A stretch of DNA of 64,000 nucleotides from Ignavibacteria bacterium (lineage in GTDB: Bacteria; Bacteroidota; Ignavibacteria; Tepidaquicellales; Tepidaquicellaceae), in NCBI GenBank assembly GCA_019187405.1, contig JABAQZ010000001.1:62001-126000 (forward strand), read 5' to 3'. Under the pieces are notes generated by a model. The model was not told the DNA's origin. It ran no database searches and saw only the letters and a program-made list of their open reading frames with translations. Shown piece after piece: positions 1 to 64,000 of this stretch; position 1 is the first letter of the stretch; every line of letters begins with the position of its first letter. The position numbers were made by a program, and so were the translations under genes.

Positions 1-11
1 TATTTTAAAAG

Positions 12-34
12 TTATTAACAATGCTTGTTAATAA
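12..34. repeat. Perfect 10-bp inverted repeat, AT-rich
   Basis: TTATTAACAA at 12-21 and its exact reverse complement at 25-34 are separated by TGC. A third copy of the same 10-mer lies at 85-94. The rest of the 202 bases before the first gene is AT-rich with no visible gene. The repeat may be an operator, or the hairpin end of a transcript from outside the window. It has no adjacent T-run long enough to call it a terminator. Confidence 0.5.
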
Positions 35-280
35 TTAAAGTTTCTTAATCCGATACGGGCAAGCGATAAAAAACAAGATAACAGTTATTAACAAAATACT
101 AACAGAAATTTTTCCGTTTTTTTTCTTTAATAATATTACAGATAATGAATTTTATAGTCAAGTTTTAATTTAAATGTTAATGTTAAATTTTAAAAAAAAT
201 TTTTGAGATTAATAAACAGAAAAATTAATAAATACTTTTTAGAAAAAAGATTTTTTACTTTTAAAAAAAATTTTTCCTTT

Positions 281-1426
281 TTGAAAAAAATAATTAACGA
301 TACTTATGCCGAGATTAATCTGAGTACATTAAGGAAAAATTTTGAAGCAATAAAAAAGTACGCCGGGAGAAATTCGGACAAAGGGAAGAAAATCTGTTCT
401 ATTGTGAAAGCAAATGCTTACGGGCACGGGATGAATGAGATTGCAAAAGCACTTCTTGATTACGGGACAGATTATCTTGGAACGGCAAATTATTCCGAAT
501 CGATCGAGCTTCACGATTATTTTAAAAAAAATACGAAGAAACAATTTTCGCTGTTATGTCTGGGGATACTAACCGAAAACGGAAAATTTTTTGAGGAGAT
601 TATAAAAAGAAAAATAGAGGTTACTGTATCAGATATTAAAATAGCAGGATATCTGAATGATTATGCGAAAGGATTCAACAAAAAAATTAACATCCAGATA
701 AAAGCAGACACGGGAATGAACAGAATAGGTTTTCCGGCTGACAGTTTGAAGGAAGCGGTCAGGAAGCTGAAAACTTTTGGCAACTTAAACATAAAAGGAA
801 TATTCTCTCATTTTGCCGAAAGCGAAAATGCAAAAAGCGGATTTTCGTTGAAGCAGATTGCATTGTTTAAACAGCTGATAAAAGAATCGGAAGACAGCGG
901 ATTCAAATTTGAGCTGAAGCACATCTGTAATACAGGAGGCATTTTAAATTTCAATGATCCCGAATTTAACATGGTAAGACCGGGAATTTCGCTATACGGA
1001 TATTATCCGGAAATTGGCAGACCGAAAAAAGAAATCGGAATTTCTCCGGTAATGACTCTGAAATCAAAAGTGAGTCAGCTTAAAACAGTAGATAAAAATG
1101 TCAGCATATCATACGGAAGAAAATATATTACGAAGAGAAAAACCAGAATTGCTTCAATACCTGTCGGTTACGGCGATGGGTATCCGCGGCTTCTTACGGG
1201 AAAATCCAAAATTCTTATTAACAAAAAATTTTACAAAGTATCAGGAACGATATGTATGGACTGGATTTTATCTGATGTAGGAAAAGAAAGCAGCGTATCA
1301 GTAAATGACGAAGTAATATTATTTGGCAGGGATCTTCCCGCAGACGAACCGGCAAGGCTTTGCGGAATGATACCTTATGAAATTCTCTGCGGAGTATCGT
1401 CGAGAGTGCAGAGAGTTTACGTTTAA
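281..1426 (+). CDS. alr: Alanine racemase
   Basis: PLP enzyme converting L-alanine to D-alanine for peptidoglycan, cytoplasmic. The N-terminal TIM barrel begins at TYAEINL and carries the PLP lysine in the motif VKANAYGHG (codon about 407-409). The C-terminal beta domain carries the second catalytic residue, the Tyr of SISYGRKY, followed by GYGDGYPR. The frame is open to a TTG at 203, but residues encoded by 203-280 are a Lys/Phe/Asn-rich string typical of AT-rich noncoding DNA. The TTG at 281 gives 381 residues, close to the family's usual length, so I place the start there. Neither TTG has a clear Shine-Dalgarno. A 21-bp gap to the next gene suggests one transcript. Confidence 0.93.
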   Translation: MKKIINDTYAEINLSTLRKNFEAIKKYAGRNSDKGKKICSIVKANAYGHGMNEIAKALLDYGTDYLGTANYSESIELHDYFKKNTKKQFSLLCLGILTENGKFFEEIIKRKIEVTVSDIKIAGYLNDYAKGFNKKINIQIKADTGMNRIGFPADSLKEAVRKLKTFGNLNIKGIFSHFAESENAKSGFSLKQIALFKQLIKESEDSGFKFELKHICNTGGILNFNDPEFNMVRPGISLYGYYPEIGRPKKEIGISPVMTLKSKVSQLKTVDKNVSISYGRKYITKRKTRIASIPVGYGDGYPRLLTGKSKILINKKFYKVSGTICMDWILSDVGKESSVSVNDEVILFGRDLPADEPARLCGMIPYEILCGVSSRVQRVYV

Positions 1427-1447
1427 AATTCACGGCATCAACATCAA

Positions 1448-3526
1448 ATGAACGACAAAAAGAAACATAGCTACATAAATTTTCTAATGCAGACAATCTG
1501 CAGGGAAATACTCCGTTACGATATCAGCGAATCACAGAAAAAATTTTTAAAAGAATTTACGACGAAGCTTACAGCTTCAGACGATTTGCTGAGAGATTTA
1601 TATTTGCTTGCGCACGTGAAGAATTTTAAAAATATCGGCAGATATCTAATTTTTGTAACGAAGAAGTTGGAGGAAAATGTAATAAACTTTGACAATCTTC
1701 TTTTTAATGCAGAGAAAGACAAAGCATATCTGAAAAACGAACTACTTATAAATTTTTCAAATCCCGAACTGAAAAATATTACTCTTGAGGATGAAAATAC
1801 TGATACGGCGGAAGATTACACGAGCTTTGAGAAAAACAACGAATCAATAGAAAGAGAATTTGAAGAAGAAACAGACGAAATAGAAACGGAAGACAATGAT
1901 GACGAAGAATTTTCATCAATTGACGAGGAAAGCGAAGAATATACAGGCAGCGGTAAGTATCTCGAGCTGATAAGATCGGAAGAACAATCCGAGATTGTGT
2001 TTGAGCTGCCGGTATCCGGCGAGGAAAATGAAACTGCATTTGAACTTCCGGAAAAAACAGTTGACGAAGACAGTGAGTACATTAACAAAAGCGAAGAAGA
2101 AAAAGAAGGTTCCGACATAGATAGAATAGATTCGGGTGAAGATAAAGGAGGCACAATCGCAGACAGCATTGAAGGGGAAAAACAATTTTCTGCCGAAGAC
2201 AATGAAAAAATTTTAAAGGAAACAGAATCCGTTACAGACAGCACGGAAGATGAGGAGATTAAGATAAAATATTTTGAGGAAAATTTTTCAGAAAGGGAGA
2301 GTTCGTTTAGGATAGTTTCAACAATAGACGGAAAAGCGACAGGCAAAACGAACGAAACGGAGACGGAGAGAGACATTACTGAAGCCGGTAAAGCGGAGAT
2401 CGTTGGGGCAGAAAAATCCGATATTAAAGAAGAGGATGAGCCGGGAATTAATTTAAATGAAGCTAAAACATCCGAAGAAGAAAAAGATGAAGTATTTTCA
2501 GCTGATGAAAATTCAGAGAGGATTGAGTTAAGCGAGGAGATACAGGAGGAGCTAAAGAATGCTGATGAAAAACAGGATGAAGCGGAGATTGAAGAGGATA
2601 ATGAAATTTCCGAAATAATGGAAGAGGGGGCAGAAGACGAGGCTCCGGTAACGAATGCCGAGTTTATTGAATTCGAAAAAGAGATTGAGGCAAAAAACAA
2701 TCTTTTGAAAAATGATTTTGACATTATGATATACCTTGTAAAAGCAAAGCCGGGAGATGAGGGAGAGAGGGAATCCTTAATAAGCAGTATAATGGAAACG
2801 ACGGAGCAGATGGAGATAAAATCGAGAAAAATGGCGCTCGAGATAATTTCAAACGTTTATCAGACAATAAATTTATCATTTGAGAAAATAGCAGACGGTA
2901 AGTATGACATATCCGAGGGCACACTTTCCTTATTTAAGAAAGGGTTAGATTTTATCATGGGGATGATACGAGGCGACAATTATTTTGAATACAAAGACGT
3001 ATTTAAATCAACGGAGAACATAAGGAAGAAGTTGACAGCCGAAAAGCAGAAAAGGGAAGAGTTTCGGAGAAAAGCAACAGAGAAGGAGGAGATTGAAAAA
3101 AAATTAAGCAGCAAGTTTCCTGATGAAATACAAAGGGCGAAGCTGGCGGAGCTAAAGAAGCTGATAACGGATACGGAGAGCAAGTTTAACATGATAGAAA
3201 AGATAAGCGGCGATTACAAAACATATGAAGCACTGCGAAGTTTGTCATTGTGTCTTATTAATTTTAAGGAAATTGTCGGGCTGTCAAACGATCTCGGTCT
3301 TAATACTCTCAGCAAGCTTTCGGAGTCGGGATATATTTTTTTAAAATTCCTGCAGAGTTACAGAATAAATCCGGATACGGATGAGATCAGGCAGACCAAC
3401 AGATACATAATCAAGTGCATGAAAGCGCTTTTCATGGATAAAACTCCTGATGATATGGAAAAATTTATTTCATATCTGAATGATCCGGTAAAGATAATAG
3501 CAAAGAAACCGGAGGATAAATATTAG
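1448..3526 (+). CDS. Large acidic protein with disordered middle, function unknown
   Basis: I do not recognise this 692-residue protein. Residues 1-100 look helical (mixed Leu/Lys/Phe). Residues about 100-420 are very rich in Glu, Asp and Ser with few hydrophobics, as expected of a disordered acidic linker. Residues about 425-692 return to a Leu/Lys/Glu-rich helical composition with a likely coiled coil near 530-600 (KKLTAEKQKREEFRRKATEK). There is no signal peptide or membrane segment. It starts at ATG 21 bp after alr and is probably co-transcribed with it. The Ser-rich frame antisense to it is a shadow of the acidic codons. A scaffold or TPR-like role is possible but not shown. Confidence 0.75.
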   Translation: MNDKKKHSYINFLMQTICREILRYDISESQKKFLKEFTTKLTASDDLLRDLYLLAHVKNFKNIGRYLIFVTKKLEENVINFDNLLFNAEKDKAYLKNELLINFSNPELKNITLEDENTDTAEDYTSFEKNNESIEREFEEETDEIETEDNDDEEFSSIDEESEEYTGSGKYLELIRSEEQSEIVFELPVSGEENETAFELPEKTVDEDSEYINKSEEEKEGSDIDRIDSGEDKGGTIADSIEGEKQFSAEDNEKILKETESVTDSTEDEEIKIKYFEENFSERESSFRIVSTIDGKATGKTNETETERDITEAGKAEIVGAEKSDIKEEDEPGINLNEAKTSEEEKDEVFSADENSERIELSEEIQEELKNADEKQDEAEIEEDNEISEIMEEGAEDEAPVTNAEFIEFEKEIEAKNNLLKNDFDIMIYLVKAKPGDEGERESLISSIMETTEQMEIKSRKMALEIISNVYQTINLSFEKIADGKYDISEGTLSLFKKGLDFIMGMIRGDNYFEYKDVFKSTENIRKKLTAEKQKREEFRRKATEKEEIEKKLSSKFPDEIQRAKLAELKKLITDTESKFNMIEKISGDYKTYEALRSLSLCLINFKEIVGLSNDLGLNTLSKLSESGYIFLKFLQSYRINPDTDEIRQTNRYIIKCMKALFMDKTPDDMEKFISYLNDPVKIIAKKPEDKY

Positions 3527-3555
3527 GAAAATAAAAAAGACAGATTATGTGATAA

Positions 3556-4761
3556 TCATGGTCTAATCAGAGATACGCTGTTAGAAGCATTATTATCTAC
3601 GATAACATAATCACTTCCATCAACAATTTCATCACCGTTTATGTCGGCAGAAACATAGCCGGTTACATTATTTGAAATATCATTATCAACAATTAGCAAA
3701 TCTGCAGCATCAATAAAGCCATCTTGATTTACATCTCCGCTATATATGCAAAACTTAATACCTTTTCTAACCAAATTATCACCAAAATGAAATCCATGTC
3801 CATCATGCCCAGAATTTGAACTTTGATTGTATGTTTCGTTATATTGATATATTACATTCCTGCATTGTGAAGATTCTATTGCCGACGGACCACTTTCTTG
3901 AGTGCCAAACCCACCACAACTATGTACGATATTATGTTCTACAATAGCTGAATCAATATCTAGTAAAATTATTCCACTTCCGTTGTTTGTTGAATCATTT
4001 ATAATTCCTTTCACTCTGATAATTTTACAATTTTGAATTTTGAAATCTTTATTTCCAAAATCGTTCATAGAATAGAGTGTATTTCTAGACCAATTCACAA
4101 AAATTCCAGCATTTCCAATTGAATCAATATTACAATTTTTAATATCAACATTTTGGTAACCTCCGTAATGAGTTCTATCAGAATCTGAGTACTGTATAGA
4201 AATTCCAAATTTACTAAATCTACTTATATAACAATCATCAATAACAATATTTCTCTTACGATCGTTTGAATTAATACTACCAAATGAAGTTAGAAACCAA
4301 ATTCCTATGTTGTTATAATTATAATTACCACTTTGACTATAAGGATTAAAAGAACTTGTAAAGTTTATATTTTGTACTATTATATTCTCATTTCCAACAC
4401 AGAGGAAACCAATTTTATCAAATCTAACTTTTATCGTTGCTCTTTTATTGGAATTACTAGTATCATAACTTGTAATTGTAATTAAAGAATTTTCTGTTCC
4501 CGAATTAACAATTAACAATTCAGCACCAAAAAAATTTGTATCACTTTCAAAAATATTATCTGCCTCAAATTTAATAACTGATCCTGGGCTAAACCCAGGA
4601 TTTAAACTAAACAAACTCACTTTTTTTAATGATTTCCAAGGTGAAGAAATAGAGGTACCGTTATTATTATCATTTCCATTAATACTTATATAGTAACTAG
4701 TCCCATTACATATTGATAATTTGAAAACAAATAAGATTATAACAATTAGTTTAGAATTCAT
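3556..4761 (-). CDS. Secreted parallel beta-helix protein with dockerin-like C-terminus
   Basis: A 401-residue exported protein. Residues 1-20 form a signal peptide. Residues about 22-325 look like a right-handed parallel beta-helix: a YYISINGNDNNNGTS opening typical of DUF1565/pectate-lyase-like proteins, then repeated short strands with IxxNxI-type steps. Residues 343-354 (DVNQDGFIDAAD) and 373-384 (DINGDEIVDGSD) are two EF-hand-like calcium loops of a dockerin-like module, ending SLIRP. The helix part stops abruptly at GHGFHFGD and the module starts at once. The same C-terminal module occurs in the protein at 58588-60156. Base composition is more AT-rich than the flanking genes. Polysaccharide binding or cleavage is inferred only from the fold. 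Confidence 0.85.
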   Translation of the reverse strand: MNSKLIVIILFVFKLSICNGTSYYISINGNDNNNGTSISSPWKSLKKVSLFSLNPGFSPGSVIKFEADNIFESDTNFFGAELLIVNSGTENSLITITSYDTSNSNKRATIKVRFDKIGFLCVGNENIIVQNINFTSSFNPYSQSGNYNYNNIGIWFLTSFGSINSNDRKRNIVIDDCYISRFSKFGISIQYSDSDRTHYGGYQNVDIKNCNIDSIGNAGIFVNWSRNTLYSMNDFGNKDFKIQNCKIIRVKGIINDSTNNGSGIILLDIDSAIVEHNIVHSCGGFGTQESGPSAIESSQCRNVIYQYNETYNQSSNSGHDGHGFHFGDNLVRKGIKFCIYSGDVNQDGFIDAADLLIVDNDISNNVTGYVSADINGDEIVDGSDYVIVDNNASNSVSLIRP

Positions 4762-4918
4762 AATAAAATAATTAAATGTTTTTTACTTTTTTAAAAATCA
4801 AAAATGATTTTTATTTAAGTATATTCTCTAATTTAAGAATTTTTTATTTTGGTTTTCATTATAAATTAATCATTTACAAAATATAAATAACCTGATAAAT
4901 TTTATTAGTGTAGAAAAA

Positions 4919-6507
4919 ATGAAAAAAATAATTATTTCAATTTTACCAATCTGTTTCATCTTCTATTCAATTTATTTAAGAAAAACAGAAGGACCTTATT
5001 ATGCAGGGTTTTCCGATCCTTCATATATTTATTTAATTAATTCTTTAAACCTGGCTCAATTTAATGGTTATGGAGTCGGGCATATAGATCACCCTGGTAC
5101 ACCCGTGCAAGTATTTGGAGCTGCCGTTATTAGAATTATTTATTTATTAAAAAATTTAAAAGATTCTTTATCCGAAGATGTAATATACAATCCCGAATAC
5201 TATTTAACAGAATTAAATTTATTTTCATCTATTTTAAATGCAATCGGAATTTTCATTTTAGGTTTCACTTTATTTAAATTGAGTAAAAGTCTATTATTAA
5301 GCTTAACATTTCAATTAATTCCGTTTCTTTCTATAAATTTGCTGGAATCATTTTCAGAGTTTAAACCTGAAAACACTGTTTTTTTTTTATAGCTGTTTTT
5401 ATATCGCTGCTAATTAAATTTACATATAATGAAGATAATATTTCTATTTCTAAATCTTTTCCTTTATTATTTGGAGTATTAATAGGAATAATTATTTCCA
5501 TTAAAATAAGTTTTGTAAGCTTGTCTATTATTCCATTAATTGTCTTAAAAGGATTTAAAAATAAAATAACATTTTTTGTTCTTTCGACATTAACTTTTTT
5601 TATATGCATTATTCCCGCACTTTCTAATTTAGATTACATTATCAACTGGATTCAAAATTTATTTATTTATAATCAGAGATATGGGAAAGGATCTCCGACA
5701 ATTATAGATATAGATTTATTCACAAATAACATATTCAAGATTACAGCAAACGAGAAATTGTTTGTTTTTTCCCTTATTCTAATTTCTACTTTCTTAATTT
5801 ACAAATTTTTTATAAAGTATAAAGAATCAGTTTATAAAATTACCAATGAAGAAATTTTATTATTATCGTTTTTCACAGCTATGATTATCCAAGTAGTTTT
5901 AGTAAGCAAACATTACTCAAGCAGATATATGTATCCGGTATTGACGCTATCAATACCCTCAATTTTTCTAATAATTAAATTTTTTATAAAGAAATATGAA
6001 TTAAAGAAATACTCGAAATTGATTTACGGAATTTTTTTTATTTTTATGTTTATTTTATAGCTTAATGTATCACATAAATTGATTATTCGTTCAGAAAAGA
6101 ACAGAAATGAAGTAATTAAAGTCTACAATACTCTGGATCATTACAATACGGATTCAAAGATTATTTCTTCATCCGATGTATCAAATGAATTTTCCGGGCT
6201 AGTTCTTTCGAATTTTTATTCCGGAAAAAAATCAAGAAACCTTTATAAAGAAATAATTACAAAGCGATTTCCAAATACTATTTTCTTTGATGTTTACAAT
6301 TCTCAATTTATTACATTTCCAGATACATTAAATTTAAAAGAAGAGTTTTCAGGATCAAATAAAATTCTTTTGCAGACAAAAAACGAAAATCAGAACGAAA
6401 AATTTATTTTAAGTTTGAAATCAAAATTAAATAATGAAAATATTGAATTAAAGAAAGTGTTTTCGAATAATATAGGCGAATCATTATTTGAAATAATAAT
6501 TAAATAA
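4919..6507 (+). pseudogene. Disrupted polytopic membrane protein, glycosyltransferase-like
   Basis: Three open segments (4919-5392, 5521-6060, 6079-6507) join into one protein of about 529 residues. The first ends in a run of ten T at 5379-5388. With one more T the frame reads on through FFFIAVFISLLIKF into the second segment. The second and third are in the same frame, separated only by TAG at 6058-6060. The N-terminal segment has a membrane helix and then YYAGFSDPSYIYLINSLN and HIDHPGTPVQ. Several hydrophobic helices follow, with a hydrophilic C-terminal part. The layout resembles GT39/ArnT-type membrane glycosyltransferases, but I cannot assign a family. The adjacent manC supplies GDP-mannose. 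The two lesions suggest decay, although assembly errors remain possible. Confidence 0.8.
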
Positions 6508-6668
6508 TATATATTAGTTCAGAATTTCCCAATGCATGAAATTTTCAATTAACGAATACCGGCATACAGAATTTATTGATCCGCGAACAGCCGGAAGCAA
6601 CCCGGAAAATTCATTTCATAAAAATAAAAATCTTTATAAAATTAACTATCACAGATCAGTAGAATCAA

Positions 6669-7769
6669 ATGAACAATTACGCTGTCATAATGGCCGGAGG
6701 AGTAGGAACGAGATTCTGGCCGAAAGGAACATTAAAATACCCCAAGCAATTTCTAAAAATAGGAAGCGATCAAGACAGTCTTCTGCAGCAGGCATACAAA
6801 AGACTTGAAGGAATTTTTCATCACACGAAAATATTTGTAGTAACGAATATCAATTATAAAAGCGAAGTAAAGAAGCAGCTTCCGAAAATTCCCGATGAAA
6901 ACATAATAAGCGAGCCGACAGGAAGGAATACGGCACCATGCATAGGACTTTCTTGCATATTCATAAACAAGTTTCACTCCAAAGCCAACGTTCTTGTAGT
7001 TGCCGCCGATCACATAATTTCTGACATTGGGGAATTCCACAAAGTAATAAAAAGCGGGCTGAAGTTTGTGAGTGAAAAGGGCGGGATAGTAACGCTCGGC
7101 ATACATCCGACGAAGCCGGAAACGGGTTACGGTTACATACAGTATGATACTGATAATGTTCATGAGCCGGAAGATTCAGAAGAGGCGAGTTTGGAGAAGA
7201 TATACAAGGTAAAGACATTTGCCGAGAAGCCGAATCCAGAAGTTGCAAAGGCATTTTTAGAGAGCGGGGATTTTTTGTGGAACAGCGGGATGTTTATCTT
7301 TCGGACAGATACAATGATGGAAGAGATAAAGAATTTTCTTCCGGAGTTATATAATTCACTTACATATCTCAGCGATAATTTATTATCGAATGATTTTCCA
7401 AAGAAGCTCGAGGAAGAATATTCGAAGTTAAAGAGCATATCGATTGATTACGGAGTAATGGAGAAGGCGAAGGATGTTTATATTATCAGGAGTCACTTTG
7501 GGTGGAACGATGTAGGTGCATGGGATGAGGTATATAACATCAGTGAAAAGGACAAAGACGGGAATGTCAAACAGGGCAGGACGGTTACGATAAATTCGAA
7601 GAACTGTCTGATTATCAACGATCAAAAGATAGCAGCGCTGGTAGGGGTGGAAGATTTGCTTGTAATAGATACCGATAGCGGACTGTTGATTTGCAAAAGA
7701 AGCGAGTCACAGACAGTAAAGGAAGTGGTGGATTATTTAAGGAGGAAGGGGTTGGATCAGTATTTATAA
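6669..7769 (+). CDS. manC: Mannose-1-phosphate guanylyltransferase
   Basis: Makes GDP-mannose from mannose-1-phosphate and GTP in the cytoplasm, for surface polysaccharide or glycan synthesis. The 366 residues form one nucleotidyltransferase domain. It opens with the nucleotide-binding signature MAGGVGTRFWP and the nearby PKQFLKI. FAEKPNPEVA and FLWNSGMFIF are the sugar-binding motifs of the family. There is no C-terminal phosphomannose-isomerase domain, so this is the short form rather than the bifunctional AlgA/ManC type. The ATG at 6669 is right at the conserved N-terminus. It follows the broken membrane glycosyltransferase-like gene, which may once have used its product. Confidence 0.93.
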   Translation: MNNYAVIMAGGVGTRFWPKGTLKYPKQFLKIGSDQDSLLQQAYKRLEGIFHHTKIFVVTNINYKSEVKKQLPKIPDENIISEPTGRNTAPCIGLSCIFINKFHSKANVLVVAADHIISDIGEFHKVIKSGLKFVSEKGGIVTLGIHPTKPETGYGYIQYDTDNVHEPEDSEEASLEKIYKVKTFAEKPNPEVAKAFLESGDFLWNSGMFIFRTDTMMEEIKNFLPELYNSLTYLSDNLLSNDFPKKLEEEYSKLKSISIDYGVMEKAKDVYIIRSHFGWNDVGAWDEVYNISEKDKDGNVKQGRTVTINSKNCLIINDQKIAALVGVEDLLVIDTDSGLLICKRSESQTVKEVVDYLRRKGLDQYL

Positions 7770-7896
7770 ATAATCTCTGAAGTTTTCGACCATCCCATGT
7801 CCTCTCCTTATGGAAGGATGCGGTTTTTGGAGAAGATAAAATGGAAAAAGTTCACAATTTAGTAACTTCTGTTAATCATAAAATTTTAAAATTAAA

Positions 7897-8295
7897 ATGA
7901 GACTTGCACACATAGGAATAGCGGTAAAATCTTTGGAAGTATCGACACCGGTATTTGAAAAAATATTTAGTATAGTTGCATCGGAGCTGGAGCATGTAGC
8001 AGAGCAGAAAGTAAACGTAAGGAAGATACATCTGGAGAATTGCGATATAGAGTTGCTTGAGGGGACGGCAGAAGATTCGCCGATATCGAAATTTATCGAG
8101 AAGCGAGGGGAAGGAATACATCACATATCGTTTGGAGTAAAGGGCATACAGGAATCGCTTGACAGGGTGAAGCGCGGTGGAATTGAGTTGATAAATGAAA
8201 CGCCGAGGACGGGAGCAGATGACATGTTAGTAGCATTTTTGCATCCGAGGTCAACGAACGGTGTGTTGATAGAGTACACTGAGGCAAAGGGGTAG
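7897..8295 (+). CDS. mce: Methylmalonyl-CoA epimerase
   Basis: VOC-superfamily enzyme that interconverts (S)- and (R)-methylmalonyl-CoA in propionate metabolism. The 132 residues are the usual length. Metal-ligand and catalytic motifs are visible: AHIGIAVKS at the N-terminus, the glutamate in CDIELLEG, GIHHISFGV in the middle, and GVLIEYTE at the end, in the paired beta-alpha-beta-beta-beta pattern. The ATG at 7897 immediately precedes the first metal motif. The mutase and carboxylase partners are not in this window. The 127 bp upstream hold no gene and only a weak imperfect stem (CATCC/GGATG) near 7790-7830. Confidence 0.92.
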   Translation: MRLAHIGIAVKSLEVSTPVFEKIFSIVASELEHVAEQKVNVRKIHLENCDIELLEGTAEDSPISKFIEKRGEGIHHISFGVKGIQESLDRVKRGGIELINETPRTGADDMLVAFLHPRSTNGVLIEYTEAKG

Positions 8296-8411
8296 AGAGA
8301 GTTTCTCGCGCAGATAACGCGGAAACCTTACATAGTTTACTCAAAGAAAAAAAATTACTGGATTAAGATACAAAAAAACGAATGTTTACATTAAAATAAT
8401 TTATATGAAAC

Positions 8412-10331
8412 ATGCCGAAGAAAAATGGGAATAACGAACAAGTTTATGATGATAAAATCTCGCTGACATTAAAAGACAAACTGGAAAATCTGCCGGTGAT
8501 GCCGGGAGTTTATCAGTTCAAAGACAAATCCGGAAAAATACTTTACATAGGGAAGGCAAAAATTCTTCGTAACAGAGTGAAGCAGTATTTTCAGTCGAAG
8601 CCCGTATCGGGAATGTTAAGTGCAATGATATCAAAGATAGCGGACATTGAGTTGATTACTACTGACAACGAAGTCGAAGCGCTTATAGTCGAGCAGAATC
8701 TTATAAGAACTCTTAAACCTCGATACAACATTAATTTCAAAGATGACAAGTCATATCCTTACATTGTAATTACCAGTGAACAATTTCCCCGCGTATTTCC
8801 GACAAGAAAGAAACGCTCTGACGGTTCAAAATATTTCGGACCTTATACAGACGTAAAGACAATGCGTTATGCTCTTAAGACAGTGAGAGATATTTTCATG
8901 ATTAGATCATGCAGTTTTAATATGACAGAGGAAAGCATTAAAGAAAAAAAATTCAAGTTGTGTCTTGATTATCACATACACAAATGCGAAGGACCTTGCG
9001 AAGGATTACAGAGCAGGCTTAGTTATAATGATACCATAGAGCAGGTAGGAAAACTTCTTAACGGAAAAACAAAGACGCTTATAAACGAGCTTACTGAGAG
9101 GATGAATGCATATTCTGCAAAAACAGAATTTGAAAAAGCCGCGAAGATAAGAGATAAAATAGATGCGATAGAGGTATATTCATCGAGACAAAAAGTTGCC
9201 GATGATGATTTGACCGACAGAGATATAATTGCATTTGAAAAATCGGATAAAGACTGCTGCGGAGTAATAATGAAAATCAGAGACGGCAAAGTAGCCGGAA
9301 AGACGCATTACTTTTTGAGCAACGCAGAGGAAAAGAGCGATTCAGAAATTTATGAATCGCTGATCATGATTCATTACGGAAAATCGGACTTCATACCGGA
9401 GCAGATATATCTGATGAACGAACTGGAAGATGAAAGTATAATTAAGGAATGGCTTGTTAAAAAAAAAGGAGGTAATGTGGAATTTGTAATTCCGAAAATA
9501 GGCGATAAGTATAAGCTTGTATTTCTTGTAAAGAAAAATGCGAGGTTGCTGCTCGATGAGCTAATACTTACAAAGATGAAAAGGGAATTCATCGCGCCAT
9601 CTCTGCAGTCGCTGAAAAGAGATTTAAGACTGAAAGCAATACCAAAGAGGATTGAATGTTTTGACATATCACACATACAGGGTAAGGATACAGTTGCTTC
9701 GATGGTTGTATTTGCAGACGGCAAGCCGAAGAAATCTGATTATAGGAAATTCAAAATCAAGACAGTATCTGATGAAACCGGTAAGCCGGACGATTTTTTG
9801 TCTATGAGAGAAGTGATATACAGAAGGTTCATGAAAATTGCGGAAAGGGATATAGCGGAGGAGATATGCAAAGATGATGACATTAGTTTTGGCGCGAAGC
9901 CGGATTTAGTAATAATTGACGGAGGCAAAGGACAGCTTTCATCGGCGGTGAAGGTACTTGACGATTTGGGAATCCGCGGCATTGATATAATAGGATTGGC
10001 AAAGAAACTTGAAGAAGTATTTTTTCCGGGAGATTCCATGCCGCAAAACATTCCAAAGACATCGAGCGGATTGAAACTTCTTCAGAGAATCAGAGACGAG
10101 GCACACAGGTTTGCAATAACATTTCATCGGAGTTTAAGAGATAAGAGGACATTCACTACAGAGCTGATAGATATAGACGGAATAGGAGAAAAGACGGCAA
10201 TGAAGCTGCTTTCGGAATTTGGTTCTGTAGAAAACATAAAAGAAATCATAAGGAATAATTTTCACATATTGGAGAAATCTGCAGGAAGCAGTACAGCCGG
10301 CAAGCTAAAAGAGTGGTTTTTAAGCCGGTAA
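8412..10331 (+). CDS. uvrC: Excinuclease ABC subunit C
   Basis: Nuclease of UvrABC nucleotide excision repair that makes the dual incisions around a lesion. Domains in order: GIY-YIG nuclease (residues about 24-110: MPGVYQFKDKSG, LYIGKAK), a cysteine-rich stretch (CLDYHIHKCEGPC), the UVR domain that contacts UvrB (about 220-260), the RNase H-like C-terminal endonuclease (FDISHIQGKDTVASMVVF; VIIDGGKGQL), and a helix-hairpin-helix tail (IDGIGEKTAMKLLSEFG). At 639 residues it is full length. It is followed 63 bp later by rmuC on the same strand, so two DNA-maintenance genes lie in tandem. Confidence 0.97.
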   Translation: MPKKNGNNEQVYDDKISLTLKDKLENLPVMPGVYQFKDKSGKILYIGKAKILRNRVKQYFQSKPVSGMLSAMISKIADIELITTDNEVEALIVEQNLIRTLKPRYNINFKDDKSYPYIVITSEQFPRVFPTRKKRSDGSKYFGPYTDVKTMRYALKTVRDIFMIRSCSFNMTEESIKEKKFKLCLDYHIHKCEGPCEGLQSRLSYNDTIEQVGKLLNGKTKTLINELTERMNAYSAKTEFEKAAKIRDKIDAIEVYSSRQKVADDDLTDRDIIAFEKSDKDCCGVIMKIRDGKVAGKTHYFLSNAEEKSDSEIYESLIMIHYGKSDFIPEQIYLMNELEDESIIKEWLVKKKGGNVEFVIPKIGDKYKLVFLVKKNARLLLDELILTKMKREFIAPSLQSLKRDLRLKAIPKRIECFDISHIQGKDTVASMVVFADGKPKKSDYRKFKIKTVSDETGKPDDFLSMREVIYRRFMKIAERDIAEEICKDDDISFGAKPDLVIIDGGKGQLSSAVKVLDDLGIRGIDIIGLAKKLEEVFFPGDSMPQNIPKTSSGLKLLQRIRDEAHRFAITFHRSLRDKRTFTTELIDIDGIGEKTAMKLLSEFGSVENIKEIIRNNFHILEKSAGSSTAGKLKEWFLSR

Positions 10332-10394
10332 AATTTATTTTGTTAACGAAAGAAAGAAGATCAGTATTTTATTTTAAAAAATTTTTTTTGTCAA

Positions 10395-11726
10395 ATGAAC
10401 ATTATTGAAATATTGTTAATTGCCATAGTTATTCTTCTTGCGATAAACATTATAATTACAATAATGAAGGGAAAGAATAAGTCAGATGAAGGGACGAGAG
10501 AAGAGCTGATAAAATTCGGGACAAAGCTGGAGACAATAGATCCGCTCATACGAAGTGAATTTTCCAGAAGTAGGGAAGAGATAAGCAGCAGTGCAAAAGA
10601 GAACAGAGACGAATTAAACGCAACGCTTGATAAATTTTCAGGAAAGTTTACTGACAGCGTAAAAGATCTTAACGAACAACAAAGGCAGCAATTCAAGGAC
10701 TTTGGCGACAGTCAGGAAAAGATAAGGAAGGATACTGAAGATAAGCTTGAAACTATCAGGAAGACGCTTGAAGATAAAATAAAAAATCTTCAGGATGAAA
10801 ATGCAAAGAAGCTTGAAGAGATGCGAAACACTGTAGATGAAAAGCTTCAAACGACGGTTGAAAAAAGATTTAACGAATCATTCAAGCTGATCAGCGAGCG
10901 GCTTGAGCAGGTGCATAAAGGACTCGGCGAGATGCAGACTCTTGCAACGGGAGTCGGTGATTTGAAGAAAGTTTTGACTAATGTAAAAACCCGCGGAAAT
11001 CTGGGAGAGATACAGCTTGATACGATACTGAGCCAATATTTATCGACGGAGCAGTATGAAAAAAATTCTCAGATAAAAGAAGGGAGTTTAGAGAGAGTTG
11101 AATTTGCCGTAAAGATGCCTGGAGCTGGGAAAGGCAGCAAGCCGGTTCTGCTGCCGATAGATTCAAAATTTCCAATCGAAGATTATCAGCGGCTAATGGA
11201 TGCTTACGATAAAGCGGGAAGGATTGAGCAAAAAGAGCTGGATGCAATCGGCAGACAATTTGAAAATTCAGTTCGTAAGAATGCAAAAGACATTAAAGAG
11301 AAGTACATCAATCCTCCGGTGACAACGGATTTTGCGGTAATGTTTGTGCCGACGGAGGGATTATATGCCGAGATACTTCGTCGTCCCGGATTATTTGAAA
11401 TGCTTCGCAGGGAATATATGGTAACGGTAGTGGGTCCATCAACGCTGGTTGCGTTTCTGGGAAGTCTTCAAATGGGATTCAGGACGCTTGCAATAGAGAA
11501 GCGTTCGAGCGAGGTATGGGAAATACTCGGGGCGGTTAAAACGGAGTTTGGTAAGTTCGGTGATGTACTCGAGAAGACAAAGAAGAAATTAGTGGAAGCG
11601 ACGAATACGATTGACAGCGCAGGTGCAAGGACGAGAGCGATTGAGAGGAAACTCGGAAAGGTTCAGGAACTGCCTGAGGCTGAAACAAACAAGGCTATTG
11701 AAAATTTTCCGGACAATGAAGCATAA
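10395..11726 (+). CDS. rmuC: DNA recombination protein RmuC
   Basis: RmuC family, a PD-(D/E)XK-related nuclease-like protein that limits inversions at repeats. One N-terminal membrane helix (residues about 4-24) is followed by a long coiled coil (about 45-200, rich in Lys/Glu/Gln). The conserved RmuC domain starts near TRGNLGEIQLDTILSQYL and includes LPIDSKFPIEDYQRL, AVMFVPTEGLYAE and VVGPSTLVAFL. At 443 residues it is complete. ATG at 10395 places the membrane helix at the very start. It lies 63 bp after uvrC and converges with the lipoprotein gene on the other strand. Confidence 0.95.
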   Translation: MNIIEILLIAIVILLAINIIITIMKGKNKSDEGTREELIKFGTKLETIDPLIRSEFSRSREEISSSAKENRDELNATLDKFSGKFTDSVKDLNEQQRQQFKDFGDSQEKIRKDTEDKLETIRKTLEDKIKNLQDENAKKLEEMRNTVDEKLQTTVEKRFNESFKLISERLEQVHKGLGEMQTLATGVGDLKKVLTNVKTRGNLGEIQLDTILSQYLSTEQYEKNSQIKEGSLERVEFAVKMPGAGKGSKPVLLPIDSKFPIEDYQRLMDAYDKAGRIEQKELDAIGRQFENSVRKNAKDIKEKYINPPVTTDFAVMFVPTEGLYAEILRRPGLFEMLRREYMVTVVGPSTLVAFLGSLQMGFRTLAIEKRSSEVWEILGAVKTEFGKFGDVLEKTKKKLVEATNTIDSAGARTRAIERKLGKVQELPEAETNKAIENFPDNEA

Positions 11727-11741
11727 AGTTACTTATTCATT

Positions 11742-12086
11742 TCAGTTGCATTGTTGTTTATACACTTCAATGAAATTTTTTTTGTAATTTTTTTTATCAT
11801 CTTCATCCATATAATATTCGATTACTGCAAGTTTATGGTTTAAGTCTTCCCAATAAGCAATAAGCTTTCCGTCCGGCTTAGTAATTATTTTATCGAAAGC
11901 AATGGTTCTGAATGCATAGACATTTGAATCATTTACAACAAACTGAACATTTGATTTTTTGAGAGCATCGCATTCTATTTTATGCATTTCAATCAACAGC
12001 GGCATATACGCTTCCTGTTGGTTATTTTTTTTGCACGAAATGAAAATTATGAGCAGTAAATATATAAGAAAAAAAAATATTTTCAC
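11742..12086 (-). CDS. Small lipoprotein, unknown function
   Basis: A 114-residue protein with a hydrophobic N-terminus ending in a lipobox-like FISC at residues 15-18, followed by KKNNQQ. This predicts a lipid-anchored periplasmic or outer-membrane protein. The mature part (about 97 residues) shows no recognised domain. It contains charged stretches (YYMDEDDKKNYKKN) and a terminal Cys near QQCN. It sits between rmuC (convergent, 15-bp gap) and the T9SS cargo gene upstream on the same strand (187 bp away). That gap holds no gene or clear hairpin. Confidence 0.7.
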   Translation of the reverse strand: MKIFFFLIYLLLIIFISCKKNNQQEAYMPLLIEMHKIECDALKKSNVQFVVNDSNVYAFRTIAFDKIITKPDGKLIAYWEDLNHKLAVIEYYMDEDDKKNYKKNFIEVYKQQCN

Positions 12087-12273
12087 TGTTTACATATTGA
12101 TGTTTATATCAAAATAAAACTTGCTCAATTACGGAATCAAGTGACAAAGTTTTCCCTTCTCCAAAAGACTCTTCAAATTCAATTTTTCCAAATTTTGGTT
12201 TACTGTGTAAAAAGCTCAGACAGATAAATTTTTGATAACAATTTAATTATTTAAAGCTCGAAAAAATCTTATA

Positions 12274-14898
12274 TTATTTTAATAAGATCATAGTTTTTGT
12301 TTTCTGAAAATTTTTCGTTTCGAGTTTATAGATATAAACTCCGCTGGAAAGATTATTGGCGTTCCAGCGAATGTTATATTTCCCGGGTTGCTGCAACTTG
12401 CCGACCAGTTCGGAAATCATTCTTCCTGTTATGTCAAATATTTTCAAGGAAACAATTTCAGCAGAAGGAAGTTCATAAGAAATTGTTGTAACCGGATTAA
12501 AGGGATTTGGAAAATTTTGTAAAAGAGAAAATCCATTCACATTTTCGGAATTTGAATTTACTAACACCGGATTTTCGAGAAGTTTTCTTTCATAAACTCC
12601 GTTACCATGTGTAGTTGCGCGCAGTTTTCTATTTGGATAAACAATCGTTAGGTCAAACACCAGCGCATAAGGCATACCTGACATGTATTCGTTCCATACA
12701 GCGCCTGAGTTTGTAGTTACATAAACACCGAGATCATTTCCAGTATAAATATTTTGCGGGTAAGCAGGATCTGTAACGATGCAATGTGCGGGGACATCGG
12801 GCAGATTTCCTGAAATATTCTGCCAGTTAATCCCGGCGTTATCAGATTTAAAAACATGACCGCTGCCGAAACCGCCGAAAGTAACAAAAACTTCTCGTGA
12901 ATTATTCTGATTTACCGAAATGTCGGTTGCATATCTGTTTGGCAAAATACTGCTGTCGGTTATATTTGTCCAATTGAGACCTGCATTAACGGATCTGAAT
13001 ATTCTTCCGTTGATTGCACCAGCATAAACTGTATCAACCCCGGTTAAAGATGAAGCCAAAGAGAGAATTTTCGAACCTCCGATTTCTGAGGTTCCATAAG
13101 GACCTTGCCAGCTTGTACCGCCGTTTGTAGATTTATAAATTGACTTTCCACCAACGTAAAGAACGTTTGGATTAGAATTACAGCATATAAAAGGAGTGAC
13201 GAAACAATAATTTGAAGAATTACCTGAACCTGGAGGAGAATTTCCTAACCACGAAATTCCTCCGTCTGTGGATTTGTTTATAGAACCATAAGTATATTCT
13301 GTGTAACAGATATTGTCATTTTGTGAATTTACGGCGCATGACATACCGTCACCATAGAAAGTTTTAAACCATGCAGTGGTTCCCTGATATAGCGCAGATC
13401 GGTTATCCTGCAAACCTCCGATGGCAAAGAGTGAATCTTGAAAAGAATTTGCAAATGTTGCATAGAATTGTGAAGTAACAAAGCCGCCGTTACAGGAATA
13501 AAATGTTTCGCAGAAATCATTTGATCTGTATAATCCCCCATCTGCAGTAATATATATTTTATCAGGATCTTTCGGATTTGATTCAAAGTAATGAATATCA
13601 GCATGAACAAAATCTGAAGGACCTTCGGGTTCACCCGGAGGCGTAGCGCCTTCATTCCATGCGCTCCAGTCGGATTTTGTAGAGAATGTAGTTCCGCCGT
13701 TAATTGACTTTTCAACATTGATGGTACCTACAAGAATGGAATTCGGATCATTGGATTTTATAAAATGTCCGTTATTATACCAGCCTTGAATACCGATGGG
13801 TATTGAAGTATTAACATTCGTCCAGTTGTTTCCCCCGTTTGTACTTTTATAATAACCTACATAAGAAAAATCATTTGAAATGCTAGCATAAATTAATTGA
13901 GGATTACCTTTATATATTTTTAATGTTGTTTTACCTGTCCATGTTGACGGAAGACCGCCGGATAGTTTAATCCAGTTGAGTCCGGAGTTAGTGGTTTTGT
14001 AAATACCGACAGTGGACTGCGGAACATTGTTTGTAAGATTGCCAATAGATGCATAAAGAACGTTTGTATCGACCGGATTGATTTCCATATCCATCACCAT
14101 TTTATAATCTAGCAGCTGGAACCAGTTGTTACCTGAATTTTGAGATTTAAAAATACCCTCACTTGTAGCGGCATAAAGAGTTGTGGAATTTTTTGGATTA
14201 ATAATTACTTTCCACACTCCCCTTTTATTGTTATAGCTCCAGTCAAGAGATTTTGTCCAGTTGTTACCGCCGTTTGTAGACTTTAAAATTCCTATGCCGT
14301 ACATACCTCGTGTTACTCTTACATCGAGTCCGTTTTGAGAATATTGATAGCCGTAGTTTTCTCCGGTACCAATATACATAACATTTGGATTAGCAGAATC
14401 AATCGCAATATGGCTTACCGCAAGAGAAGGATAACCGGTATTAATCATATCCCAGGCATCAGCACCAATTCCTCCTGTTACTGATTTCCACAATCCCCCT
14501 GAAGCAGATCCTAAAAAGATAGTTCCGGTATCAACGGGATGAACAGCGACACAGAGGCTTCTTCCGCCGATATTGTTTGGACCTATTGATGACCATTCTT
14601 TAAGTTCGTCAAAATTGTTTAGTGTTTGAAGATTTGATTTTGAATATTCAAAAGCTTTAAAGAATTTATCTTCAGGAATATCAATGTCGGGATATGCTCT
14701 TACTTGATTCATCATCTGCATTGATTCCATTGCACCTGATGAGGTTTTTACATTTTCTGTTTTATTATATTCTGATTTATTTTTCTTTGACTTTTTATCT
14801 TTTTCATTGGATTTAGTTTTCTCAATTACCATCGAAAGAAGTAGAGTTAGAGAAATGAATATGATAATCGAAAAGAGAAGAATTAATTTTGATTTCAT
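12274..14898 (-). CDS. Secreted sortilin/BNR-repeat protein with T9SS sorting domain
   Basis: An 874-residue exported protein. Residues 1-24 form a signal anchor or signal peptide. From about residue 105 to 785 there are roughly ten copies of an Asp-box (BNR) motif of the type STNGGNNW, SQNSGNNW, STDGGISW and SDNAGINW. These mark beta-propeller blades of the sortilin/VPS10 or sialidase-like fold. The last 85 residues contain NFPNPFNPVTTISYELP, LKIFDITGRMI and SSGVYIYKL, the type A C-terminal sorting domain recognised by the type IX secretion system. The protein is therefore probably exported across the outer membrane and attached or released. No catalytic residues can be assigned. ATG at 14896-14898 precedes the hydrophobic stretch directly. 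Confidence 0.92.
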   Translation of the reverse strand: MKSKLILLFSIIIFISLTLLLSMVIEKTKSNEKDKKSKKNKSEYNKTENVKTSSGAMESMQMMNQVRAYPDIDIPEDKFFKAFEYSKSNLQTLNNFDELKEWSSIGPNNIGGRSLCVAVHPVDTGTIFLGSASGGLWKSVTGGIGADAWDMINTGYPSLAVSHIAIDSANPNVMYIGTGENYGYQYSQNGLDVRVTRGMYGIGILKSTNGGNNWTKSLDWSYNNKRGVWKVIINPKNSTTLYAATSEGIFKSQNSGNNWFQLLDYKMVMDMEINPVDTNVLYASIGNLTNNVPQSTVGIYKTTNSGLNWIKLSGGLPSTWTGKTTLKIYKGNPQLIYASISNDFSYVGYYKSTNGGNNWTNVNTSIPIGIQGWYNNGHFIKSNDPNSILVGTINVEKSINGGTTFSTKSDWSAWNEGATPPGEPEGPSDFVHADIHYFESNPKDPDKIYITADGGLYRSNDFCETFYSCNGGFVTSQFYATFANSFQDSLFAIGGLQDNRSALYQGTTAWFKTFYGDGMSCAVNSQNDNICYTEYTYGSINKSTDGGISWLGNSPPGSGNSSNYCFVTPFICCNSNPNVLYVGGKSIYKSTNGGTSWQGPYGTSEIGGSKILSLASSLTGVDTVYAGAINGRIFRSVNAGLNWTNITDSSILPNRYATDISVNQNNSREVFVTFGGFGSGHVFKSDNAGINWQNISGNLPDVPAHCIVTDPAYPQNIYTGNDLGVYVTTNSGAVWNEYMSGMPYALVFDLTIVYPNRKLRATTHGNGVYERKLLENPVLVNSNSENVNGFSLLQNFPNPFNPVTTISYELPSAEIVSLKIFDITGRMISELVGKLQQPGKYNIRWNANNLSSGVYIYKLETKNFQKTKTMILLK

Positions 14899-15168
14899 GA
14901 ATTTATTTTTTTAAAAATAACATAAATATAAGATTTGATTAAGCAAAAAAAAAATACTGTAAAAGTTGGTATAGATAAACTTAGTTGTAATAAATTAAAC
15001 CAACAAATGAAAAGGATTCTGAAAAAAATTTTAAATTCAAGGAAATATTTTAAGTAAGACAGTTTAATGTATTTAAAACTTGGTAATCGCATTTTATTTT
15101 TTTATCCTCATCTTTGTGATTAATGATTAAAGAGAAAGATGATGTATTGATAATTTATTTTTGATTTT

Positions 15169-15825
15169 ATGGATATGAATGGAATATTTTTTCACATTTA
15201 TAACCGCGGCAACAATCACGAAAAAATTTTCATTGAAGAGAAAAACTACATATATTTTATAAATAAGTTTGCAAAATATCTTCATGATTTTATAGATATT
15301 TATTGCTATAGTCTGTTACCCAGGCATTTTCATTTCGTAGTTAAAATTAAAGATATTGAGACAAATTTTTATGAATTCTTTGATATTCCGACGGATTCTT
15401 GTAAACAGCTTTCACCAATTGAAAAAGCATTCAGGGATTTTTTTATCTCATATTCGAAATCAATTAATAAAATATATGGTCGAAATGGATCTCTTTTTCA
15501 GTCAAAGTACAAGCGAAATTTGATAGAAACCGAAGCTGAATTGAAAAGATTAATTGCATATATACACACAAATCCCGTAAGAATAGGTTTGTGCAATAAG
15601 ATTGAAGACTGGAATTATAGTTCATACAACTCAATATTACAGTATAAAAATGTAAGTGATCTGAGCAAAGAAATTATAAAGTTGTTTGGTGATGAAGATT
15701 CGTTTGTGAAATTCCATGAAAATTATAGTGAGCCTTGGCAAGAGACTGAATTATTATTTAGAGACTACTATACGGGAAAGATTCCAAGATTGTCAGAATA
15801 TATAAGGAAGGTTTATAATGTATAA
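15169..15825 (+). CDS. REP-associated tyrosine transposase (RAYT, IS200-like Y1 domain)
   Basis: A 218-residue Y1-family HUH transposase-like protein. The start GIFFHIYNRGNNHEKIF is diagnostic of the IS200-like/RAYT domain. The HUH metal motif is HFH at residues 53-55 (LLPRHFHFVVKI). The likely nucleophilic tyrosine is Y95 in FISYSKSINKIYGRNGSLFQ. It is followed by a typical AYIHTNPVRIGL-like helix and WNYSSYNSIL. RAYTs are usually single-copy domesticated proteins that act on REP palindromes rather than selfish insertion sequences. I see no terminal inverted repeats or target duplications, and a 12-copy 16-bp array lies 305 bp downstream. The start ATG at 15169 could also be the second ATG, two codons later. 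Confidence 0.9.
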   Translation: MDMNGIFFHIYNRGNNHEKIFIEEKNYIYFINKFAKYLHDFIDIYCYSLLPRHFHFVVKIKDIETNFYEFFDIPTDSCKQLSPIEKAFRDFFISYSKSINKIYGRNGSLFQSKYKRNLIETEAELKRLIAYIHTNPVRIGLCNKIEDWNYSSYNSILQYKNVSDLSKEIIKLFGDEDSFVKFHENYSEPWQETELLFRDYYTGKIPRLSEYIRKVYNV

Positions 15826-16130
15826 GCAAATCTTTTAGAATTATAAGTATGGGGAATATAATATGAAAACCTATAAGGGAAAGAAGTTGGTGTTATAAAA
15901 TAGTTAAAATTCAGAACAAAGGTATGAAGGGAATTAAACTATTCAATTTTCGGATCTTAGAAATATATTTTATCTGAATAAAGAGGTAAAAATATTTATA
16001 CATTATTAATAGAACAGAGTTTTAATAATTGTCAATATAGTTTGATTAGTCAGTGCATAGATTGACTAAAGGAATATAGTCAATAAATCTTTGATGTTAC
16101 CGGCATCTATTTCAATAACTTCCGAGGGCT
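15826..16130. other. Intergenic, no gene seen
   Basis: AT-rich stretch between the RAYT gene and the tandem array. All frames are broken by stops and no tRNA-like or strong hairpin sequence was seen. Confidence 0.6.
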
Positions 16131-16322
16131 AAGACTTCAGTTGTTTAAGACTTCAGTTGTTTAAGACTTCAGTTGTTTAAGACTTCAGTTGTTTAAGACT
16201 TCAGTTGTTTAAGACTTCAGTTGTCTAAGACTTCAGTTGTCTAAGACTTCAGTTGTTTAAAACTCCAGTTATTTATTACTTCAGTTGTTTATTACTTCAG
16301 TTGTTTATTAATTCAGAAGTCT
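16131..16322. repeat. Tandem array, 12 x 16 bp (AAGACTTCAGTTGTTT)
   Basis: Twelve contiguous 16-bp units. Units 1-5 and 8 are identical (AAGACTTCAGTTGTTT). Units 6 and 7 end TTGTCT. Units 9-12 diverge progressively (AAAACTCCAGTTATTT, ATTACTTCAGTTGTTT twice, ATTAATTCAGAAGTCT). The array is followed by a C7T8 tract. The unit has a short dyad (AGAC with GTCT or GTTT across TTCAGTT). There are no spacers, so it is not a CRISPR. A related 12-unit array lies at 43305-43496. Confidence 0.97.
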
Positions 16323-16627
16323 AAGACCCCCCCTTTTTTTTAACAAACCCGGTACAATTAAGCATGGAAACACTCATCTTCATTACACTTCTTATCCAAA
16401 CCCATTAAACTTGTCTTTATTTAATTTCAGATATTAAATTTCTCTTATCTCCAATGTTAAACGAATTGTCATAAAATGTTTCTCAAGAAACAATTAGAAA
16501 ACATAAATTATTAAACAATTTAACTTATTGTAATATCAATATAAGTAATACACCTGGGATCTTGCAAAATTAAAAACTCAATATTTTTCAATAGAAACTC
16601 AGTTAATTATATCTTAAATTACAAAGA
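16323..16627. other. Intergenic upstream of mnmG
   Basis: It begins with a C7T8 homopolymer pair directly abutting the tandem array, then AT-rich DNA without a gene. It should contain the mnmG promoter, but no clear promoter box could be chosen. Confidence 0.5.
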
Positions 16628-18532
16628 ATGAAAAAATATTTTGATATAATTGTAATTGGTGCTGGGCATGCGGGAATTGAGGCTTCAGTATGTACAGCAA
16701 AAATGGGTTTCAAAGTTGGTCTATTCACTATGGATTTAAATGCTATTGGCAGAATGAGCTGTAACCCAGCAATTGGTGGCACAGCCAAAGGTCACCTTGT
16801 AAGAGAAATAGACGCACTCGGAGGGATTATGGGGCAAATTGCTGATAAAACAGGTATTCAGTTTAAGATGCTAAATACTTCAAAAGGACCAGCTGTTTGG
16901 TCTCCCAGATGTCAATCAGATAAGAATATGTATTCGATTGAAGCAGCTAATATGATAAAAGATCTTAAGGAAATTGATATTGTTCAGGGTGTTGTGAATG
17001 AATTAATTATTGAAGAAGCTGAAAAATCAAATCAAAAATATAAATTCTCTATCAAAGGTGTTAAAACTGAAAATAATTCTTTTTATTTTTGTGAATCAGT
17101 TATAATTACTTCAGGGACTTTTTTAAATGCTGTTATGCATACGGGAAAATCCAGATTGGAGGGAGGAAGAATAGGCGAAAAATCGGCTACCGGCCTGTCT
17201 GAATGCATGAGAACTCTTGGGTTTGAAACAGGTAGATTGAAAACAGGTACACCTCCAAGATTGGATAAAAATACAATTGATTTTGGAAAAACTGAAACCC
17301 AGAACGGTGATGAAATTCCTAAACCATTCTCTCATAAAATTTATAACAATTTTCCTTATCAAAAGCAGGTTGATTGTTATCTTACTCATACTAATGAACA
17401 AACTCATGCCATATTAAGAACCGGCTTTGAAGATTCACCAATGTTTACAGGCAGAATAAAAGGTATCGGTCCGAGATATTGTCCCTCAATCGAAGATAAA
17501 ATTTCCAGATTTTCTGATAAACCAAGGCATCAGATTTTTCTCGAACCCGAAACATTAGACGGAGATTCAATTTACATGAATGGATTTTCAACTAGCCTGC
17601 CTTTTGATGTTCAGCAGAAAGCAGCCAATACCATTGTTGGTCTTGAAAAAGTAAAGTTAATAAAACAAGGATATGCCGTAGAATATGATTTTTTTCCTAC
17701 TCACCAGATTTATCTTACTTTAGAGTCAAAGCTCGTCTCGGGTTTATTTACTGCAGGCCAGATAAATGGTACTTCGGGTTATGAAGAAGCTGCTGCTCAG
17801 GGACTTATTGCCGGTATTAACGCAGGATTAAAACTTAAAAATGAAGAACCATTCATTCTGAAAAGAAGCGAATCTTACATCGGCGTTTTAATCGATGATT
17901 TAATAAACAAATGTCCGGAAGAACCTTACAGAATGTTTACCTCATGTGCAGAATACAGACTGGTTCTTAGACAGGATAATGCCGATATCAGACTCATGAA
18001 ATACGGTTACAAATTCGGATTAATAGAAAAAGATTTAATAGAAAAGCTTGATGTGAAAATAAATCTGATAAATGAAGGAATCAAATATTTTGAAACAAAT
18101 ACCATAAGTCCGAAAATTGTAAATGATTATCTGCAATCTAAAAATTCAAGCGAACTCTCTCAAAACGAATTTCTTTCAAATCTAATAAAAAGAAATGAAA
18201 TTAAACTTTCTGATTTAATTGAAATGGATGCTTTCAAAGAAAATGAATTATTAAACATTATTAAGAAAGATCCCGAAACGGTCAATCAGATTGAAATTGA
18301 AATTAAGTACAAAGGTTACATAGAAAGACAAAATGAACACATTAGAAATTTTGAGAATAATGAAAACATAAAGATTCCGTCAGATTTTAAATTTGAAAAA
18401 ATTAAATCACTCTCTGCAGAAGCATTAGAAAAGCTAAAAGCAGTTAAACCCGCTTCAATCGGTCAGGCTATGAGAATTGCAGGCGTTAGACCTTCTGATA
18501 TATCGGCAATAATGATTTATATGAGAGGATAG
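16628..18532 (+). CDS. mnmG: tRNA uridine-5-carboxymethylaminomethyl enzyme MnmG
   Basis: FAD enzyme that, with MnmE, modifies U34 of certain tRNAs (cmnm5U). The 634 residues show the FAD fold at the start (IVIGAGHAGIEA), MSCNPAIGGTAKGHLVREIDALGG, the signature GPRYCPSIEDK, the ITSGTFLNAVMH segment and the second conserved block NGTSGYEEAAAQGLIAGINA. The GidA-associated helical domain follows (GVLIDDL, PYRMFTSCAEYRLVLRQDNAD). It is full length. It starts at ATG 305 bp after the tandem array and is followed by the aldolase-like gene on the same strand 59 bp later. Confidence 0.97.
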   Translation: MKKYFDIIVIGAGHAGIEASVCTAKMGFKVGLFTMDLNAIGRMSCNPAIGGTAKGHLVREIDALGGIMGQIADKTGIQFKMLNTSKGPAVWSPRCQSDKNMYSIEAANMIKDLKEIDIVQGVVNELIIEEAEKSNQKYKFSIKGVKTENNSFYFCESVIITSGTFLNAVMHTGKSRLEGGRIGEKSATGLSECMRTLGFETGRLKTGTPPRLDKNTIDFGKTETQNGDEIPKPFSHKIYNNFPYQKQVDCYLTHTNEQTHAILRTGFEDSPMFTGRIKGIGPRYCPSIEDKISRFSDKPRHQIFLEPETLDGDSIYMNGFSTSLPFDVQQKAANTIVGLEKVKLIKQGYAVEYDFFPTHQIYLTLESKLVSGLFTAGQINGTSGYEEAAAQGLIAGINAGLKLKNEEPFILKRSESYIGVLIDDLINKCPEEPYRMFTSCAEYRLVLRQDNADIRLMKYGYKFGLIEKDLIEKLDVKINLINEGIKYFETNTISPKIVNDYLQSKNSSELSQNEFLSNLIKRNEIKLSDLIEMDAFKENELLNIIKKDPETVNQIEIEIKYKGYIERQNEHIRNFENNENIKIPSDFKFEKIKSLSAEALEKLKAVKPASIGQAMRIAGVRPSDISAIMIYMRG

Positions 18533-18591
18533 ATGTTTTGTTAATTCATGTTAACCTTGGGTTGATTAATAAACTAATTCATACTTCATAG

Positions 18592-19926
18592 ATGGGATTT
18601 TACAGCAATTTACATGTCATCTTATCTGATTTAACTAAAGCAAACTTCGAAACCGGAAAAATATATTCCGGTGAAAATGATAGAAGACAGCCGGTTCATA
18701 CATTATACGGAGGCGCGCATCTTTTTAAATCCAGCACACTAAAAAAAATGAACAGTCTTGCCCTGAGTTCATTTTTACATTATATAAAAAACAAGAATGA
18801 ACTCTCAACAATTTTCAACTGGGATACTGACGAAAAGCTAAATGAAGAATTGTATAACAAGATACTTACCAAACTGAAAAATGAAGCTATTGAAGATTTC
18901 AGAATTGATTTTGAGGACGGTCTTGGAATTGTAAGCGAACAGGAAGAAAACGAGCTTGCCTCTTTTACTGCAAAAGAATATTCTCAATGTATCAGAGAAA
19001 ATTCTTCACCTTCGTTTTTCGGAATCAGGATTAAATCATTTTCAGAAGAAGCAAAGTTAAGAGCCGTTAAAACTCTGGATATTTTTTTAAAAACTTTATT
19101 ATATAAAAATGACGGCAGCATTCCGGATAATTTTATAATCACTCTTCCAAAAGTAACTTCGGCTGATCAGATATCTACATTTAAAGATATTCTCTTCGAG
19201 TATGAAAGAGGGTTTGGACTTTCCGACAATACTTTGAAGTTTGAAATCATGCTTGAAACTCCTCAGGCATTTATAAGTCCGGAAGGTAATATTAATTTAC
19301 TGAATCTTATCAATGCTTCTGAAAACAGATGCATCGGCGTTCATCTCGGATTGTATGACCTTACTTCAGCTTTAAACATTTCACCTGTATATCAGACTTT
19401 CAATCATCAGTTGTGCGATTTTGCAAGATATATAGTAAAATTTGCTTTAGCGGAAACCGGCGTTAATATTTCAGATGGAGCTACTATATTGATTCCTACC
19501 GATTTATACCGAGGTGATAAGTTGACCGAGCAGCAGATTTTTGAAAATAAAAAAGCTGTTACCAAAACATGGAAAATTATTTATGATAATGTATGTCATT
19601 CACTCAAATTCGGAATTTATCAGGGATGGGATCTTCATCCCGCTCAGATTCCGGCAAGATATGCGGCGGTTTATAAATTTTTTAATGAAGGATATAAGGA
19701 AGTAAGCGAAAGATTGCGGAATTTTATGGACAAAGCAGCAAGAGCAACTTTAACGGGTATTGTGTTTGATGATGCAGCTACTGCTCAGGGTATGATGAAT
19801 TTTCTTCTCAGAGCATATAACTGCGGTGCAATCGGCATTAATGAAATAGAAAATGCAGGTCTGACAATCGAACAGCTAAAATCAAAATCATTTAAAAAAA
19901 TTGTATCGGAGAAAAAATTAAAATAA
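18592..19926 (+). CDS. DUF6986 protein, CitE/HpcH-like aldolase fold
   Basis: A 444-residue protein that I recognise as the DUF6986 family, related to HpcH/HpaI aldolases and citrate-lyase beta subunits. Seen: RRQPVHTLYGGAHLF near the N-terminus; the metal/acid motif EDFRIDFEDGLG; FFGIRIKSFSEEA; FEIMLETPQAF (the ETPQA motif of the superfamily); GVHLGLYDLTSALNI; YQGWDLHPAQIPARYAAVY; and FDDAATAQGMMNFLLRA. The physiological substrate is not established by the sequence. A carbon-carbon lyase acting on an acyl-CoA or a 2-oxo acid is an inference from the fold. It lies between mnmG and an amino-acid permease gene on the same strand, 39 bp before the latter. Confidence 0.85.
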   Translation: MGFYSNLHVILSDLTKANFETGKIYSGENDRRQPVHTLYGGAHLFKSSTLKKMNSLALSSFLHYIKNKNELSTIFNWDTDEKLNEELYNKILTKLKNEAIEDFRIDFEDGLGIVSEQEENELASFTAKEYSQCIRENSSPSFFGIRIKSFSEEAKLRAVKTLDIFLKTLLYKNDGSIPDNFIITLPKVTSADQISTFKDILFEYERGFGLSDNTLKFEIMLETPQAFISPEGNINLLNLINASENRCIGVHLGLYDLTSALNISPVYQTFNHQLCDFARYIVKFALAETGVNISDGATILIPTDLYRGDKLTEQQIFENKKAVTKTWKIIYDNVCHSLKFGIYQGWDLHPAQIPARYAAVYKFFNEGYKEVSERLRNFMDKAARATLTGIVFDDAATAQGMMNFLLRAYNCGAIGINEIENAGLTIEQLKSKSFKKIVSEKKLK

Positions 19927-19965
19927 AATTATTTTTCGTCATCAATATTTGTAAATATCAAATAC

Positions 19966-21255
19966 ATGAATGAAAAATTTAATAACTCACGTATCTCACT
20001 TCCTGCCGCAGTTTCAATAGGCATAGGAGGAATGATAGGAGCAGGAATTTTTTCCATACTTGGAGTGGTATCTGAAGCATCGGGAACAGCAATGTGGATT
20101 TCGTTTCTCATCGGAGGTGTCATTGCCCTGTTTTCCACATACTCCTATGCTAAGCTTGGAGCAAAATTTCCCACCGCTGGCGGCGCCGTGGAATTTCTTG
20201 TCCGCGGCTGGGGCAAAGGGCTGATGAGCGGAGGAATAAATCTTTTCATGTGGATTGGATATGTAATAGCTATTGCATTATATGCGCAGGGTTTTTCGGC
20301 ATATTGCGCGACATTCTTCACTCAAAATCCCTCGCCGCTCCTGTTAAAATCATTAGCTTCGGGAATAGTAATCTTATTTACCGGAGTAAACGTTTTGGGA
20401 GCGGGATCTGTAGGAAGAGCTGAAGTTTTTATCGTCGGAGTAAAAGTGAGCATATTGATTTTATTTGCCGTGTCCGGACTGTTTTTTATCAAACCGGAAA
20501 ATCTTTCTCCTGCACTATGGAATGATATACCTGATATTTTTTTCGGAGCCGGAGTTCTTTTTATTGGATACGAAGGATTCGGACTTGTAACAAATGCCGC
20601 AGGAAACATGAACAATCCACAAAAAATGCTTCCGAAAGCTCTTTACATAAGTGTGTTCATAGTAATCCTGATTTATCTTGCAGTATCAATTACAGTAACA
20701 GGCAACCTTTCAATTTCACAGATTTATTCGTCACGCGATTTTGCACTGGCAGAAGCTGCAAAACCTTTTCTTGGTAATACAGGATTTAAACTGATTGCAA
20801 TCGCAGCATTGTTCTCCACTGCCTCCGCCATTAATGCCACACTCTTTGGAGGTGCAAACGTGAGTTACATGATAGCACGTGACGGACAGCTGCCAGAATT
20901 TTTTTCCAGAAAAGAATGGAAAGGCGCTACCGGCGGTTTGCTTGTTACGGCTTTTCTTGTAATTGTCTTTATTCTTTTTTTCAATTTATCCGGAATAGCA
21001 ATGATGGGAAGCGGAGCATTTCTCCTTATTTACGCTGCTGTAAACGCAGGACATCTTAAAATAATTGAGCAGACAGGAGCAAAAAAATCAATTGTTATCG
21101 TTTCAATTATTCTTTGTCTTATAATGTTTGCAATTCTTGAAATCTATACATTTAAAAATTCAGCAGAGGCTGTTTGGACAATGCTGGTCTTATTATTACT
21201 TTCATTTGCAGGAGAAAAAATATTCGAAAAATACAGAGTAAAACAGGGGAATTAA
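19966..21255 (+). CDS. APC-family amino acid permease
   Basis: A 429-residue inner-membrane transporter with about 12 hydrophobic helices. The first helix has the APC signature SIGIGGMIGAGIFSILG, the unwound substrate-binding region of LeuT-fold transporters. YEGFGLVTNAAGNMNNPQK matches the conserved helix 6 region, and FSTASAINATLFGGANVSYMIARDGQLP the helix 8 region. The substrate cannot be read from the sequence. Cationic or branched-chain amino acids are typical of this clade. It follows the DUF6986 gene closely. Confidence 0.9.
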   Translation: MNEKFNNSRISLPAAVSIGIGGMIGAGIFSILGVVSEASGTAMWISFLIGGVIALFSTYSYAKLGAKFPTAGGAVEFLVRGWGKGLMSGGINLFMWIGYVIAIALYAQGFSAYCATFFTQNPSPLLLKSLASGIVILFTGVNVLGAGSVGRAEVFIVGVKVSILILFAVSGLFFIKPENLSPALWNDIPDIFFGAGVLFIGYEGFGLVTNAAGNMNNPQKMLPKALYISVFIVILIYLAVSITVTGNLSISQIYSSRDFALAEAAKPFLGNTGFKLIAIAALFSTASAINATLFGGANVSYMIARDGQLPEFFSRKEWKGATGGLLVTAFLVIVFILFFNLSGIAMMGSGAFLLIYAAVNAGHLKIIEQTGAKKSIVIVSIILCLIMFAILEIYTFKNSAEAVWTMLVLLLLSFAGEKIFEKYRVKQGN

Positions 21256-21473
21256 TTTTTTTTAAGCGGACATTAATTTCAAGTATCGGTTTATATAAAT
21301 CAAGGAAAAGAAATTACAAAAATATATTTTGTTTAATATTAACCTTTATTCGGAAATTCAATTTCATAAATCACTTTTTTAAAATTTGCATTTAATCCTT
21401 CTTTATATATTTAAACTGTTCATTTAATATTCTATGTTTACGAAAATTTTTTGCATAAAAACAAATACTGCCA

Positions 21474-22787
21474 ATGATAAAAAGAAATGACAGACCTGAT
21501 CATTCTCCGGAATTCCGGAAAAGACGCGCAATAAACTGGCTTACACTCGGATTCACTTATGCCGCTATGTATATGGGAAGATACAATCTGTCTTTTGCAA
21601 ATAAATCTCTTTCGGATGAATACGGTTGGGATAAAACGGAAATAGGAGCTATCATTACTGCTGCACTGACTATTTATGGACTGTCGGCAATGTTCAATGG
21701 TCCCATTGCAGACAGAATCGGCGGCAGAAAAGCAATGCTTATTGGATCTACAGGAACGGTCATATTCAATTTTTTATTTGGTCTTGGAGCATATTTTGGA
21801 TTTCTCGGTACGGGAACGCTTCTCATTACATATTTTGCAAGTGTCTGGTCACTAAATTCATACTTCCAGTCATATAGCGCGCTTGCATTGATAAAAGTAA
21901 ATGCCGGCTGGTTTCAGGTGAACGAACGAGGAGTTTTTTCGGCAATATTCGGCTCGATGATACAGAGCGGAAGAGCTTTGATTTTTATAATTGGCGGAAT
22001 AGCCGTAACTTTGCTGCCATGGCAATGGGTGTTTTTCATTCCTGCAATGGTGGTTGCGGTTATGTCTTTTCTTACTTTTCTCAATGTTCAAAATACTCCG
22101 ACTGAAGCGGGACTTCAACATCTCGATACAATGGATGCCACGAGCGGCGATACGGAAAAAGTCGATCTTAAGTATGTTTTCAAAAAAGTCATTTCAAATC
22201 CTATTGCAATTACCATTGCAATAGCTGAGTTCTGTACCGGTTTTGTAAGACACGGATTCGAACAATGGTTTCCCAGATACATGCAGGAATACCAGCATCT
22301 TGCGCTTGATTCTCCGATATTTCAAAAAGGAGCTTTTGCCGTAGTGGTTGCCGGAATTGCCGGAGCATTTCTTGCGGGTACAATGTCCGACTGGCTGTTT
22401 CAGTCAAGAAGAACTCCCGTAGCTTTTATCGGTTATTTTCTAATTATATGTTCACTTACGACAATCTGGTTTGCAAATAATGTTACGCTTGTTATTATTG
22501 CATTTGTTACAAACTCACTTGCAATCAGTATGGTTCATTCAATGCTTTCGGGAACAGCATCAATGGATTTCGGTGGGCAGAGAGCTGCGGCAACGGCAAC
22601 AGGTATGTTTGACGGCATGCAGTATATCGGAGGAGCGGCAGTAGGAATCGGAGTCGGCTGGATACTGGATAATTTCGGCTGGGGTGCATGGAGTCCGAGC
22701 ATGATAGGCTTTGCCGCCATCGGAGCAATACTTATGATGTTTCTTTGGAATGCAAAACCGAAGCCGAAATCTTCAGGCGGACATTGA
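21474..22787 (+). CDS. MFS transporter, organophosphate:phosphate antiporter-like
   Basis: A 437-residue major-facilitator protein with about 12 membrane helices. MYMGRYNLSFANKSL in helix 1 and GPIADRIGGRKAML in the helix 2-3 loop resemble the GlpT/UhpT/UhpC (OPA) family, in which an Arg of helix 1 binds phosphate. The second half has SGTASMDFGGQRAAATATGMFDG, a well-conserved OPA motif. The substrate could be a sugar phosphate or glycerol phosphate, but this is inference. It is followed only 21 bp later by cysS. Confidence 0.88.
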   Translation: MIKRNDRPDHSPEFRKRRAINWLTLGFTYAAMYMGRYNLSFANKSLSDEYGWDKTEIGAIITAALTIYGLSAMFNGPIADRIGGRKAMLIGSTGTVIFNFLFGLGAYFGFLGTGTLLITYFASVWSLNSYFQSYSALALIKVNAGWFQVNERGVFSAIFGSMIQSGRALIFIIGGIAVTLLPWQWVFFIPAMVVAVMSFLTFLNVQNTPTEAGLQHLDTMDATSGDTEKVDLKYVFKKVISNPIAITIAIAEFCTGFVRHGFEQWFPRYMQEYQHLALDSPIFQKGAFAVVVAGIAGAFLAGTMSDWLFQSRRTPVAFIGYFLIICSLTTIWFANNVTLVIIAFVTNSLAISMVHSMLSGTASMDFGGQRAAATATGMFDGMQYIGGAAVGIGVGWILDNFGWGAWSPSMIGFAAIGAILMMFLWNAKPKPKSSGGH

Positions 22788-22808
22788 CCTGACATTGAAA
22801 TTCTGAAA

Positions 22809-24215
22809 ATGAAACTGAAACTATTCAACACATTAACTAGAAAAAAAGAAGAATTCATTCCGATTAACAAAGATGAAGTCAGCATGTACAGTTGCGGTCC
22901 GACTGTTTATAATTACATGCACATCGGAAATTTAAGAACTTTCTTTTTTGAGGACATACTTTTGCGAGTATTAAAGTATGACGGTTTTAATGTAAAATAT
23001 GTGATGAACATTACAGACATCGGACATCTGGTTTCTGATAGTGATGAAGGCGAAGATAAAATGGAACAAAGCGCAAAAGAGTCAGGTAAAAAAGTAAGCG
23101 AAATTGCCGGATACTATACAGATGTTTTTAAAAGGGATGTCGATCTGTTGAACGTAATTCCTCCTTTATATTATCCAAAGCCGACCGAATACATTGATGA
23201 GCAGATAGCAATGATAAAATGTCTGGAAGAAAAAGGTTTTACGTATGTTACAAGCGACGGAGTCTATTACGACACTTCAAAATTTCCCGACTACGGAAAG
23301 ATGGCGCGGCTTGATATAAAAGGACTTCAGGAAGGAGCAAGAATTGAATATTCAGAAGAGAAAAAAAACATAACCGATTTTGCATTGTGGAAATTTTCCC
23401 CGAAAAATGAAAAGCGACTTTCTGAATGGAATTCTCCCTGGGGTATTGGTTTTCCCGGCTGGCATATTGAATGCTCTGCAATGAGCAAGGCGCTGCTTGG
23501 AAATCATATAGATATTCACTGCGGAGGCATAGATCATATTCCGGTTCATCATACAAATGAAATTGCGCAATCGGAAGCATGCAACGGTGAAAAGTTTGTC
23601 AACTACTGGCTTCACGGCGAGTTTCTCGATATGGGAAATGAAAAAATGTCGAAGTCGCTTGGAAATTTCATTACGATGCAGACATTGATTGACAAAGGTT
23701 ACTCGCCGATGGATTACAGATATTTTCTGCTTATGGCACATTACAGAAAAAAGCTGAAGTTTACCTTTGAAGCGCTTGACGCTGCGGCAAGCGGATATAA
23801 AAATCTTTCACAGCGCATTCTAAAACTTAAAACAGAGATTGATTCCGGTAATACATTTGATAAAAGTCTGATTGAAACATACAGGGAAAGATTTTCTGCA
23901 AAGATAAACGACGATCTTAACATGCCTGAAGCAATGTCGGTAATATGGGAACTGCTTAAGGAAGAGAAGATTACATCCGCAGACAAACTTGAACTAATTT
24001 ACGAATTTGATAAAGTAACGGGATTACGGCTGAATGAAATAAAAGAGGAAATCCCGTCTGAAATTCCCGAAGAAATTCAAAAACTTGCTGTCAAGAGAAT
24101 TGATGCCAAGAAAAAGAAAGATTTTAAACTTGCCGATGAGATCAGGTCTTTGATAAAAGAAAAAGGTTATGAAATCGCCGATACTAAAGACGGATTTACA
24201 TTAAAAAAAATCTGA
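22809..24215 (+). CDS. cysS: Cysteinyl-tRNA synthetase
   Basis: Class I aminoacyl-tRNA synthetase charging tRNA-Cys. SCGPTVYNYMHIGNLRTFFF contains the HIGH-type motif (HIGN) and the first zinc cysteine. Further zinc ligands lie in WHIECSAM and GIDHIPVHHTNE. NEKMSKSLGNF is the KMSKS loop. The C-terminal DALR-like anticodon-binding region covers about 340-468. At 468 residues it is the usual length. It lies 21 bp after the MFS gene and ends 1 bp before the convergent secreted-protein gene. Confidence 0.97.
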   Translation: MKLKLFNTLTRKKEEFIPINKDEVSMYSCGPTVYNYMHIGNLRTFFFEDILLRVLKYDGFNVKYVMNITDIGHLVSDSDEGEDKMEQSAKESGKKVSEIAGYYTDVFKRDVDLLNVIPPLYYPKPTEYIDEQIAMIKCLEEKGFTYVTSDGVYYDTSKFPDYGKMARLDIKGLQEGARIEYSEEKKNITDFALWKFSPKNEKRLSEWNSPWGIGFPGWHIECSAMSKALLGNHIDIHCGGIDHIPVHHTNEIAQSEACNGEKFVNYWLHGEFLDMGNEKMSKSLGNFITMQTLIDKGYSPMDYRYFLLMAHYRKKLKFTFEALDAAASGYKNLSQRILKLKTEIDSGNTFDKSLIETYRERFSAKINDDLNMPEAMSVIWELLKEEKITSADKLELIYEFDKVTGLRLNEIKEEIPSEIPEEIQKLAVKRIDAKKKKDFKLADEIRSLIKEKGYEIADTKDGFTLKKI

Positions 24216-24216
24216 G

Positions 24217-24723
24217 TTACTGCATTCGCGCTTTTTCCCAGATGCTGTTTGGAACAGAATTTTCCAATAGATCATAGAGTTTGTTAAAGCTCTCTGAATA
24301 TTTTTCATTAAGCTGTGAGGGAATTACAATCATCGTAGGCTTAGCGTCAACATCAGGCGGCTGCCACATGGTTACCGTCAGCTCGCTTATTGGACCTCCG
24401 ATCAGGTTTTTATCAGATTTCATTTCATCCGGATTTACAGAAAAGACATCGCAGGCAGTAAGCTGCTTTTTAATTTTCTTAAAAGTACTCTTTCCAACTT
24501 TGAAATTATAATCTTTTGTAGAAGATGAATTTGTATAAACAAGAATTCCGTTTCGATCTTCGGTGATAATGATGCGGTAATTAAACTGATATTCGGGCGA
24601 AACAGGACCTTTTGAATATGAATAATCAAGCGTTGACCAGTGTGTATTTTGTGCGTGCAGAGTTGTTAATGATATTGACAACAAATAAATTAAAACAGGA
24701 ATAAAAATAATTTTTTTAATCAT
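24217..24723 (-). CDS. Small exported protein, unknown function
   Basis: A 168-residue protein with a signal peptide cleaved near LHAQ (residues 22-25), so periplasmic or surface located. The mature part has no domain I recognise. It shows beta-type alternation (FNYRIIITEDRNGILVYTNSS) and a C-terminal helical stretch (NEKYSESFNKLYDLLENS). It converges on cysS with a 1-bp gap and no terminator hairpin between them. Confidence 0.65.
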   Translation of the reverse strand: MIKKIIFIPVLIYLLSISLTTLHAQNTHWSTLDYSYSKGPVSPEYQFNYRIIITEDRNGILVYTNSSSTKDYNFKVGKSTFKKIKKQLTACDVFSVNPDEMKSDKNLIGGPISELTVTMWQPPDVDAKPTMIVIPSQLNEKYSESFNKLYDLLENSVPNSIWEKARMQ

Positions 24724-25030
24724 TGGTATAGATTTATTTTTTTATCAAATTAAGAAGAATGAATTTAAAAATCATTAAAATTTTTACTTACCGGTTTTTA
24801 CCGGAAAGAATCAATATTATCCTTGTATGAGCAGCTTAAATATTTACTATCGAAACCGTAAAAAACTTTGAGCTTAAATTAAAGAATAATTTTTTTTACT
24901 TGAGAATTAATTTATAATTGTAATGTAAGGAAACCGGAATTTTCAAAGAAAATTCTCCTGTGAAAAAAAAATATGGTTAAAATCAGGTTTATAATTGTTA
25001 TTTTAACATTCAAAATTTCCAAAAAATTAA
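24724..25030. other. Intergenic region before the oxidase operon
   Basis: Noncoding AT-rich stretch expected to hold the operon promoter. The only structure seen is CCGGT-TTTT-ACCGG at 24791-24804, a 5-bp hairpin with a 4-base loop of unknown role. Confidence 0.5.
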
Positions 25031-25870
25031 ATGCTTCAAAAAATATTCCGGAATTTAAAAGTAAACCATAAATCGAAATTTACTGGATTATCATCGGCTT
25101 TATTCCTGTTAATATGTTTATCGGTATTGCCGGCAAATTTATCTTACGCACAGGAGGCTGACAAGCCGAGAACCGAAATCGGAATATATGAAAGACTCGG
25201 CGAAAAAATTCCAAATGACGTTGTTTTATACAATGAATACGGACAGCAGGTCAATCTTAAAACTCTTGTTTCAAAACCGACGATAATATCTTTTGTTTAC
25301 TTCAGATGCCCGGGAATATGTACCCCTCTGTTAAACGGCATTGTGAAGACGGTTGATATGTCAGAGATTGAGCCGGGAGAAGATTATGACATAATAACGA
25401 TAAGTTTTGATCCTTCGGAAGATTACAAACTGGCAGCGGAAAAAAAAGAAAATTATCTTGAACAGCTTGATAGAAAAATTCCGCAAGATGCATGGAGATT
25501 TCTTTCCGGAGACAGTTTAAACATTTTGAAAATAACAGATGCGCTCGGATTTAAATATGAGAAAAAAGACAGCGATTACATACACAGTGCGGCAATAATG
25601 GTGCTTTCGCCCGAGGGAAAAATTGTGAGATATTTATACGGAACGGATTTTCTGCCGTTTGATTTTAAAATGGCAGTAACAGAGGCACAGGAAGGTAAAG
25701 CTGTTCCGTCAATAAGCAAAATAGTGAAAATGTGTTTTAGCTATGATCCCGAAGGCAGAAAATATGTACTCAACCTTACACGAATTGTCGGAGCAGGGAT
25801 GATTTTAATGCTTGGATTTTTTGTAGTGCTGCTTAATATTAAAAAGAAAAAAAACAATAATAATACTTAA
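25031..25870 (+). CDS. SCO1/SenC copper chaperone for cytochrome oxidase
   Basis: Thioredoxin-fold protein that delivers copper to the CuA centre of oxidase subunit II. The 279 residues have a signal or anchor helix at about 18-40 ending LSYAQ. The copper ligands are Cys93 and Cys97 in FRCPGICTPL, and the third ligand is H185 in DYIHSAAIM. A second membrane helix at about 250-270 and a short Lys/Asn tail end the protein, so it is membrane anchored. It is the first gene of the cluster, 8 bp before ctaD, which fits its role in assembly of the encoded oxidase. Confidence 0.95.
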   Translation: MLQKIFRNLKVNHKSKFTGLSSALFLLICLSVLPANLSYAQEADKPRTEIGIYERLGEKIPNDVVLYNEYGQQVNLKTLVSKPTIISFVYFRCPGICTPLLNGIVKTVDMSEIEPGEDYDIITISFDPSEDYKLAAEKKENYLEQLDRKIPQDAWRFLSGDSLNILKITDALGFKYEKKDSDYIHSAAIMVLSPEGKIVRYLYGTDFLPFDFKMAVTEAQEGKAVPSISKIVKMCFSYDPEGRKYVLNLTRIVGAGMILMLGFFVVLLNIKKKKNNNNT

Positions 25871-25878
25871 ACAAATTT

Positions 25879-27528
25879 ATGGCTAATGGAACTATAGCCG
25901 CAACAGGGAAAGCGGCTGAAGTTGATTTTTACCACGTAAAAGGAAGGCACAAAGGTATTTTATCCTGGCTTCTGACTACTGATCATAAGCGGATAGGATT
26001 GATGTATCTTGTATTCATCATTTTCTTTTTCCTTGTGGCAATGACCATAGGCGTATTGATGCGTCTGGAGATGCTGTCACCCGGAGAAACTATCATGAAG
26101 CCGCAAACATATAATTCATTATTTACGCTTCATGGGGTAATAATGATTTTCTTGTTTATTATACCGGCAATACCGGCTGTGTTTGGAAATTTTATTATGC
26201 CTATACAGCTTGGCGCACAGGATGTACAGTTTCCCAAACTGAATCTTCTCTCATGGTATCTTTACATCATAGGCGGAGCGCTTGCTATATTGTCTCTTTT
26301 TTCGGGCGGAGGCATCATGGATACTGGATGGACATTTTATGTTCCTTACAGTGTAAGGACGACTACAAATGTTTCGCTGTCCGTGTTTGCAGCATTTGTA
26401 CTTGGATTTTCGTCAATACTCACAGGAATAAATTTTATCGCAACGATACACCGGCTGAGATGTCCCGGAATGACCTGGTTCAGAATGCCGTTGTTTTCAT
26501 GGGCATTGTATGCCACATCATGGATTCAGATACTTGCAACTCCTATAATTGGAATCACGCTTGTATTAATAATACTCGAAAGAGCGCTTGGTATCGGAGT
26601 GTTTGATCCGACGCTCGGAGGCGATCCGCTGCTTTATCAGCACATGTTCTGGATATATTCGCACCCGGCAGTTTACATCATGATTTTACCTGCAATGGGT
26701 GTCGTATCGGAAATAATTCCTACATTCGCAAGAAAACCTATTTTCGGATATGTTCCGATTGCAATATCGAGTCTTGCCATTGCGCTTGTGGGATATCTTG
26801 TCTGGGGTCATCACATGTTTTCGAGCGGCATTAGCGATACATCGAGAGTAATCTTTTCTCTGCTTACATTTTTTGTTGCTTTGCCATCGGGAATAAAAGT
26901 ATTCAACTGGGTGGCAACTTTATACAAAGGCTCAATTACCGTCAGCGCGCCGATGCTTTATGTGATGTTATTCATTTTTATATTTTCAATCGGTGGTCTG
27001 ACCGGACTTGTTCTTGGCGCTCTAAATACAGACCTTCACCTTACGGATACTTATTTCGTTGTCGGGCATTTTCATTATGTAATGTTTGGAGGCATGGGAA
27101 TAATATTTTTTGCATCATTGCATTACTGGTTTCCAAAAATGTTTGGCAAAATGTATAATGAAAAGATGGCAAAGTTTGCCGCTTACTGGATCGGAATCGG
27201 ATTCAATGTATTATATTTTCCGTTTTTCATAATGGGATATTTAGGAATGCCGAGAAGATATTATGATTATCTGCCTGAGTATCAGATATGGCATATTATA
27301 TCAACTGTCGGTTCGTGGATACTCGTATCTGGAATTCTCTTAATGATTGCAAATCTTATCAGCGGATTAAAAAGCGGTAAACGGACTACTGACAATCCAT
27401 GGGGAGGTACAACGCTGGAATGGACGACTTCATCACCCCCAACATTGGAAAACTTTGAAGTACTGCCGACAGTAACTGCCGGACCTTACGACCATACAAA
27501 AATACACGGACAGGAGGAAAATAAATGA
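25879..27528 (+). CDS. ctaD: Cytochrome c oxidase subunit I, A2-type
   Basis: Catalytic subunit of a proton-pumping heme-copper oxidase, about 12 membrane helices, 549 residues. Heme ligands are H85 (LFTLHGVIMIF) and H399, and the binuclear-site heme ligand is H397 (VVGHFHYVMFGG). CuB ligands are H262 (YSHPAVY) with the cross-linking Y266, and H311/H312 (VWGHHMF). The YSHP motif at 260-263, in place of the Glu motif HPEVY, marks the A2 subfamily. It starts 8 bp after the SCO gene and overlaps ctaE by 4 bp (ATGA). Confidence 0.98.
   Translation: MANGTIAATGKAAEVDFYHVKGRHKGILSWLLTTDHKRIGLMYLVFIIFFFLVAMTIGVLMRLEMLSPGETIMKPQTYNSLFTLHGVIMIFLFIIPAIPAVFGNFIMPIQLGAQDVQFPKLNLLSWYLYIIGGALAILSLFSGGGIMDTGWTFYVPYSVRTTTNVSLSVFAAFVLGFSSILTGINFIATIHRLRCPGMTWFRMPLFSWALYATSWIQILATPIIGITLVLIILERALGIGVFDPTLGGDPLLYQHMFWIYSHPAVYIMILPAMGVVSEIIPTFARKPIFGYVPIAISSLAIALVGYLVWGHHMFSSGISDTSRVIFSLLTFFVALPSGIKVFNWVATLYKGSITVSAPMLYVMLFIFIFSIGGLTGLVLGALNTDLHLTDTYFVVGHFHYVMFGGMGIIFFASLHYWFPKMFGKMYNEKMAKFAAYWIGIGFNVLYFPFFIMGYLGMPRRYYDYLPEYQIWHIISTVGSWILVSGILLMIANLISGLKSGKRTTDNPWGGTTLEWTTSSPPTLENFEVLPTVTAGPYDHTKIHGQEENK
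27512..27517 (+). promoter_or_regulatory. Strong Shine-Dalgarno for ctaE
   Basis: AGGAGG lies 7 bases before the ATG at 27525, inside the end of ctaD. It is unusually strong for this window and fixes the start of ctaE in the ATGA overlap. Confidence 0.8.
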
Positions 27529-28160
27529 GTAATCATATAGAGCATGCGGAAGAAATTCACGAAATACACATACACCGCGATGACTTTGGTTCAAGAATGG
27601 GATTGTGGCTATTCCTGCTTACGGAAATACTTCTCTTTGGCGGATTATTTCTTCTGTATGCAGGATACAGATATATTTATCCGGATGGATTTATTGCCGC
27701 TGCAACCGAGCTTGATGTATTGCTTGGAACAATAAATACCATCATTCTGCTAACAAGCAGTCTAACCGTTGTGCTTGCAATAGTAGCTTTGCAGAAATCA
27801 AACAAAAAATTATCTATGTTTTTTTTGTGGATTACGGTTGCCTGCGGATTGCTTTTTTTAGTTAACAAATATTTTGAATGGGGCGCAAAGTTTCATCACG
27901 GTATTTATCCAAAAGGTCCTGCATTGCAGAATATGTCGGAAGGTGAAGTTTTATACTTTGGTTTATATTACGTGATGACCGGGCTTCACGGACTCCACAT
28001 AGTTGTAGGACTTGCATTCATTGGATTTGTAATGTGGCAGATTCATAAGGACATTATTACAAGTACAAATTTTCAAAAACTCGAGAATTCAGGATTATAC
28101 TGGCATCTTGTCGATATTATCTGGATATTTCTTTTTCCGTTATTTTATTTAATTCATTAA
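27525..28160 (+). CDS. ctaE: Cytochrome c oxidase subunit III
   Basis: Non-catalytic membrane subunit, 211 residues with five likely helices. RMGLWLFLLTEILLFGGLF is the conserved helix that begins short subunit III proteins. EWGAKFHHGIYP, YYVMTGLHGLHIVVGL and YWHLVDIIWIFLFPLFYL are further family motifs, including the conserved His/Glu residues. It overlaps ctaD by 4 bp with a strong ribosome site and is followed 6 bp later by ctaF, consistent with coupled translation. Confidence 0.96.
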   Translation: MSNHIEHAEEIHEIHIHRDDFGSRMGLWLFLLTEILLFGGLFLLYAGYRYIYPDGFIAAATELDVLLGTINTIILLTSSLTVVLAIVALQKSNKKLSMFFLWITVACGLLFLVNKYFEWGAKFHHGIYPKGPALQNMSEGEVLYFGLYYVMTGLHGLHIVVGLAFIGFVMWQIHKDIITSTNFQKLENSGLYWHLVDIIWIFLFPLFYLIH

Positions 28161-28166
28161 TTAATC

Positions 28167-28487
28167 ATGGAAAACACTCAACATAACGATCACAACGACG
28201 ATCATATTGCAGTTGCGCATCATCCAAGTTACGGAGTAAATATTCTTGTGTGGATAGGATTGATTTCCTTAACTTGTATTACAGTTTCAGTTGCAGGAAT
28301 AAATCTTGGCAGTCTTGCATTGTCAGTTGCTTTAATCATAGCAATAGTTAAATCACTCTTTGTGATCAACTTTTTTATGCATCTAAAATTTGACAATAAA
28401 GCGCTGAAAATTTTTCTTGGAATATGCGTAATTACTTTTGTAATAATTCTTCTCTTAACTTTTTTCGATTTAACATTCAGAACATAA
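28167..28487 (+). CDS. ctaF: Cytochrome c oxidase subunit IV (prokaryotic)
   Basis: A 106-residue membrane protein with three helices and a His-rich start (HNDHNDDHIAVAHH). FFMHLKFDNKALKI is the conserved loop of the bacterial subunit IV family, and the last helix ends FFDLTFRT. The position between subunits III and II in the operon (6-bp gaps on both sides) supports the assignment. The small subunit probably stabilises the oxidase. Confidence 0.92.
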   Translation: MENTQHNDHNDDHIAVAHHPSYGVNILVWIGLISLTCITVSVAGINLGSLALSVALIIAIVKSLFVINFFMHLKFDNKALKIFLGICVITFVIILLLTFFDLTFRT

Positions 28488-28493
28488 AATTTT

Positions 28494-29261
28494 ATGAGAC
28501 CAAACATTACGCAACAGGTAGACGAATCGTTTTACATAATCATGGGAATATCAGTTATTCTGCTTATGGTTATTACTGCTGCCATGCTTTACTTTCTTTA
28601 CAAGTATAATGCAAAGAGGCATCCAGTTGCTGAAAATATAGAAGGAAATACGACTGTAGAAATAGTATGGACGGTAATACCCGTAATCTTGGTATTATTC
28701 ATGTTTTACATTAGCTGGACAGGATTTAAAAACATGCGGGACGTTCCCAAAGATGCCATGGTAGTAAAGGTGAACGGACAAATGTGGAAATGGAGTTTTG
28801 AATATGATAACAAAAAGAAATCGGATACTTTGTACCTTCCGGTAAATAAAAACGTGAAGTTTGAAATTACTGCAACCGACGTTAATCACAGTTTTTATCT
28901 TCCTCAGTTCAGAGTAAAAGAAGATGCTGTACCGGGAAGGACAAATTATTACTGGATTAGAACCGATAAAGTGGGCACCTTTTATGCGGCTTGCGCCGAG
29001 TATTGCGGATTGAATCATTCTTACATGTATGCAACAATGAAAGTTTTGCCGGAAGAGGAATTTTTAGTCTGGAAAAATTATTTTCCGTCCGAAACCGGAA
29101 AAGACACAACCGCAACGAAAACAGATTCATTAAAAACTTCATCAACAGTTGCTGATACATTAAAAAATAAAACAGATTCATTAAAGACTACATCAACAGT
29201 CCGTGATACTTCGAAAAGTATGAAAGATTCGTTAAAAACAGATTCATTAAAGAAAAAATAA
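28494..29261 (+). CDS. ctaC: Cytochrome c oxidase subunit II with CuA site
   Basis: Electron-entry subunit, 255 residues. Two membrane helices (about 12-36 and 57-77) precede a periplasmic cupredoxin domain. The CuA ligands are all visible: H132 (DVNHSFYLP), C167, E169, C171, H175 and M178 (CAEYCGLNHSYM). No cytochrome c domain is fused here. The C-terminal 50 residues are a Ser/Thr/Lys/Asp-rich tail with repeats of TDSLKT and DTLK-type units, absent from typical subunit II. It lies 6 bp after ctaF. Confidence 0.96.
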   Translation: MRPNITQQVDESFYIIMGISVILLMVITAAMLYFLYKYNAKRHPVAENIEGNTTVEIVWTVIPVILVLFMFYISWTGFKNMRDVPKDAMVVKVNGQMWKWSFEYDNKKKSDTLYLPVNKNVKFEITATDVNHSFYLPQFRVKEDAVPGRTNYYWIRTDKVGTFYAACAEYCGLNHSYMYATMKVLPEEEFLVWKNYFPSETGKDTTATKTDSLKTSSTVADTLKNKTDSLKTTSTVRDTSKSMKDSLKTDSLKKK

Positions 29262-29272
29262 ATTTTTCAGTA

Positions 29273-30229
29273 ATTAATACTAACTTAATAAATAACAGCA
29301 GAGAATATTACAGGACAGACATTGTTCGAGCCGGACATGTTTCAAAATCTGATTCCGTAAGCAGGATAAAGATAATACTTGAGTTATCTAAGATCAGAAT
29401 TACGTTACTTGTAGCTTTTACTACACTGCTCGGATATCTTCTCGGACTTGACAGCATTGAATTATTTTCATTGTATCCAGTTGCCGGAATATTTTTGCTT
29501 GCATGCGGATCTGCAGCTCTGAATCATTATCAGGAAAGAAACACCGATGCTTTGATGGCAAGGACAGCAGGCAGACCGATTCCTTCGGGTAAAATATCGT
29601 CGATAAACGGAATTTTAATTTCATTATTCTTTTTAGCTTCGGGAAGTTTAATCCTGTTATTTAAATCAAATCTCACTGCGCTTGCAATCGGACTTTATAC
29701 ATTTGCATGGTATAATGCAGTTTACACGCCATTAAAAAGAATGACGCCGTTTGCAATTATTCCGGGTTCTCTTGTTGGCGCTTTGCCGCCGGTTGCAGGA
29801 TGGGCTGCCGCAGGCGCGGACATTGCCGATCCCAAAATCATTTTTGTTGCTTTATTCTTTTTTGTCTGGCAGATACCGCATTTTTGGATATTACTAATGG
29901 TTTATGGAAAGGATTATGACAGGGGAGGCTTTCCAAATCTTACAAATTTGTTTTCTGTCAGTCAGCTGAAAAAAATAACATTCAGCTGGATTATGCTTAC
30001 ATCAGCTATTGCAATGACTTTTAATATATTTGAAATACCTAATTATACTTTAACTGGATTGATGCTTATATGTGTTTCCGTATGGCTGATATTTGAGTCA
30101 GTGAAGTTTTTAAAATCCGATGACACTATCGGAAATTGCAAGAGTATGTTTATTAGAATAAATATTTTTTCAGTTCTCATAATAACAATTTTATCAACAG
30201 ACAAACTAATAAAATTATTTTTAGCATAA
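29273..30229 (+). CDS. ctaB: Protoheme IX farnesyltransferase (heme O synthase), non-standard start
   Basis: UbiA-family membrane enzyme that farnesylates heme b to heme O for the oxidase. LNHYQERNTDALMART is the first Asp-rich prenyl-binding motif (with Glu at one position), RPIPSGK follows, and NAVYTPLKRMTPFA is the second conserved loop. About nine helices. The family's N-terminus is clearly encoded upstream of the first TTG at 29471: residues LELSKIRITLLVAFTTLLGY are read from 29378 on. From the stop at 29204-29206 to 29471 this frame has no ATG, GTG or TTG. ATT at 29273, 11 bases after ctaC, gives 318 residues, close to family length. ATT at 29321 is an alternative. An indel in the sequence could also explain this. 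Confidence 0.88.
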   Translation: MNTNLINNSREYYRTDIVRAGHVSKSDSVSRIKIILELSKIRITLLVAFTTLLGYLLGLDSIELFSLYPVAGIFLLACGSAALNHYQERNTDALMARTAGRPIPSGKISSINGILISLFFLASGSLILLFKSNLTALAIGLYTFAWYNAVYTPLKRMTPFAIIPGSLVGALPPVAGWAAAGADIADPKIIFVALFFFVWQIPHFWILLMVYGKDYDRGGFPNLTNLFSVSQLKKITFSWIMLTSAIAMTFNIFEIPNYTLTGLMLICVSVWLIFESVKFLKSDDTIGNCKSMFIRINIFSVLIITILSTDKLIKLFLA

Positions 30230-30242
30230 ATAAAATTTATAA

Positions 30243-31607
30243 ATGGATTTTTTAGAAAAATTAGTCATACCGGCTACAACTTCTCATTTGTATCTGCTAA
30301 AAGTTATGCTGATACTTTCGCTTCTGATTTTCATTCCTTTTTTGGGAATGCTGATTGGCGGCACGGCATTTTCCGTAATATTTAATACTTACGGGAGAAA
30401 AATTAAAAGCGTGCTTTTTGTAAGATTTGCCAAAGACATTATTGACAAGCTTGCGATAAACAGATTTGTAGGTGTCGGGCTTGGTGTAGTTCCGCTTCTT
30501 TCAATTACTTTCTGTTATGCGCAGCTGCTGTATCAGGTCAATGTTATTTGTGTAAGTCTGCTTTTTATGGCGACGCTTTTTATGATAATTTCAATTAATT
30601 TCATCTACAGCTATCAAAATACTTTTCAGATTGAATCACTTGTAGGAACTCTTACCAGCATCAGCGGAATATATAAGCATGAGATAGACGTGAAAATTCC
30701 GGAAGATATTATTGATTATGAATTTGACCTGATGAATGCAAATTCAAATTCCGGCTTGTATGGATTGATAATGCTGCTCATCTCCGGTTTCTTTTTTACG
30801 GCAGGGACAACAATTGCATTATACTCTGACAGATATCAGGATTTTCAAAATATTGCTCAGATTTTTTTATCGGGTGCATCGTATGTTAATTTTCTTTTTC
30901 TTCTGATAATTTCTGTTGCTGTAACCGGAAGCGCGATTTTATTTTTCTTTTTCAGCTGGCAGGGCGGGCTGTTTAATATGGATAAGGAATATTCAAATTT
31001 TGTAAAAAAAATTGCCGGCAATATTGCATTTACCGGAGCTGCCCTTCTTCCAATAGTAATTTTTATGAGCTTTTTTGTAATTCCAAATGTAGCTCTTTCA
31101 GGATCTGTTTTTATGTGGACGGGATTTTCATTAGTTTCGGTTCTCATGCTTTGTAATTTTATTTATGCCGTCATTAAGAATTCAGATTTAAAATACATTA
31201 GTGCGGTTTTTTATTTTATGATTCTTTCTGTTGGGTTTATTGTTCTTATAAACCAGTCGGCATTTGCAACTGCGTCCATAAAAAATCTTGAAACTATCAG
31301 CATAAAAGCTGACGAACTCGAAAAGGAAAAGAAATCCAAAACTGTGAATACCTCCGGAGTAAACGGCGAGGAAGTTTATACAAGAGTTTGCGCAGCTTGT
31401 CATAAATTTGATACTAAACTTGTCGGACCGCCGTATGACCAGACTGTTCCGACTTATAACGGTGATGTAAAAAAACTGGCTTCATATATTATGAATCCCG
31501 TTAAGAAAAATCCTGATTATCCCCCAATGCCTGCTCCTCCGATTAAACAAAAAGAAGCAGAAGCAGTGGCACAGTATCTAATAGATAAAGTTTCAGGTAA
31601 AAAATAA
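30243..31607 (+). CDS. Polytopic membrane protein fused to cytochrome c domain
   Basis: A 454-residue protein at the end of the oxidase operon, 13 bp after ctaB. Residues 1-355 contain about nine hydrophobic helices that I cannot place in a known family. The first has a histidine before it (TSHLYLLKVML), as heme-binding membrane subunits often do. Residues about 375-454 are a small class I cytochrome c: the covalent heme motif is CAACH at 383-387 and the likely distal ligand is M429 in YPPMPAPP. The protein could pass electrons from a quinol or donor to the CuA subunit, but this is inferred from position and heme only. The operon terminator follows 24 bp later. Confidence 0.85.
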   Translation: MDFLEKLVIPATTSHLYLLKVMLILSLLIFIPFLGMLIGGTAFSVIFNTYGRKIKSVLFVRFAKDIIDKLAINRFVGVGLGVVPLLSITFCYAQLLYQVNVICVSLLFMATLFMIISINFIYSYQNTFQIESLVGTLTSISGIYKHEIDVKIPEDIIDYEFDLMNANSNSGLYGLIMLLISGFFFTAGTTIALYSDRYQDFQNIAQIFLSGASYVNFLFLLIISVAVTGSAILFFFFSWQGGLFNMDKEYSNFVKKIAGNIAFTGAALLPIVIFMSFFVIPNVALSGSVFMWTGFSLVSVLMLCNFIYAVIKNSDLKYISAVFYFMILSVGFIVLINQSAFATASIKNLETISIKADELEKEKKSKTVNTSGVNGEEVYTRVCAACHKFDTKLVGPPYDQTVPTYNGDVKKLASYIMNPVKKNPDYPPMPAPPIKQKEAEAVAQYLIDKVSGKK

Positions 31608-31631
31608 TTTTAATTTTATTGCTGAATACCG

Positions 31632-31661
31632 GGCGGAGAAATGTTGCTCCGCCTTTTTTTT
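31632..31661 (+). terminator. Rho-independent terminator of the oxidase operon
   Basis: Perfect 7-bp stem GGCGGAG (31632-31638) and CTCCGCC (31647-31653), loop of 8, then eight T (31654-31661). It lies 24 bp after the cytochrome c fusion gene and covers an in-frame ATG (31641) upstream of the sirtuin. Confidence 0.93.
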
Positions 31662-31667
31662 GGAAAA

Positions 31668-32366
31668 TTGAAAGATAAGAATAAAAAGAAATTAACGGCA
31701 CTTACTGGCGCGGGAATTAGCGCTGAAAGCGGATTGTCAACATTCAGAAATTCAGGAGGCCTCTGGGAAGGTCATAATGTCATGGATGTTGCTTCACCGG
31801 AAGGCTGGAGAAGAAACAAAGAGCTGGTGCTGGAGTTTTATAATCAGAGACGGAGACAACTCTCAAAAGCTGAACCAAACGAAGCTCATTTTGCTCTTGT
31901 AAAACTTGAAGAGAAATATAATGTAACCGTCATTACGCAAAACGTTGATAACCTGCATGAACGGGCGGGATCATCAAACGTAATTCATCTTCACGGCGAA
32001 CTTACAAAAGCCAGAAGCTCTTTAGATCCGGATCTGATTTATGAAATCGGAAATAAGGATATCAATATCGGAGACAAGTGCGGTCTCGGTTCTCAGTTAA
32101 GACCGCATGTAGTTTGGTTCGGTGAAGCCGTTCCCATGATGGGGGAAGCAATGAAACATTCTTATGAAACCGATATCTTTTTAATAATTGGTACATCACT
32201 TGTAGTTTATCCGGCAGCAAGTCTGGTTGAGTTTGTTCCGGAAAATTCAGATATCTATCTTATTGATCCATCAAAACCGGAAAACTATAATTATCATTCA
32301 AGGATTCAATTTATTCAAAAGAAAGCGACCGAAGGTACAAAAGAATTACTCGGAATACTGCTTTAA
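31668..32366 (+). CDS. Sir2-family NAD-dependent deacylase, class III-like, no zinc site
   Basis: Sirtuin that removes acyl groups from lysines with NAD. LTALTGAGISAESGLSTFRN binds NAD, VTQNVDNLHERAG-type residues (ITQNVDNLHERAG) and HLHGEL hold the catalytic His, and WFGEAVP and IIGTSLVVYPA complete the Rossmann part. FYNQRRRQL has the YxxR pair that class III (SIRT5-type) enzymes use for acidic acyl groups. The usual zinc module with four Cys is missing: only one Cys (DKCGLGSQ) is present between HLHGEL and LRPHVVWFGE. An ATG at 31641 lies inside the terminator hairpin. I prefer the TTG at 31668, which gives 232 residues. Confidence 0.9.
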   Translation: MKDKNKKKLTALTGAGISAESGLSTFRNSGGLWEGHNVMDVASPEGWRRNKELVLEFYNQRRRQLSKAEPNEAHFALVKLEEKYNVTVITQNVDNLHERAGSSNVIHLHGELTKARSSLDPDLIYEIGNKDINIGDKCGLGSQLRPHVVWFGEAVPMMGEAMKHSYETDIFLIIGTSLVVYPAASLVEFVPENSDIYLIDPSKPENYNYHSRIQFIQKKATEGTKELLGILL

Positions 32367-32502
32367 GTTTGTAAGCTGCGGATTATTTTCGCTTTTCCTT
32401 AAAATCAATTTTTAAATTAGAGAAAAGCTGATCTGCAGCCGAAAAAAATTGTCTGCTAATTTATATTTTTTTAATCATGTGATTTAATTAAAATGATATC
32501 AA

Positions 32503-35076
32503 ATGGTCAGGATAATTTTCATAATCTCACTTCTGTTATGCCCTGCGCTTGCATTTTCTCAAATTGTAAGGGATACTTCTAAAAAATCTGCCGATACTTT
32601 GTTTAAAATCACAGAACCGGATACTCTTGTTAATAAAATCAACGATACAATAAAAACCACGGATTCGGGAGTTGATGCGGTGATAAATTACTCCGCAGAG
32701 GATTCCATTGTGTATGATCTTAAAAGCAAAAAAATCAATTTGTATAATGAGGCGCAGCTGACCTACAAAGATCTCAAACTTAATGCCGGAAGAATAACGG
32801 TGGATGAAGAAACACAAACACTCGAAGCATACGGAATACCCGATACGGTAAATGCCGGAAAGTTCATGCAGTCTCCATTGATGTTTCAGGCTGATACAAA
32901 GTACGAAGGTGCAAAGCTGTTGTATAATTTTGAAACTCAACAGGGAAGCGTCTCGATGGGATTCAGCGATGCGGAAATCGGATACTACTTCGGCGAGAAA
33001 ATCAAAAAGGTAACAAGCGATGTGCTCTTTATTAAAAACGGAATTTATACGACTTCTTCAGACAAAGAAGATCCGGAATATTATTTCCTTTCGCCAAAAA
33101 TGAAAGTAATTCCAAACGATAAAGTTATTGCGCAATCGGTATTTTTGTACATTGAAGGTGTGCCGGTATTCTGGATACCTTTTGGCGTATTCCCAAACAG
33201 AACAGGCAGGTCTTCAGGGCTTATTCCTCCAACTTTCGGCGATGATGCATCTTATGGCAAATATATTTCAAAGCTCGGATACTTCTGGGCAATAAACGAT
33301 TTTACCGATCTTTCTCTTACAGGAAGTTTTTTTTCAAAAGGAAGACTCGATCTTTACGGAAGATTTAGATATGCGCTTAAATATAATTTTTCAGGAAGCA
33401 TTGACGGAGGATATTCGCGCATCAGATTAGGAGAATCTACGGATGTCGGATCTCCAAATTCGGATGCCTGGGGATTTAACCTGACGCATAATCAAACTCT
33501 CACGCCAACTTCGAGGATTGATGCAAACATGGCATTTGTCAGCAGCAAGAATTTTTATAATACAACGACAAATTCATTATCGGAATTACTGCTTCAAAAC
33601 GCATTGTCAAATCTTACATATACAAAAATCTGGGAAGCTACTCCCTTTTCATTGAACATTAATTATTACAGAGATCAGAATTTACAAACGGGAGACATTT
33701 ATGAAAGATTGCCAATGATTAATTTCTCCATGTCACAGACATTCCCTTTTGAAAACAGCTATTCAGATACTTACAACAAGAAAATTTATGAGTATTTCAA
33801 TTTCTCATACAATGGAAACCTGCTTAACAACAGAACGAAAAAAACCATTACAACGGTATTAAACACAGACAGTACTTTCACGGATTGGAGAAGCGGGTTT
33901 AACAACACAATTAATTTAGCATTCTCTCCAAAGTTTGATCTCATATCTTTTAATCCGTATTTTTTTTATAATGAAATTTGGTACAATAAATATGTGGAAA
34001 AAACTTTTAACATTGCAGACAGCTCTGTCATCACAAATGATATTAACGGATTCAAAGCATTGCGTTACTTTACCACAGGTGTAAGCTTATCGACAAGATT
34101 TGTGGGAATATTCTCTCCGCGGATTTTTAATGTTACCGGAATCCGTCATACGATAACTCCGGCATTAACTTATGGTTACAGACCTGACTTTTCAGATCCT
34201 TCATGGGGATATTACAAAACTTACGCCGATGCTGATGGTAAAGAAATAAAGTATTCCATTTTTGAAAAAGAAGTATTTGGATCAGCCCCGGCAGGAGAGT
34301 CGCAATCGGTAGCACTGACACTTGGGAATGTATTTGAAATGAAGACCCGCGTAAATGACAGCACGGAGAATAAATTTCAACTGCTGAATTTTGACGCAGG
34401 CATAGGATATAATTTTGCAGCCGACTCGCTGAATCTTTCGGATCTTGTAACTACTTTCAGGACCAACATCGGCAGTTATCTGAACATCTCGGGCGGAGCA
34501 TCATTTAATTTTTACAAATATGATGACAATGTTAAAGGAAGAATAAATAAATTTCTTGCAGATACCGACGGTAAACTTGCCGACATGACAAATTTCTCTC
34601 TGAGTCTTACCACAAGTTTCAGTCTGGGAGAAGCCAGCTCAGTAATTTCGGAAAAGGATTCCATAGTTCTTTATGATTCAATATCCGACAGCAGAAGTTA
34701 CCGTGACATCAGAACTTCAATGCTCGATGAAATAGATTTTAACATTCCATTCAGCGGAGGTTTGGGATTTAATTACTTGCAGACGAGAACTAATCAGAAT
34801 TCAATTAGCAGGTTTTCAAACTTATCAGGAAACATTGCGTTTAATCTGACACAAAAGTGGAGATTTACTTTTTCTGCTAACTACGACATAGTAAACAGAC
34901 AAATTACGGCGCCGTACATTACAGCTTACCGCGATCTTAATTCCTGGGAAATGAATTTCAACTGGTATCCGGCGGGAGTTTACAGGGGGTTCTCGCTCGA
35001 GATAAGGATTAAAGCTCCGCAGCTAAGAGATATCAAAGTTACAAAGCAGACAAATTCGAGAGGAGTATTCAATTGA
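32503..35076 (+). CDS. lptD: LptD-like outer-membrane LPS assembly protein
   Basis: Outer-membrane beta-barrel that inserts lipopolysaccharide at the cell surface. The 857 residues start with a signal peptide (cleavage near AFSQ). An OstA-like N-terminal domain follows (about 55-200: YDLKSKKINLYNEAQLTYKD, LNAGRITVDEETQTLEAYG, GAKLLYNFETQQG). FWIPFGVFPNRTGRSSGLIPP is the conserved LptD barrel entry. The rest alternates aromatic beta strands to the end. It differs from proteobacterial LptD in sequence but matches the Bacteroidota type. It overlaps dapF by 4 bases. Confidence 0.92.
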   Translation: MVRIIFIISLLLCPALAFSQIVRDTSKKSADTLFKITEPDTLVNKINDTIKTTDSGVDAVINYSAEDSIVYDLKSKKINLYNEAQLTYKDLKLNAGRITVDEETQTLEAYGIPDTVNAGKFMQSPLMFQADTKYEGAKLLYNFETQQGSVSMGFSDAEIGYYFGEKIKKVTSDVLFIKNGIYTTSSDKEDPEYYFLSPKMKVIPNDKVIAQSVFLYIEGVPVFWIPFGVFPNRTGRSSGLIPPTFGDDASYGKYISKLGYFWAINDFTDLSLTGSFFSKGRLDLYGRFRYALKYNFSGSIDGGYSRIRLGESTDVGSPNSDAWGFNLTHNQTLTPTSRIDANMAFVSSKNFYNTTTNSLSELLLQNALSNLTYTKIWEATPFSLNINYYRDQNLQTGDIYERLPMINFSMSQTFPFENSYSDTYNKKIYEYFNFSYNGNLLNNRTKKTITTVLNTDSTFTDWRSGFNNTINLAFSPKFDLISFNPYFFYNEIWYNKYVEKTFNIADSSVITNDINGFKALRYFTTGVSLSTRFVGIFSPRIFNVTGIRHTITPALTYGYRPDFSDPSWGYYKTYADADGKEIKYSIFEKEVFGSAPAGESQSVALTLGNVFEMKTRVNDSTENKFQLLNFDAGIGYNFAADSLNLSDLVTTFRTNIGSYLNISGGASFNFYKYDDNVKGRINKFLADTDGKLADMTNFSLSLTTSFSLGEASSVISEKDSIVLYDSISDSRSYRDIRTSMLDEIDFNIPFSGGLGFNYLQTRTNQNSISRFSNLSGNIAFNLTQKWRFTFSANYDIVNRQITAPYITAYRDLNSWEMNFNWYPAGVYRGFSLEIRIKAPQLRDIKVTKQTNSRGVFN
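35061..35065 (+). promoter_or_regulatory. Shine-Dalgarno fixing the TTG start of dapF
   Basis: AGGAG lies 7 bases before the TTG at 35073, within the end of lptD. No ATG is available near the conserved N-terminus of dapF, so this site supports TTG. Confidence 0.7.
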
Positions 35077-35891
35077 CAGAAAAATATTCCGGCGCCGGTA
35101 ACACTTTTTTTATGGTGAATAATCTGGAAGGAAACGTAAAAAATTATGCTTCAGAGATCGTCAGTCTCATCAGTCACGATAAAGATACGGACGGGGTTAT
35201 TTTCTTGGAAAAATCGTATAAGGCAGATTTTAAAATGAATTACTTTAACAAGGACGGAACCGGAGACGCGCTTTGCGGTAATGGTCTCAGATGTACCGTG
35301 AAATATATTTCAGATAAAAATATTTCAGTTGAGAAAGAATTAAAAATAGAAGCAGTTTCAAATATATATGACTGTAAAATTGTATCGGATAAGGAAATAT
35401 CGGTTAAGTTTCCGCCTCCGGTTAATGTAAAAACAAATTTCAAACTTAAGGTTCACTTTCAGGAATGGTGGGAGCTGCTGAATTGCTCGTATGTTGATGT
35501 CGGCTCACCGCATATTGTTGTTTTTATTGATGAAATAGAAAAACCGAAAGTTAATTCGGTGAAAGAAGTTGACATAATCAACTGGGGACGAAACATCAGA
35601 ATGCATAAAGATCTGATGCCGGAAGGAGCGAATGTGAATTTCATTGAAGTATTGTCAAACGAAGAAGGTAAGCTTGCAATCAGAAGTTATGAACGCGGAG
35701 TGGAAGGCGAAACGCTTGCTTGCGGTACCGGAGCGCTTTCGTCGGCGCTGGTATTTTATTTATTAAGAAAACAGATTAATCCCGTAAAGTTGCTTACAAA
35801 ATCGGGTGAATATCTGATTGTTCATTTCGAAATAGAAAATAAGAAGTTGAATTCATTTTCACTTTCGGGAAATGCAGAAGCCGTAAAATAA
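35073..35891 (+). CDS. dapF: Diaminopimelate epimerase
   Basis: Converts LL- to meso-diaminopimelate for lysine and peptidoglycan. Both catalytic cysteines are present: C68 in GDALCGNGLRC and C217 in GETLACGTGALSS. KYSGAGNTFFMV is the substrate-binding start and RSYERGVEGET the conserved loop. The 272 residues fit the family. It starts at a TTG whose last two bases are in the lptD stop codon. Pairing with lptD links envelope lipid and cell-wall genes in one transcript. Confidence 0.96.
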   Translation: MTEKYSGAGNTFFMVNNLEGNVKNYASEIVSLISHDKDTDGVIFLEKSYKADFKMNYFNKDGTGDALCGNGLRCTVKYISDKNISVEKELKIEAVSNIYDCKIVSDKEISVKFPPPVNVKTNFKLKVHFQEWWELLNCSYVDVGSPHIVVFIDEIEKPKVNSVKEVDIINWGRNIRMHKDLMPEGANVNFIEVLSNEEGKLAIRSYERGVEGETLACGTGALSSALVFYLLRKQINPVKLLTKSGEYLIVHFEIENKKLNSFSLSGNAEAVK

Positions 35892-35892
35892 A

Positions 35893-35915
35893 AATGCCCG
35901 GCATAACCGGGCATT
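35893..35915. terminator. Terminator hairpin between convergent genes
   Basis: Perfect 9-bp stem AATGCCCGG (35893-35901) and CCGGGCATT (35907-35915), loop CATAA. On the minus strand it is followed by TTTTTATTTTA-type sequence, so it best serves the minus-strand gene ending at 35940. It also lies directly after dapF and may work both ways. Confidence 0.85.
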
Positions 35916-35939
35916 AAAAAAACTTTCTTTAAGTTAGTT

Positions 35940-37154
35940 TTAGAATACTATAAAACCGACTGAAGCGTTTGTAAAGTATTGTGTATCTGATCTCCATAGT
36001 TTTGTCCATCCTGCATTAATATTAAATGTAATATAATTCTCTATGTAAAAATTAAAACCTGTTGAGAAGTTATGATCCGCTGCAGACTTATCGAGACCGA
36101 TTGGAATTCCAAGTGAATCTGAGGATCCTGAAAGAATCTGATTGAAAGTTACGGTATATCCTGCATTAAAGGAAATTCTGTTTGTCAGATTGTATGTATA
36201 AAGAATTCCTCCGTTACCAGTAAACAATGAAAAGAAATTACTGTCTAATGGAGTTTGCGCATTTAAAAAGGCGCTGAACTGATGTTTGATTCCGACAGGA
36301 TATGCATATCTTCCTCTTATATCAAGTTTTGGCGAAGGTGATTCTATTTTTTCATTTCTTGTAAGTAGTTCATAAGAAATACCTAATCTGATATCTCCAC
36401 CGTATGCTCTTTCGTTTAGAAACTGATTTGTTCCGTATAATACGTCTCTAATTCTCATGAATCCTAAAGCGGACATATTGTTGAAGTTAGAAACTCCTGA
36501 GTTCAATACTTCATTTGTAATATCCTCAATGATTTTCGCTTCATAGAGAGCTTTGTATTTGTCTCTGTATTCATCTTCCCTGTCAATTATTTGAGCAATT
36601 GCTATCATTGTTGACTTGGGCATAAATTTTGAAGTAATGCCTCCTTTTTTGAGGTCTTCATCAATTCTGATAGCTTTGGCAAGTGAAGTTGCATTAACGC
36701 GTCTTCCGTATCCAAGACCTCCAAATATTTCAATAGTAGGTCTGTTATCTACGCCAAATTCTCTCTTTCTTAAATACGTAGATGTCAGAGCAGCATTACC
36801 AAAGAAACCTTTTGAATCACTGAAATACTTACTGATATCTGAATTAAAATTATACTGATATCTTGTCGTATCGCCTCTTGCAGCTTCGGATAAAGAACCT
36901 GTCAATCCGACATTCCATGCATAGCTTGGAGATGAATAAAACTGAGAATATGTTGCATCTAATCTCCAGGAACTGCTGACATTGTCTGCAAGAGAATCGT
37001 TTTCTGGAGTTGTTTGAGCCCAGTTATAAAACCCGTTCAACAGGAATTTTCTCGCTGAACTCACGGGTATATCAAAATCCGTTATTTTAACATTCTGTGA
37101 ATATGCCGCAGAAGTAATTAACAGAAAAAGTAAAATGTACTTTGTTAATTTCAT
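35940..37154 (-). CDS. Exported protein, probable outer-membrane beta-barrel
   Basis: A 404-residue protein with a signal peptide (cleavage near AAYSQN, residue about 20). The mature part is rich in alternating aromatic/polar residues (WRLDATYSQFYSSPSYAWNV; LGISYELL; HQFSAFLNAQ) and ends in VGFIVF, with Phe as the last residue as in many outer-membrane barrels. A more helical segment lies at about 170-235. No family recognised. It converges on dapF with a shared terminator hairpin. The upstream 170 bp to lpdA (divergent) should hold both promoters. Confidence 0.7.
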   Translation of the reverse strand: MKLTKYILLFLLITSAAYSQNVKITDFDIPVSSARKFLLNGFYNWAQTTPENDSLADNVSSSWRLDATYSQFYSSPSYAWNVGLTGSLSEAARGDTTRYQYNFNSDISKYFSDSKGFFGNAALTSTYLRKREFGVDNRPTIEIFGGLGYGRRVNATSLAKAIRIDEDLKKGGITSKFMPKSTMIAIAQIIDREDEYRDKYKALYEAKIIEDITNEVLNSGVSNFNNMSALGFMRIRDVLYGTNQFLNERAYGGDIRLGISYELLTRNEKIESPSPKLDIRGRYAYPVGIKHQFSAFLNAQTPLDSNFFSLFTGNGGILYTYNLTNRISFNAGYTVTFNQILSGSSDSLGIPIGLDKSAADHNFSTGFNFYIENYITFNINAGWTKLWRSDTQYFTNASVGFIVF

Positions 37155-37327
37155 TTAAAAATCCCTTTCTTTAATTTGTAAATATACACAATATATATAA
37201 TATTTTTATTTAATTTAATGCAATAGTTTAAGTAAAAGCTGAAATTTTTTTAAAAAATCTTGTTTTTTTAATTTAAGATTATATATATTCCCTTGATTTT
37301 TAGTCTGAAATTAAATTTTCTAAAAAA

Positions 37328-38740
37328 ATGGACACAAAAAAACTTGTTGTAATCGGAGCAGGTCCCGGAGGTTATGCAGCTGCATTTCTTGCTGCAGATC
37401 TCGGAATTCAAACTACTCTTATTGATGCTGAAATAAATCCCGGCGGTGTTTGTTTATACAAAGGCTGCATACCTTCAAAATCTTTGCTTCATTTATCGAG
37501 GATAATTTCCGAAGCTAAGGAATCCGAACATTTTGGATTGAAATTTTCATCTCCGGAAATCAATCTTGAAAAAATAAGAAACTGGAAGAATGATGTGATT
37601 AAAAAACTTACATCAGGACTCGGACAACTTGTTAAGCAAAGAAAGATTGTATACATTCAAGGCAAAGCATCTTTTTTAAGCAACAATAAAATTCAGGTAG
37701 AATACCCGGATAAAAAAAAGGAAGATTTTGTTTTTGAAAATGCAATCATTGCTACAGGTTCAAGTCCTGCCGTAATTAAAAGTCTTTCTGGAACATCAAA
37801 AAATATTCTTGATTCGACTTCCGCTCTTGATTTGGAAAACATACCTGATTCTCTGCTTGTAGTCGGAGGCGGATACATCGGACTGGAACTTGGGACCGTG
37901 TATGCATCATTAGGTTCAAAGGTAACTGTTGCCGAAATGCTTCCGGGAATTTTGAGCGGAGCTGACAGAGACCTTGTTGCAGTTTTGTCTGCAAGATTGA
38001 ATAAGCTGTTTGTTGAAATCATGCTTGAAACACAGGTAACGGAAATTAAAGATATTAAAAAAAGTTCAAAAGTTTTTTTTAAAAACAAGCAGGATAAAAT
38101 TACAGAAAAAATATTTGACAAGATTTTAATCTCTGCTGGAAGAAAACCAAACACGCAGGGATTCGGTCTTGAAAACACAGGAGTGGTGCTTGATGAAAAA
38201 GGATTCATTAAAACCGATTTGCAGATGAGGACTTCTGTTGAAAATATTTTTGCAATCGGAGATGCTGCCGGCGAGCCGATGCTTGCTCACAAAGCATCAC
38301 ATGAAGGAAGAGTTGCCGCAGAAGTAATTGCCGGATTAAAATCTGCATTTGAGCCTAAAACTATTCCGGCAGTAGTGTTTACTGATCCGGAAATTGCATG
38401 GTGCGGACTTACAGAAACAGAAGCCAAAAAAAATAATATCGATGTTTATGTTGCAAAATTTCCCTGGGCTGCATCCGGCAGAGCATTAAGCATCGGACGG
38501 ACGGACGGTTTGACAAAACTTATTATTGATAACAAAACCGAGAGAATACTTGGAGTCGGAATTGCCGGAGTAAATGCAGGCGATCTCATATCGGAAGGTG
38601 TCCTTGCCGTTGAAATGGGTGCGAATGCAACTGACATTAAACTTACAATACACCCACACCCGACATTATCAGAAACGATAATGGAATCAGCGGAAATGTT
38701 CTTTGGACAAAGCACGCATATTTACAGACCTAAAAAATAA
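37328..38740 (+). CDS. lpdA: Dihydrolipoamide dehydrogenase (E3)
   Basis: FAD enzyme that re-oxidises lipoamide in 2-oxo acid dehydrogenase complexes. VVIGAGPGGYAAA binds FAD, the redox disulfide is C42/C47 in GGVCLYKGCIPSK, VVGGGYIGLELG binds NAD, IFAIGDAAG is the second FAD motif, and HPHPTLSE carries the C-terminal catalytic His. The 470 residues are full length. It lies near pdhC and aceE on the other strand, so E1, E2 and E3 of pyruvate dehydrogenase are within 6 kb though not in one operon. Confidence 0.97.
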   Translation: MDTKKLVVIGAGPGGYAAAFLAADLGIQTTLIDAEINPGGVCLYKGCIPSKSLLHLSRIISEAKESEHFGLKFSSPEINLEKIRNWKNDVIKKLTSGLGQLVKQRKIVYIQGKASFLSNNKIQVEYPDKKKEDFVFENAIIATGSSPAVIKSLSGTSKNILDSTSALDLENIPDSLLVVGGGYIGLELGTVYASLGSKVTVAEMLPGILSGADRDLVAVLSARLNKLFVEIMLETQVTEIKDIKKSSKVFFKNKQDKITEKIFDKILISAGRKPNTQGFGLENTGVVLDEKGFIKTDLQMRTSVENIFAIGDAAGEPMLAHKASHEGRVAAEVIAGLKSAFEPKTIPAVVFTDPEIAWCGLTETEAKKNNIDVYVAKFPWAASGRALSIGRTDGLTKLIIDNKTERILGVGIAGVNAGDLISEGVLAVEMGANATDIKLTIHPHPTLSETIMESAEMFFGQSTHIYRPKK

Positions 38741-38754
38741 TGTAAAGATGCAGC

Positions 38755-39177
38755 TTGGAAAATATTAAAAGAGAAAATATTGTTAAGGAATTTGAATTCA
38801 AAACTTCCAGAAGCGGCGGCAAAGGCGGTCAGAATGTAAATAAAGTCGAAACAAGAATTGAGCTCATTTTTGATGTTATAAGTTCTGTAAATCTGAATGA
38901 AAAACAAAAGAGCAAAATACTTAAGAGACTTAAAAATAAAATTGGTAAAGATGGAAGATTGAGGATTGTATCTCAAACAGAACGTTCGCAGTTTTTGAAT
39001 AAAATTTCAGCAATTGAAAAGTTTTTCGAACTGATGGAGATAGCGCTCAAAGAAGAAAAAAAGAGAATCAAAACAAAGCCAAATCAGTCATCGGTTACCG
39101 AAAGGCTCGAATCAAAACAGAAGACTTCGATAAAAAAGAAATTGAGAAAATCCGGATTGAACGAATTTCTGGATTAA
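38755..39177 (+). CDS. arfB: ArfB-like peptidyl-tRNA hydrolase (stalled ribosome rescue)
   Basis: A 140-residue RF-1-domain protein with the catalytic GGQ at residues 24-26 in SGGKGGQNVNKVET. It has no codon-recognition domains, and a Lys/Arg-rich tail (KKRIKTKPNQ and SIKKKLRKSG) of the kind that enters the empty mRNA channel. It is expected to release peptides from ribosomes stalled at mRNA ends. The start is TTG at 38755, 14 bp after lpdA. A nearby ATG at 38748 is out of frame. Confidence 0.92.
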   Translation: MENIKRENIVKEFEFKTSRSGGKGGQNVNKVETRIELIFDVISSVNLNEKQKSKILKRLKNKIGKDGRLRIVSQTERSQFLNKISAIEKFFELMEIALKEEKKRIKTKPNQSSVTERLESKQKTSIKKKLRKSGLNEFLD

Positions 39178-39212
39178 ACCATTGTAAAGTAATTTTCAAC
39201 AGCAATTCTAAA

Positions 39213-40511
39213 TTACATGTTTATCAAAATGGGATTTTCCAGCGTTTCGCAGATCCATCTGAGTAATCTTGCAGCTTCGGCTCCGTCAATGATTCTGTGA
39301 TCGTAAGTAAGGGTTAAAGGAAGTATCAGCCGCGGTTCAAATTTCTCGTTAATGTAAACAGGTTCGACTGAAGATCTGGATACTCCAAGAATTGCAACCT
39401 GCGGAGGATATACTATTGGAGTAAATCCGGTTCCGCCGATTCCTCCCAGATTAGAAATTGTAAAATTTCCTCCGTCCATTTCATCCGGAGTAATTTTTTT
39501 GTTTCTTACTTTTTCGGACAAAGTTGACAGCTCGACAGAAATTTCCGTAATATTTTTTTTGTCTGAATTTTTTATCACCGGCACCAGCAGTCCTCTTTCA
39601 GAGTCAACGGCAATTCCGACGTTTACATAATTTTTATATATGATTTCGTTTTTTGCTGTATCGATAGAAGAATTGAAATTTGGAAATTTCAACAATGCAG
39701 CCGAACAGATTTTTACAAGAATGGATGTAAATGTAAGCTTTCCTCCGGCTTCTTCGATTTTCTTCGAATAGTTTTTTCTTGTTTCTTCGATTAATGATAC
39801 ATCTGCCTTGTCAAATTGCGTTACCATTGGTATGCCTGACCATGCCGCCGACATGGATTCGGCTGTAAGAATTCTTACTTTACTCATTGGTTCGATCTTA
39901 ATATCTCCCCACTTTTTGAAATCAGGTAAGGGTTTCTGAACGTAAATACTTTTCTGAACCGGAGAAACAGACATCTGCATTTTTACAAATTGTTTTACAT
40001 CTTCATCCGTTATTCTACCTGCAAGACCGCTTCCTTTAATATTACCGACATCGACACCGAGTTCGCGCGCAAGCTTTCTTACCGAAGGAGAAGCAGGCGC
40101 AGAATCTCTCAGCGGCTCTGTCAATTCAGCTTCCTTCGTTTTTGGTAATTCAGTTTTTTGTGTTATGACTGATTCGGGTAAACTCTCTTTTATATTACTC
40201 TGCACAGGCGAAGAGGTTTCCTGTTTTTTTGAGTTTTCAATTTTAATATCGTGAATTTCTGAAACAGGAGCATCATCTGTTTCGATTTTGATTATTACAT
40301 CGCCTATATTTATTGCTTCACCTTCTTTAACTTTGATTTCTTTTACGATACCTGCTTCAGTTGAAGGAACTTCAAACATTGCTTTTTCTGTCTCAAGCTC
40401 TATTAACGGCTGGTCGATGGAAATTTTATCTCCTATTTTTACCAGGATTTTTACCACGTCACCTGATTCAACGTTATCAGAAACTTCCGGTAACTTTATT
40501 TCTTTTATCAT
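39213..40511 (-). CDS. pdhC: Pyruvate dehydrogenase E2, dihydrolipoamide acetyltransferase
   Basis: Core of the pyruvate dehydrogenase complex. One lipoyl domain (residues 1-75, lipoyl-lysine K43 in ELETEKAMFEVPS), a Pro/Glu-rich linker, a peripheral-subunit-binding domain (about 130-168: SPSVRKLARELGVDVGNIKG), and the acetyltransferase domain (about 205-432) with catalytic H405 and D409 in YDHRIIDGAEAA. At 432 residues with a single lipoyl domain it is compact compared with enterobacterial E2, which has three. It follows aceE by 13 bp on the minus strand. Confidence 0.96.
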   Translation of the reverse strand: MIKEIKLPEVSDNVESGDVVKILVKIGDKISIDQPLIELETEKAMFEVPSTEAGIVKEIKVKEGEAINIGDVIIKIETDDAPVSEIHDIKIENSKKQETSSPVQSNIKESLPESVITQKTELPKTKEAELTEPLRDSAPASPSVRKLARELGVDVGNIKGSGLAGRITDEDVKQFVKMQMSVSPVQKSIYVQKPLPDFKKWGDIKIEPMSKVRILTAESMSAAWSGIPMVTQFDKADVSLIEETRKNYSKKIEEAGGKLTFTSILVKICSAALLKFPNFNSSIDTAKNEIIYKNYVNVGIAVDSERGLLVPVIKNSDKKNITEISVELSTLSEKVRNKKITPDEMDGGNFTISNLGGIGGTGFTPIVYPPQVAILGVSRSSVEPVYINEKFEPRLILPLTLTYDHRIIDGAEAARLLRWICETLENPILINM

Positions 40512-40524
40512 TTAAAAAATAAAT

Positions 40525-43197
40525 TTAAATTAAGACAGGGTTTATTTTATCTTTATTTAATTTCAAATCATTTACAGCTTTAGCGACTACATCTTTACAC
40601 AACTTACCGTCATCTGCTAATGAATTCAAAACCGCAACTGTAATATAACGGTAATCAACTTCAAAGAAATCTCTCAACTGTTCTCTTCCATCACTTCTGC
40701 CGAAACCGTCTGTTCCTAAAAATGTATATCTTCCCGGTATCCATTTTGCCACAGTTGCAGGCAGAGCTTTTATGTAATCTGAAGCCGCTACAAATACGCC
40801 CGTTTCATCTTTTAATACGCTGCTGATAAAAGGTATTAATGGTTTCTTTTCCGGATTAAGAAAATTGAATCTTTCCGCATTTACTGCATCCATATATAAT
40901 TCTTTGTAACTTGTAACACTCCAGACATCGGCAGAAACATCATACTTTTCCTCAAGAAGTTTTTGTGCTTTAATTGATTCGTTTAAAATGGATCCGCTTC
41001 CGAATAAATGTGCTTTTAATTTACTTTTTTTATTTGACGATTTCGAATATCTGTAAATTCCTTTCAGTATTCCTTCTTCAGAGCCTTCCGGCATCGGCGG
41101 CATTTTATAAAATTCATTCATTACGGTCAGATAATAAAAAACATCTTCTTGCTTCTCATACATTCTTATCAATCCATCTTTAATAATAACAGCAAGTTCA
41201 TAAGCAAAAGCAGGATCATAACACTTAAGATTTGGAATTGGAAATGCCAGAATATGACTATTTCCATCCTGATGCTGAAGACCTTCGCCGCTCAAAGTTG
41301 TCCTGCCGGAAGTTCCTCCGACAAGAAATCCTTTTGTCCTGCAATCAGCAGATGCCCAGATCAAATCACCGATTCGTTGAAATCCGAACATTGAATAAAA
41401 TATAAAGAAAGGTATCATATTGATGCCATGAGTTGAATATGCTGTACCTGCAGCAATGAATGACGACATTGATCCTGCTTCGGTAATTCCTTCTTCAAGT
41501 ATTGCGCCGTTTTTTGCTTCCTTGTAATACAGCAGACTTCCCTTGTCAACGGGTTCGTAAATCTGACCGACATGAGAATAAATTCCAATCTGTCTGAACA
41601 GCGATTCCATTCCGAATGTTCTTGCTTCATCAGGAACTATGGGGACAATATATTTTCCAATTTCATTATCCTTTAAAAGTTTTGATAACAAGTGAACGAA
41701 AGCCATTGTTGTTGCTACTTCCCGGTCGCCGTTACCCAGATAAAATTCACTGAACAAATTATCGTCGGGGATTTTTATTGGTTTAGCTCGAACTTCTCTT
41801 TTTGGAATAAACCCTCCCAGCTCTTCTCTTTTCTGCAGAAGATATTTTATTTCCTGGCTGTCTTGAGCCGGTCTGTAAAATGGAGCATCTGCTACATCTT
41901 CATCAGGGATGGGAATGCCGAATCTGCTTCGGAATTCTCTAAGCTCTTGTTCGTTAAGTTTCTTTTGTGAATGAGTGATATTCTTTCCTTCCCCCGCTTC
42001 TCCAATTCCGTATCCTTTAATAGTATGAGCAAGTATCACAGTAGGTGAACCTGTATGATTAACTGCTTCGAGATATGCTGCATAAACTTTTTCCGGATCA
42101 TGTCCGCCTCGCTTTAATTTTCTTAACTGTTCATCCGAATAATGTTTGACATATTCGAGAAGTTTTGGATTTGCTCCGAAAAAATCTTTTCTTATATAAT
42201 CTCCGTCGGAAACTGAATACTTTTGAAACTGACCGTCGACGACTTCATTCATTCTATCGACGAGAATACCGTCAGTATCTTTATCGAGCAACGGATCCCA
42301 GTCGCCGCCCCAGATTACTTTTATCACATTCCAGCCTGCGCCTCTGAATATCGCTTCAAGCTCTTGAATAATTTTACCATTACCTCTGACAGGACCGTCA
42401 AGTCTCTGAAGATTACAGTTTATTACAAAAATCAGATTATCGAGTTCTTCTCGAGAAGCTAATGTTATTGCACCGAGAGATTCAGGTTCATCTGTTTCTC
42501 CATCACCAAGAAAAGCCCATACTTTTTGTTTTGAAGTATCAAGTATTCCCCTGTCTTCAAGATATCTGTTAAATCTTGCCTGATAAATAGCCATAATGGG
42601 ACTTAATCCCATAGAAACTGTTGGATATTCCCAGAATTTCGGCATAAGCCAAGGATGAGGATATGAAGAAAGACCTCTGTCAGAAGAAAGTTCTCTTCTG
42701 AAATTTTTTAGATCGTTTTCGGTAATTCTGCCTTCAAGCATTGCCCTGGCATAAATTCCTGGAGCGGCATGACCTTGAAAATAGATAATATCACCACCAC
42801 TCGGGTCATTTTTACCTTTAAAAAAATGATTAAAGCCTATTTCATATAAAGTAGCAGAAGAAGCATAAGTTGAGATATGTCCGCCTATACCGCTTATTTC
42901 TTTGTTAGCTCTGACAACCATTGCCATGGCATTCCATCTGATAATGCTTTTGATTCTGCGCTCTATTTCTCTGCTGCCCGGGAAAACAGGCTGTTTATTT
43001 ACCGGAATTGAATTTATGTATGGAGTATTTGCCGTAAAAGGAATCTTTACACCAAGACCCTGAGCTCTGATCTGAAGTTTCTTAAGTAATTCTGTTACAC
43101 GTTCAGGACCCTGACTTTTTAAAATATAATCCAATGACTCGAGCCATTCTTTATTTTCAATTTCTTTTAAGTTATTTAACTCTTCGTTTCTATTCAT
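40525..43197 (-). CDS. aceE: Pyruvate dehydrogenase E1, homodimeric type
   Basis: Thiamine-diphosphate enzyme that decarboxylates pyruvate. The 890 residues match the large single-chain AceE family. Seen: GGHISTYASSATLYEIGFNH, FQGHAAPGIYARAML, the TPP motif GDGETDEPESLGAITLASRE with NCNLQRLDGPVRGNG, SHVGQIYEPVDKGSLLYYKE and GLQHQDGNSHIL. It is first in a two-gene operon with pdhC. A second, different E1 (fused alpha/beta type) begins at 62685, so the organism carries at least two E1 types. The 548 bp upstream hold the 16-bp tandem array. Confidence 0.97.
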   Translation of the reverse strand: MNRNEELNNLKEIENKEWLESLDYILKSQGPERVTELLKKLQIRAQGLGVKIPFTANTPYINSIPVNKQPVFPGSREIERRIKSIIRWNAMAMVVRANKEISGIGGHISTYASSATLYEIGFNHFFKGKNDPSGGDIIYFQGHAAPGIYARAMLEGRITENDLKNFRRELSSDRGLSSYPHPWLMPKFWEYPTVSMGLSPIMAIYQARFNRYLEDRGILDTSKQKVWAFLGDGETDEPESLGAITLASREELDNLIFVINCNLQRLDGPVRGNGKIIQELEAIFRGAGWNVIKVIWGGDWDPLLDKDTDGILVDRMNEVVDGQFQKYSVSDGDYIRKDFFGANPKLLEYVKHYSDEQLRKLKRGGHDPEKVYAAYLEAVNHTGSPTVILAHTIKGYGIGEAGEGKNITHSQKKLNEQELREFRSRFGIPIPDEDVADAPFYRPAQDSQEIKYLLQKREELGGFIPKREVRAKPIKIPDDNLFSEFYLGNGDREVATTMAFVHLLSKLLKDNEIGKYIVPIVPDEARTFGMESLFRQIGIYSHVGQIYEPVDKGSLLYYKEAKNGAILEEGITEAGSMSSFIAAGTAYSTHGINMIPFFIFYSMFGFQRIGDLIWASADCRTKGFLVGGTSGRTTLSGEGLQHQDGNSHILAFPIPNLKCYDPAFAYELAVIIKDGLIRMYEKQEDVFYYLTVMNEFYKMPPMPEGSEEGILKGIYRYSKSSNKKSKLKAHLFGSGSILNESIKAQKLLEEKYDVSADVWSVTSYKELYMDAVNAERFNFLNPEKKPLIPFISSVLKDETGVFVAASDYIKALPATVAKWIPGRYTFLGTDGFGRSDGREQLRDFFEVDYRYITVAVLNSLADDGKLCKDVVAKAVNDLKLNKDKINPVLI

Positions 43198-43276
43198 TTA
43201 ATTAATTTCATTAAAAATACTTAATTAAGGTAAAATTTATTATGTAAAAAAAATGATACTAATTTAAGGTTTAAAC

Positions 43277-43292
43277 ACCTGCATCCGCAGGT
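43277..43292. repeat. Short hairpin next to tandem array
   Basis: ACCTGC (43277-43282) and GCAGGT (43287-43292) form a 6-bp stem with loop ATCC, 12 bp before the second tandem array and about 80 bp upstream of aceE. No T-run follows on the plus strand. Role unknown. Confidence 0.5.
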
Positions 43293-43304
43293 TTCATACC
43301 AACC

Positions 43305-43500
43305 GACTTCTGTAGTCTTAGACTTCTGTAGTCTTAGACTTCTGTAATCTTAGACTTCTGTAATCTTAGACTTCTGTAGACTTAGACTTCTGTAGTCTTA
43401 GACTTCTGTAGTCTTAGACTTCTGTAGTCTTAGACTTCTGTAGTCTTAGACTTCTGTAGTCTTAGACTTCTGTAGTCTTAGACTTCTGTAGTCTTAGACT
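43305..43500. repeat. Tandem array, 12 x 16 bp (GACTTCTGTAGTCTTA)
   Basis: Twelve contiguous units at 43305-43496 plus the first four bases of a thirteenth. Nine units are identical. Units 3 and 4 carry TAATCT and unit 5 TAGACT. Each period contains AGACT-TCTGT-AGTCT, a 5-bp inverted repeat, and consecutive units form AGTCT-T-AGACT, so every half-site can pair on either side. It matches 13 of 16 positions of the array at 16131-16322. Stops in at least one reading frame and the 16-bp period argue against coding. It sits between the divergent aceE and livK genes. Confidence 0.97.
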
Positions 43501-43746
43501 TGGATTTTATATATTTGTCAAAAAACAGATTACTTTAAGGCTTTTTATATATATTATAAGATAAGTGGGTTTATAGAAACACCGAATTAACACTGAATAC
43601 AAAAGATTTTTAAAATCCTTAAAGTTACAATCTTGCTAAATTAAAATTTAAATATTTGTTGCAGTTTTTAATTCAGTTTTCTATTTCTTTTACGCTGATT
43701 TTAAATTATTTTAACTGCGATTTTTAGAAAATTTGAACTTTATCTA

Positions 43747-44892
43747 ATGAAAAACCTACTTTTTAATTTATTTTTTCTTTCTTTTACTGCATTTTTGGTT
43801 TTCTGTTTCAATTCTTGTAACAAATCCGGTGGCAATGAAATTCTCATTGGCGAATATGCATCTCTGACCGGAAGCGAAGCAACATTCGGTCAATCTTCTC
43901 ATAACGGACTGGAACTTGCTATTGAAGAGATTAATAAAAACGGCGGTATACTTGGAAGACAGCTTAAACTGATAACTGAAGACAATCAGGGAAAACCATC
44001 TGAAACTCAGACCGTGGTTCAGAAGTTGATTAACAGAGATAAAGTAATTGCCGTAATAGGTGAAGTTGCTTCCTCAAGAAGTAAAGCAGGCGCACCGATT
44101 TGCCAGTCATCTAAAATACCGATGATCACTCCTGCATCGACAAATCCGGAAGTAACATCCATTGGAGATTATATATTCAGAATTTGTTTTATAGATCCTT
44201 TTCAGGCAACTGTAATGAGCAAGTTTGCGCTTAATTCAATGAAAGTAAAAAAAGTTGCTGTCCTTATTGATCAGAAAAATGCTTATTCAACGGGACTTGC
44301 AGATAATTTCAGAAAAGTATTTACGGAAATGGGAGGAGAAATTGTCGAGGAACAAAAGTATTCTGCCGGTGATAAAGATTTTAAAGCTCAGCTGACTGCC
44401 ATAAAAGCTAAAAATCCTGAGGCAATTTTCATTCCGGGTTATTATACAGATGTAAATCTGATTTCTATTCAAGCACGTGAAATTGGTCTGACATGTCCAT
44501 TATTCGGCAGCGATGGATGGGAATCCGAAAAACTCACAGAAGGAAAAGCTAAAGACGCACTTGAAGGATGCTTCTTCTCAACACATGTTTCTGCAGATGA
44601 TCCTTCACCTATTGTTCAAAATTTTATAAAGAAATATCAGGAAAAATATAAATCAAAGCCTGATGCTATGGCATTTCTTGCTTATGATGCTGGACTAATA
44701 CTTTCTGAAGCAATTAAAAGAGCAGGAGATACTAACGGCGAAAAAATAAAGAACGAACTTGGAAAGATTAAAGATTTTCAGGGAGTGACGGGATTGATTA
44801 CGATTAACGATCAGCGAAATGCCGTAAAACCCGCTGTCGTTCTTGAAATCAAGGACGGAAAATTTGTTTACAAAGAAACTATCGCGCCTTAA
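43747..44892 (+). CDS. livK: Branched-chain amino acid-type ABC substrate-binding lipoprotein
   Basis: Type I periplasmic binding protein of the LivK/Peripla_BP_6 family, 381 residues. A lipoprotein signal ends at FNSC (C24), so it is membrane anchored. ILIGEYASLTGSEATFGQSS is the conserved ligand-binding start, EINKNGGILGRQLKLI, VIAVIGEVASSRSKAGAPI and ITPASTNPEVT follow, and PDAMAFLAYDAG lies near the end. The ligand may be a branched-chain amino acid or a related small molecule. livH follows 93 bp later, but the rest of the transporter is not in the window. Confidence 0.9.
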   Translation: MKNLLFNLFFLSFTAFLVFCFNSCNKSGGNEILIGEYASLTGSEATFGQSSHNGLELAIEEINKNGGILGRQLKLITEDNQGKPSETQTVVQKLINRDKVIAVIGEVASSRSKAGAPICQSSKIPMITPASTNPEVTSIGDYIFRICFIDPFQATVMSKFALNSMKVKKVAVLIDQKNAYSTGLADNFRKVFTEMGGEIVEEQKYSAGDKDFKAQLTAIKAKNPEAIFIPGYYTDVNLISIQAREIGLTCPLFGSDGWESEKLTEGKAKDALEGCFFSTHVSADDPSPIVQNFIKKYQEKYKSKPDAMAFLAYDAGLILSEAIKRAGDTNGEKIKNELGKIKDFQGVTGLITINDQRNAVKPAVVLEIKDGKFVYKETIAP

Positions 44893-44985
44893 CAATCATA
44901 CCAATTATATGTTGTTTGTTACATTAGTAAAATAGTTTAAAATATTTGCAACACCTTATTCGTAATTTGTAATTTATCAGAAGTT

Positions 44986-45882
44986 TTGTCAGAATTCATA
45001 CAGCAGCTTATTAACGGTCTTTCGCTTGGAAGTATTTACGCACTCATTGCGTTGGGTTATACCATGGTTTACGGAATACTTAAATTTATAAATTTTGCTC
45101 ATGGTGAAATTTTCATGTTAGGTGCATTTTCCGGATTTTATCTTAGCAGAACACTTGGAGTTGACCAGCCGGATATAGTTATGGCGCTTGTCATACTTGT
45201 GTTTACTATGTGTATTACTTCGGCAATTGGAGTTATAATAGAAAAGCTTGCGTATAAACCCTTGAGAAATTCTTCAAAGCTTACAGTTCTGATTACCGCA
45301 ATTGGAGTGTCGTTGTTTCTTCAATATTCAGGACAATTAATTTTCGGAGCTGATCCAAAATCATTCCCGACGATTATTGAAAATATAGGTTTTAATATTT
45401 TCGGAGCTACAATCGGTTCAAATCAGATTGTTGTTTTGATTTCTGCTTTGCTGCTCATGCTCGTTTTAAGATTCATCGTAAAGAATACTAAAATGGGAAT
45501 TGCAATAAGGGCGGTTTCGAATAATTTAACAGCGGCGTCGCTAATGGGAATTAATATTAATAACGTTATCTCCTTCACTTTTGTAATAGGTTCTTCACTC
45601 GCAGGCGCAGCAGGTATTCTTTACAGCATAAATTATCCGAGCATCGATCCGTTAATGGGATTACTTCCAGGTCTCAAAGCTTTTATCGCAGCCGTTCTCG
45701 GAGGTATTGGAAATTTTCCAGGAGCATCGGTCGGTGGTCTAATAATTGGACTTGTAGAAACTTTTACCGTCGGATATATCTCTCCTACATATAGAGACGC
45801 AATAGCATTTGCAATTCTTATCATAATACTTCTCGTAAAACCAACCGGACTTTTCGGAAAAAAAGAAATTGAAAAGGTCTGA
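44986..45882 (+). CDS. livH: Branched-chain amino acid ABC transporter permease LivH
   Basis: One of the two permeases of a LIV-type importer, 298 residues with about eight membrane helices. NGLSLGSIYALIALGYTMVYG and INFAHGEIFMLGAF are diagnostic. GIAIRAVSNNLTAASLMGIN is the EAA-like loop that contacts the ATPase, and AAVLGGIGNFPGASVGG follows. The start is TTG at 44986, right at the family's usual N-terminus. LivM, LivG and LivF are absent downstream: the strand switches to a TonB receptor after a terminator. Confidence 0.92.
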   Translation: MSEFIQQLINGLSLGSIYALIALGYTMVYGILKFINFAHGEIFMLGAFSGFYLSRTLGVDQPDIVMALVILVFTMCITSAIGVIIEKLAYKPLRNSSKLTVLITAIGVSLFLQYSGQLIFGADPKSFPTIIENIGFNIFGATIGSNQIVVLISALLLMLVLRFIVKNTKMGIAIRAVSNNLTAASLMGININNVISFTFVIGSSLAGAAGILYSINYPSIDPLMGLLPGLKAFIAAVLGGIGNFPGASVGGLIIGLVETFTVGYISPTYRDAIAFAILIIILLVKPTGLFGKKEIEKV

Positions 45883-45975
45883 TTTCATTTTTAATTTAGC
45901 TTTTTATAAATGATACGGGGTTTTATTATCGTGCAAAAGTTAGTACAAATTTATTCTGATTATTTTTTATAAAAA

Positions 45976-46003
45976 AAAGATGCTTAACAGCATCTTTAAT
46001 TTT
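45976..46003. terminator. Bidirectional terminator hairpin
   Basis: Perfect 8-bp stem AAAGATGC (45976-45983) and GCATCTTT (45990-45997), loop TTAACA, with A8 on the left and TTT-AA-TTTTT on the right. It can end livH transcription on the plus strand and TonB-receptor transcription on the minus strand. The remaining 248 bp between the genes hold no other feature. Confidence 0.8.
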
Positions 46004-46130
46004 TAAATTTATTAGTTAGTTACAAATTTCTGTTGATGTTGCTTTTTAACAAATGATTATCAATTCACTAAAGTAAAAACAGCAATGTAGATGTAGGAAC
46101 AATCTCTGCTGCAGTTGCTTTTTATTTTGT

Positions 46131-48572
46131 TTAAAATCCGAATCCATCATTACCCGGTTGTTCGTTTACTCTTCTTCTTTTCTTTTCCTGAATTTTCGAA
46201 TCGTTTCCGAAGCGGTAAGTAAGATTAAAATACAAAGCTCTTGAATCCCTTTTTCTGTAAAATGATTCCTGAAAGTTTTGAGTGTTGTTGAGCTTTACGT
46301 CAAACTTCAGAGTGTTAAACACGTCGCTAACTCTCAGTCCGAGAGTAACTCTTTTTTCAAAAAAATCTCTTTTGAGCGAAACATCCATTGACTGAAACGG
46401 CTCAAGAACTCCTTGTGCAAATACATTTCTTCCCGAATAAAAGTAAGTAATGCCAAGATCTGCAAACATCGGAAGATACATGTTTGCGGAAATTCTTCCG
46501 TTCCAAGAATAATTTTCGTTTTTATATGCAGAGTCAAGATTAGTAGCATCGATGATATTTTTATAATAGCTGACGCTTCCGTTTAAACTAATAAACTCAA
46601 ACGGTTTTGCATTCAATACAAGTTCAGCTCCGTAGTTTTCGGTATTTCCGTAATTATCAAATGTAAGCAGGGCTATGTTTGAATCAAGAAGTTCGCGGGT
46701 TCTTGACAACTGATCTTTCTTATGCGTATAAAAAATCGACGGATTAATAGTTATCGTTTCAAAATACTTAAGATATCCGAGTTCAAATGAATTCACATAT
46801 TCAGGCTTTAAGTCAGGATTTCCTGAGAAATAATTATATGGATCAAATGCAATTACAAATGGATTCAGCATTTGTACAGTCGGGCGGTTGATTCTTAGTG
46901 AATAAGAAAATGCCAGCTCCTGCGTTTCATCAAATTTTTGAGTAAGATTAAGACTTGGAAATAAATCAAAGTAATTGCTTTTGTTTATCTGATTTGTATT
47001 CTTCAGATCGCCTTTTGTATCAGTCTGCTCAGCTCTTAAACCCGCCTTGATGCCAAACTTATTTATTTTGGCGTCATATGCCGCATATAAAGCATAAATA
47101 TTCTCATTGTAAGCATAAATGTTTGATTGTGACGGATCGTTAATGTAACTGTTTGATGAGTAATCAAATTTTTCCACGCTGAAATCTTTGTCGTTGTTTC
47201 TAAGCACCACCTTTAATCCAGTTTCAAGTTTCGAATCTTTCGAAAACGGATTTACATAGTCGATTGAAAAATTGCCTTCGTCATTTACTTCATCGGTAAT
47301 TCTGTTTTCGAGTAAAGGCTCTGATGAACTTTTTGGATATATAATATTTTCTGTTGTGTTGTTGTATGTGTTGTCTTTATAACGGGTATAGATAGCTTCC
47401 GAACTCAAACTTTTACCCGGAGTTTTAAAAGTCATATTGTAATTCAAAGACATGTCAATTGTATATCCATCACTGTTATCTTTTGTAATCAGATTGCTTT
47501 GATTTTCCAAATCGCCTGTTGTTGAGTTATAAGTTTCTGAAATCGAATTATCCGATCTTCTTCTATCGCGGTAGTTGTAATTCAGCAGATAACTCAAAGA
47601 ATGTTCTTTACTTATATTATAATCAAATCCTCCTTTTGCAAAATGTCCATTGTATCTGCTGGTTGCGTCAGAGCTTTGAGTAAAGAGAGAATTATTAGAA
47701 AAAATTTCCCGGGAATTATCTCCATTTATAATATTATTTTGAAGCCTGTAATCATAGCTTCCGAAAAAATTCATTTTATCTTTTCTGAAATTTAGATTAA
47801 GTGAACCGTTGTATTTATCTTTTGAACCTGCATTCAGAAGCAGATTGCCGTTATATCCGAGACCTTCGCTTTTCTTTAGTCTTAAGTTAATGATGCCGGC
47901 TGAATTATCTGCATCGTATTTTGCGGAAGGATTTGTTACAAGCTCGACAGATTCAATAAGACTTGAAGGAATCTGATCGAGGACCGAATTTCTGTTTTCG
48001 GCATTGTTAAGCCCAAAAGGTTTTCCATCCACAAGAATTTTTACATTTTCGTTTCCGCGAAGGCTTATGTTTCCGTCTGCATCAACCGATACCGAAGGAA
48101 TGTTTTTTAGAACGTCAATTGCCGATCCGCCCTGAACGTTCATGCCCTGCTCGACGTTGAAGATTTTTTTATCTTCTTTAAATTCAATTGCGCTTCTTTC
48201 TGCTTCTACATTAATTTCTTCGGTAGTTGTTTCTCCGGATTTAAGCTTTAAAGGTTTTAAATTAACCGAAGGATTATCATTGTTGATGATGATTCCCGAA
48301 ATATAAACTTTGCTGTATCCAATAAGATTTACTCTGATCCCATAATTTCCGGGCGAAAGATTTGAAAATTTGAACTTCCCGTCGGCGCCGGTTTCAGTTC
48401 CGTTAAGTATAATCGAATCTTTTGACGAAACGAGCGAAACGGATGCTGCTTCAACCGGCAGATTTGTTTTGTCGTCGGTTACCGATCCGGAGATGCTTCC
48501 AGTTTGTGCGAAGACGGAATTATATGTGAGTATTAATGCAAAAATTAAAATAATTTTGTCTAAACTTTTCAT
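46131..48572 (-). CDS. TonB-dependent receptor family outer-membrane protein
   Basis: An 813-residue outer-membrane protein. A signal peptide ends near VFAQTG. Residues about 25-115 are a carboxypeptidase-regulatory-like beta sandwich (GSISGSVTDDKTNLPVEAASVSL; YGIRVNLIGY). A plug domain covers about 120-240 (IDVLKNIPSVSVDADGNISL, then LVDGKPF and SVELVTNPSAKYDADNSAG). The rest is a barrel of the Omp_b-brl_3 type with repeated YNYRD, FSYSLRINRPT and LNPFVIAFDPYNYF. No TonB box could be read. The ligand is unknown and no SusD partner is adjacent. It ends in NDGFGF with a terminal Phe. Confidence 0.92.
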   Translation of the reverse strand: MKSLDKIILIFALILTYNSVFAQTGSISGSVTDDKTNLPVEAASVSLVSSKDSIILNGTETGADGKFKFSNLSPGNYGIRVNLIGYSKVYISGIIINNDNPSVNLKPLKLKSGETTTEEINVEAERSAIEFKEDKKIFNVEQGMNVQGGSAIDVLKNIPSVSVDADGNISLRGNENVKILVDGKPFGLNNAENRNSVLDQIPSSLIESVELVTNPSAKYDADNSAGIINLRLKKSEGLGYNGNLLLNAGSKDKYNGSLNLNFRKDKMNFFGSYDYRLQNNIINGDNSREIFSNNSLFTQSSDATSRYNGHFAKGGFDYNISKEHSLSYLLNYNYRDRRRSDNSISETYNSTTGDLENQSNLITKDNSDGYTIDMSLNYNMTFKTPGKSLSSEAIYTRYKDNTYNNTTENIIYPKSSSEPLLENRITDEVNDEGNFSIDYVNPFSKDSKLETGLKVVLRNNDKDFSVEKFDYSSNSYINDPSQSNIYAYNENIYALYAAYDAKINKFGIKAGLRAEQTDTKGDLKNTNQINKSNYFDLFPSLNLTQKFDETQELAFSYSLRINRPTVQMLNPFVIAFDPYNYFSGNPDLKPEYVNSFELGYLKYFETITINPSIFYTHKKDQLSRTRELLDSNIALLTFDNYGNTENYGAELVLNAKPFEFISLNGSVSYYKNIIDATNLDSAYKNENYSWNGRISANMYLPMFADLGITYFYSGRNVFAQGVLEPFQSMDVSLKRDFFEKRVTLGLRVSDVFNTLKFDVKLNNTQNFQESFYRKRDSRALYFNLTYRFGNDSKIQEKKRRRVNEQPGNDGFGF

Positions 48573-48999
48573 AAAAATTAATTTTTCTTTGATACGGAAT
48601 AAAAAAGATTTAGTTTGAAAAATTCCGCATTATGTATAAATTTTGGACTTTGATACCGGTTGAAAGGTTTCAGAATTTTTTTAAGATTGGTTTGCAATTT
48701 TTGTAAAATGCCGATTCGTCATATAATAAAAATATTTTATAAACGATCACGAAAGAACTTCTTCAAATTTCACATTAATTTCAATATTGGCAGAAATCTG
48801 CATTTGCAAACTTAATAAAATAAAGATTTACTCAAACACGTTAATATATTTTAACGGCATGAATTTTTTTTGAAAATGCGATTACGATAAGAAGTGGAGA
48901 TATAGTAAATGAGAGATCAGCCAAAGGGAAGTTTAAAATTCTTTTTTGGATAATTGAACCAGTAACAATTCATATTAAATTACTTTAAACAGGATTGAT
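48573..48999. other. Intergenic, no gene seen
   Basis: About 430 bp between two minus-strand genes. It is AT-rich with stops in all frames. It presumably holds the TonB-receptor promoter near 48573-48650, but I could not identify the boxes. Confidence 0.5.
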
Positions 49000-49341
49000 T
49001 CAGACTGTTCCCGAATTTTTTTCCCTTTCTTTTTTTCTTCTGACAAAGTCCATAATGTAAAAAACCAGAGCAATAAGCGTAAGTACAGCCATTGACAACA
49101 CAATTACATTTTCTATTTTAATTCCTATGAAGAAAAAAGTGATAACAGATATGAATGTTAATATTACCGCGATGTGAGCGGCTGTTTTATTGTCGTTTTT
49201 CACAGGGAAAGAAAGCAGAAAAAGGATAAGGCCAATTAAAGGAGCAATCAGTGCAGTCAGACTGCCAGACAAAAAGTATCCGTAAATCCCCAGTACTATT
49301 AATGCCAAAGCATTAATCATCATTATTTTGTAAATGTTCAT
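49000..49341 (-). CDS. Small integral membrane protein, unknown function
   Basis: A 113-residue protein with four hydrophobic helices (about 5-25, 28-48, 55-75, 80-100) and a basic C-terminal tail (RRKKEREKNSG). SGSLTALIAPLIGLILFLLS resembles small TMEM14-like membrane proteins in pattern, but I cannot assign a family with confidence. It stands alone, 204 bp before the divergent Lrp-type regulator. Confidence 0.6.
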   Translation of the reverse strand: MNIYKIMMINALALIVLGIYGYFLSGSLTALIAPLIGLILFLLSFPVKNDNKTAAHIAVILTFISVITFFFIGIKIENVIVLSMAVLTLIALVFYIMDFVRRKKEREKNSGTV

Positions 49342-49545
49342 TTCTTATGGATTAATTTCAGCTAAGTTAAAATTTAATGAGACTTATATCAATAACCAAC
49401 ATCAATCTGTCTGCATTTTGATAAAAAGCAGCTTCGCTTAAACGACTTAAAAATTTAGCAAAGCGTGAATTAAATTACTTGACAGAATAAAGCAATAACC
49501 TTATTTTGTAAGGAAATTTTTTATTATAACCTAATTAAATAAGGC

Positions 49546-50031
49546 ATTACTACTCAGCATAAATACTCTGATGAATTAAAGCTGGATCAGATCGACATAA
49601 AAATTTTAATTGAGCTTCAGAAGAACGCGCAAATAAAGAAGAACGAACTTGCCGAAATAGTCGGACTATCGCTTCCTTCCACGATTGACCGGATATCAAA
49701 ACTTGAATCACACGGATATATTATTTCATATCATGCGGTGTTAAATCACAAGAAGCTAAGACATGACATAACCTGTTTTATATTTGTCGTAAGCGAATCT
49801 TCAAAATATTACAAACAGTTTATCGAGCATTGCATGAGCACAAAAGACATACTCGAATGTCATGCAATTACCGGAGAGGGATCGCACATTCTGAAGATCA
49901 GAACGGAAAACACATCATCGCTTGAAAAGCTGCTCTCAAAAATTCAGAGCTGGCCGGGAGTAAAATCTACAAAGACCAATCTTGTTTTGTCTTCACACAA
50001 GGAAACTACGGAAATTGAAGTAAAAATTTAA
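49546..50031 (+). CDS. Lrp/AsnC-family transcriptional regulator, non-standard start
   Basis: DNA-binding regulator of amino-acid and nitrogen genes. The frame encodes [20 protein letters not shown] and [19 protein letters not shown] (the winged helix-turn-helix), then [12 protein letters not shown] and the ligand-binding RAM domain ([32 protein letters not shown]). The first GTG is at 49738, after the whole HTH. Between the stop at 49540-49542 and that GTG the frame has no ATG, GTG or TTG. ATT at 49546 gives 161 residues and CTG at 49582 gives 149. It ends 22 bp before glnA, a common Lrp/GlnA arrangement suggesting local control of nitrogen assimilation. Confidence 0.88.
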
Positions 50032-50053
50032 TTTTAAAAATAAAAAAATAACA

Positions 50054-51508
50054 ATGTCTGAAAAAACATCTATTGAGGAACAAAAAGAAAAGCTTAAGAG
50101 GATTAACGATGTCTTCAAGCTTATAAAAGAAAAAGAAGTAAAAATGATCGATATGAGATTTACCGATCTGCCGGGTCAGTGGCAGCATTTTACACTGCCG
50201 GTTTCAAAGCTGACCGAGTCCGTATTTTATGAAGGTACCGGTTTCGATGGTTCATCCATAAGAGGATGGAAGAGTATAAACGAGTCGGACATGCTGGCAA
50301 TACCAGATCCGACAACGGCAAATATCGATCCTTTTATGGGTATAAAAACAATGAGCATGATTTGTAATGTATATGAACCGGAAACAAGAAAAATTTATGA
50401 AATGGATCCGAGAAATATTGCCAAAAAAGCCGTGGAATATCTTAAGTCAACCGGAATTGCGGATGTTGCATACATCGGACCGGAAGCGGAGTTTTTCATT
50501 CTCGATCACGTTGCATACAATATTAACGAATATTCGAGTTGGTACAGAATCGATTCGGTAGAAGGATTTTGGAATACGGGAAGCGAAAAGGAACTTAATC
50601 TCGGTCATAAGATTAGATTAAAAGAAGGATATTTCCCTGTGCCTCCATCAGATTCCACAAATGACTTAAGAAGCATGATGGTAGAAAATCTGCTTAATGT
50701 CGGAATTGAAGTTGAGATGCATCATCATGAAGTTGCCACCGGCGGTCAGGCGGAAATTGATTTCAAATACTGTCCATTGCTGAACTGCGCCGATAATCTG
50801 CAAATGTTTAAATACATTGTGAAAAATACTGCTAAATCAGTTGGTAAGACAGCTACTTTCATGCCAAAGCCTTTGTTTGGAGATAACGGCAGCGGTATGC
50901 ATACACATCTAAGTCTTTGGAAAGATGGGCAGACTCTTTTTGCAGGAGATAAGTATGCCGGATTGAGCGAGCTTGCACTGCATTTCATCGGCGGTCTTCT
51001 CAAACACGCTCCTTCGGTACTTGCATTTACGAATCCGACAACAAACTCATACAAGAGGCTTGTTCCCGGATACGAAGCTCCGGTTAATCTTGCATATTCA
51101 AAGAGCAACAGAAGCGCAGCCATAAGAATACCAATGTATTCTGATCTTCCCAAAGCAAAGCGGATTGAGTTCAGATGTCCCGACGGAACAGCAAATCCGT
51201 ATCTTGCTTTTTCTGCAATGCTGCTTGCGGGTATTGACGGCATCATAAACAAAATCAATCCCGGCGACCCGCTTGAGAGGGACATATTCCATATGGACGA
51301 AAAGGAACTTAAGAAACTCGGACATGCTCCTGAAGATCTTCCGGCAGCGCTGCACATGCTCGAACATGATAATGATTACCTTAAGCAGGGCGGAGTATTT
51401 ACGGATACATTGATAGAAACTTGGATAGATTATAAACTGAAGAAAGAAGTAAAGGAAGTTCAGCTGAGACCTCATCCCTATGAATTTCATTTATATTATG
51501 AAGTTTGA
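50054..51508 (+). CDS. glnA: Glutamine synthetase, type I
   Basis: Makes glutamine from glutamate, ammonia and ATP; dodecamer in the cytoplasm. The 484 residues contain [15 protein letters not shown] (the latch/substrate loop), [12 protein letters not shown] and [14 protein letters not shown] (metal sites), [18 protein letters not shown], and [16 protein letters not shown] (ATP/glutamate site). The segment aligned with the adenylylation loop of enterobacterial GlnA reads [11 protein letters not shown], with F412 where Tyr397 would be, so covalent regulation by GlnE is unlikely. It lies 22 bp after the Lrp-type regulator and is closed by a strong terminator. Confidence 0.97.
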
Positions 51509-51533
51509 TTTCAATAAAATATAAATTAAAGAA

Positions 51534-51561
51534 AACGGGAGCAGATGCTCCCGTTTTTTTT
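51534..51561 (+). terminator. Rho-independent terminator after glnA
   Basis: Perfect 9-bp stem AACGGGAGC (51534-51542) and GCTCCCGTT (51547-51555), loop AGAT, followed by a T8 run that begins in the stem (51554-51561). Confidence 0.95.
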
Positions 51562-51626
51562 AGGAACTAAATTTCATTTCTGTTAGTAAAACTTTAAAAG
51601 ATTTTGAAATCAAAAAAATTACAATC

Positions 51627-52508
51627 ATGAAAAGCTATAAAATAATTTTGGTTTTACTTGCAGGGATAATTTTTTTTCCAGCATGTAATTTATCGGGCAG
51701 CAAAGACGAATCGGTTTCGGTAAGCAATAATCTAACTGAAAAAAACGAATCACCGGTCAATTTTTCAGATAAGGGCGGTGTTACTTCAACTAGATCCGGC
51801 ATAATCGCTTTATCCGAAAAAAGGATGATAGTGCAAAGCGGGACGGTAAAGATAGAGACCGATAACTTTCCTGCTTCAGAAAAATTTATAACAGAACTTA
51901 CAGCGAAACATTCCGGATTTATTTCGGGATCTTCATCGGAAACGGGAGCATCCGGAAAAAGAAAAGGCGCGGTAAAGGTAAGAATTCCGTCGGATAAATT
52001 TTATGCATTCTTAACCGAACTTACTTCAGCAGAGAAAGTACTTTCGCAGGAAGTTTCCGGCAAAGATGTTACTGATGAATATATAGATCTTGAAGCCAGG
52101 CAGAAAACGCAGAAAGAGCTTGAGAGCAGACTGCTTGATTTGCTGAATCAAAAGACAGGTCAGCTTTCGGATATAATTGAAGTAGAGGAAAAGTTATCTT
52201 CAGTCAGGGAAATAATCGAGAGCACAGAAGGAAAGATGAATTATTTAAAAAATCGTTCGGAGTTTTCCACAATAGAAATTATGTTTTTCGAACCTGAACT
52301 GATACAGACTGCATCCGGAGGAGGATTTTTTCACGAGATAGGACGCGGATTTAAAAAAGGACTCGAAGGTTTTACGGAAATACTGAGCGGACTAATTATG
52401 ATTGTAGTTTCAATCTCGCACATATTAATATTTATCATTATTCTAATCTTCATTATAAAAAGATATTTCAGAAAAAAGAATTTGGGAAGCTCGCAGCTTG
52501 CCGGCTGA
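51627..52508 (+). CDS. DUF4349 lipoprotein
   Basis: A 293-residue protein with a lipoprotein signal ending FPAC (Cys at about residue 25). RMIVQSGTVKIETDNF starts the DUF4349 domain. GAVKVRIPSDKFYAFLTELTS and VSGKDVTDEYIDLEARQKTQK are its hallmark segments, followed by a coiled coil (ELESRLLDLLNQ through SVREIIESTEG) and a membrane helix at about 250-280 with a basic tail. It thus has a lipid anchor and a membrane segment. Function of the domain is unknown. It has its own terminator downstream and stands between glnA and the radical-SAM gene. Confidence 0.88.
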   Translation: MKSYKIILVLLAGIIFFPACNLSGSKDESVSVSNNLTEKNESPVNFSDKGGVTSTRSGIIALSEKRMIVQSGTVKIETDNFPASEKFITELTAKHSGFISGSSSETGASGKRKGAVKVRIPSDKFYAFLTELTSAEKVLSQEVSGKDVTDEYIDLEARQKTQKELESRLLDLLNQKTGQLSDIIEVEEKLSSVREIIESTEGKMNYLKNRSEFSTIEIMFFEPELIQTASGGGFFHEIGRGFKKGLEGFTEILSGLIMIVVSISHILIFIIILIFIIKRYFRKKNLGSSQLAG

Positions 52509-52540
52509 AACGAGTTTTTTATGGAAATGTCATATTCAAA

Positions 52541-52567
52541 AACCGGATAAGACTCCGGTTTTTTTTT
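52541..52567 (+). terminator. Rho-independent terminator after the DUF4349 gene
   Basis: Stem AACCGGA (52541-52547) and TCCGGTT (52554-52560), loop TAAGAC, followed by T9 (52559-52567). Extra A-T pairs can lengthen the stem. Confidence 0.92.
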
Positions 52568-52638
52568 GAAAAAAATTTTTATTGTGCGTAAAAAACATTA
52601 TCCGTAAATTATTAAGGCATAGTAAAATAAAAAAACTC

Positions 52639-53706
52639 ATGGAAGAAAAAATTAGAGGCAGAGGTTCGCAGTTTAATTTAAAGAACAGATTTGAAAAACT
52701 AAGTTTGCATGATATAACACACGAGCTTGATGAATATTTTGATACTGAAGATTTTGAAAGAGCTGTAAAGACTGAATTTTTCAATGACATTTCAAACTCT
52801 GTGCTGACAAAAAACGAAAGCCCTGATCTTGGAGCAGGATACAGTATAAATCCATACAGAGGCTGCGAGCATGGCTGCATTTATTGTTATGCAAGACCGA
52901 CGCATGAGTATCTGGGATTTTCACCGGGACTGGATTTTGAAACAAAGATAATGGTTAAGAGAAATGCGCCTGAACTTTTAAAAAAAGAATTTTTAAAAAA
53001 GTGCTGGATACCGCAGACAGTATTCTTCTCCGGAAACACGGATTGTTATCAGCCGATAGAGAAGCAGCTTGAAATCACGAGAAAGTGTCTGGAAATTTTT
53101 CTTAAGTTTAGAAATCCTGTTGCAGTCATTACAAAAAATGCATTGATAAGGAGGGATACAGATATCCTAAAAAGATTATCCGAGCTGAATCTTGTAAGAG
53201 TAATAATATCTATAACAACATTGAACAAAGATTTGCAAAGAAGAATGGAGCCGAGGACTTCAACACCATCGCAAAGACTAAAGACAATAGAATTTCTTTC
53301 GGGAAGCGAAATTCCCACGGGAGTTAACGTAGCTCCTATAATTCCGGGACTTACTGACGAGGAAATTCCGGAGATATTGAAGAATGCATCCGGATGCGGG
53401 GCGCAGTTTGCTGCATACGTAATGCTTAGACTTCCGTTTTCTACAAAGGAATTATTTACCGACTGGCTCGGAAGGGAATTTCCTGACAGGGCAAAGAAAG
53501 TAATTAACAGAGTGACGGAGATTCACGGAGGGAAGCTATACAACAGCGAATTCGGCAGAAGGCTAACAGGCGAGGGAAATTGGGCAGAAGCTGTTAAGAA
53601 GATATTTGAATTTAACTGTAATAAAACCGGATTAAATAAAAATAAATCGCCGCTTTCAAAAGATTTGTTCAGAAGAGAAAATCCGGATCAAGAAAGTTTA
53701 TTTTAA
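52639..53706 (+). CDS. Radical SAM protein, PA0069 family
   Basis: Iron-sulfur enzyme of the spore-photoproduct-lyase-related PA0069 family; substrate unknown. The ATG at 52639 gives 355 residues and starts just before the conserved RGRGSQFNLKNRFE. The cluster cysteines are C76, C80 and C83 in RGCEHGCIYCYARPTHEYLG. FFSGNTDCYQPIEK, VITKNALIRRDTDIL, RRMEPRTSTPSQRLKTIE and VAPIIPGLTD are further family motifs. An upstream TTG at 52582 is in frame but would overlap the leader just after the preceding terminator, so I reject it. The RapZ-domain gene follows 66 bp later. Confidence 0.92.
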   Translation: MEEKIRGRGSQFNLKNRFEKLSLHDITHELDEYFDTEDFERAVKTEFFNDISNSVLTKNESPDLGAGYSINPYRGCEHGCIYCYARPTHEYLGFSPGLDFETKIMVKRNAPELLKKEFLKKCWIPQTVFFSGNTDCYQPIEKQLEITRKCLEIFLKFRNPVAVITKNALIRRDTDILKRLSELNLVRVIISITTLNKDLQRRMEPRTSTPSQRLKTIEFLSGSEIPTGVNVAPIIPGLTDEEIPEILKNASGCGAQFAAYVMLRLPFSTKELFTDWLGREFPDRAKKVINRVTEIHGGKLYNSEFGRRLTGEGNWAEAVKKIFEFNCNKTGLNKNKSPLSKDLFRRENPDQESLF

Positions 53707-53772
53707 ACAGAAGTAAATTTTCTACGGTTTAAATGAAGCCTGCAATTAATATATTTCCTGAAAAAAATTCAG

Positions 53773-54183
53773 GTGAATTTAAAAATTAAACTATATTCCT
53801 TCAGTTATTTGAAATCAGGAATACCCGCAGATGATTCCGGTAACGGCGGTGGATTTGTGTTTGACTGCAGATACATAGAAAATCCCGGAAAGCTGGATGA
53901 GCTCAAAACACTTACTGGTAAAGATGAAAAGGTAATAAAATTTATTGAAGACATACCGGCAATGAGAAACTTCATTAAGAACGTAATTGAAATAATAGAT
54001 CCTGCCATTGAAAATTACATTAAAAGAAATTTTACCGATCTTATGATAAGTTTTGGCTGCACAGGAGGACAGCACAGGTCGGTCTATTCATCTGAGAAAA
54101 TCAAAGAACATATTAATAAAAAACATCCCGGCGTTGTTGTCGAACTGAAGCACCTTCAGCTGGAAAAAGATTCAACAGCATAA
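53773..54183 (+). CDS. Stand-alone RapZ C-terminal-like domain protein
   Basis: A 136-residue protein matching only the C-terminal half of RapZ (YvcJ): GGFVFDCRYIENPGK, LTGKDEKVIKFIE and ISFGCTGGQHRSVYSSEKI (residues 93-109). RapZ proteins normally carry an N-terminal P-loop kinase-like domain of about 150 residues. Here it is absent, and upstream DNA is taken by the radical-SAM gene. The C-terminal domain binds RNA and sugar-nucleotide-like ligands in enterobacteria; the same role here is inference. The start is GTG at 53773. The MFS gene follows after only 4 bp. Confidence 0.87.
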   Translation: MNLKIKLYSFSYLKSGIPADDSGNGGGFVFDCRYIENPGKLDELKTLTGKDEKVIKFIEDIPAMRNFIKNVIEIIDPAIENYIKRNFTDLMISFGCTGGQHRSVYSSEKIKEHINKKHPGVVVELKHLQLEKDSTA

Positions 54184-54187
54184 CACT

Positions 54188-55471
54188 TTGCAAACCTACC
54201 GTATTTCTTCTGATGACATAAAGTTAATAGAAAAAAAAACTTTTCGTTTGCACATGATTGCGCAGGCATTCAGCGGAATTTCATTCGGAATACTTATGCT
54301 GCAGGAAGTTATTCTAAAGAAGTCTCTTGGAGGGAGCAATTTTGAAGTTACTATACTAATATTTCTAACGAGCTCGGCATTTTTGTTTTCGATATACGGA
54401 CCGGAAATAATCAACAGGCAGCGCAATCAGGCAAAAACGATAATCATACTTTCGGTTGTCAGCAGATCATTTCTGCTTATCATTCCGTTTTTTGAAACAC
54501 CCGTGTTTTTCATTTTCTGCATTGCTGCAAGCAATTACACGGATTCGCTTATAAAGCCGGCATGGAATACAGTATTCAAGCACAATTACACAAATGAAAA
54601 AAGAAGTACGCTTTATTCGTATGCATCAAGTCTTCAGATGATAGTTATACTGATAGTTACCACTTTATCGGGATACTTGTTTGATTTTAATTATAAAATT
54701 TACAAAATACTTTATCCTGCTGCGGGTATTTTTGACATACTTGCATATATAAATCTTGCAAAGATGATTTCATGGGGAAATCCGGCAAAGGAAAAAACAG
54801 GAAGAGAAATTAAAAGTCTGTTTTCAATACGGCTTCTCAAAGACATATTGGTACTGCCCGTAAGAAATCTCATTAGAATATTCCGAGAAAACAAACCATT
54901 CTTAAGATTCGAAACATATTTTTTTCTATACGGCATTGCATTCATGACTGCGAGTCCTGCTGTTCCAATTTTTCTGGTGGAAATACTCAAGTTGGATTAT
55001 TCACCTATATCAATTGCAAAAGGATTGTTGTTTTACAGTTCGACAATATTATTTACACCAGTAATGGGAAGGCTTCATGGTTCAGGTAATCCGACAAAAT
55101 TTTGCGGCTATCTTTTTCTTTCACTGATGACATATCCGCTGTTGATGATCTGCATAAAGATAATAGGGATTGACATGAAGATTTTATCACCCGAGCTGCT
55201 GCTGTATATTACTTTTTTCTTTTTCGGAATTTTTATGAGCGGAATAACGATGTCATGGAATTTGAGTTCGATTTATTATTCTCCTCACAGCGAGGTAGCA
55301 AATTATCAGGCTGTTCACATTACGCTTACCGGTGTACGGGGACTGATTGCGCCATTTATCGGATATTTAATTTTGAAATACATTTCCATTTATGCAACGT
55401 TTTTAGTCTCGTCGGGATTTTTTCTTTTGGCAGGAATAATGATGCTCAAAGAAAGCCGGCGAAAAGCTTAG
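54188..55471 (+). CDS. MFS-type membrane transporter
   Basis: A 427-residue integral membrane protein with 10-12 helices in the MFS pattern. Helix 1 region reads FRLHMIAQAFSGISFGILML, helix 4-5 FFIFCIAASNYTDSLIKPAWN and the second half FLRFETYFFLYGIAFMTASP. LTGVRGLIAPFIGYLILKY near the end is similar to a motif in other Bacteroidota MFS proteins. No substrate can be assigned. The start is TTG at 54188, 4 bp after the RapZ-domain gene. It ends 9 bp from the convergent ybjQ gene. Confidence 0.82.
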   Translation: MQTYRISSDDIKLIEKKTFRLHMIAQAFSGISFGILMLQEVILKKSLGGSNFEVTILIFLTSSAFLFSIYGPEIINRQRNQAKTIIILSVVSRSFLLIIPFFETPVFFIFCIAASNYTDSLIKPAWNTVFKHNYTNEKRSTLYSYASSLQMIVILIVTTLSGYLFDFNYKIYKILYPAAGIFDILAYINLAKMISWGNPAKEKTGREIKSLFSIRLLKDILVLPVRNLIRIFRENKPFLRFETYFFLYGIAFMTASPAVPIFLVEILKLDYSPISIAKGLLFYSSTILFTPVMGRLHGSGNPTKFCGYLFLSLMTYPLLMICIKIIGIDMKILSPELLLYITFFFFGIFMSGITMSWNLSSIYYSPHSEVANYQAVHITLTGVRGLIAPFIGYLILKYISIYATFLVSSGFFLLAGIMMLKESRRKA

Positions 55472-55480
55472 ATGGAAATA

Positions 55481-55828
55481 TTATTGAGAATTTTGGCTGC
55501 TCTCTCTTTCAATTACCACTGCTGTGCCGTATGCGAGAACTTCAGTTACACCTGCGGTAACTTCATTTGCGTCATACCTCATTCCGATGATAGCGTTAGC
55601 GCCGATTTCTTCTGCATGCTTTACCATTATACTAAAAGCATCAGCGCGCGTTTTTTCGCATAGCTCAGTATAAAGTGTAATGTCGCCTCCGACAAGAGTC
55701 TGAAAACCTGCTCCGATATTAGCAAAAATATTTCTCGATCTAACAATAATACCTCTGACAATGCCGAGGTTTTTTACGATTTTACATCCTTCGAAATTGA
55801 AGGCAGTAGTTATGAACTTTTGATCCAT
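55481..55828 (-). CDS. YbjQ/UPF0145 family protein
   Basis: A 115-residue cytoplasmic protein of the YbjQ family, which forms pentamers or decamers and is often annotated as a putative heavy-metal-binding domain; function not established. Conserved stretches are GIVRGIIVRSRNIFANIGAG, GGDITLYTELCEKTRADA, MVKHAEEIGANAIIGMRYD and VLAYGTAVVIE. It lies 21 bp after the end of the minus-strand gene upstream (55850-56320), so the two probably form an operon. Confidence 0.93.
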   Translation of the reverse strand: MDQKFITTAFNFEGCKIVKNLGIVRGIIVRSRNIFANIGAGFQTLVGGDITLYTELCEKTRADAFSIMVKHAEEIGANAIIGMRYDANEVTAGVTEVLAYGTAVVIERESSQNSQ

Positions 55829-55849
55829 TTTTGAAATTAGTTAAAAAAA

Positions 55850-56320
55850 TTATTTTAATCCTTCTTCCTTCATTCTGAAGTCAAGAAGTTTTGTAATAAG
55901 AGGGTGTACATTATCCTTGTTAAACGAAAGCATCCTTCTTTTTCCAAATCGCGTATCTAAAACGGCAAAAGCATTTACAATCGGATTTGGATGAATCAAT
56001 GCATCATTGATTGACAGATTAAGAAAGTCATTACAAGCGTCAAAAAAATCATGTCGGGAGAATTCGCCTTTTTCAACGGCATTATTTTCATTTCTTTCCT
56101 CCGCAGGAATTCTCTTATCGATGTCGGGAGTATTCCATGAATACTTTGCGTAATTATCCGGGGTAGAAAAATTTGCTATCTCTTCGCCATTTATTGTCAT
56201 CCAGCCTCTTACCATAAAGTTACTTCCGGAGGTATATCTCGTTGTGTGAATGTGAATTTTGTCTTTCACGCTTACTGCAAACCGGTCTTCAATGTTTTTT
56301 TTAAGTTTACTCCATTTCAT
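55850..56320 (-). CDS. Conserved protein, possibly SF0329 family
   Basis: A 156-residue soluble protein starting MKWSKLKKNIEDRF, with IHIHTTRYTSG and GRWM-like RGWMTINGEEIANFST, and ending with FGKRRML, DNVHPLITKLLDFRMKEEG. From memory this resembles the SF0329 family of uncharacterised proteins, a tentative match. There is no signal peptide or membrane segment. It precedes ybjQ by 21 bp on the minus strand and is divergent from ndh (154 bp between), where both promoters should lie. Confidence 0.75.
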   Translation of the reverse strand: MKWSKLKKNIEDRFAVSVKDKIHIHTTRYTSGSNFMVRGWMTINGEEIANFSTPDNYAKYSWNTPDIDKRIPAEERNENNAVEKGEFSRHDFFDACNDFLNLSINDALIHPNPIVNAFAVLDTRFGKRRMLSFNKDNVHPLITKLLDFRMKEEGLK

Positions 56321-56474
56321 GGATGCAAATTTGATTTGATGATTTTTAAAATCAAGTTAAATTATTGTATAAAAAGCAGAATGAAGTAACAGTATCGATT
56401 TTGATAAAAAAATTTCTATTTAACTATTTTACTAATGCTGAATTTTCTTACGGATTTATAGATTTCTTAATTGA

Positions 56475-57773
56475 ATGCAAGCCAGTATTTTTGAAAAAAA
56501 TATTTTGAATAAAAAACATGTAGTCATAATCGGAGCTGGATTTGGAGGATTGCAGGCGGTTAAAAAGCTTTCGAAAGAGAAATGTCTAAACGTAACGCTT
56601 ATAGATAAAAAAAATCATCACCTATTTCAGCCGCTTCTGTATCAGGTTGCCACAGCTGTTTTAAGCCCGGCAGATATTGCAATTCCCACAAGGTCATTAA
56701 TGCACAGAAAAAAAAATGTAACGATTTTAATGGACGAAGTAACATCGATTGACATAAAAAACAAAATAATTGTATTGGAGGACAAAGAAATTTCATACGA
56801 TTATCTGATATTAGCAGCAGGAGCAAGAACAGGATATTTCGGAAAAACGGATTACATGAAATACACTTACGGCTTAAAGAACCTGCAGGATGCTCTGCGG
56901 ATCAGAAACAAAATTCTGACATCTTTTGAAGAAGCAGAGAATCATCCGGAGAATGCAGAGAAGCTGCTTAAATTTATCATCATCGGAGGAGGACCGACAG
57001 GAGTCGAACTTGCAGGTTCGATTGCAGAGCTTTCAAATCATATTATCAGAGAAGAATTCAGAAACATAGATACAAGCAAAGCTGATATTAAGTTAATTGA
57101 AGCGAGCTCGGACTTGTTAGCAACTTTTAATCGTGAACTATCCGTATATACGAAGCTGAGATTAGAAAAAAGGAATGTCAGAGTAATACTGAATACAAGG
57201 GTTATAAAAATAGAACCGAACAAAGTTTTTGTAAAGGGAATAGAAGGCGAAAATGAATTCGAAGCAAGTTTAATTATATGGACCGCTGGAGTTGAAGCAG
57301 TTCCATTAACAATAGATACAGGATTACCGGTAGGCAGAAATAACAGGCTCAAAGTAAATCGGTATTGCTCATTTGACAATCATCCTGAGATATTTGCAAT
57401 AGGCGACATTGCGGAGTTTAGTGAAGGCGGAAAGATACTTCCCGGAGTTTCAGCAGTGGCAATGCAGGAGGGAAGGTATGCCGCTCGAGCAATCATAGAT
57501 GAAATTAAAGGCAGAGAAAAGAAGCCGTTTATATATTTTGATAAAGGCAACATGGCGACCATAGGCAGGAAAGATGCTGTTGCGGAACTGGGAGGATTTA
57601 AACTTACCGGTTTTATGGGATGGTTGATGTGGCTTTTTGTTCATTTGTTTTATCAAGTGGGTTTCAAAAATAAAATTTCCATTCTTATAACATGGATATG
57701 GAGTTACATTACATTCGGAGCGGCAGCGAGAGTAATACAGGAGCCTTTGACTGAAAAAGATTTAAAAATTTAA
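56475..57773 (+). CDS. ndh: Type II NADH dehydrogenase (NDH-2)
   Basis: Membrane-associated flavoprotein that oxidises NADH and reduces quinone without pumping protons. The 432 residues contain VVIIGAGFGGLQAVKKL (FAD), NHHLFQPLLYQVATAVLSPADIAIP (the conserved quinone-site motif split here for length), IIIGGGPTGVELAGSIAEL (NADH), IFAIGDIAEF (FAD), and the C-terminal amphipathic/hydrophobic segment GWLMWLFVHLFYQVGF that anchors it to the membrane. It can feed quinol to the chain ending in the oxidase at 25.9-31.6 kb. A YciI-like gene follows after 8 bp. Confidence 0.95.
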   Translation: MQASIFEKNILNKKHVVIIGAGFGGLQAVKKLSKEKCLNVTLIDKKNHHLFQPLLYQVATAVLSPADIAIPTRSLMHRKKNVTILMDEVTSIDIKNKIIVLEDKEISYDYLILAAGARTGYFGKTDYMKYTYGLKNLQDALRIRNKILTSFEEAENHPENAEKLLKFIIIGGGPTGVELAGSIAELSNHIIREEFRNIDTSKADIKLIEASSDLLATFNRELSVYTKLRLEKRNVRVILNTRVIKIEPNKVFVKGIEGENEFEASLIIWTAGVEAVPLTIDTGLPVGRNNRLKVNRYCSFDNHPEIFAIGDIAEFSEGGKILPGVSAVAMQEGRYAARAIIDEIKGREKKPFIYFDKGNMATIGRKDAVAELGGFKLTGFMGWLMWLFVHLFYQVGFKNKISILITWIWSYITFGAAARVIQEPLTEKDLKI

Positions 57774-57781
57774 TATGCAAT

Positions 57782-58108
57782 ATGACAGAAAACAAAAAAA
57801 AATTATACTGTTACATTCTCAAACTCAGACCTGCATTTTACAGAAAGGAAGACTGGACGGATAAGGAAGTTGAGATTGTGGGAATACACTTTAATTATTT
57901 AAAGGATTATGCGAAGAAAGGGATTTTATTTTTAGCAGGAAGGACAGTCAATGAGCCGATGACGGAAAAAGATCTTGGTATTGTTATATTGGAGACGGAA
58001 ACTGAAATTGAAGCGCAAAACATAATGGAAAATGATCCTGCGGTGAAAGACGGACTGATGACAGCGGAGCTGTTTACATTTTCGCTTGCATTGATGAGGA
58101 GAGAGTGA
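57782..58108 (+). CDS. YciI-like domain protein
   Basis: A 108-residue protein of the YciI/dimeric alpha-beta barrel type. The pattern is Y-C-Y-I-LKLRPAF, HFNYLKDYAKKGILFLAGR (the helix and strand with the conserved His and Gly-Gly-like turn), and TEIEAQNIMENDPAVKDGLM (the DDP-like motif that names the family, here NDPAV). The active role is unknown. It lies 8 bp after ndh and is probably co-transcribed with it. Confidence 0.88.
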   Translation: MTENKKKLYCYILKLRPAFYRKEDWTDKEVEIVGIHFNYLKDYAKKGILFLAGRTVNEPMTEKDLGIVILETETEIEAQNIMENDPAVKDGLMTAELFTFSLALMRRE

Positions 58109-58587
58109 GAGATTTCACTTTCCAATTCTCATTATTTTCATGCCTTTGGTTTTTTAATGATTTTATTTTTAGTTTTATTATTTTGAAAAATCTAATCTCA
58201 CATCTTACTTTCACTTTACGATAAGATTCTTTGCTAAGAAGAGTTAGGTTTTTACTGAAACTGAAATTTGTAAGAACTTTTTCAATCTTAAATCCTGCTT
58301 GATAAAAAGAATAAAAAACAGTTAGAGAAAAAATAATTGTTACCATAAAATGAATCCAATAGCAAATGAACGAAGCAATAAGATTTCATTTAATTACTTT
58401 AGCATACATCCGGCGTGAAAATTATTTCTTTATGAAGACTATTTCGCGTAAACATTTTATGTAAGATATTGAAATTCAGAATTGCCATAAAAAAAATTAC
58501 CAAAAGTAATAGCTGTTAAAACAAGTTCCATATTTTAACTGTTTGATGTCAAAAAATAAGTTTATTCATCTTTAATCAAAATTATAC
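58109..58587. other. Intergenic, no convincing gene
   Basis: About 480 bp. A minus-strand frame (58074-58346, 90 codons) has a hydrophobic start but overlaps the YciI gene, has no recognisable domain and a Lys/Ser-rich tail, so I do not call it. No terminator hairpin was seen. Confidence 0.5.
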
Positions 58588-60156
58588 TCATGGTCTGATG
58601 ACACTTACAAAATTTGCCGCATTATTATCGACTAGCGCTGCATCTGTAGCATCTACGATATTATCACCCGTTACATCGGTAATGACATAACCCACAACAA
58701 AAGCGCCTGCATCATTGTCCACATCTCCTGCATCAGTTGCGTCTATTACATCATCCTGATTTACATCACCGTTGTAAATGCAATACTTCGTTCCGTTCAA
58801 TATCAGATTATTTCCGTATGCCTGATTAATCGAAGAAGTGAAATCATAGTTTGATTCAACTCCTTTCGTAAAATATTCTCCGGGAGATTTGCTCCAGGTT
58901 TCAATTGAGTTTCTATGCATCACAACTAAATAGTAATTTCCCTGGAGAGCATTTATAAATTCAAATTTACCTGTAAAAGATAAGCTGTCAATAACAGATT
59001 TAGCGGAATCAATTAAAGCATAAGGTGAAGTATTATTTCTTAAGAATGCAAACATTGTGTCTTTCATGTTAAGCGAGTTGGAAAAATTGTTATAGAATCC
59101 TTGTTCAATGACACTTACATTTACGAGTATTGATAAAGGTGAATCAACAATCCAGGCAGGTCCAAAGGGCGATCCGCCATATTTTACGATTCCATTGCTC
59201 GGTCCTCCTGAAGCGCCTGAAACATCATTTAATGTATCTCCTGCGCCTTCATTGAAATGAAAAAGCGCTAATGTATTTGCATCCGAAACAAATTCAGATG
59301 TAGAAGGCGTAAAGTTGCTTGAATATCTTATTGAGTTTGAAATTCTTAATTCGTCAATTTGTCCGTTGAAGGAAGGATAAGCTGAACCGGCGTCATGTTT
59401 TTCTGCAGCGATTACAAGAAACGGGTCACTGTCAGGAAAGGAGGTGGATCTGTTATTTCTATAGCTTACATCACCCGAAGGACCATTGTCGGTTGATTCA
59501 AGGATTCCGTTTACAAATATTTTTATTGTTCCCGTTGTAGTGGATCTTGTAATTGCAATATGTTTCCATGAATTGTCTGCAACGTTACTCGATGCAATAA
59601 TTGACCGCCCTGTTCCGAGTCGGTCAATGCCAAAACAGACTGTTCTTTCATTTGGACCGCCACCGCTGAAGTTTCCAATAGCTATTCCAAAATCTCCATA
59701 ATCACCTGAACCATAAACATCTCTGTCTAAGATTATATTGCCTGTTATCCATCCATCTCCGTTAGCTTGAGCATATACAACTCCGTTATTTGAATCTGCT
59801 GCGGCTTTCATCCAAAACTCAATTGTAAAATTTCCGCCGACATCAATTGGTTTAGCGGGATTATCCAGCTTGATCTTTACTCTGTCAATATCATTCGCAC
59901 CATTGCCAAAAAATTTCAGAGAATAATTTTGATAAGCTTCAACAGAAATATTTTTGTAAGATTTATTCATGAAACCAAATACACCGTCAACTGCTTTAAA
60001 ATTTTGTCCGGGCATGTTATCGTATTTTGCACTAATTACATTAAAATCATTTGCAGCGGCAGTTGCGTTTTGCGACAGAAATGGGGTGTTAATATTTTGC
60101 GAACAGATTGTGTATGAAATTAAAAATAATAAAAGGGTCAATGAAATCTTTTTCAT
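58588..60156 (-). CDS. Secreted LamG-domain protein with dockerin-like C-terminus
   Basis: A 522-residue exported protein. The signal peptide ends near TICSQN. Residues about 75-310 form a concanavalin A/LamG-like lectin fold (FTIEFWMKAAADSNNGVVYA; NSWKHIAITRSTTTGTIKIF; NGQIDELRISNSIRYSSNF; LALFHFNEGAGDTLND). A short beta-rich domain follows (about 335-440). The end is a dockerin-like module with calcium loops DVNQDDVIDATD (464-475) and DVTGDNIVDATD (494-505), ending SVIRP. The last 80 residues align with those of the beta-helix protein at 3556-4761, including the pre-module motif KYCIYNGDVNQD. Surface glycan binding is likely but unproven. Confidence 0.9.
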   Translation of the reverse strand: MKKISLTLLLFLISYTICSQNINTPFLSQNATAAANDFNVISAKYDNMPGQNFKAVDGVFGFMNKSYKNISVEAYQNYSLKFFGNGANDIDRVKIKLDNPAKPIDVGGNFTIEFWMKAAADSNNGVVYAQANGDGWITGNIILDRDVYGSGDYGDFGIAIGNFSGGGPNERTVCFGIDRLGTGRSIIASSNVADNSWKHIAITRSTTTGTIKIFVNGILESTDNGPSGDVSYRNNRSTSFPDSDPFLVIAAEKHDAGSAYPSFNGQIDELRISNSIRYSSNFTPSTSEFVSDANTLALFHFNEGAGDTLNDVSGASGGPSNGIVKYGGSPFGPAWIVDSPLSILVNVSVIEQGFYNNFSNSLNMKDTMFAFLRNNTSPYALIDSAKSVIDSLSFTGKFEFINALQGNYYLVVMHRNSIETWSKSPGEYFTKGVESNYDFTSSINQAYGNNLILNGTKYCIYNGDVNQDDVIDATDAGDVDNDAGAFVVGYVITDVTGDNIVDATDAALVDNNAANFVSVIRP

Positions 60157-60428
60157 ATTGCAGAATTTATTTTAAGAATAAATAAATGATTTTCATTCAA
60201 TAATTCTATTCATTCCAGTATACGTTTTATTTTTCCGCATTACTTAAAAAGCGAAGTGCATGCTTGTTTTTTGTTCACGTTGGTTTTCAGCAATATAATA
60301 TCAGAAACACTCAGGACTTGAAAAAAGCCACAGCTTTGTAAAGTTTTAATCTTCTCTTAAATATAATTTTAATATTAAAGCATAAGATATTTCAGGTCAT
60401 TGACGGATATTTCTCTCTCCTTAAATTT

Positions 60429-60923
60429 TTGCAAATTTTCTTTGTGTATCTTCGCAGCGGAAACCTTGCAAAGTCAAGGGATTTACTTACCGATTACTCA
60501 AAGTTTCTTTACCCGTCCCACATTAAAAACGTACTTCTTCTCGGGGAATCCTATATACTTTTTGAAGAAAAAAAATACAAAGAAGCTCTATCTACTGTTT
60601 CAAAAATCAACACAAAATTAATTACAATAAAAATTTACATGAGAAAATTAATTTTGAAATTAGAGTATGAACTTAATGATTATGATTCAAACAAAGATAG
60701 CATAGATAACTTTCGTCATTTTGTAAAGAACAGCAATCAGATTAGCGAAATCATCAAAAAAGCATTGGTGGAATTTTTAGATTTATTGAATGATTTTGTA
60801 AACACAAAATCAAATGAGTTTGATGATTACAAATTCAGTAATCTTAAAGCAAGAGCGGAAACATTTAATGATCTTTTGGACAGAAGTTGGTTTCAGAAAC
60901 AACTAAAGAAAAGGAGTCCCTGA
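60429..60923 (+). CDS. Hypothetical protein, probable remnant of a larger gene
   Basis: A 164-residue helical, Lys/Leu/Asn-rich protein without signal peptide. SYILFEEKKYKEALSTVSKI resembles a TPR-type helix pair. The end DLLDRSWFQKQL resembles the C-terminal end of longer uncharacterised Ignavibacteria-type proteins that finish in a WLLEK-like motif, from memory. The start is a weak TTG at 60429. The frame is open back to 60342 without another start codon. It could therefore be the 3' part of a gene whose 5' part is lost. No neighbour in an operon. Confidence 0.5.
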   Translation: MQIFFVYLRSGNLAKSRDLLTDYSKFLYPSHIKNVLLLGESYILFEEKKYKEALSTVSKINTKLITIKIYMRKLILKLEYELNDYDSNKDSIDNFRHFVKNSNQISEIIKKALVEFLDLLNDFVNTKSNEFDDYKFSNLKARAETFNDLLDRSWFQKQLKKRSP

Positions 60924-61126
60924 ATTCTTCTTTGAGAATGTTTTCAGAAATGACATGAGTTTACTTTTGTTATATTAAATTTGAAGCGCTTCAGAAAATT
61001 TCAGCTCTGTACAGCTTTAGAGGATATGCAAAATTTAAATTCCTATTAGCGCAAAATATTTTGCTTAATTTGAAAACGTTAACTTAAGTTAGATTTAACG
61101 GAAACAAACACCTCAATTACGCCGAA

Positions 61127-62425
61127 TTACTTTTCGATCCCCACTCTTATCATGCCTTCGCCGTAGCGTGATTTTATTTTGTCAAGCGCTCCGTAGGGAA
61201 TCGAGCTCTGATTTCCGAACAGCGACAGATTGGTTTCCTTCAGGTCCGTGTGAAGGTCATAGACTCCCATGCCAAACTGCCGCGCCTTGAGTTTGCTTGT
61301 CGGTTTTACAAGTCCGTCATACACCCGCATTGCCGCATTAAACATTTCTCTGTCGTCATTTGTGTGATGGACGAGCTTTACCAGCGCGGAATCATATTTG
61401 AGGTTTTCGAATCTCACGGAGAGGTGCATGTATCCGGCGACGAGCTCCTTTGAGCGGAGCTTTCTGCAAATGTATTCGCCGATTCTTCTGATTTCCTTTC
61501 GCGTGTCTTCGGGTTTGTAAATCGGCTCGGACATTGTGTGATAGTGGTTCAGTGATTTTTCTTTTTTGACCTTCCTTGTGATTTCTGAAGTGTCCTCGCC
61601 GCGCGCAAGTTTTCTCAGAATGATACCGTTTATGCCGAACTGCTTCCGCATTGCAATTGGAGAACTGCGGGCAAGGTCGCCGATTGTGATTATTCCCATC
61701 GCCGCAAGCCGGAGCTCTATCCTTCTGCCTACGCCCCACAACTTGCTTGCCGGCATTCCGTAAATTTTCTCAACTTTGTTTTCCTGAGTTACCGCCGAAA
61801 GTCCGTCGGGTTTTTTTAGCTTAGTCGCAAGCTTGGCAAATGACTTGTTGTATGAAATGCCGATGGAGACGGTAAGATTCTCGATTTCTCTTATGCGTCT
61901 TTTGATTTCTGAGGCAATACTTCCGGCTTCAAAAAAATTACGCGCAACCGGAGTCAAATCGACAAAACATTCATCAACGCTGTATTGCTCGATGCAGTCA
62001 TCCGGAACAAATTCCCTGAGCGCATTCAAAAGATTAAGCGTGATGGCTTCATATTTCGGACCGTAGCACGGAAGAGAAATCAGGTTCGGGCATATTCTTC
62101 TTGCTTCGACTACCGACATGCCCGTATCCACTCCTAAAGCTCTTGCTTCGTATGAAGCAGTCATTACAATGCCCTTGCTGTTTCCCATTCCGCCAACGGA
62201 AACGGGCTTGCCGCGGAGTTTCGGATTGTCGCGCTGCTCGACTTGCGCGTAAAAAGCGTCAAAGTCCATGTGTGCAAAAAATCTGTTTATATGCTCGGAA
62301 ATATGACAGTTCATGTCCTTTATGTGCGGAAAAGAATACAACGGCATTATGCGAACCCTCTTGAAGAGATTGTCAAAACTTCCCTCTTCGCGCGGAATGA
62401 AATATTCTGAACTTATTGACTGCAT
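61127..62425 (-). CDS. dinB: DNA polymerase IV
   Basis: Y-family translesion polymerase. Catalytic Asp residues are D54 and D56 region in FFAHMDFDAFYAQVEQRDNP and the pair in EQYSVDECFVDLTP. GKPVSVGG and GIVMTASYEARALGV are finger motifs, and SISYNKSFAKLATKLKKPDG with KLWGVGRR follows. NLSLF near residue 405 fits the beta-clamp-binding motif. The ATG at 62425 gives 432 residues with a 50-residue leader; an ATG at 62314 (residue 38) is nearer the usual start. Base composition is visibly more GC-rich than neighbours (many GCG, CGC, CTC), hinting at transfer or a different codon regime. Confidence 0.94.
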   Translation of the reverse strand: MQSISSEYFIPREEGSFDNLFKRVRIMPLYSFPHIKDMNCHISEHINRFFAHMDFDAFYAQVEQRDNPKLRGKPVSVGGMGNSKGIVMTASYEARALGVDTGMSVVEARRICPNLISLPCYGPKYEAITLNLLNALREFVPDDCIEQYSVDECFVDLTPVARNFFEAGSIASEIKRRIREIENLTVSIGISYNKSFAKLATKLKKPDGLSAVTQENKVEKIYGMPASKLWGVGRRIELRLAAMGIITIGDLARSSPIAMRKQFGINGIILRKLARGEDTSEITRKVKKEKSLNHYHTMSEPIYKPEDTRKEIRRIGEYICRKLRSKELVAGYMHLSVRFENLKYDSALVKLVHHTNDDREMFNAAMRVYDGLVKPTSKLKARQFGMGVYDLHTDLKETNLSLFGNQSSIPYGALDKIKSRYGEGMIRVGIEK

Positions 62426-62476
62426 ACCTTAATAATTTAAGGTAATATATTAAATTTACTCGTAAAAAAAAATTCC

Positions 62477-62584
62477 ATGGAAAAGCAGATCATTAAAGAA
62501 ATTATCGAGTTGTCAAACTCTTTGACTATCGGCATAAGCGTGGATTTGTCCAAAATTATAAAGGCGCTGGATTGCGTGAATTAA
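62477..62584 (+). CDS. Possible small protein (35 residues)
   Basis: ATG to TAA frame encoding MEKQIIKEIIELSNSLTIGI and ISVDLSKIIKALDCVN, an amphipathic helical peptide. It is divergent from dinB with 51 bp between them and has the same richer codon use as dinB (GCG, CTG, TCC). No Shine-Dalgarno or family could be recognised, so it may be chance. Confidence 0.3.
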   Translation: MEKQIIKEIIELSNSLTIGISVDLSKIIKALDCVN

Positions 62585-62684
62585 TAAGAGGTTTATTTTG
62601 ACAAAATCATTTTGCATTGTAACAAAACATATACTTTTTATTTTGCTGAAGTATAATTAACAAACCGACCGTAACAACTAAAGC

Positions 62685-64000
62685 ATGATTGATATTTCAA
62701 TATTAAAATCTGCATATAGAATAATGTGCACGTCCAACAGAATGGCGGAAATTTATGACGAAAACCGGCAGATATGCAAGTTTGTTCATTCTACTTCAAG
62801 AGGACATGAGGCAATCCAGCTGGCAGTGGGTATGCAGCTGAAGAGCTGTGATTATATAAGTCCGTATTACCGTGACGAATCAATACTGCTCGGAATGGGT
62901 ATTCAGCCTTATGAAATGATGCTTCAGCTGCTGGCTAAAAAGGATGATCCTTTTTCGGGAGGCAGGAGTTATTACGGACATCCGTCATTAAAGAGGGAAG
63001 GATTTCCGAAAATTCCGCATCAGTCCAGCGCTACCGGGATGCAGGCAATTCCTGCAACTGGGATGGCTCATGGAATACAGTATCTCGAGTCAATGAATTT
63101 ACTCAATACAGATGAAAAGCCGGTTGTTGTTTGTTCACTCGGTGACGGTGCAGTTACCGAAGGTGAAGTATCAGAAGCATTTCAAATGGCTGTTCTCAAA
63201 AAGCTGCCTATCATTTATCTCATTCAAGACAATCAATGGGGAATATCGGCATATTCAAATGAACTCAGTGCAATGGATGCATATAAGTTTGCCGAAGGCT
63301 TTAAAGGATTTAAAAGAATCAGGATTGACGGTTCGGATTTTGTTGAGAGTTATGAAAAATTTGGCGAAGCTCTTGATTATGTAAGAGCAAAGCGTCAGCC
63401 GGTATTAATTCATGCGAGAGTGCCTTTGCTTGGTCATCACACTTCGGGAGTAAGAAAAGAATGGTACAGGCATGACCTCGCAGAGCATGAAATGAATAAC
63501 CCAGTTCCCAAGCTGCGAAACCTGCTGACGAATTTAAACATTGACGAAAATGAATTGTTGAAAATAGAAAATGAAGGAAAGCAGTTAGCCGAAGAAAGTT
63601 TTCAGAAAGCCGTGAATGCCGATAATCCTGATTTAGATTCAATATATCTTTATGAGTTTGCTCCGACTCCTGTTACCGAAGAAAAGGGAATCCGCAGTCC
63701 GGAAGGAAAAGAACAGATTTTAATGGTAGATGCGGGATTGTATGCAATGGATGAAATTCTCCGAAAGCATCCGGAAGCAGTTTTTTACGGACAAGATGTA
63801 GGAAAAAGACTCGGAGGCGTATTCAGGGAAGCCGCTACATTAGCTCAAAAATACGGAGATAACAGAGTGTTCAATACTCCGATCGAAGAAGCATACATTG
63901 TCGGATCGACTGCAGGCATGAGCGCAGTCGGTGTTAAGCCGATAGTGGAAATTCAATTTGCCGATTATGCATGGGCTGGAATTAACCAACTGGTTGTCGA
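62685..64000 (+). CDS. 2-oxo acid dehydrogenase E1, fused alpha/beta chains (partial)
   Basis: Thiamine-diphosphate E1 of the branched-chain 2-oxo acid (or pyruvate/acetoin) dehydrogenase type, running off the right edge after 438 codons. Residues 1-330 are the alpha chain: FVHSTSRGHEAIQLAVG, SPYYRDESILLGMG and the TPP motif GDGAVTEGE (GDG at 153-155) to N183 in IQDNQWGIS. From about residue 345 the beta chain begins in the same frame: QILMVDAGLYAMDEIL, FYGQDVGKRLGGVFR, RVFNTPIEEAYIVGSTAGMS and VEIQFADYAWAGINQL. Beta subunits are usually separate genes, so this is a fusion. The start ATG fits the alpha-chain N-terminus. Confidence 0.95.
   Translation, partial: MIDISILKSAYRIMCTSNRMAEIYDENRQICKFVHSTSRGHEAIQLAVGMQLKSCDYISPYYRDESILLGMGIQPYEMMLQLLAKKDDPFSGGRSYYGHPSLKREGFPKIPHQSSATGMQAIPATGMAHGIQYLESMNLLNTDEKPVVVCSLGDGAVTEGEVSEAFQMAVLKKLPIIYLIQDNQWGISAYSNELSAMDAYKFAEGFKGFKRIRIDGSDFVESYEKFGEALDYVRAKRQPVLIHARVPLLGHHTSGVRKEWYRHDLAEHEMNNPVPKLRNLLTNLNIDENELLKIENEGKQLAEESFQKAVNADNPDLDSIYLYEFAPTPVTEEKGIRSPEGKEQILMVDAGLYAMDEILRKHPEAVFYGQDVGKRLGGVFREAATLAQKYGDNRVFNTPIEEAYIVGSTAGMSAVGVKPIVEIQFADYAWAGINQLVV

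Follow-up and report, generated by a model that had tools for sequence, protein, structure and literature searches.

The question raised by this locus is whether a transposase gene and the short tandem repeats beside it are parts of one system or neighbours by accident. The window, meaning the whole 64,000-nt stretch that was analysed (C4:62001-126000 of the 3.78-Mb draft genome G000), contains a gene for a RAYT-like (REP-associated tyrosine transposase-like) protein that ends 305 bp before a tandem array of a 16-bp unit (array 1, Table 1). This arrangement had been reported in a first-pass annotation and was confirmed here.

Table 1. Positions of the features discussed, in window coordinates
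Feature	Position	Strand	Description
Por_Secre_tail protein	12274-14898		suggests a host in Bacteroidota, taken in the wide sense
RAYT-like HuH-Y1 transposase	15169..15825	+	218 aa, intact ORF
RAYT-like protein motifs	HFH aa 53-55; Tyr131 in YIHTNP (131-136); SS 151-152		
Array 1	16130..16321	+	12 units of TAAGACTTCAGTTGTT, last unit ending TTCAGAAGTC
TGAAACCTGCGGAT motif beside array 2	43283..43296	-	same motif as TGAAACCTACGNAT
Array 2	43305..43501	+	12 complete GACTTCTGTAGTCTTA units in head-to-tail order; the genes on either side are divergent

By alignment, the predicted protein carries the motifs RHFH, LFQ and YIHTNP, with 78 aa between HuH and Tyr; it combines the HuH motif with a catalytic tyrosine in Y---NP, as RAYT/TnpAREP proteins do. 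H53, H55 and Y131 were invariant across seven aligned relatives. The protein matched the NCBIfam model REP_Tyr_transpos (NF047646) with E = 2.3e-15, at 56.8 bits against a curated cut-off of 80. A Pfam Y1_Tnp search with it gave no match; its relative L075 scored 22.9 bits against a threshold of 23. The sole match among solved structures in the PDB was E. coli TnpAREP (4er8), with E = 0.0097 for the single sequence and 4.2e-6 for a seven-sequence profile. The evidence for family membership is weak from the single sequence, but consistent, and suggests a RAYT. Two G000 paralogs of the gene, L039 and L040, have no HuH motif.

We compared the protein with subclass 2.6 (Bertels group 5) of the Bacteroidetes RAYTs, which the relevant section of PMC6006769 describes as flanked by atypical structures that lack GT[AG]G and recur in the genome. 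The two are alike in HuH and Y---NP, in the long HuH-to-Tyr spacing (median 82 aa reported for the subclass), in the SS after the core, and in flanking palindromes that lack GT[AG]G and have copies elsewhere in the genome. They differ in that RHFH/NHFH, FQ and YIHTNP are seen here, whereas the subclass has NH[LIV]H, WQ and YIH[QN]NP. Because the spacing and the SS are shared but the HuH, W and Y motifs are different, we place the window protein near, rather than in, subclass 2.6. The comparison is one of motif descriptions, and head-to-tail 16-bp arrays form no part of the description of the subclass in that section of PMC6006769.

The arrays themselves were then delimited by TRF, which reported array 1 at 16130-16307 (period 16, 11.1 copies, 94% matches) and array 2, 27 kb from array 1, at 43305-43501 (12.3 copies). 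A whole-genome pattern scan with mismatches located a third 16-bp array in G000, of 19 units (C1:145247-145547), which has a 32-bp higher-order alternation and has lost GTAG in alternate units (TATA). The 16-bp step of the head-to-tail arrays corresponds to one 13-mer plus a 3-bp spacer, and all three arrays have in common the core of the palindrome that accompanies the RAYT clade described below. Array 1 had been called palindromic, which was not borne out, as three of its units, folded as ssDNA on both strands, did no better than shuffles (z = +1.9 and +0.4). Units of array 2 folded better than shuffles (z = -3.2). No RAYT adjoins array 2 or the C1 array. The exact two-unit pattern gave two matches in a genome contig collection (Chloroflexi and Anaerolineae records), judged to be chance or unrelated, and none in viral contigs; with up to three mismatches it was found only in G000 in a scan of 59 relatives. 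All that these scans show is that G000 alone has the 16-bp form in its exact sequence.

The link between the RAYT and the 16-mers had originally been argued from GTAG, which was said to stand, followed by TCTTAGA, in each unit of array 2. Of the 12 full units, 10 contain GTAG and 9 contain GTAGTCTTA; neither occurs in array 1. Palindromes of two sister RAYTs, L072 and L074, contain GTAG, and those of L073 and L075 carry GAAG in its place. Where GTAG is present, it is internal to the palindrome, whereas a REP of the GTAG type carries GTAG or GTGG where its hairpin begins on the 5′ side. Such REPs usually exceed 100 copies per genome, according to the passage on copy number in PMC2817692; in G000 there are about 10 loci. 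Not being conserved, lying inside the palindrome and being absent from array 1, GTAG was rejected as a recognition tag. A classical GTAG-tagged REP/RAYT system with GTAG as guide tetranucleotide, as first proposed, would account for the array 2 units and for the palindromes of L072 and L074, but with GAAG at L073 and L075 and TATA in alternate C1 units we consider it very improbable. REPs without GT[AG]G are in any case reported for subclass 2.6 in the section cited above (PMC6006769).

It had further been suggested that the elements are tandem rather than dispersed. We reject this description, as they are both. The whole-genome scan with mismatches revealed short sites on C2, at C4:6838, on C5 (three copies within a 260-bp tandem), on C6 (two copies 44 bp apart) and on C7, with a remnant on C23. 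Eight of these short copies, at five loci, are inverted dimers, for example GACTACAGAAGTC-TAA-GACTTCTGTAGTC, which folds as a 13-bp stem. As ssDNA, dispersed dimers folded strongly (z = -6.5 for this example, and -7.5). Exact matches to the palindrome pattern numbered 20 in G000 and 87 in G014, and the copies read in G029, G031, G036, G039 and G097 were likewise dispersed, mostly as inverted dimers with spacers of about 5 to about 60 bp.

All sites examined in G000 were intergenic; the dimers thus have the form of REPINs, that is, inverted REP dimers that make one hairpin and are dispersed between genes. They resemble the REPINs of Pseudomonas (PMC3116915) and GTAG REP dimers and clusters (PMC3733652) in that two inverted short palindromes form a single intergenic hairpin; tandemly reiterated REP clusters are already known (PMC3733652). 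In contrast to both, the elements described here have no GTAG tag, occupy about 10 loci and, in arrays, keep a fixed 16-bp step of palindrome plus 3-bp spacer. They also differ from E. coli REP, which needs GTAG and a bulged stem according to the account of its recognition in PMC8266576, whereas the dimers here have perfect or nearly perfect stems and no 5′ tag. In G000 one and the same element is found at comparable loci both as a dimer and as an array: the left flanks of the C1 array and the C2 dimer are homologous (151 of 205 positions) and a right-hand motif is common to the two. Based on this homology and motif, the C1 array appears to be a dimer that was enlarged in place.

RAYT relatives were gathered from 391 genomes of the class (190 genera) and from 59 near genomes, G000 being the sole representative of its genus. 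We set the limit of the RAYT clade with the hit list already in view, where scores drop from 162 to 135 bits. The four closest relatives (L072, L073, L074 and L075) belong to other genera and have about 44-50% identity to the window protein (tblastn 49, 48, 44 and 44%). Around them, AGACTTYTGWAGTYTTA occurred with up to two mismatches in 21, 4, 4 and 5 copies, respectively, against 0.0-0.05 in shuffles; around RAYTs below about 41% identity, the same search gave 0 or 1 copies. At L074 and L075 inverted dimers lie no more than about 30 bp from either end of the gene, L073 has palindrome copies on both sides, and L072 is followed directly downstream by a 1.1-kb array of the same palindrome family.

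Bracketing of the gene by its own REP, as in a REPtron, was therefore seen at L073, L074 and L075; the window gene has only array 1 downstream and no upstream palindrome, and its flank-to-flank alignment score of 19 equals background. When upstream and downstream flanks were aligned at 37 RAYT loci, 27 scored above the 95th percentile of cross-locus controls, where 5% were expected, and the flank palindromes differed between RAYTs. This result indicates that bracketing by RAYT-specific palindromes is common in the class and that the window gene is an exception.

We then scanned the 391 genomes for AGACTTNTGNAGTNTNA. At least five copies were present only in G000, G014, G031, G039, G097, G038, G036 and G029; the pattern read backwards, used as control, gave 0-2 per genome. 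The genera with at least five copies (g1, g15, g17 and g29) are the same four, of 190, that hold the RAYT clade. In a tree, the window RAYT and L072-L075 fell outside a clade with 98/96 support that held 21 of the other sequences. RAYT identity was correlated with palindrome similarity over the 26 loci to which a palindrome could be assigned (Mantel r = 0.49, 0 of 5000 permutations), the palindromes having been taken mainly from flank alignments and in a few cases by eye, with some subjectivity. By sequence comparison, then, palindrome and RAYT clade have diverged in step in four genera, with no GTAG tag. The proposed link stands as an association: the 16-mers are members of the palindrome family found with this clade.

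Arrays common in genomes that lack this RAYT had been named as evidence against the link, and here the outcome was mixed. At the level of genera the association stood, as the family is essentially confined to those with the clade. At the level of genomes it did so less well, as G029, G036, G038 and G097, within g17 and g29, keep palindromes with no close RAYT beside them; in G097, which was checked for a clade RAYT, the RAYT loci have no AGACTT copies. Palindromes without a close RAYT in some genomes of g17 and g29 are expected if REPs outlive their transposase.

The intergenic position of the examined sites and the stable hairpins of the dimers would also suit sites that the host keeps for regulation, as transcription terminators or for protein binding, with the RAYT linkage secondary, and REPs elsewhere have such roles (literature as summarised in part of PMC6006769). 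However, the copies that we read have no T-run directly after the hairpin, the family is confined to the genera of the RAYT clade, and RAYT genes are bracketed by it. We therefore regard a regulatory origin as quite unlikely.

Tandem arrays were over-represented beside Y1/RAYT genes. In G000, 10 Y1/RAYT loci (33.7 kb) held 9 arrays, compared with 8 in 400 kb of controls (0.67 expected); the locus list mixed RAYT-like and IS200-like genes and included the doubtful L004 and L006. In relatives, 34 RAYT loci (116 kb) held 6, compared with 2 in 400 kb of controls (0.58 expected). Control stretches were sampled at fixed coordinates. In most of the G000 arrays beside such genes every unit contains a palindrome, and different genes have different units.

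This enrichment bears on two further explanations. In one, the arrays are ordinary minisatellites grown by slippage, array 1 lies near the RAYT by chance and only the dispersed dimers are RAYT-related. Such a view would fit the 305-bp distance, the one-sided position and the unfolded units of array 1, the two arrays with no RAYT nearby and the existence of other RAYT-less arrays, including one of 126 copies of a 22-bp unit. We nevertheless think it unlikely, as the core of the RAYT-clade palindrome is common to all three 16-bp arrays, arrays are enriched beside Y1/RAYT genes in G000 and relatives alike, and the sister L072 has a same-family array directly downstream.

In the other, which is a stronger form of our preferred reading and compatible with it, the RAYT itself makes the arrays: it would cut one identical hairpin after another and join the strands by way of circular or strand-transfer intermediates, so adding units head to tail. 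RAYTs of this class would then drive a satellite-like amplification of their own palindromes via ssDNA cuts at neighbouring hairpins, and their genes would be nuclei of arrays with RAYT-specific units (16, 29, 44 bp and others in G000). The enrichment, a RAYT in G000 (L005) with arrays of a palindromic 44-bp unit on both sides (12 and 11 copies), and a published model that derives complex REP arrays from circular REP intermediates (PMC3733652) speak for this possibility. Slippage or unequal exchange would give the same pattern, however, and the 32-bp alternation in C1 looks like unequal exchange; the proposal is tentative, and we think it rather unlikely.

Our preferred reading, to which we assign a probability of roughly two in three, is that gene and 16-mers belong together in a single REPtron-like system of a GTAG-less, Bacteroidota type, whose REPINs are prone to tandem expansion. 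A RAYT with its palindrome is a system of known kind, and array 1 is, judged from sequence, very probably related to the neighbouring RAYT rather than there by accident. Several observations count against this reading: the window RAYT lacks bracketing palindromes, the units of array 1 fail to fold, no RAYT lies beside array 2 or the C1 array, the NCBIfam match is below cut-off, Pfam Y1_Tnp gives no match, and in some genomes of g17 and g29 palindromes occur without a close RAYT.

Under the REPtron-like reading, the protein would be an HuH-Y1 single-strand endonuclease and strand-transferase that, as expected from its family, recognises AGACTTYTGWAGTC folded as ssDNA and, by analogy with TnpAREP (PMC8266576, PMC6006769), cuts next to the folded palindrome. 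By the same analogy, the inverted dimer (palindrome-TWA-palindrome, 13-bp stem, REPIN-like), which is scattered in intergenic DNA, is presumably the mobile form. At three sites in G000 head-to-tail arrays with a step of 16 bp would have arisen from the dimer. Slippage during replication or unequal exchange is the likeliest route, and nicking by the RAYT may have helped; unequal exchange fits the 32-bp alternation in the C1 array. Array 1 would be a member of the family that has diverged, with little palindromic character left in its units. The dimer/array pair and the GTAG-less clade offer defined substrates for the study of GTAG-independent recognition and of a possible role of RAYTs in tandem growth.

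Most palindrome copies in G000 sit in a larger context marked by TGAAACCTACGNAT. This motif flanks most copies of the family there (C1, C2, C4:6730, C5, C7 and beside array 2), and in a search of 59 relatives several copies of TTGAAACCTACGNATG/TGAAACCTACGNAT were found only in G000, with control level in 58 relatives.

Other Y1/RAYT loci in G000 have arrays of their own. The second RAYT (195 aa; L005, G000:C7:149679-152909) lies between its two arrays, at 790-1351 and 1999-2509, with a palindromic unit that contains CACAGACTGATAGTCTGTG. A third RAYT (L007, G000:C6:96870-100157) adjoins 29-bp arrays with GCAACATAAATGTTGC (2129-2868), a unit that also clusters over at least 2 kb on C15 (L123, 17979-20000). 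At L004 (G000:C22:5167-8403), palindromic arrays lie on both sides of a Y1 transposase domain (1277-1446, 1501-1737 and 2081-2236), and domain and arrays are inside one long minus-strand open frame of 1552 aa, resembling an in-frame insertion into a larger gene. At L001 (G000:C1:68536-71874), an IS200-like gene with an in-frame TAA stands between arrays carrying CAGTTGCCTAAAGGCAACTG and CAGTTCACTTTAGTGAACTG.

The 126-copy array, of TCTCACGCAGATTACGCAGAAG, is at 16614-19375 of L116 (G000:C8); it is not palindromic and no RAYT was identified nearby. Lastly, the AAACCGTTTAAACGGTTT palindrome forms repeated units at two control stretches (L111, 10696-11248, and L117, 19323-19693) and three copies of it lie next to an IS200-like gene on C6, in the downstream flank of L003.
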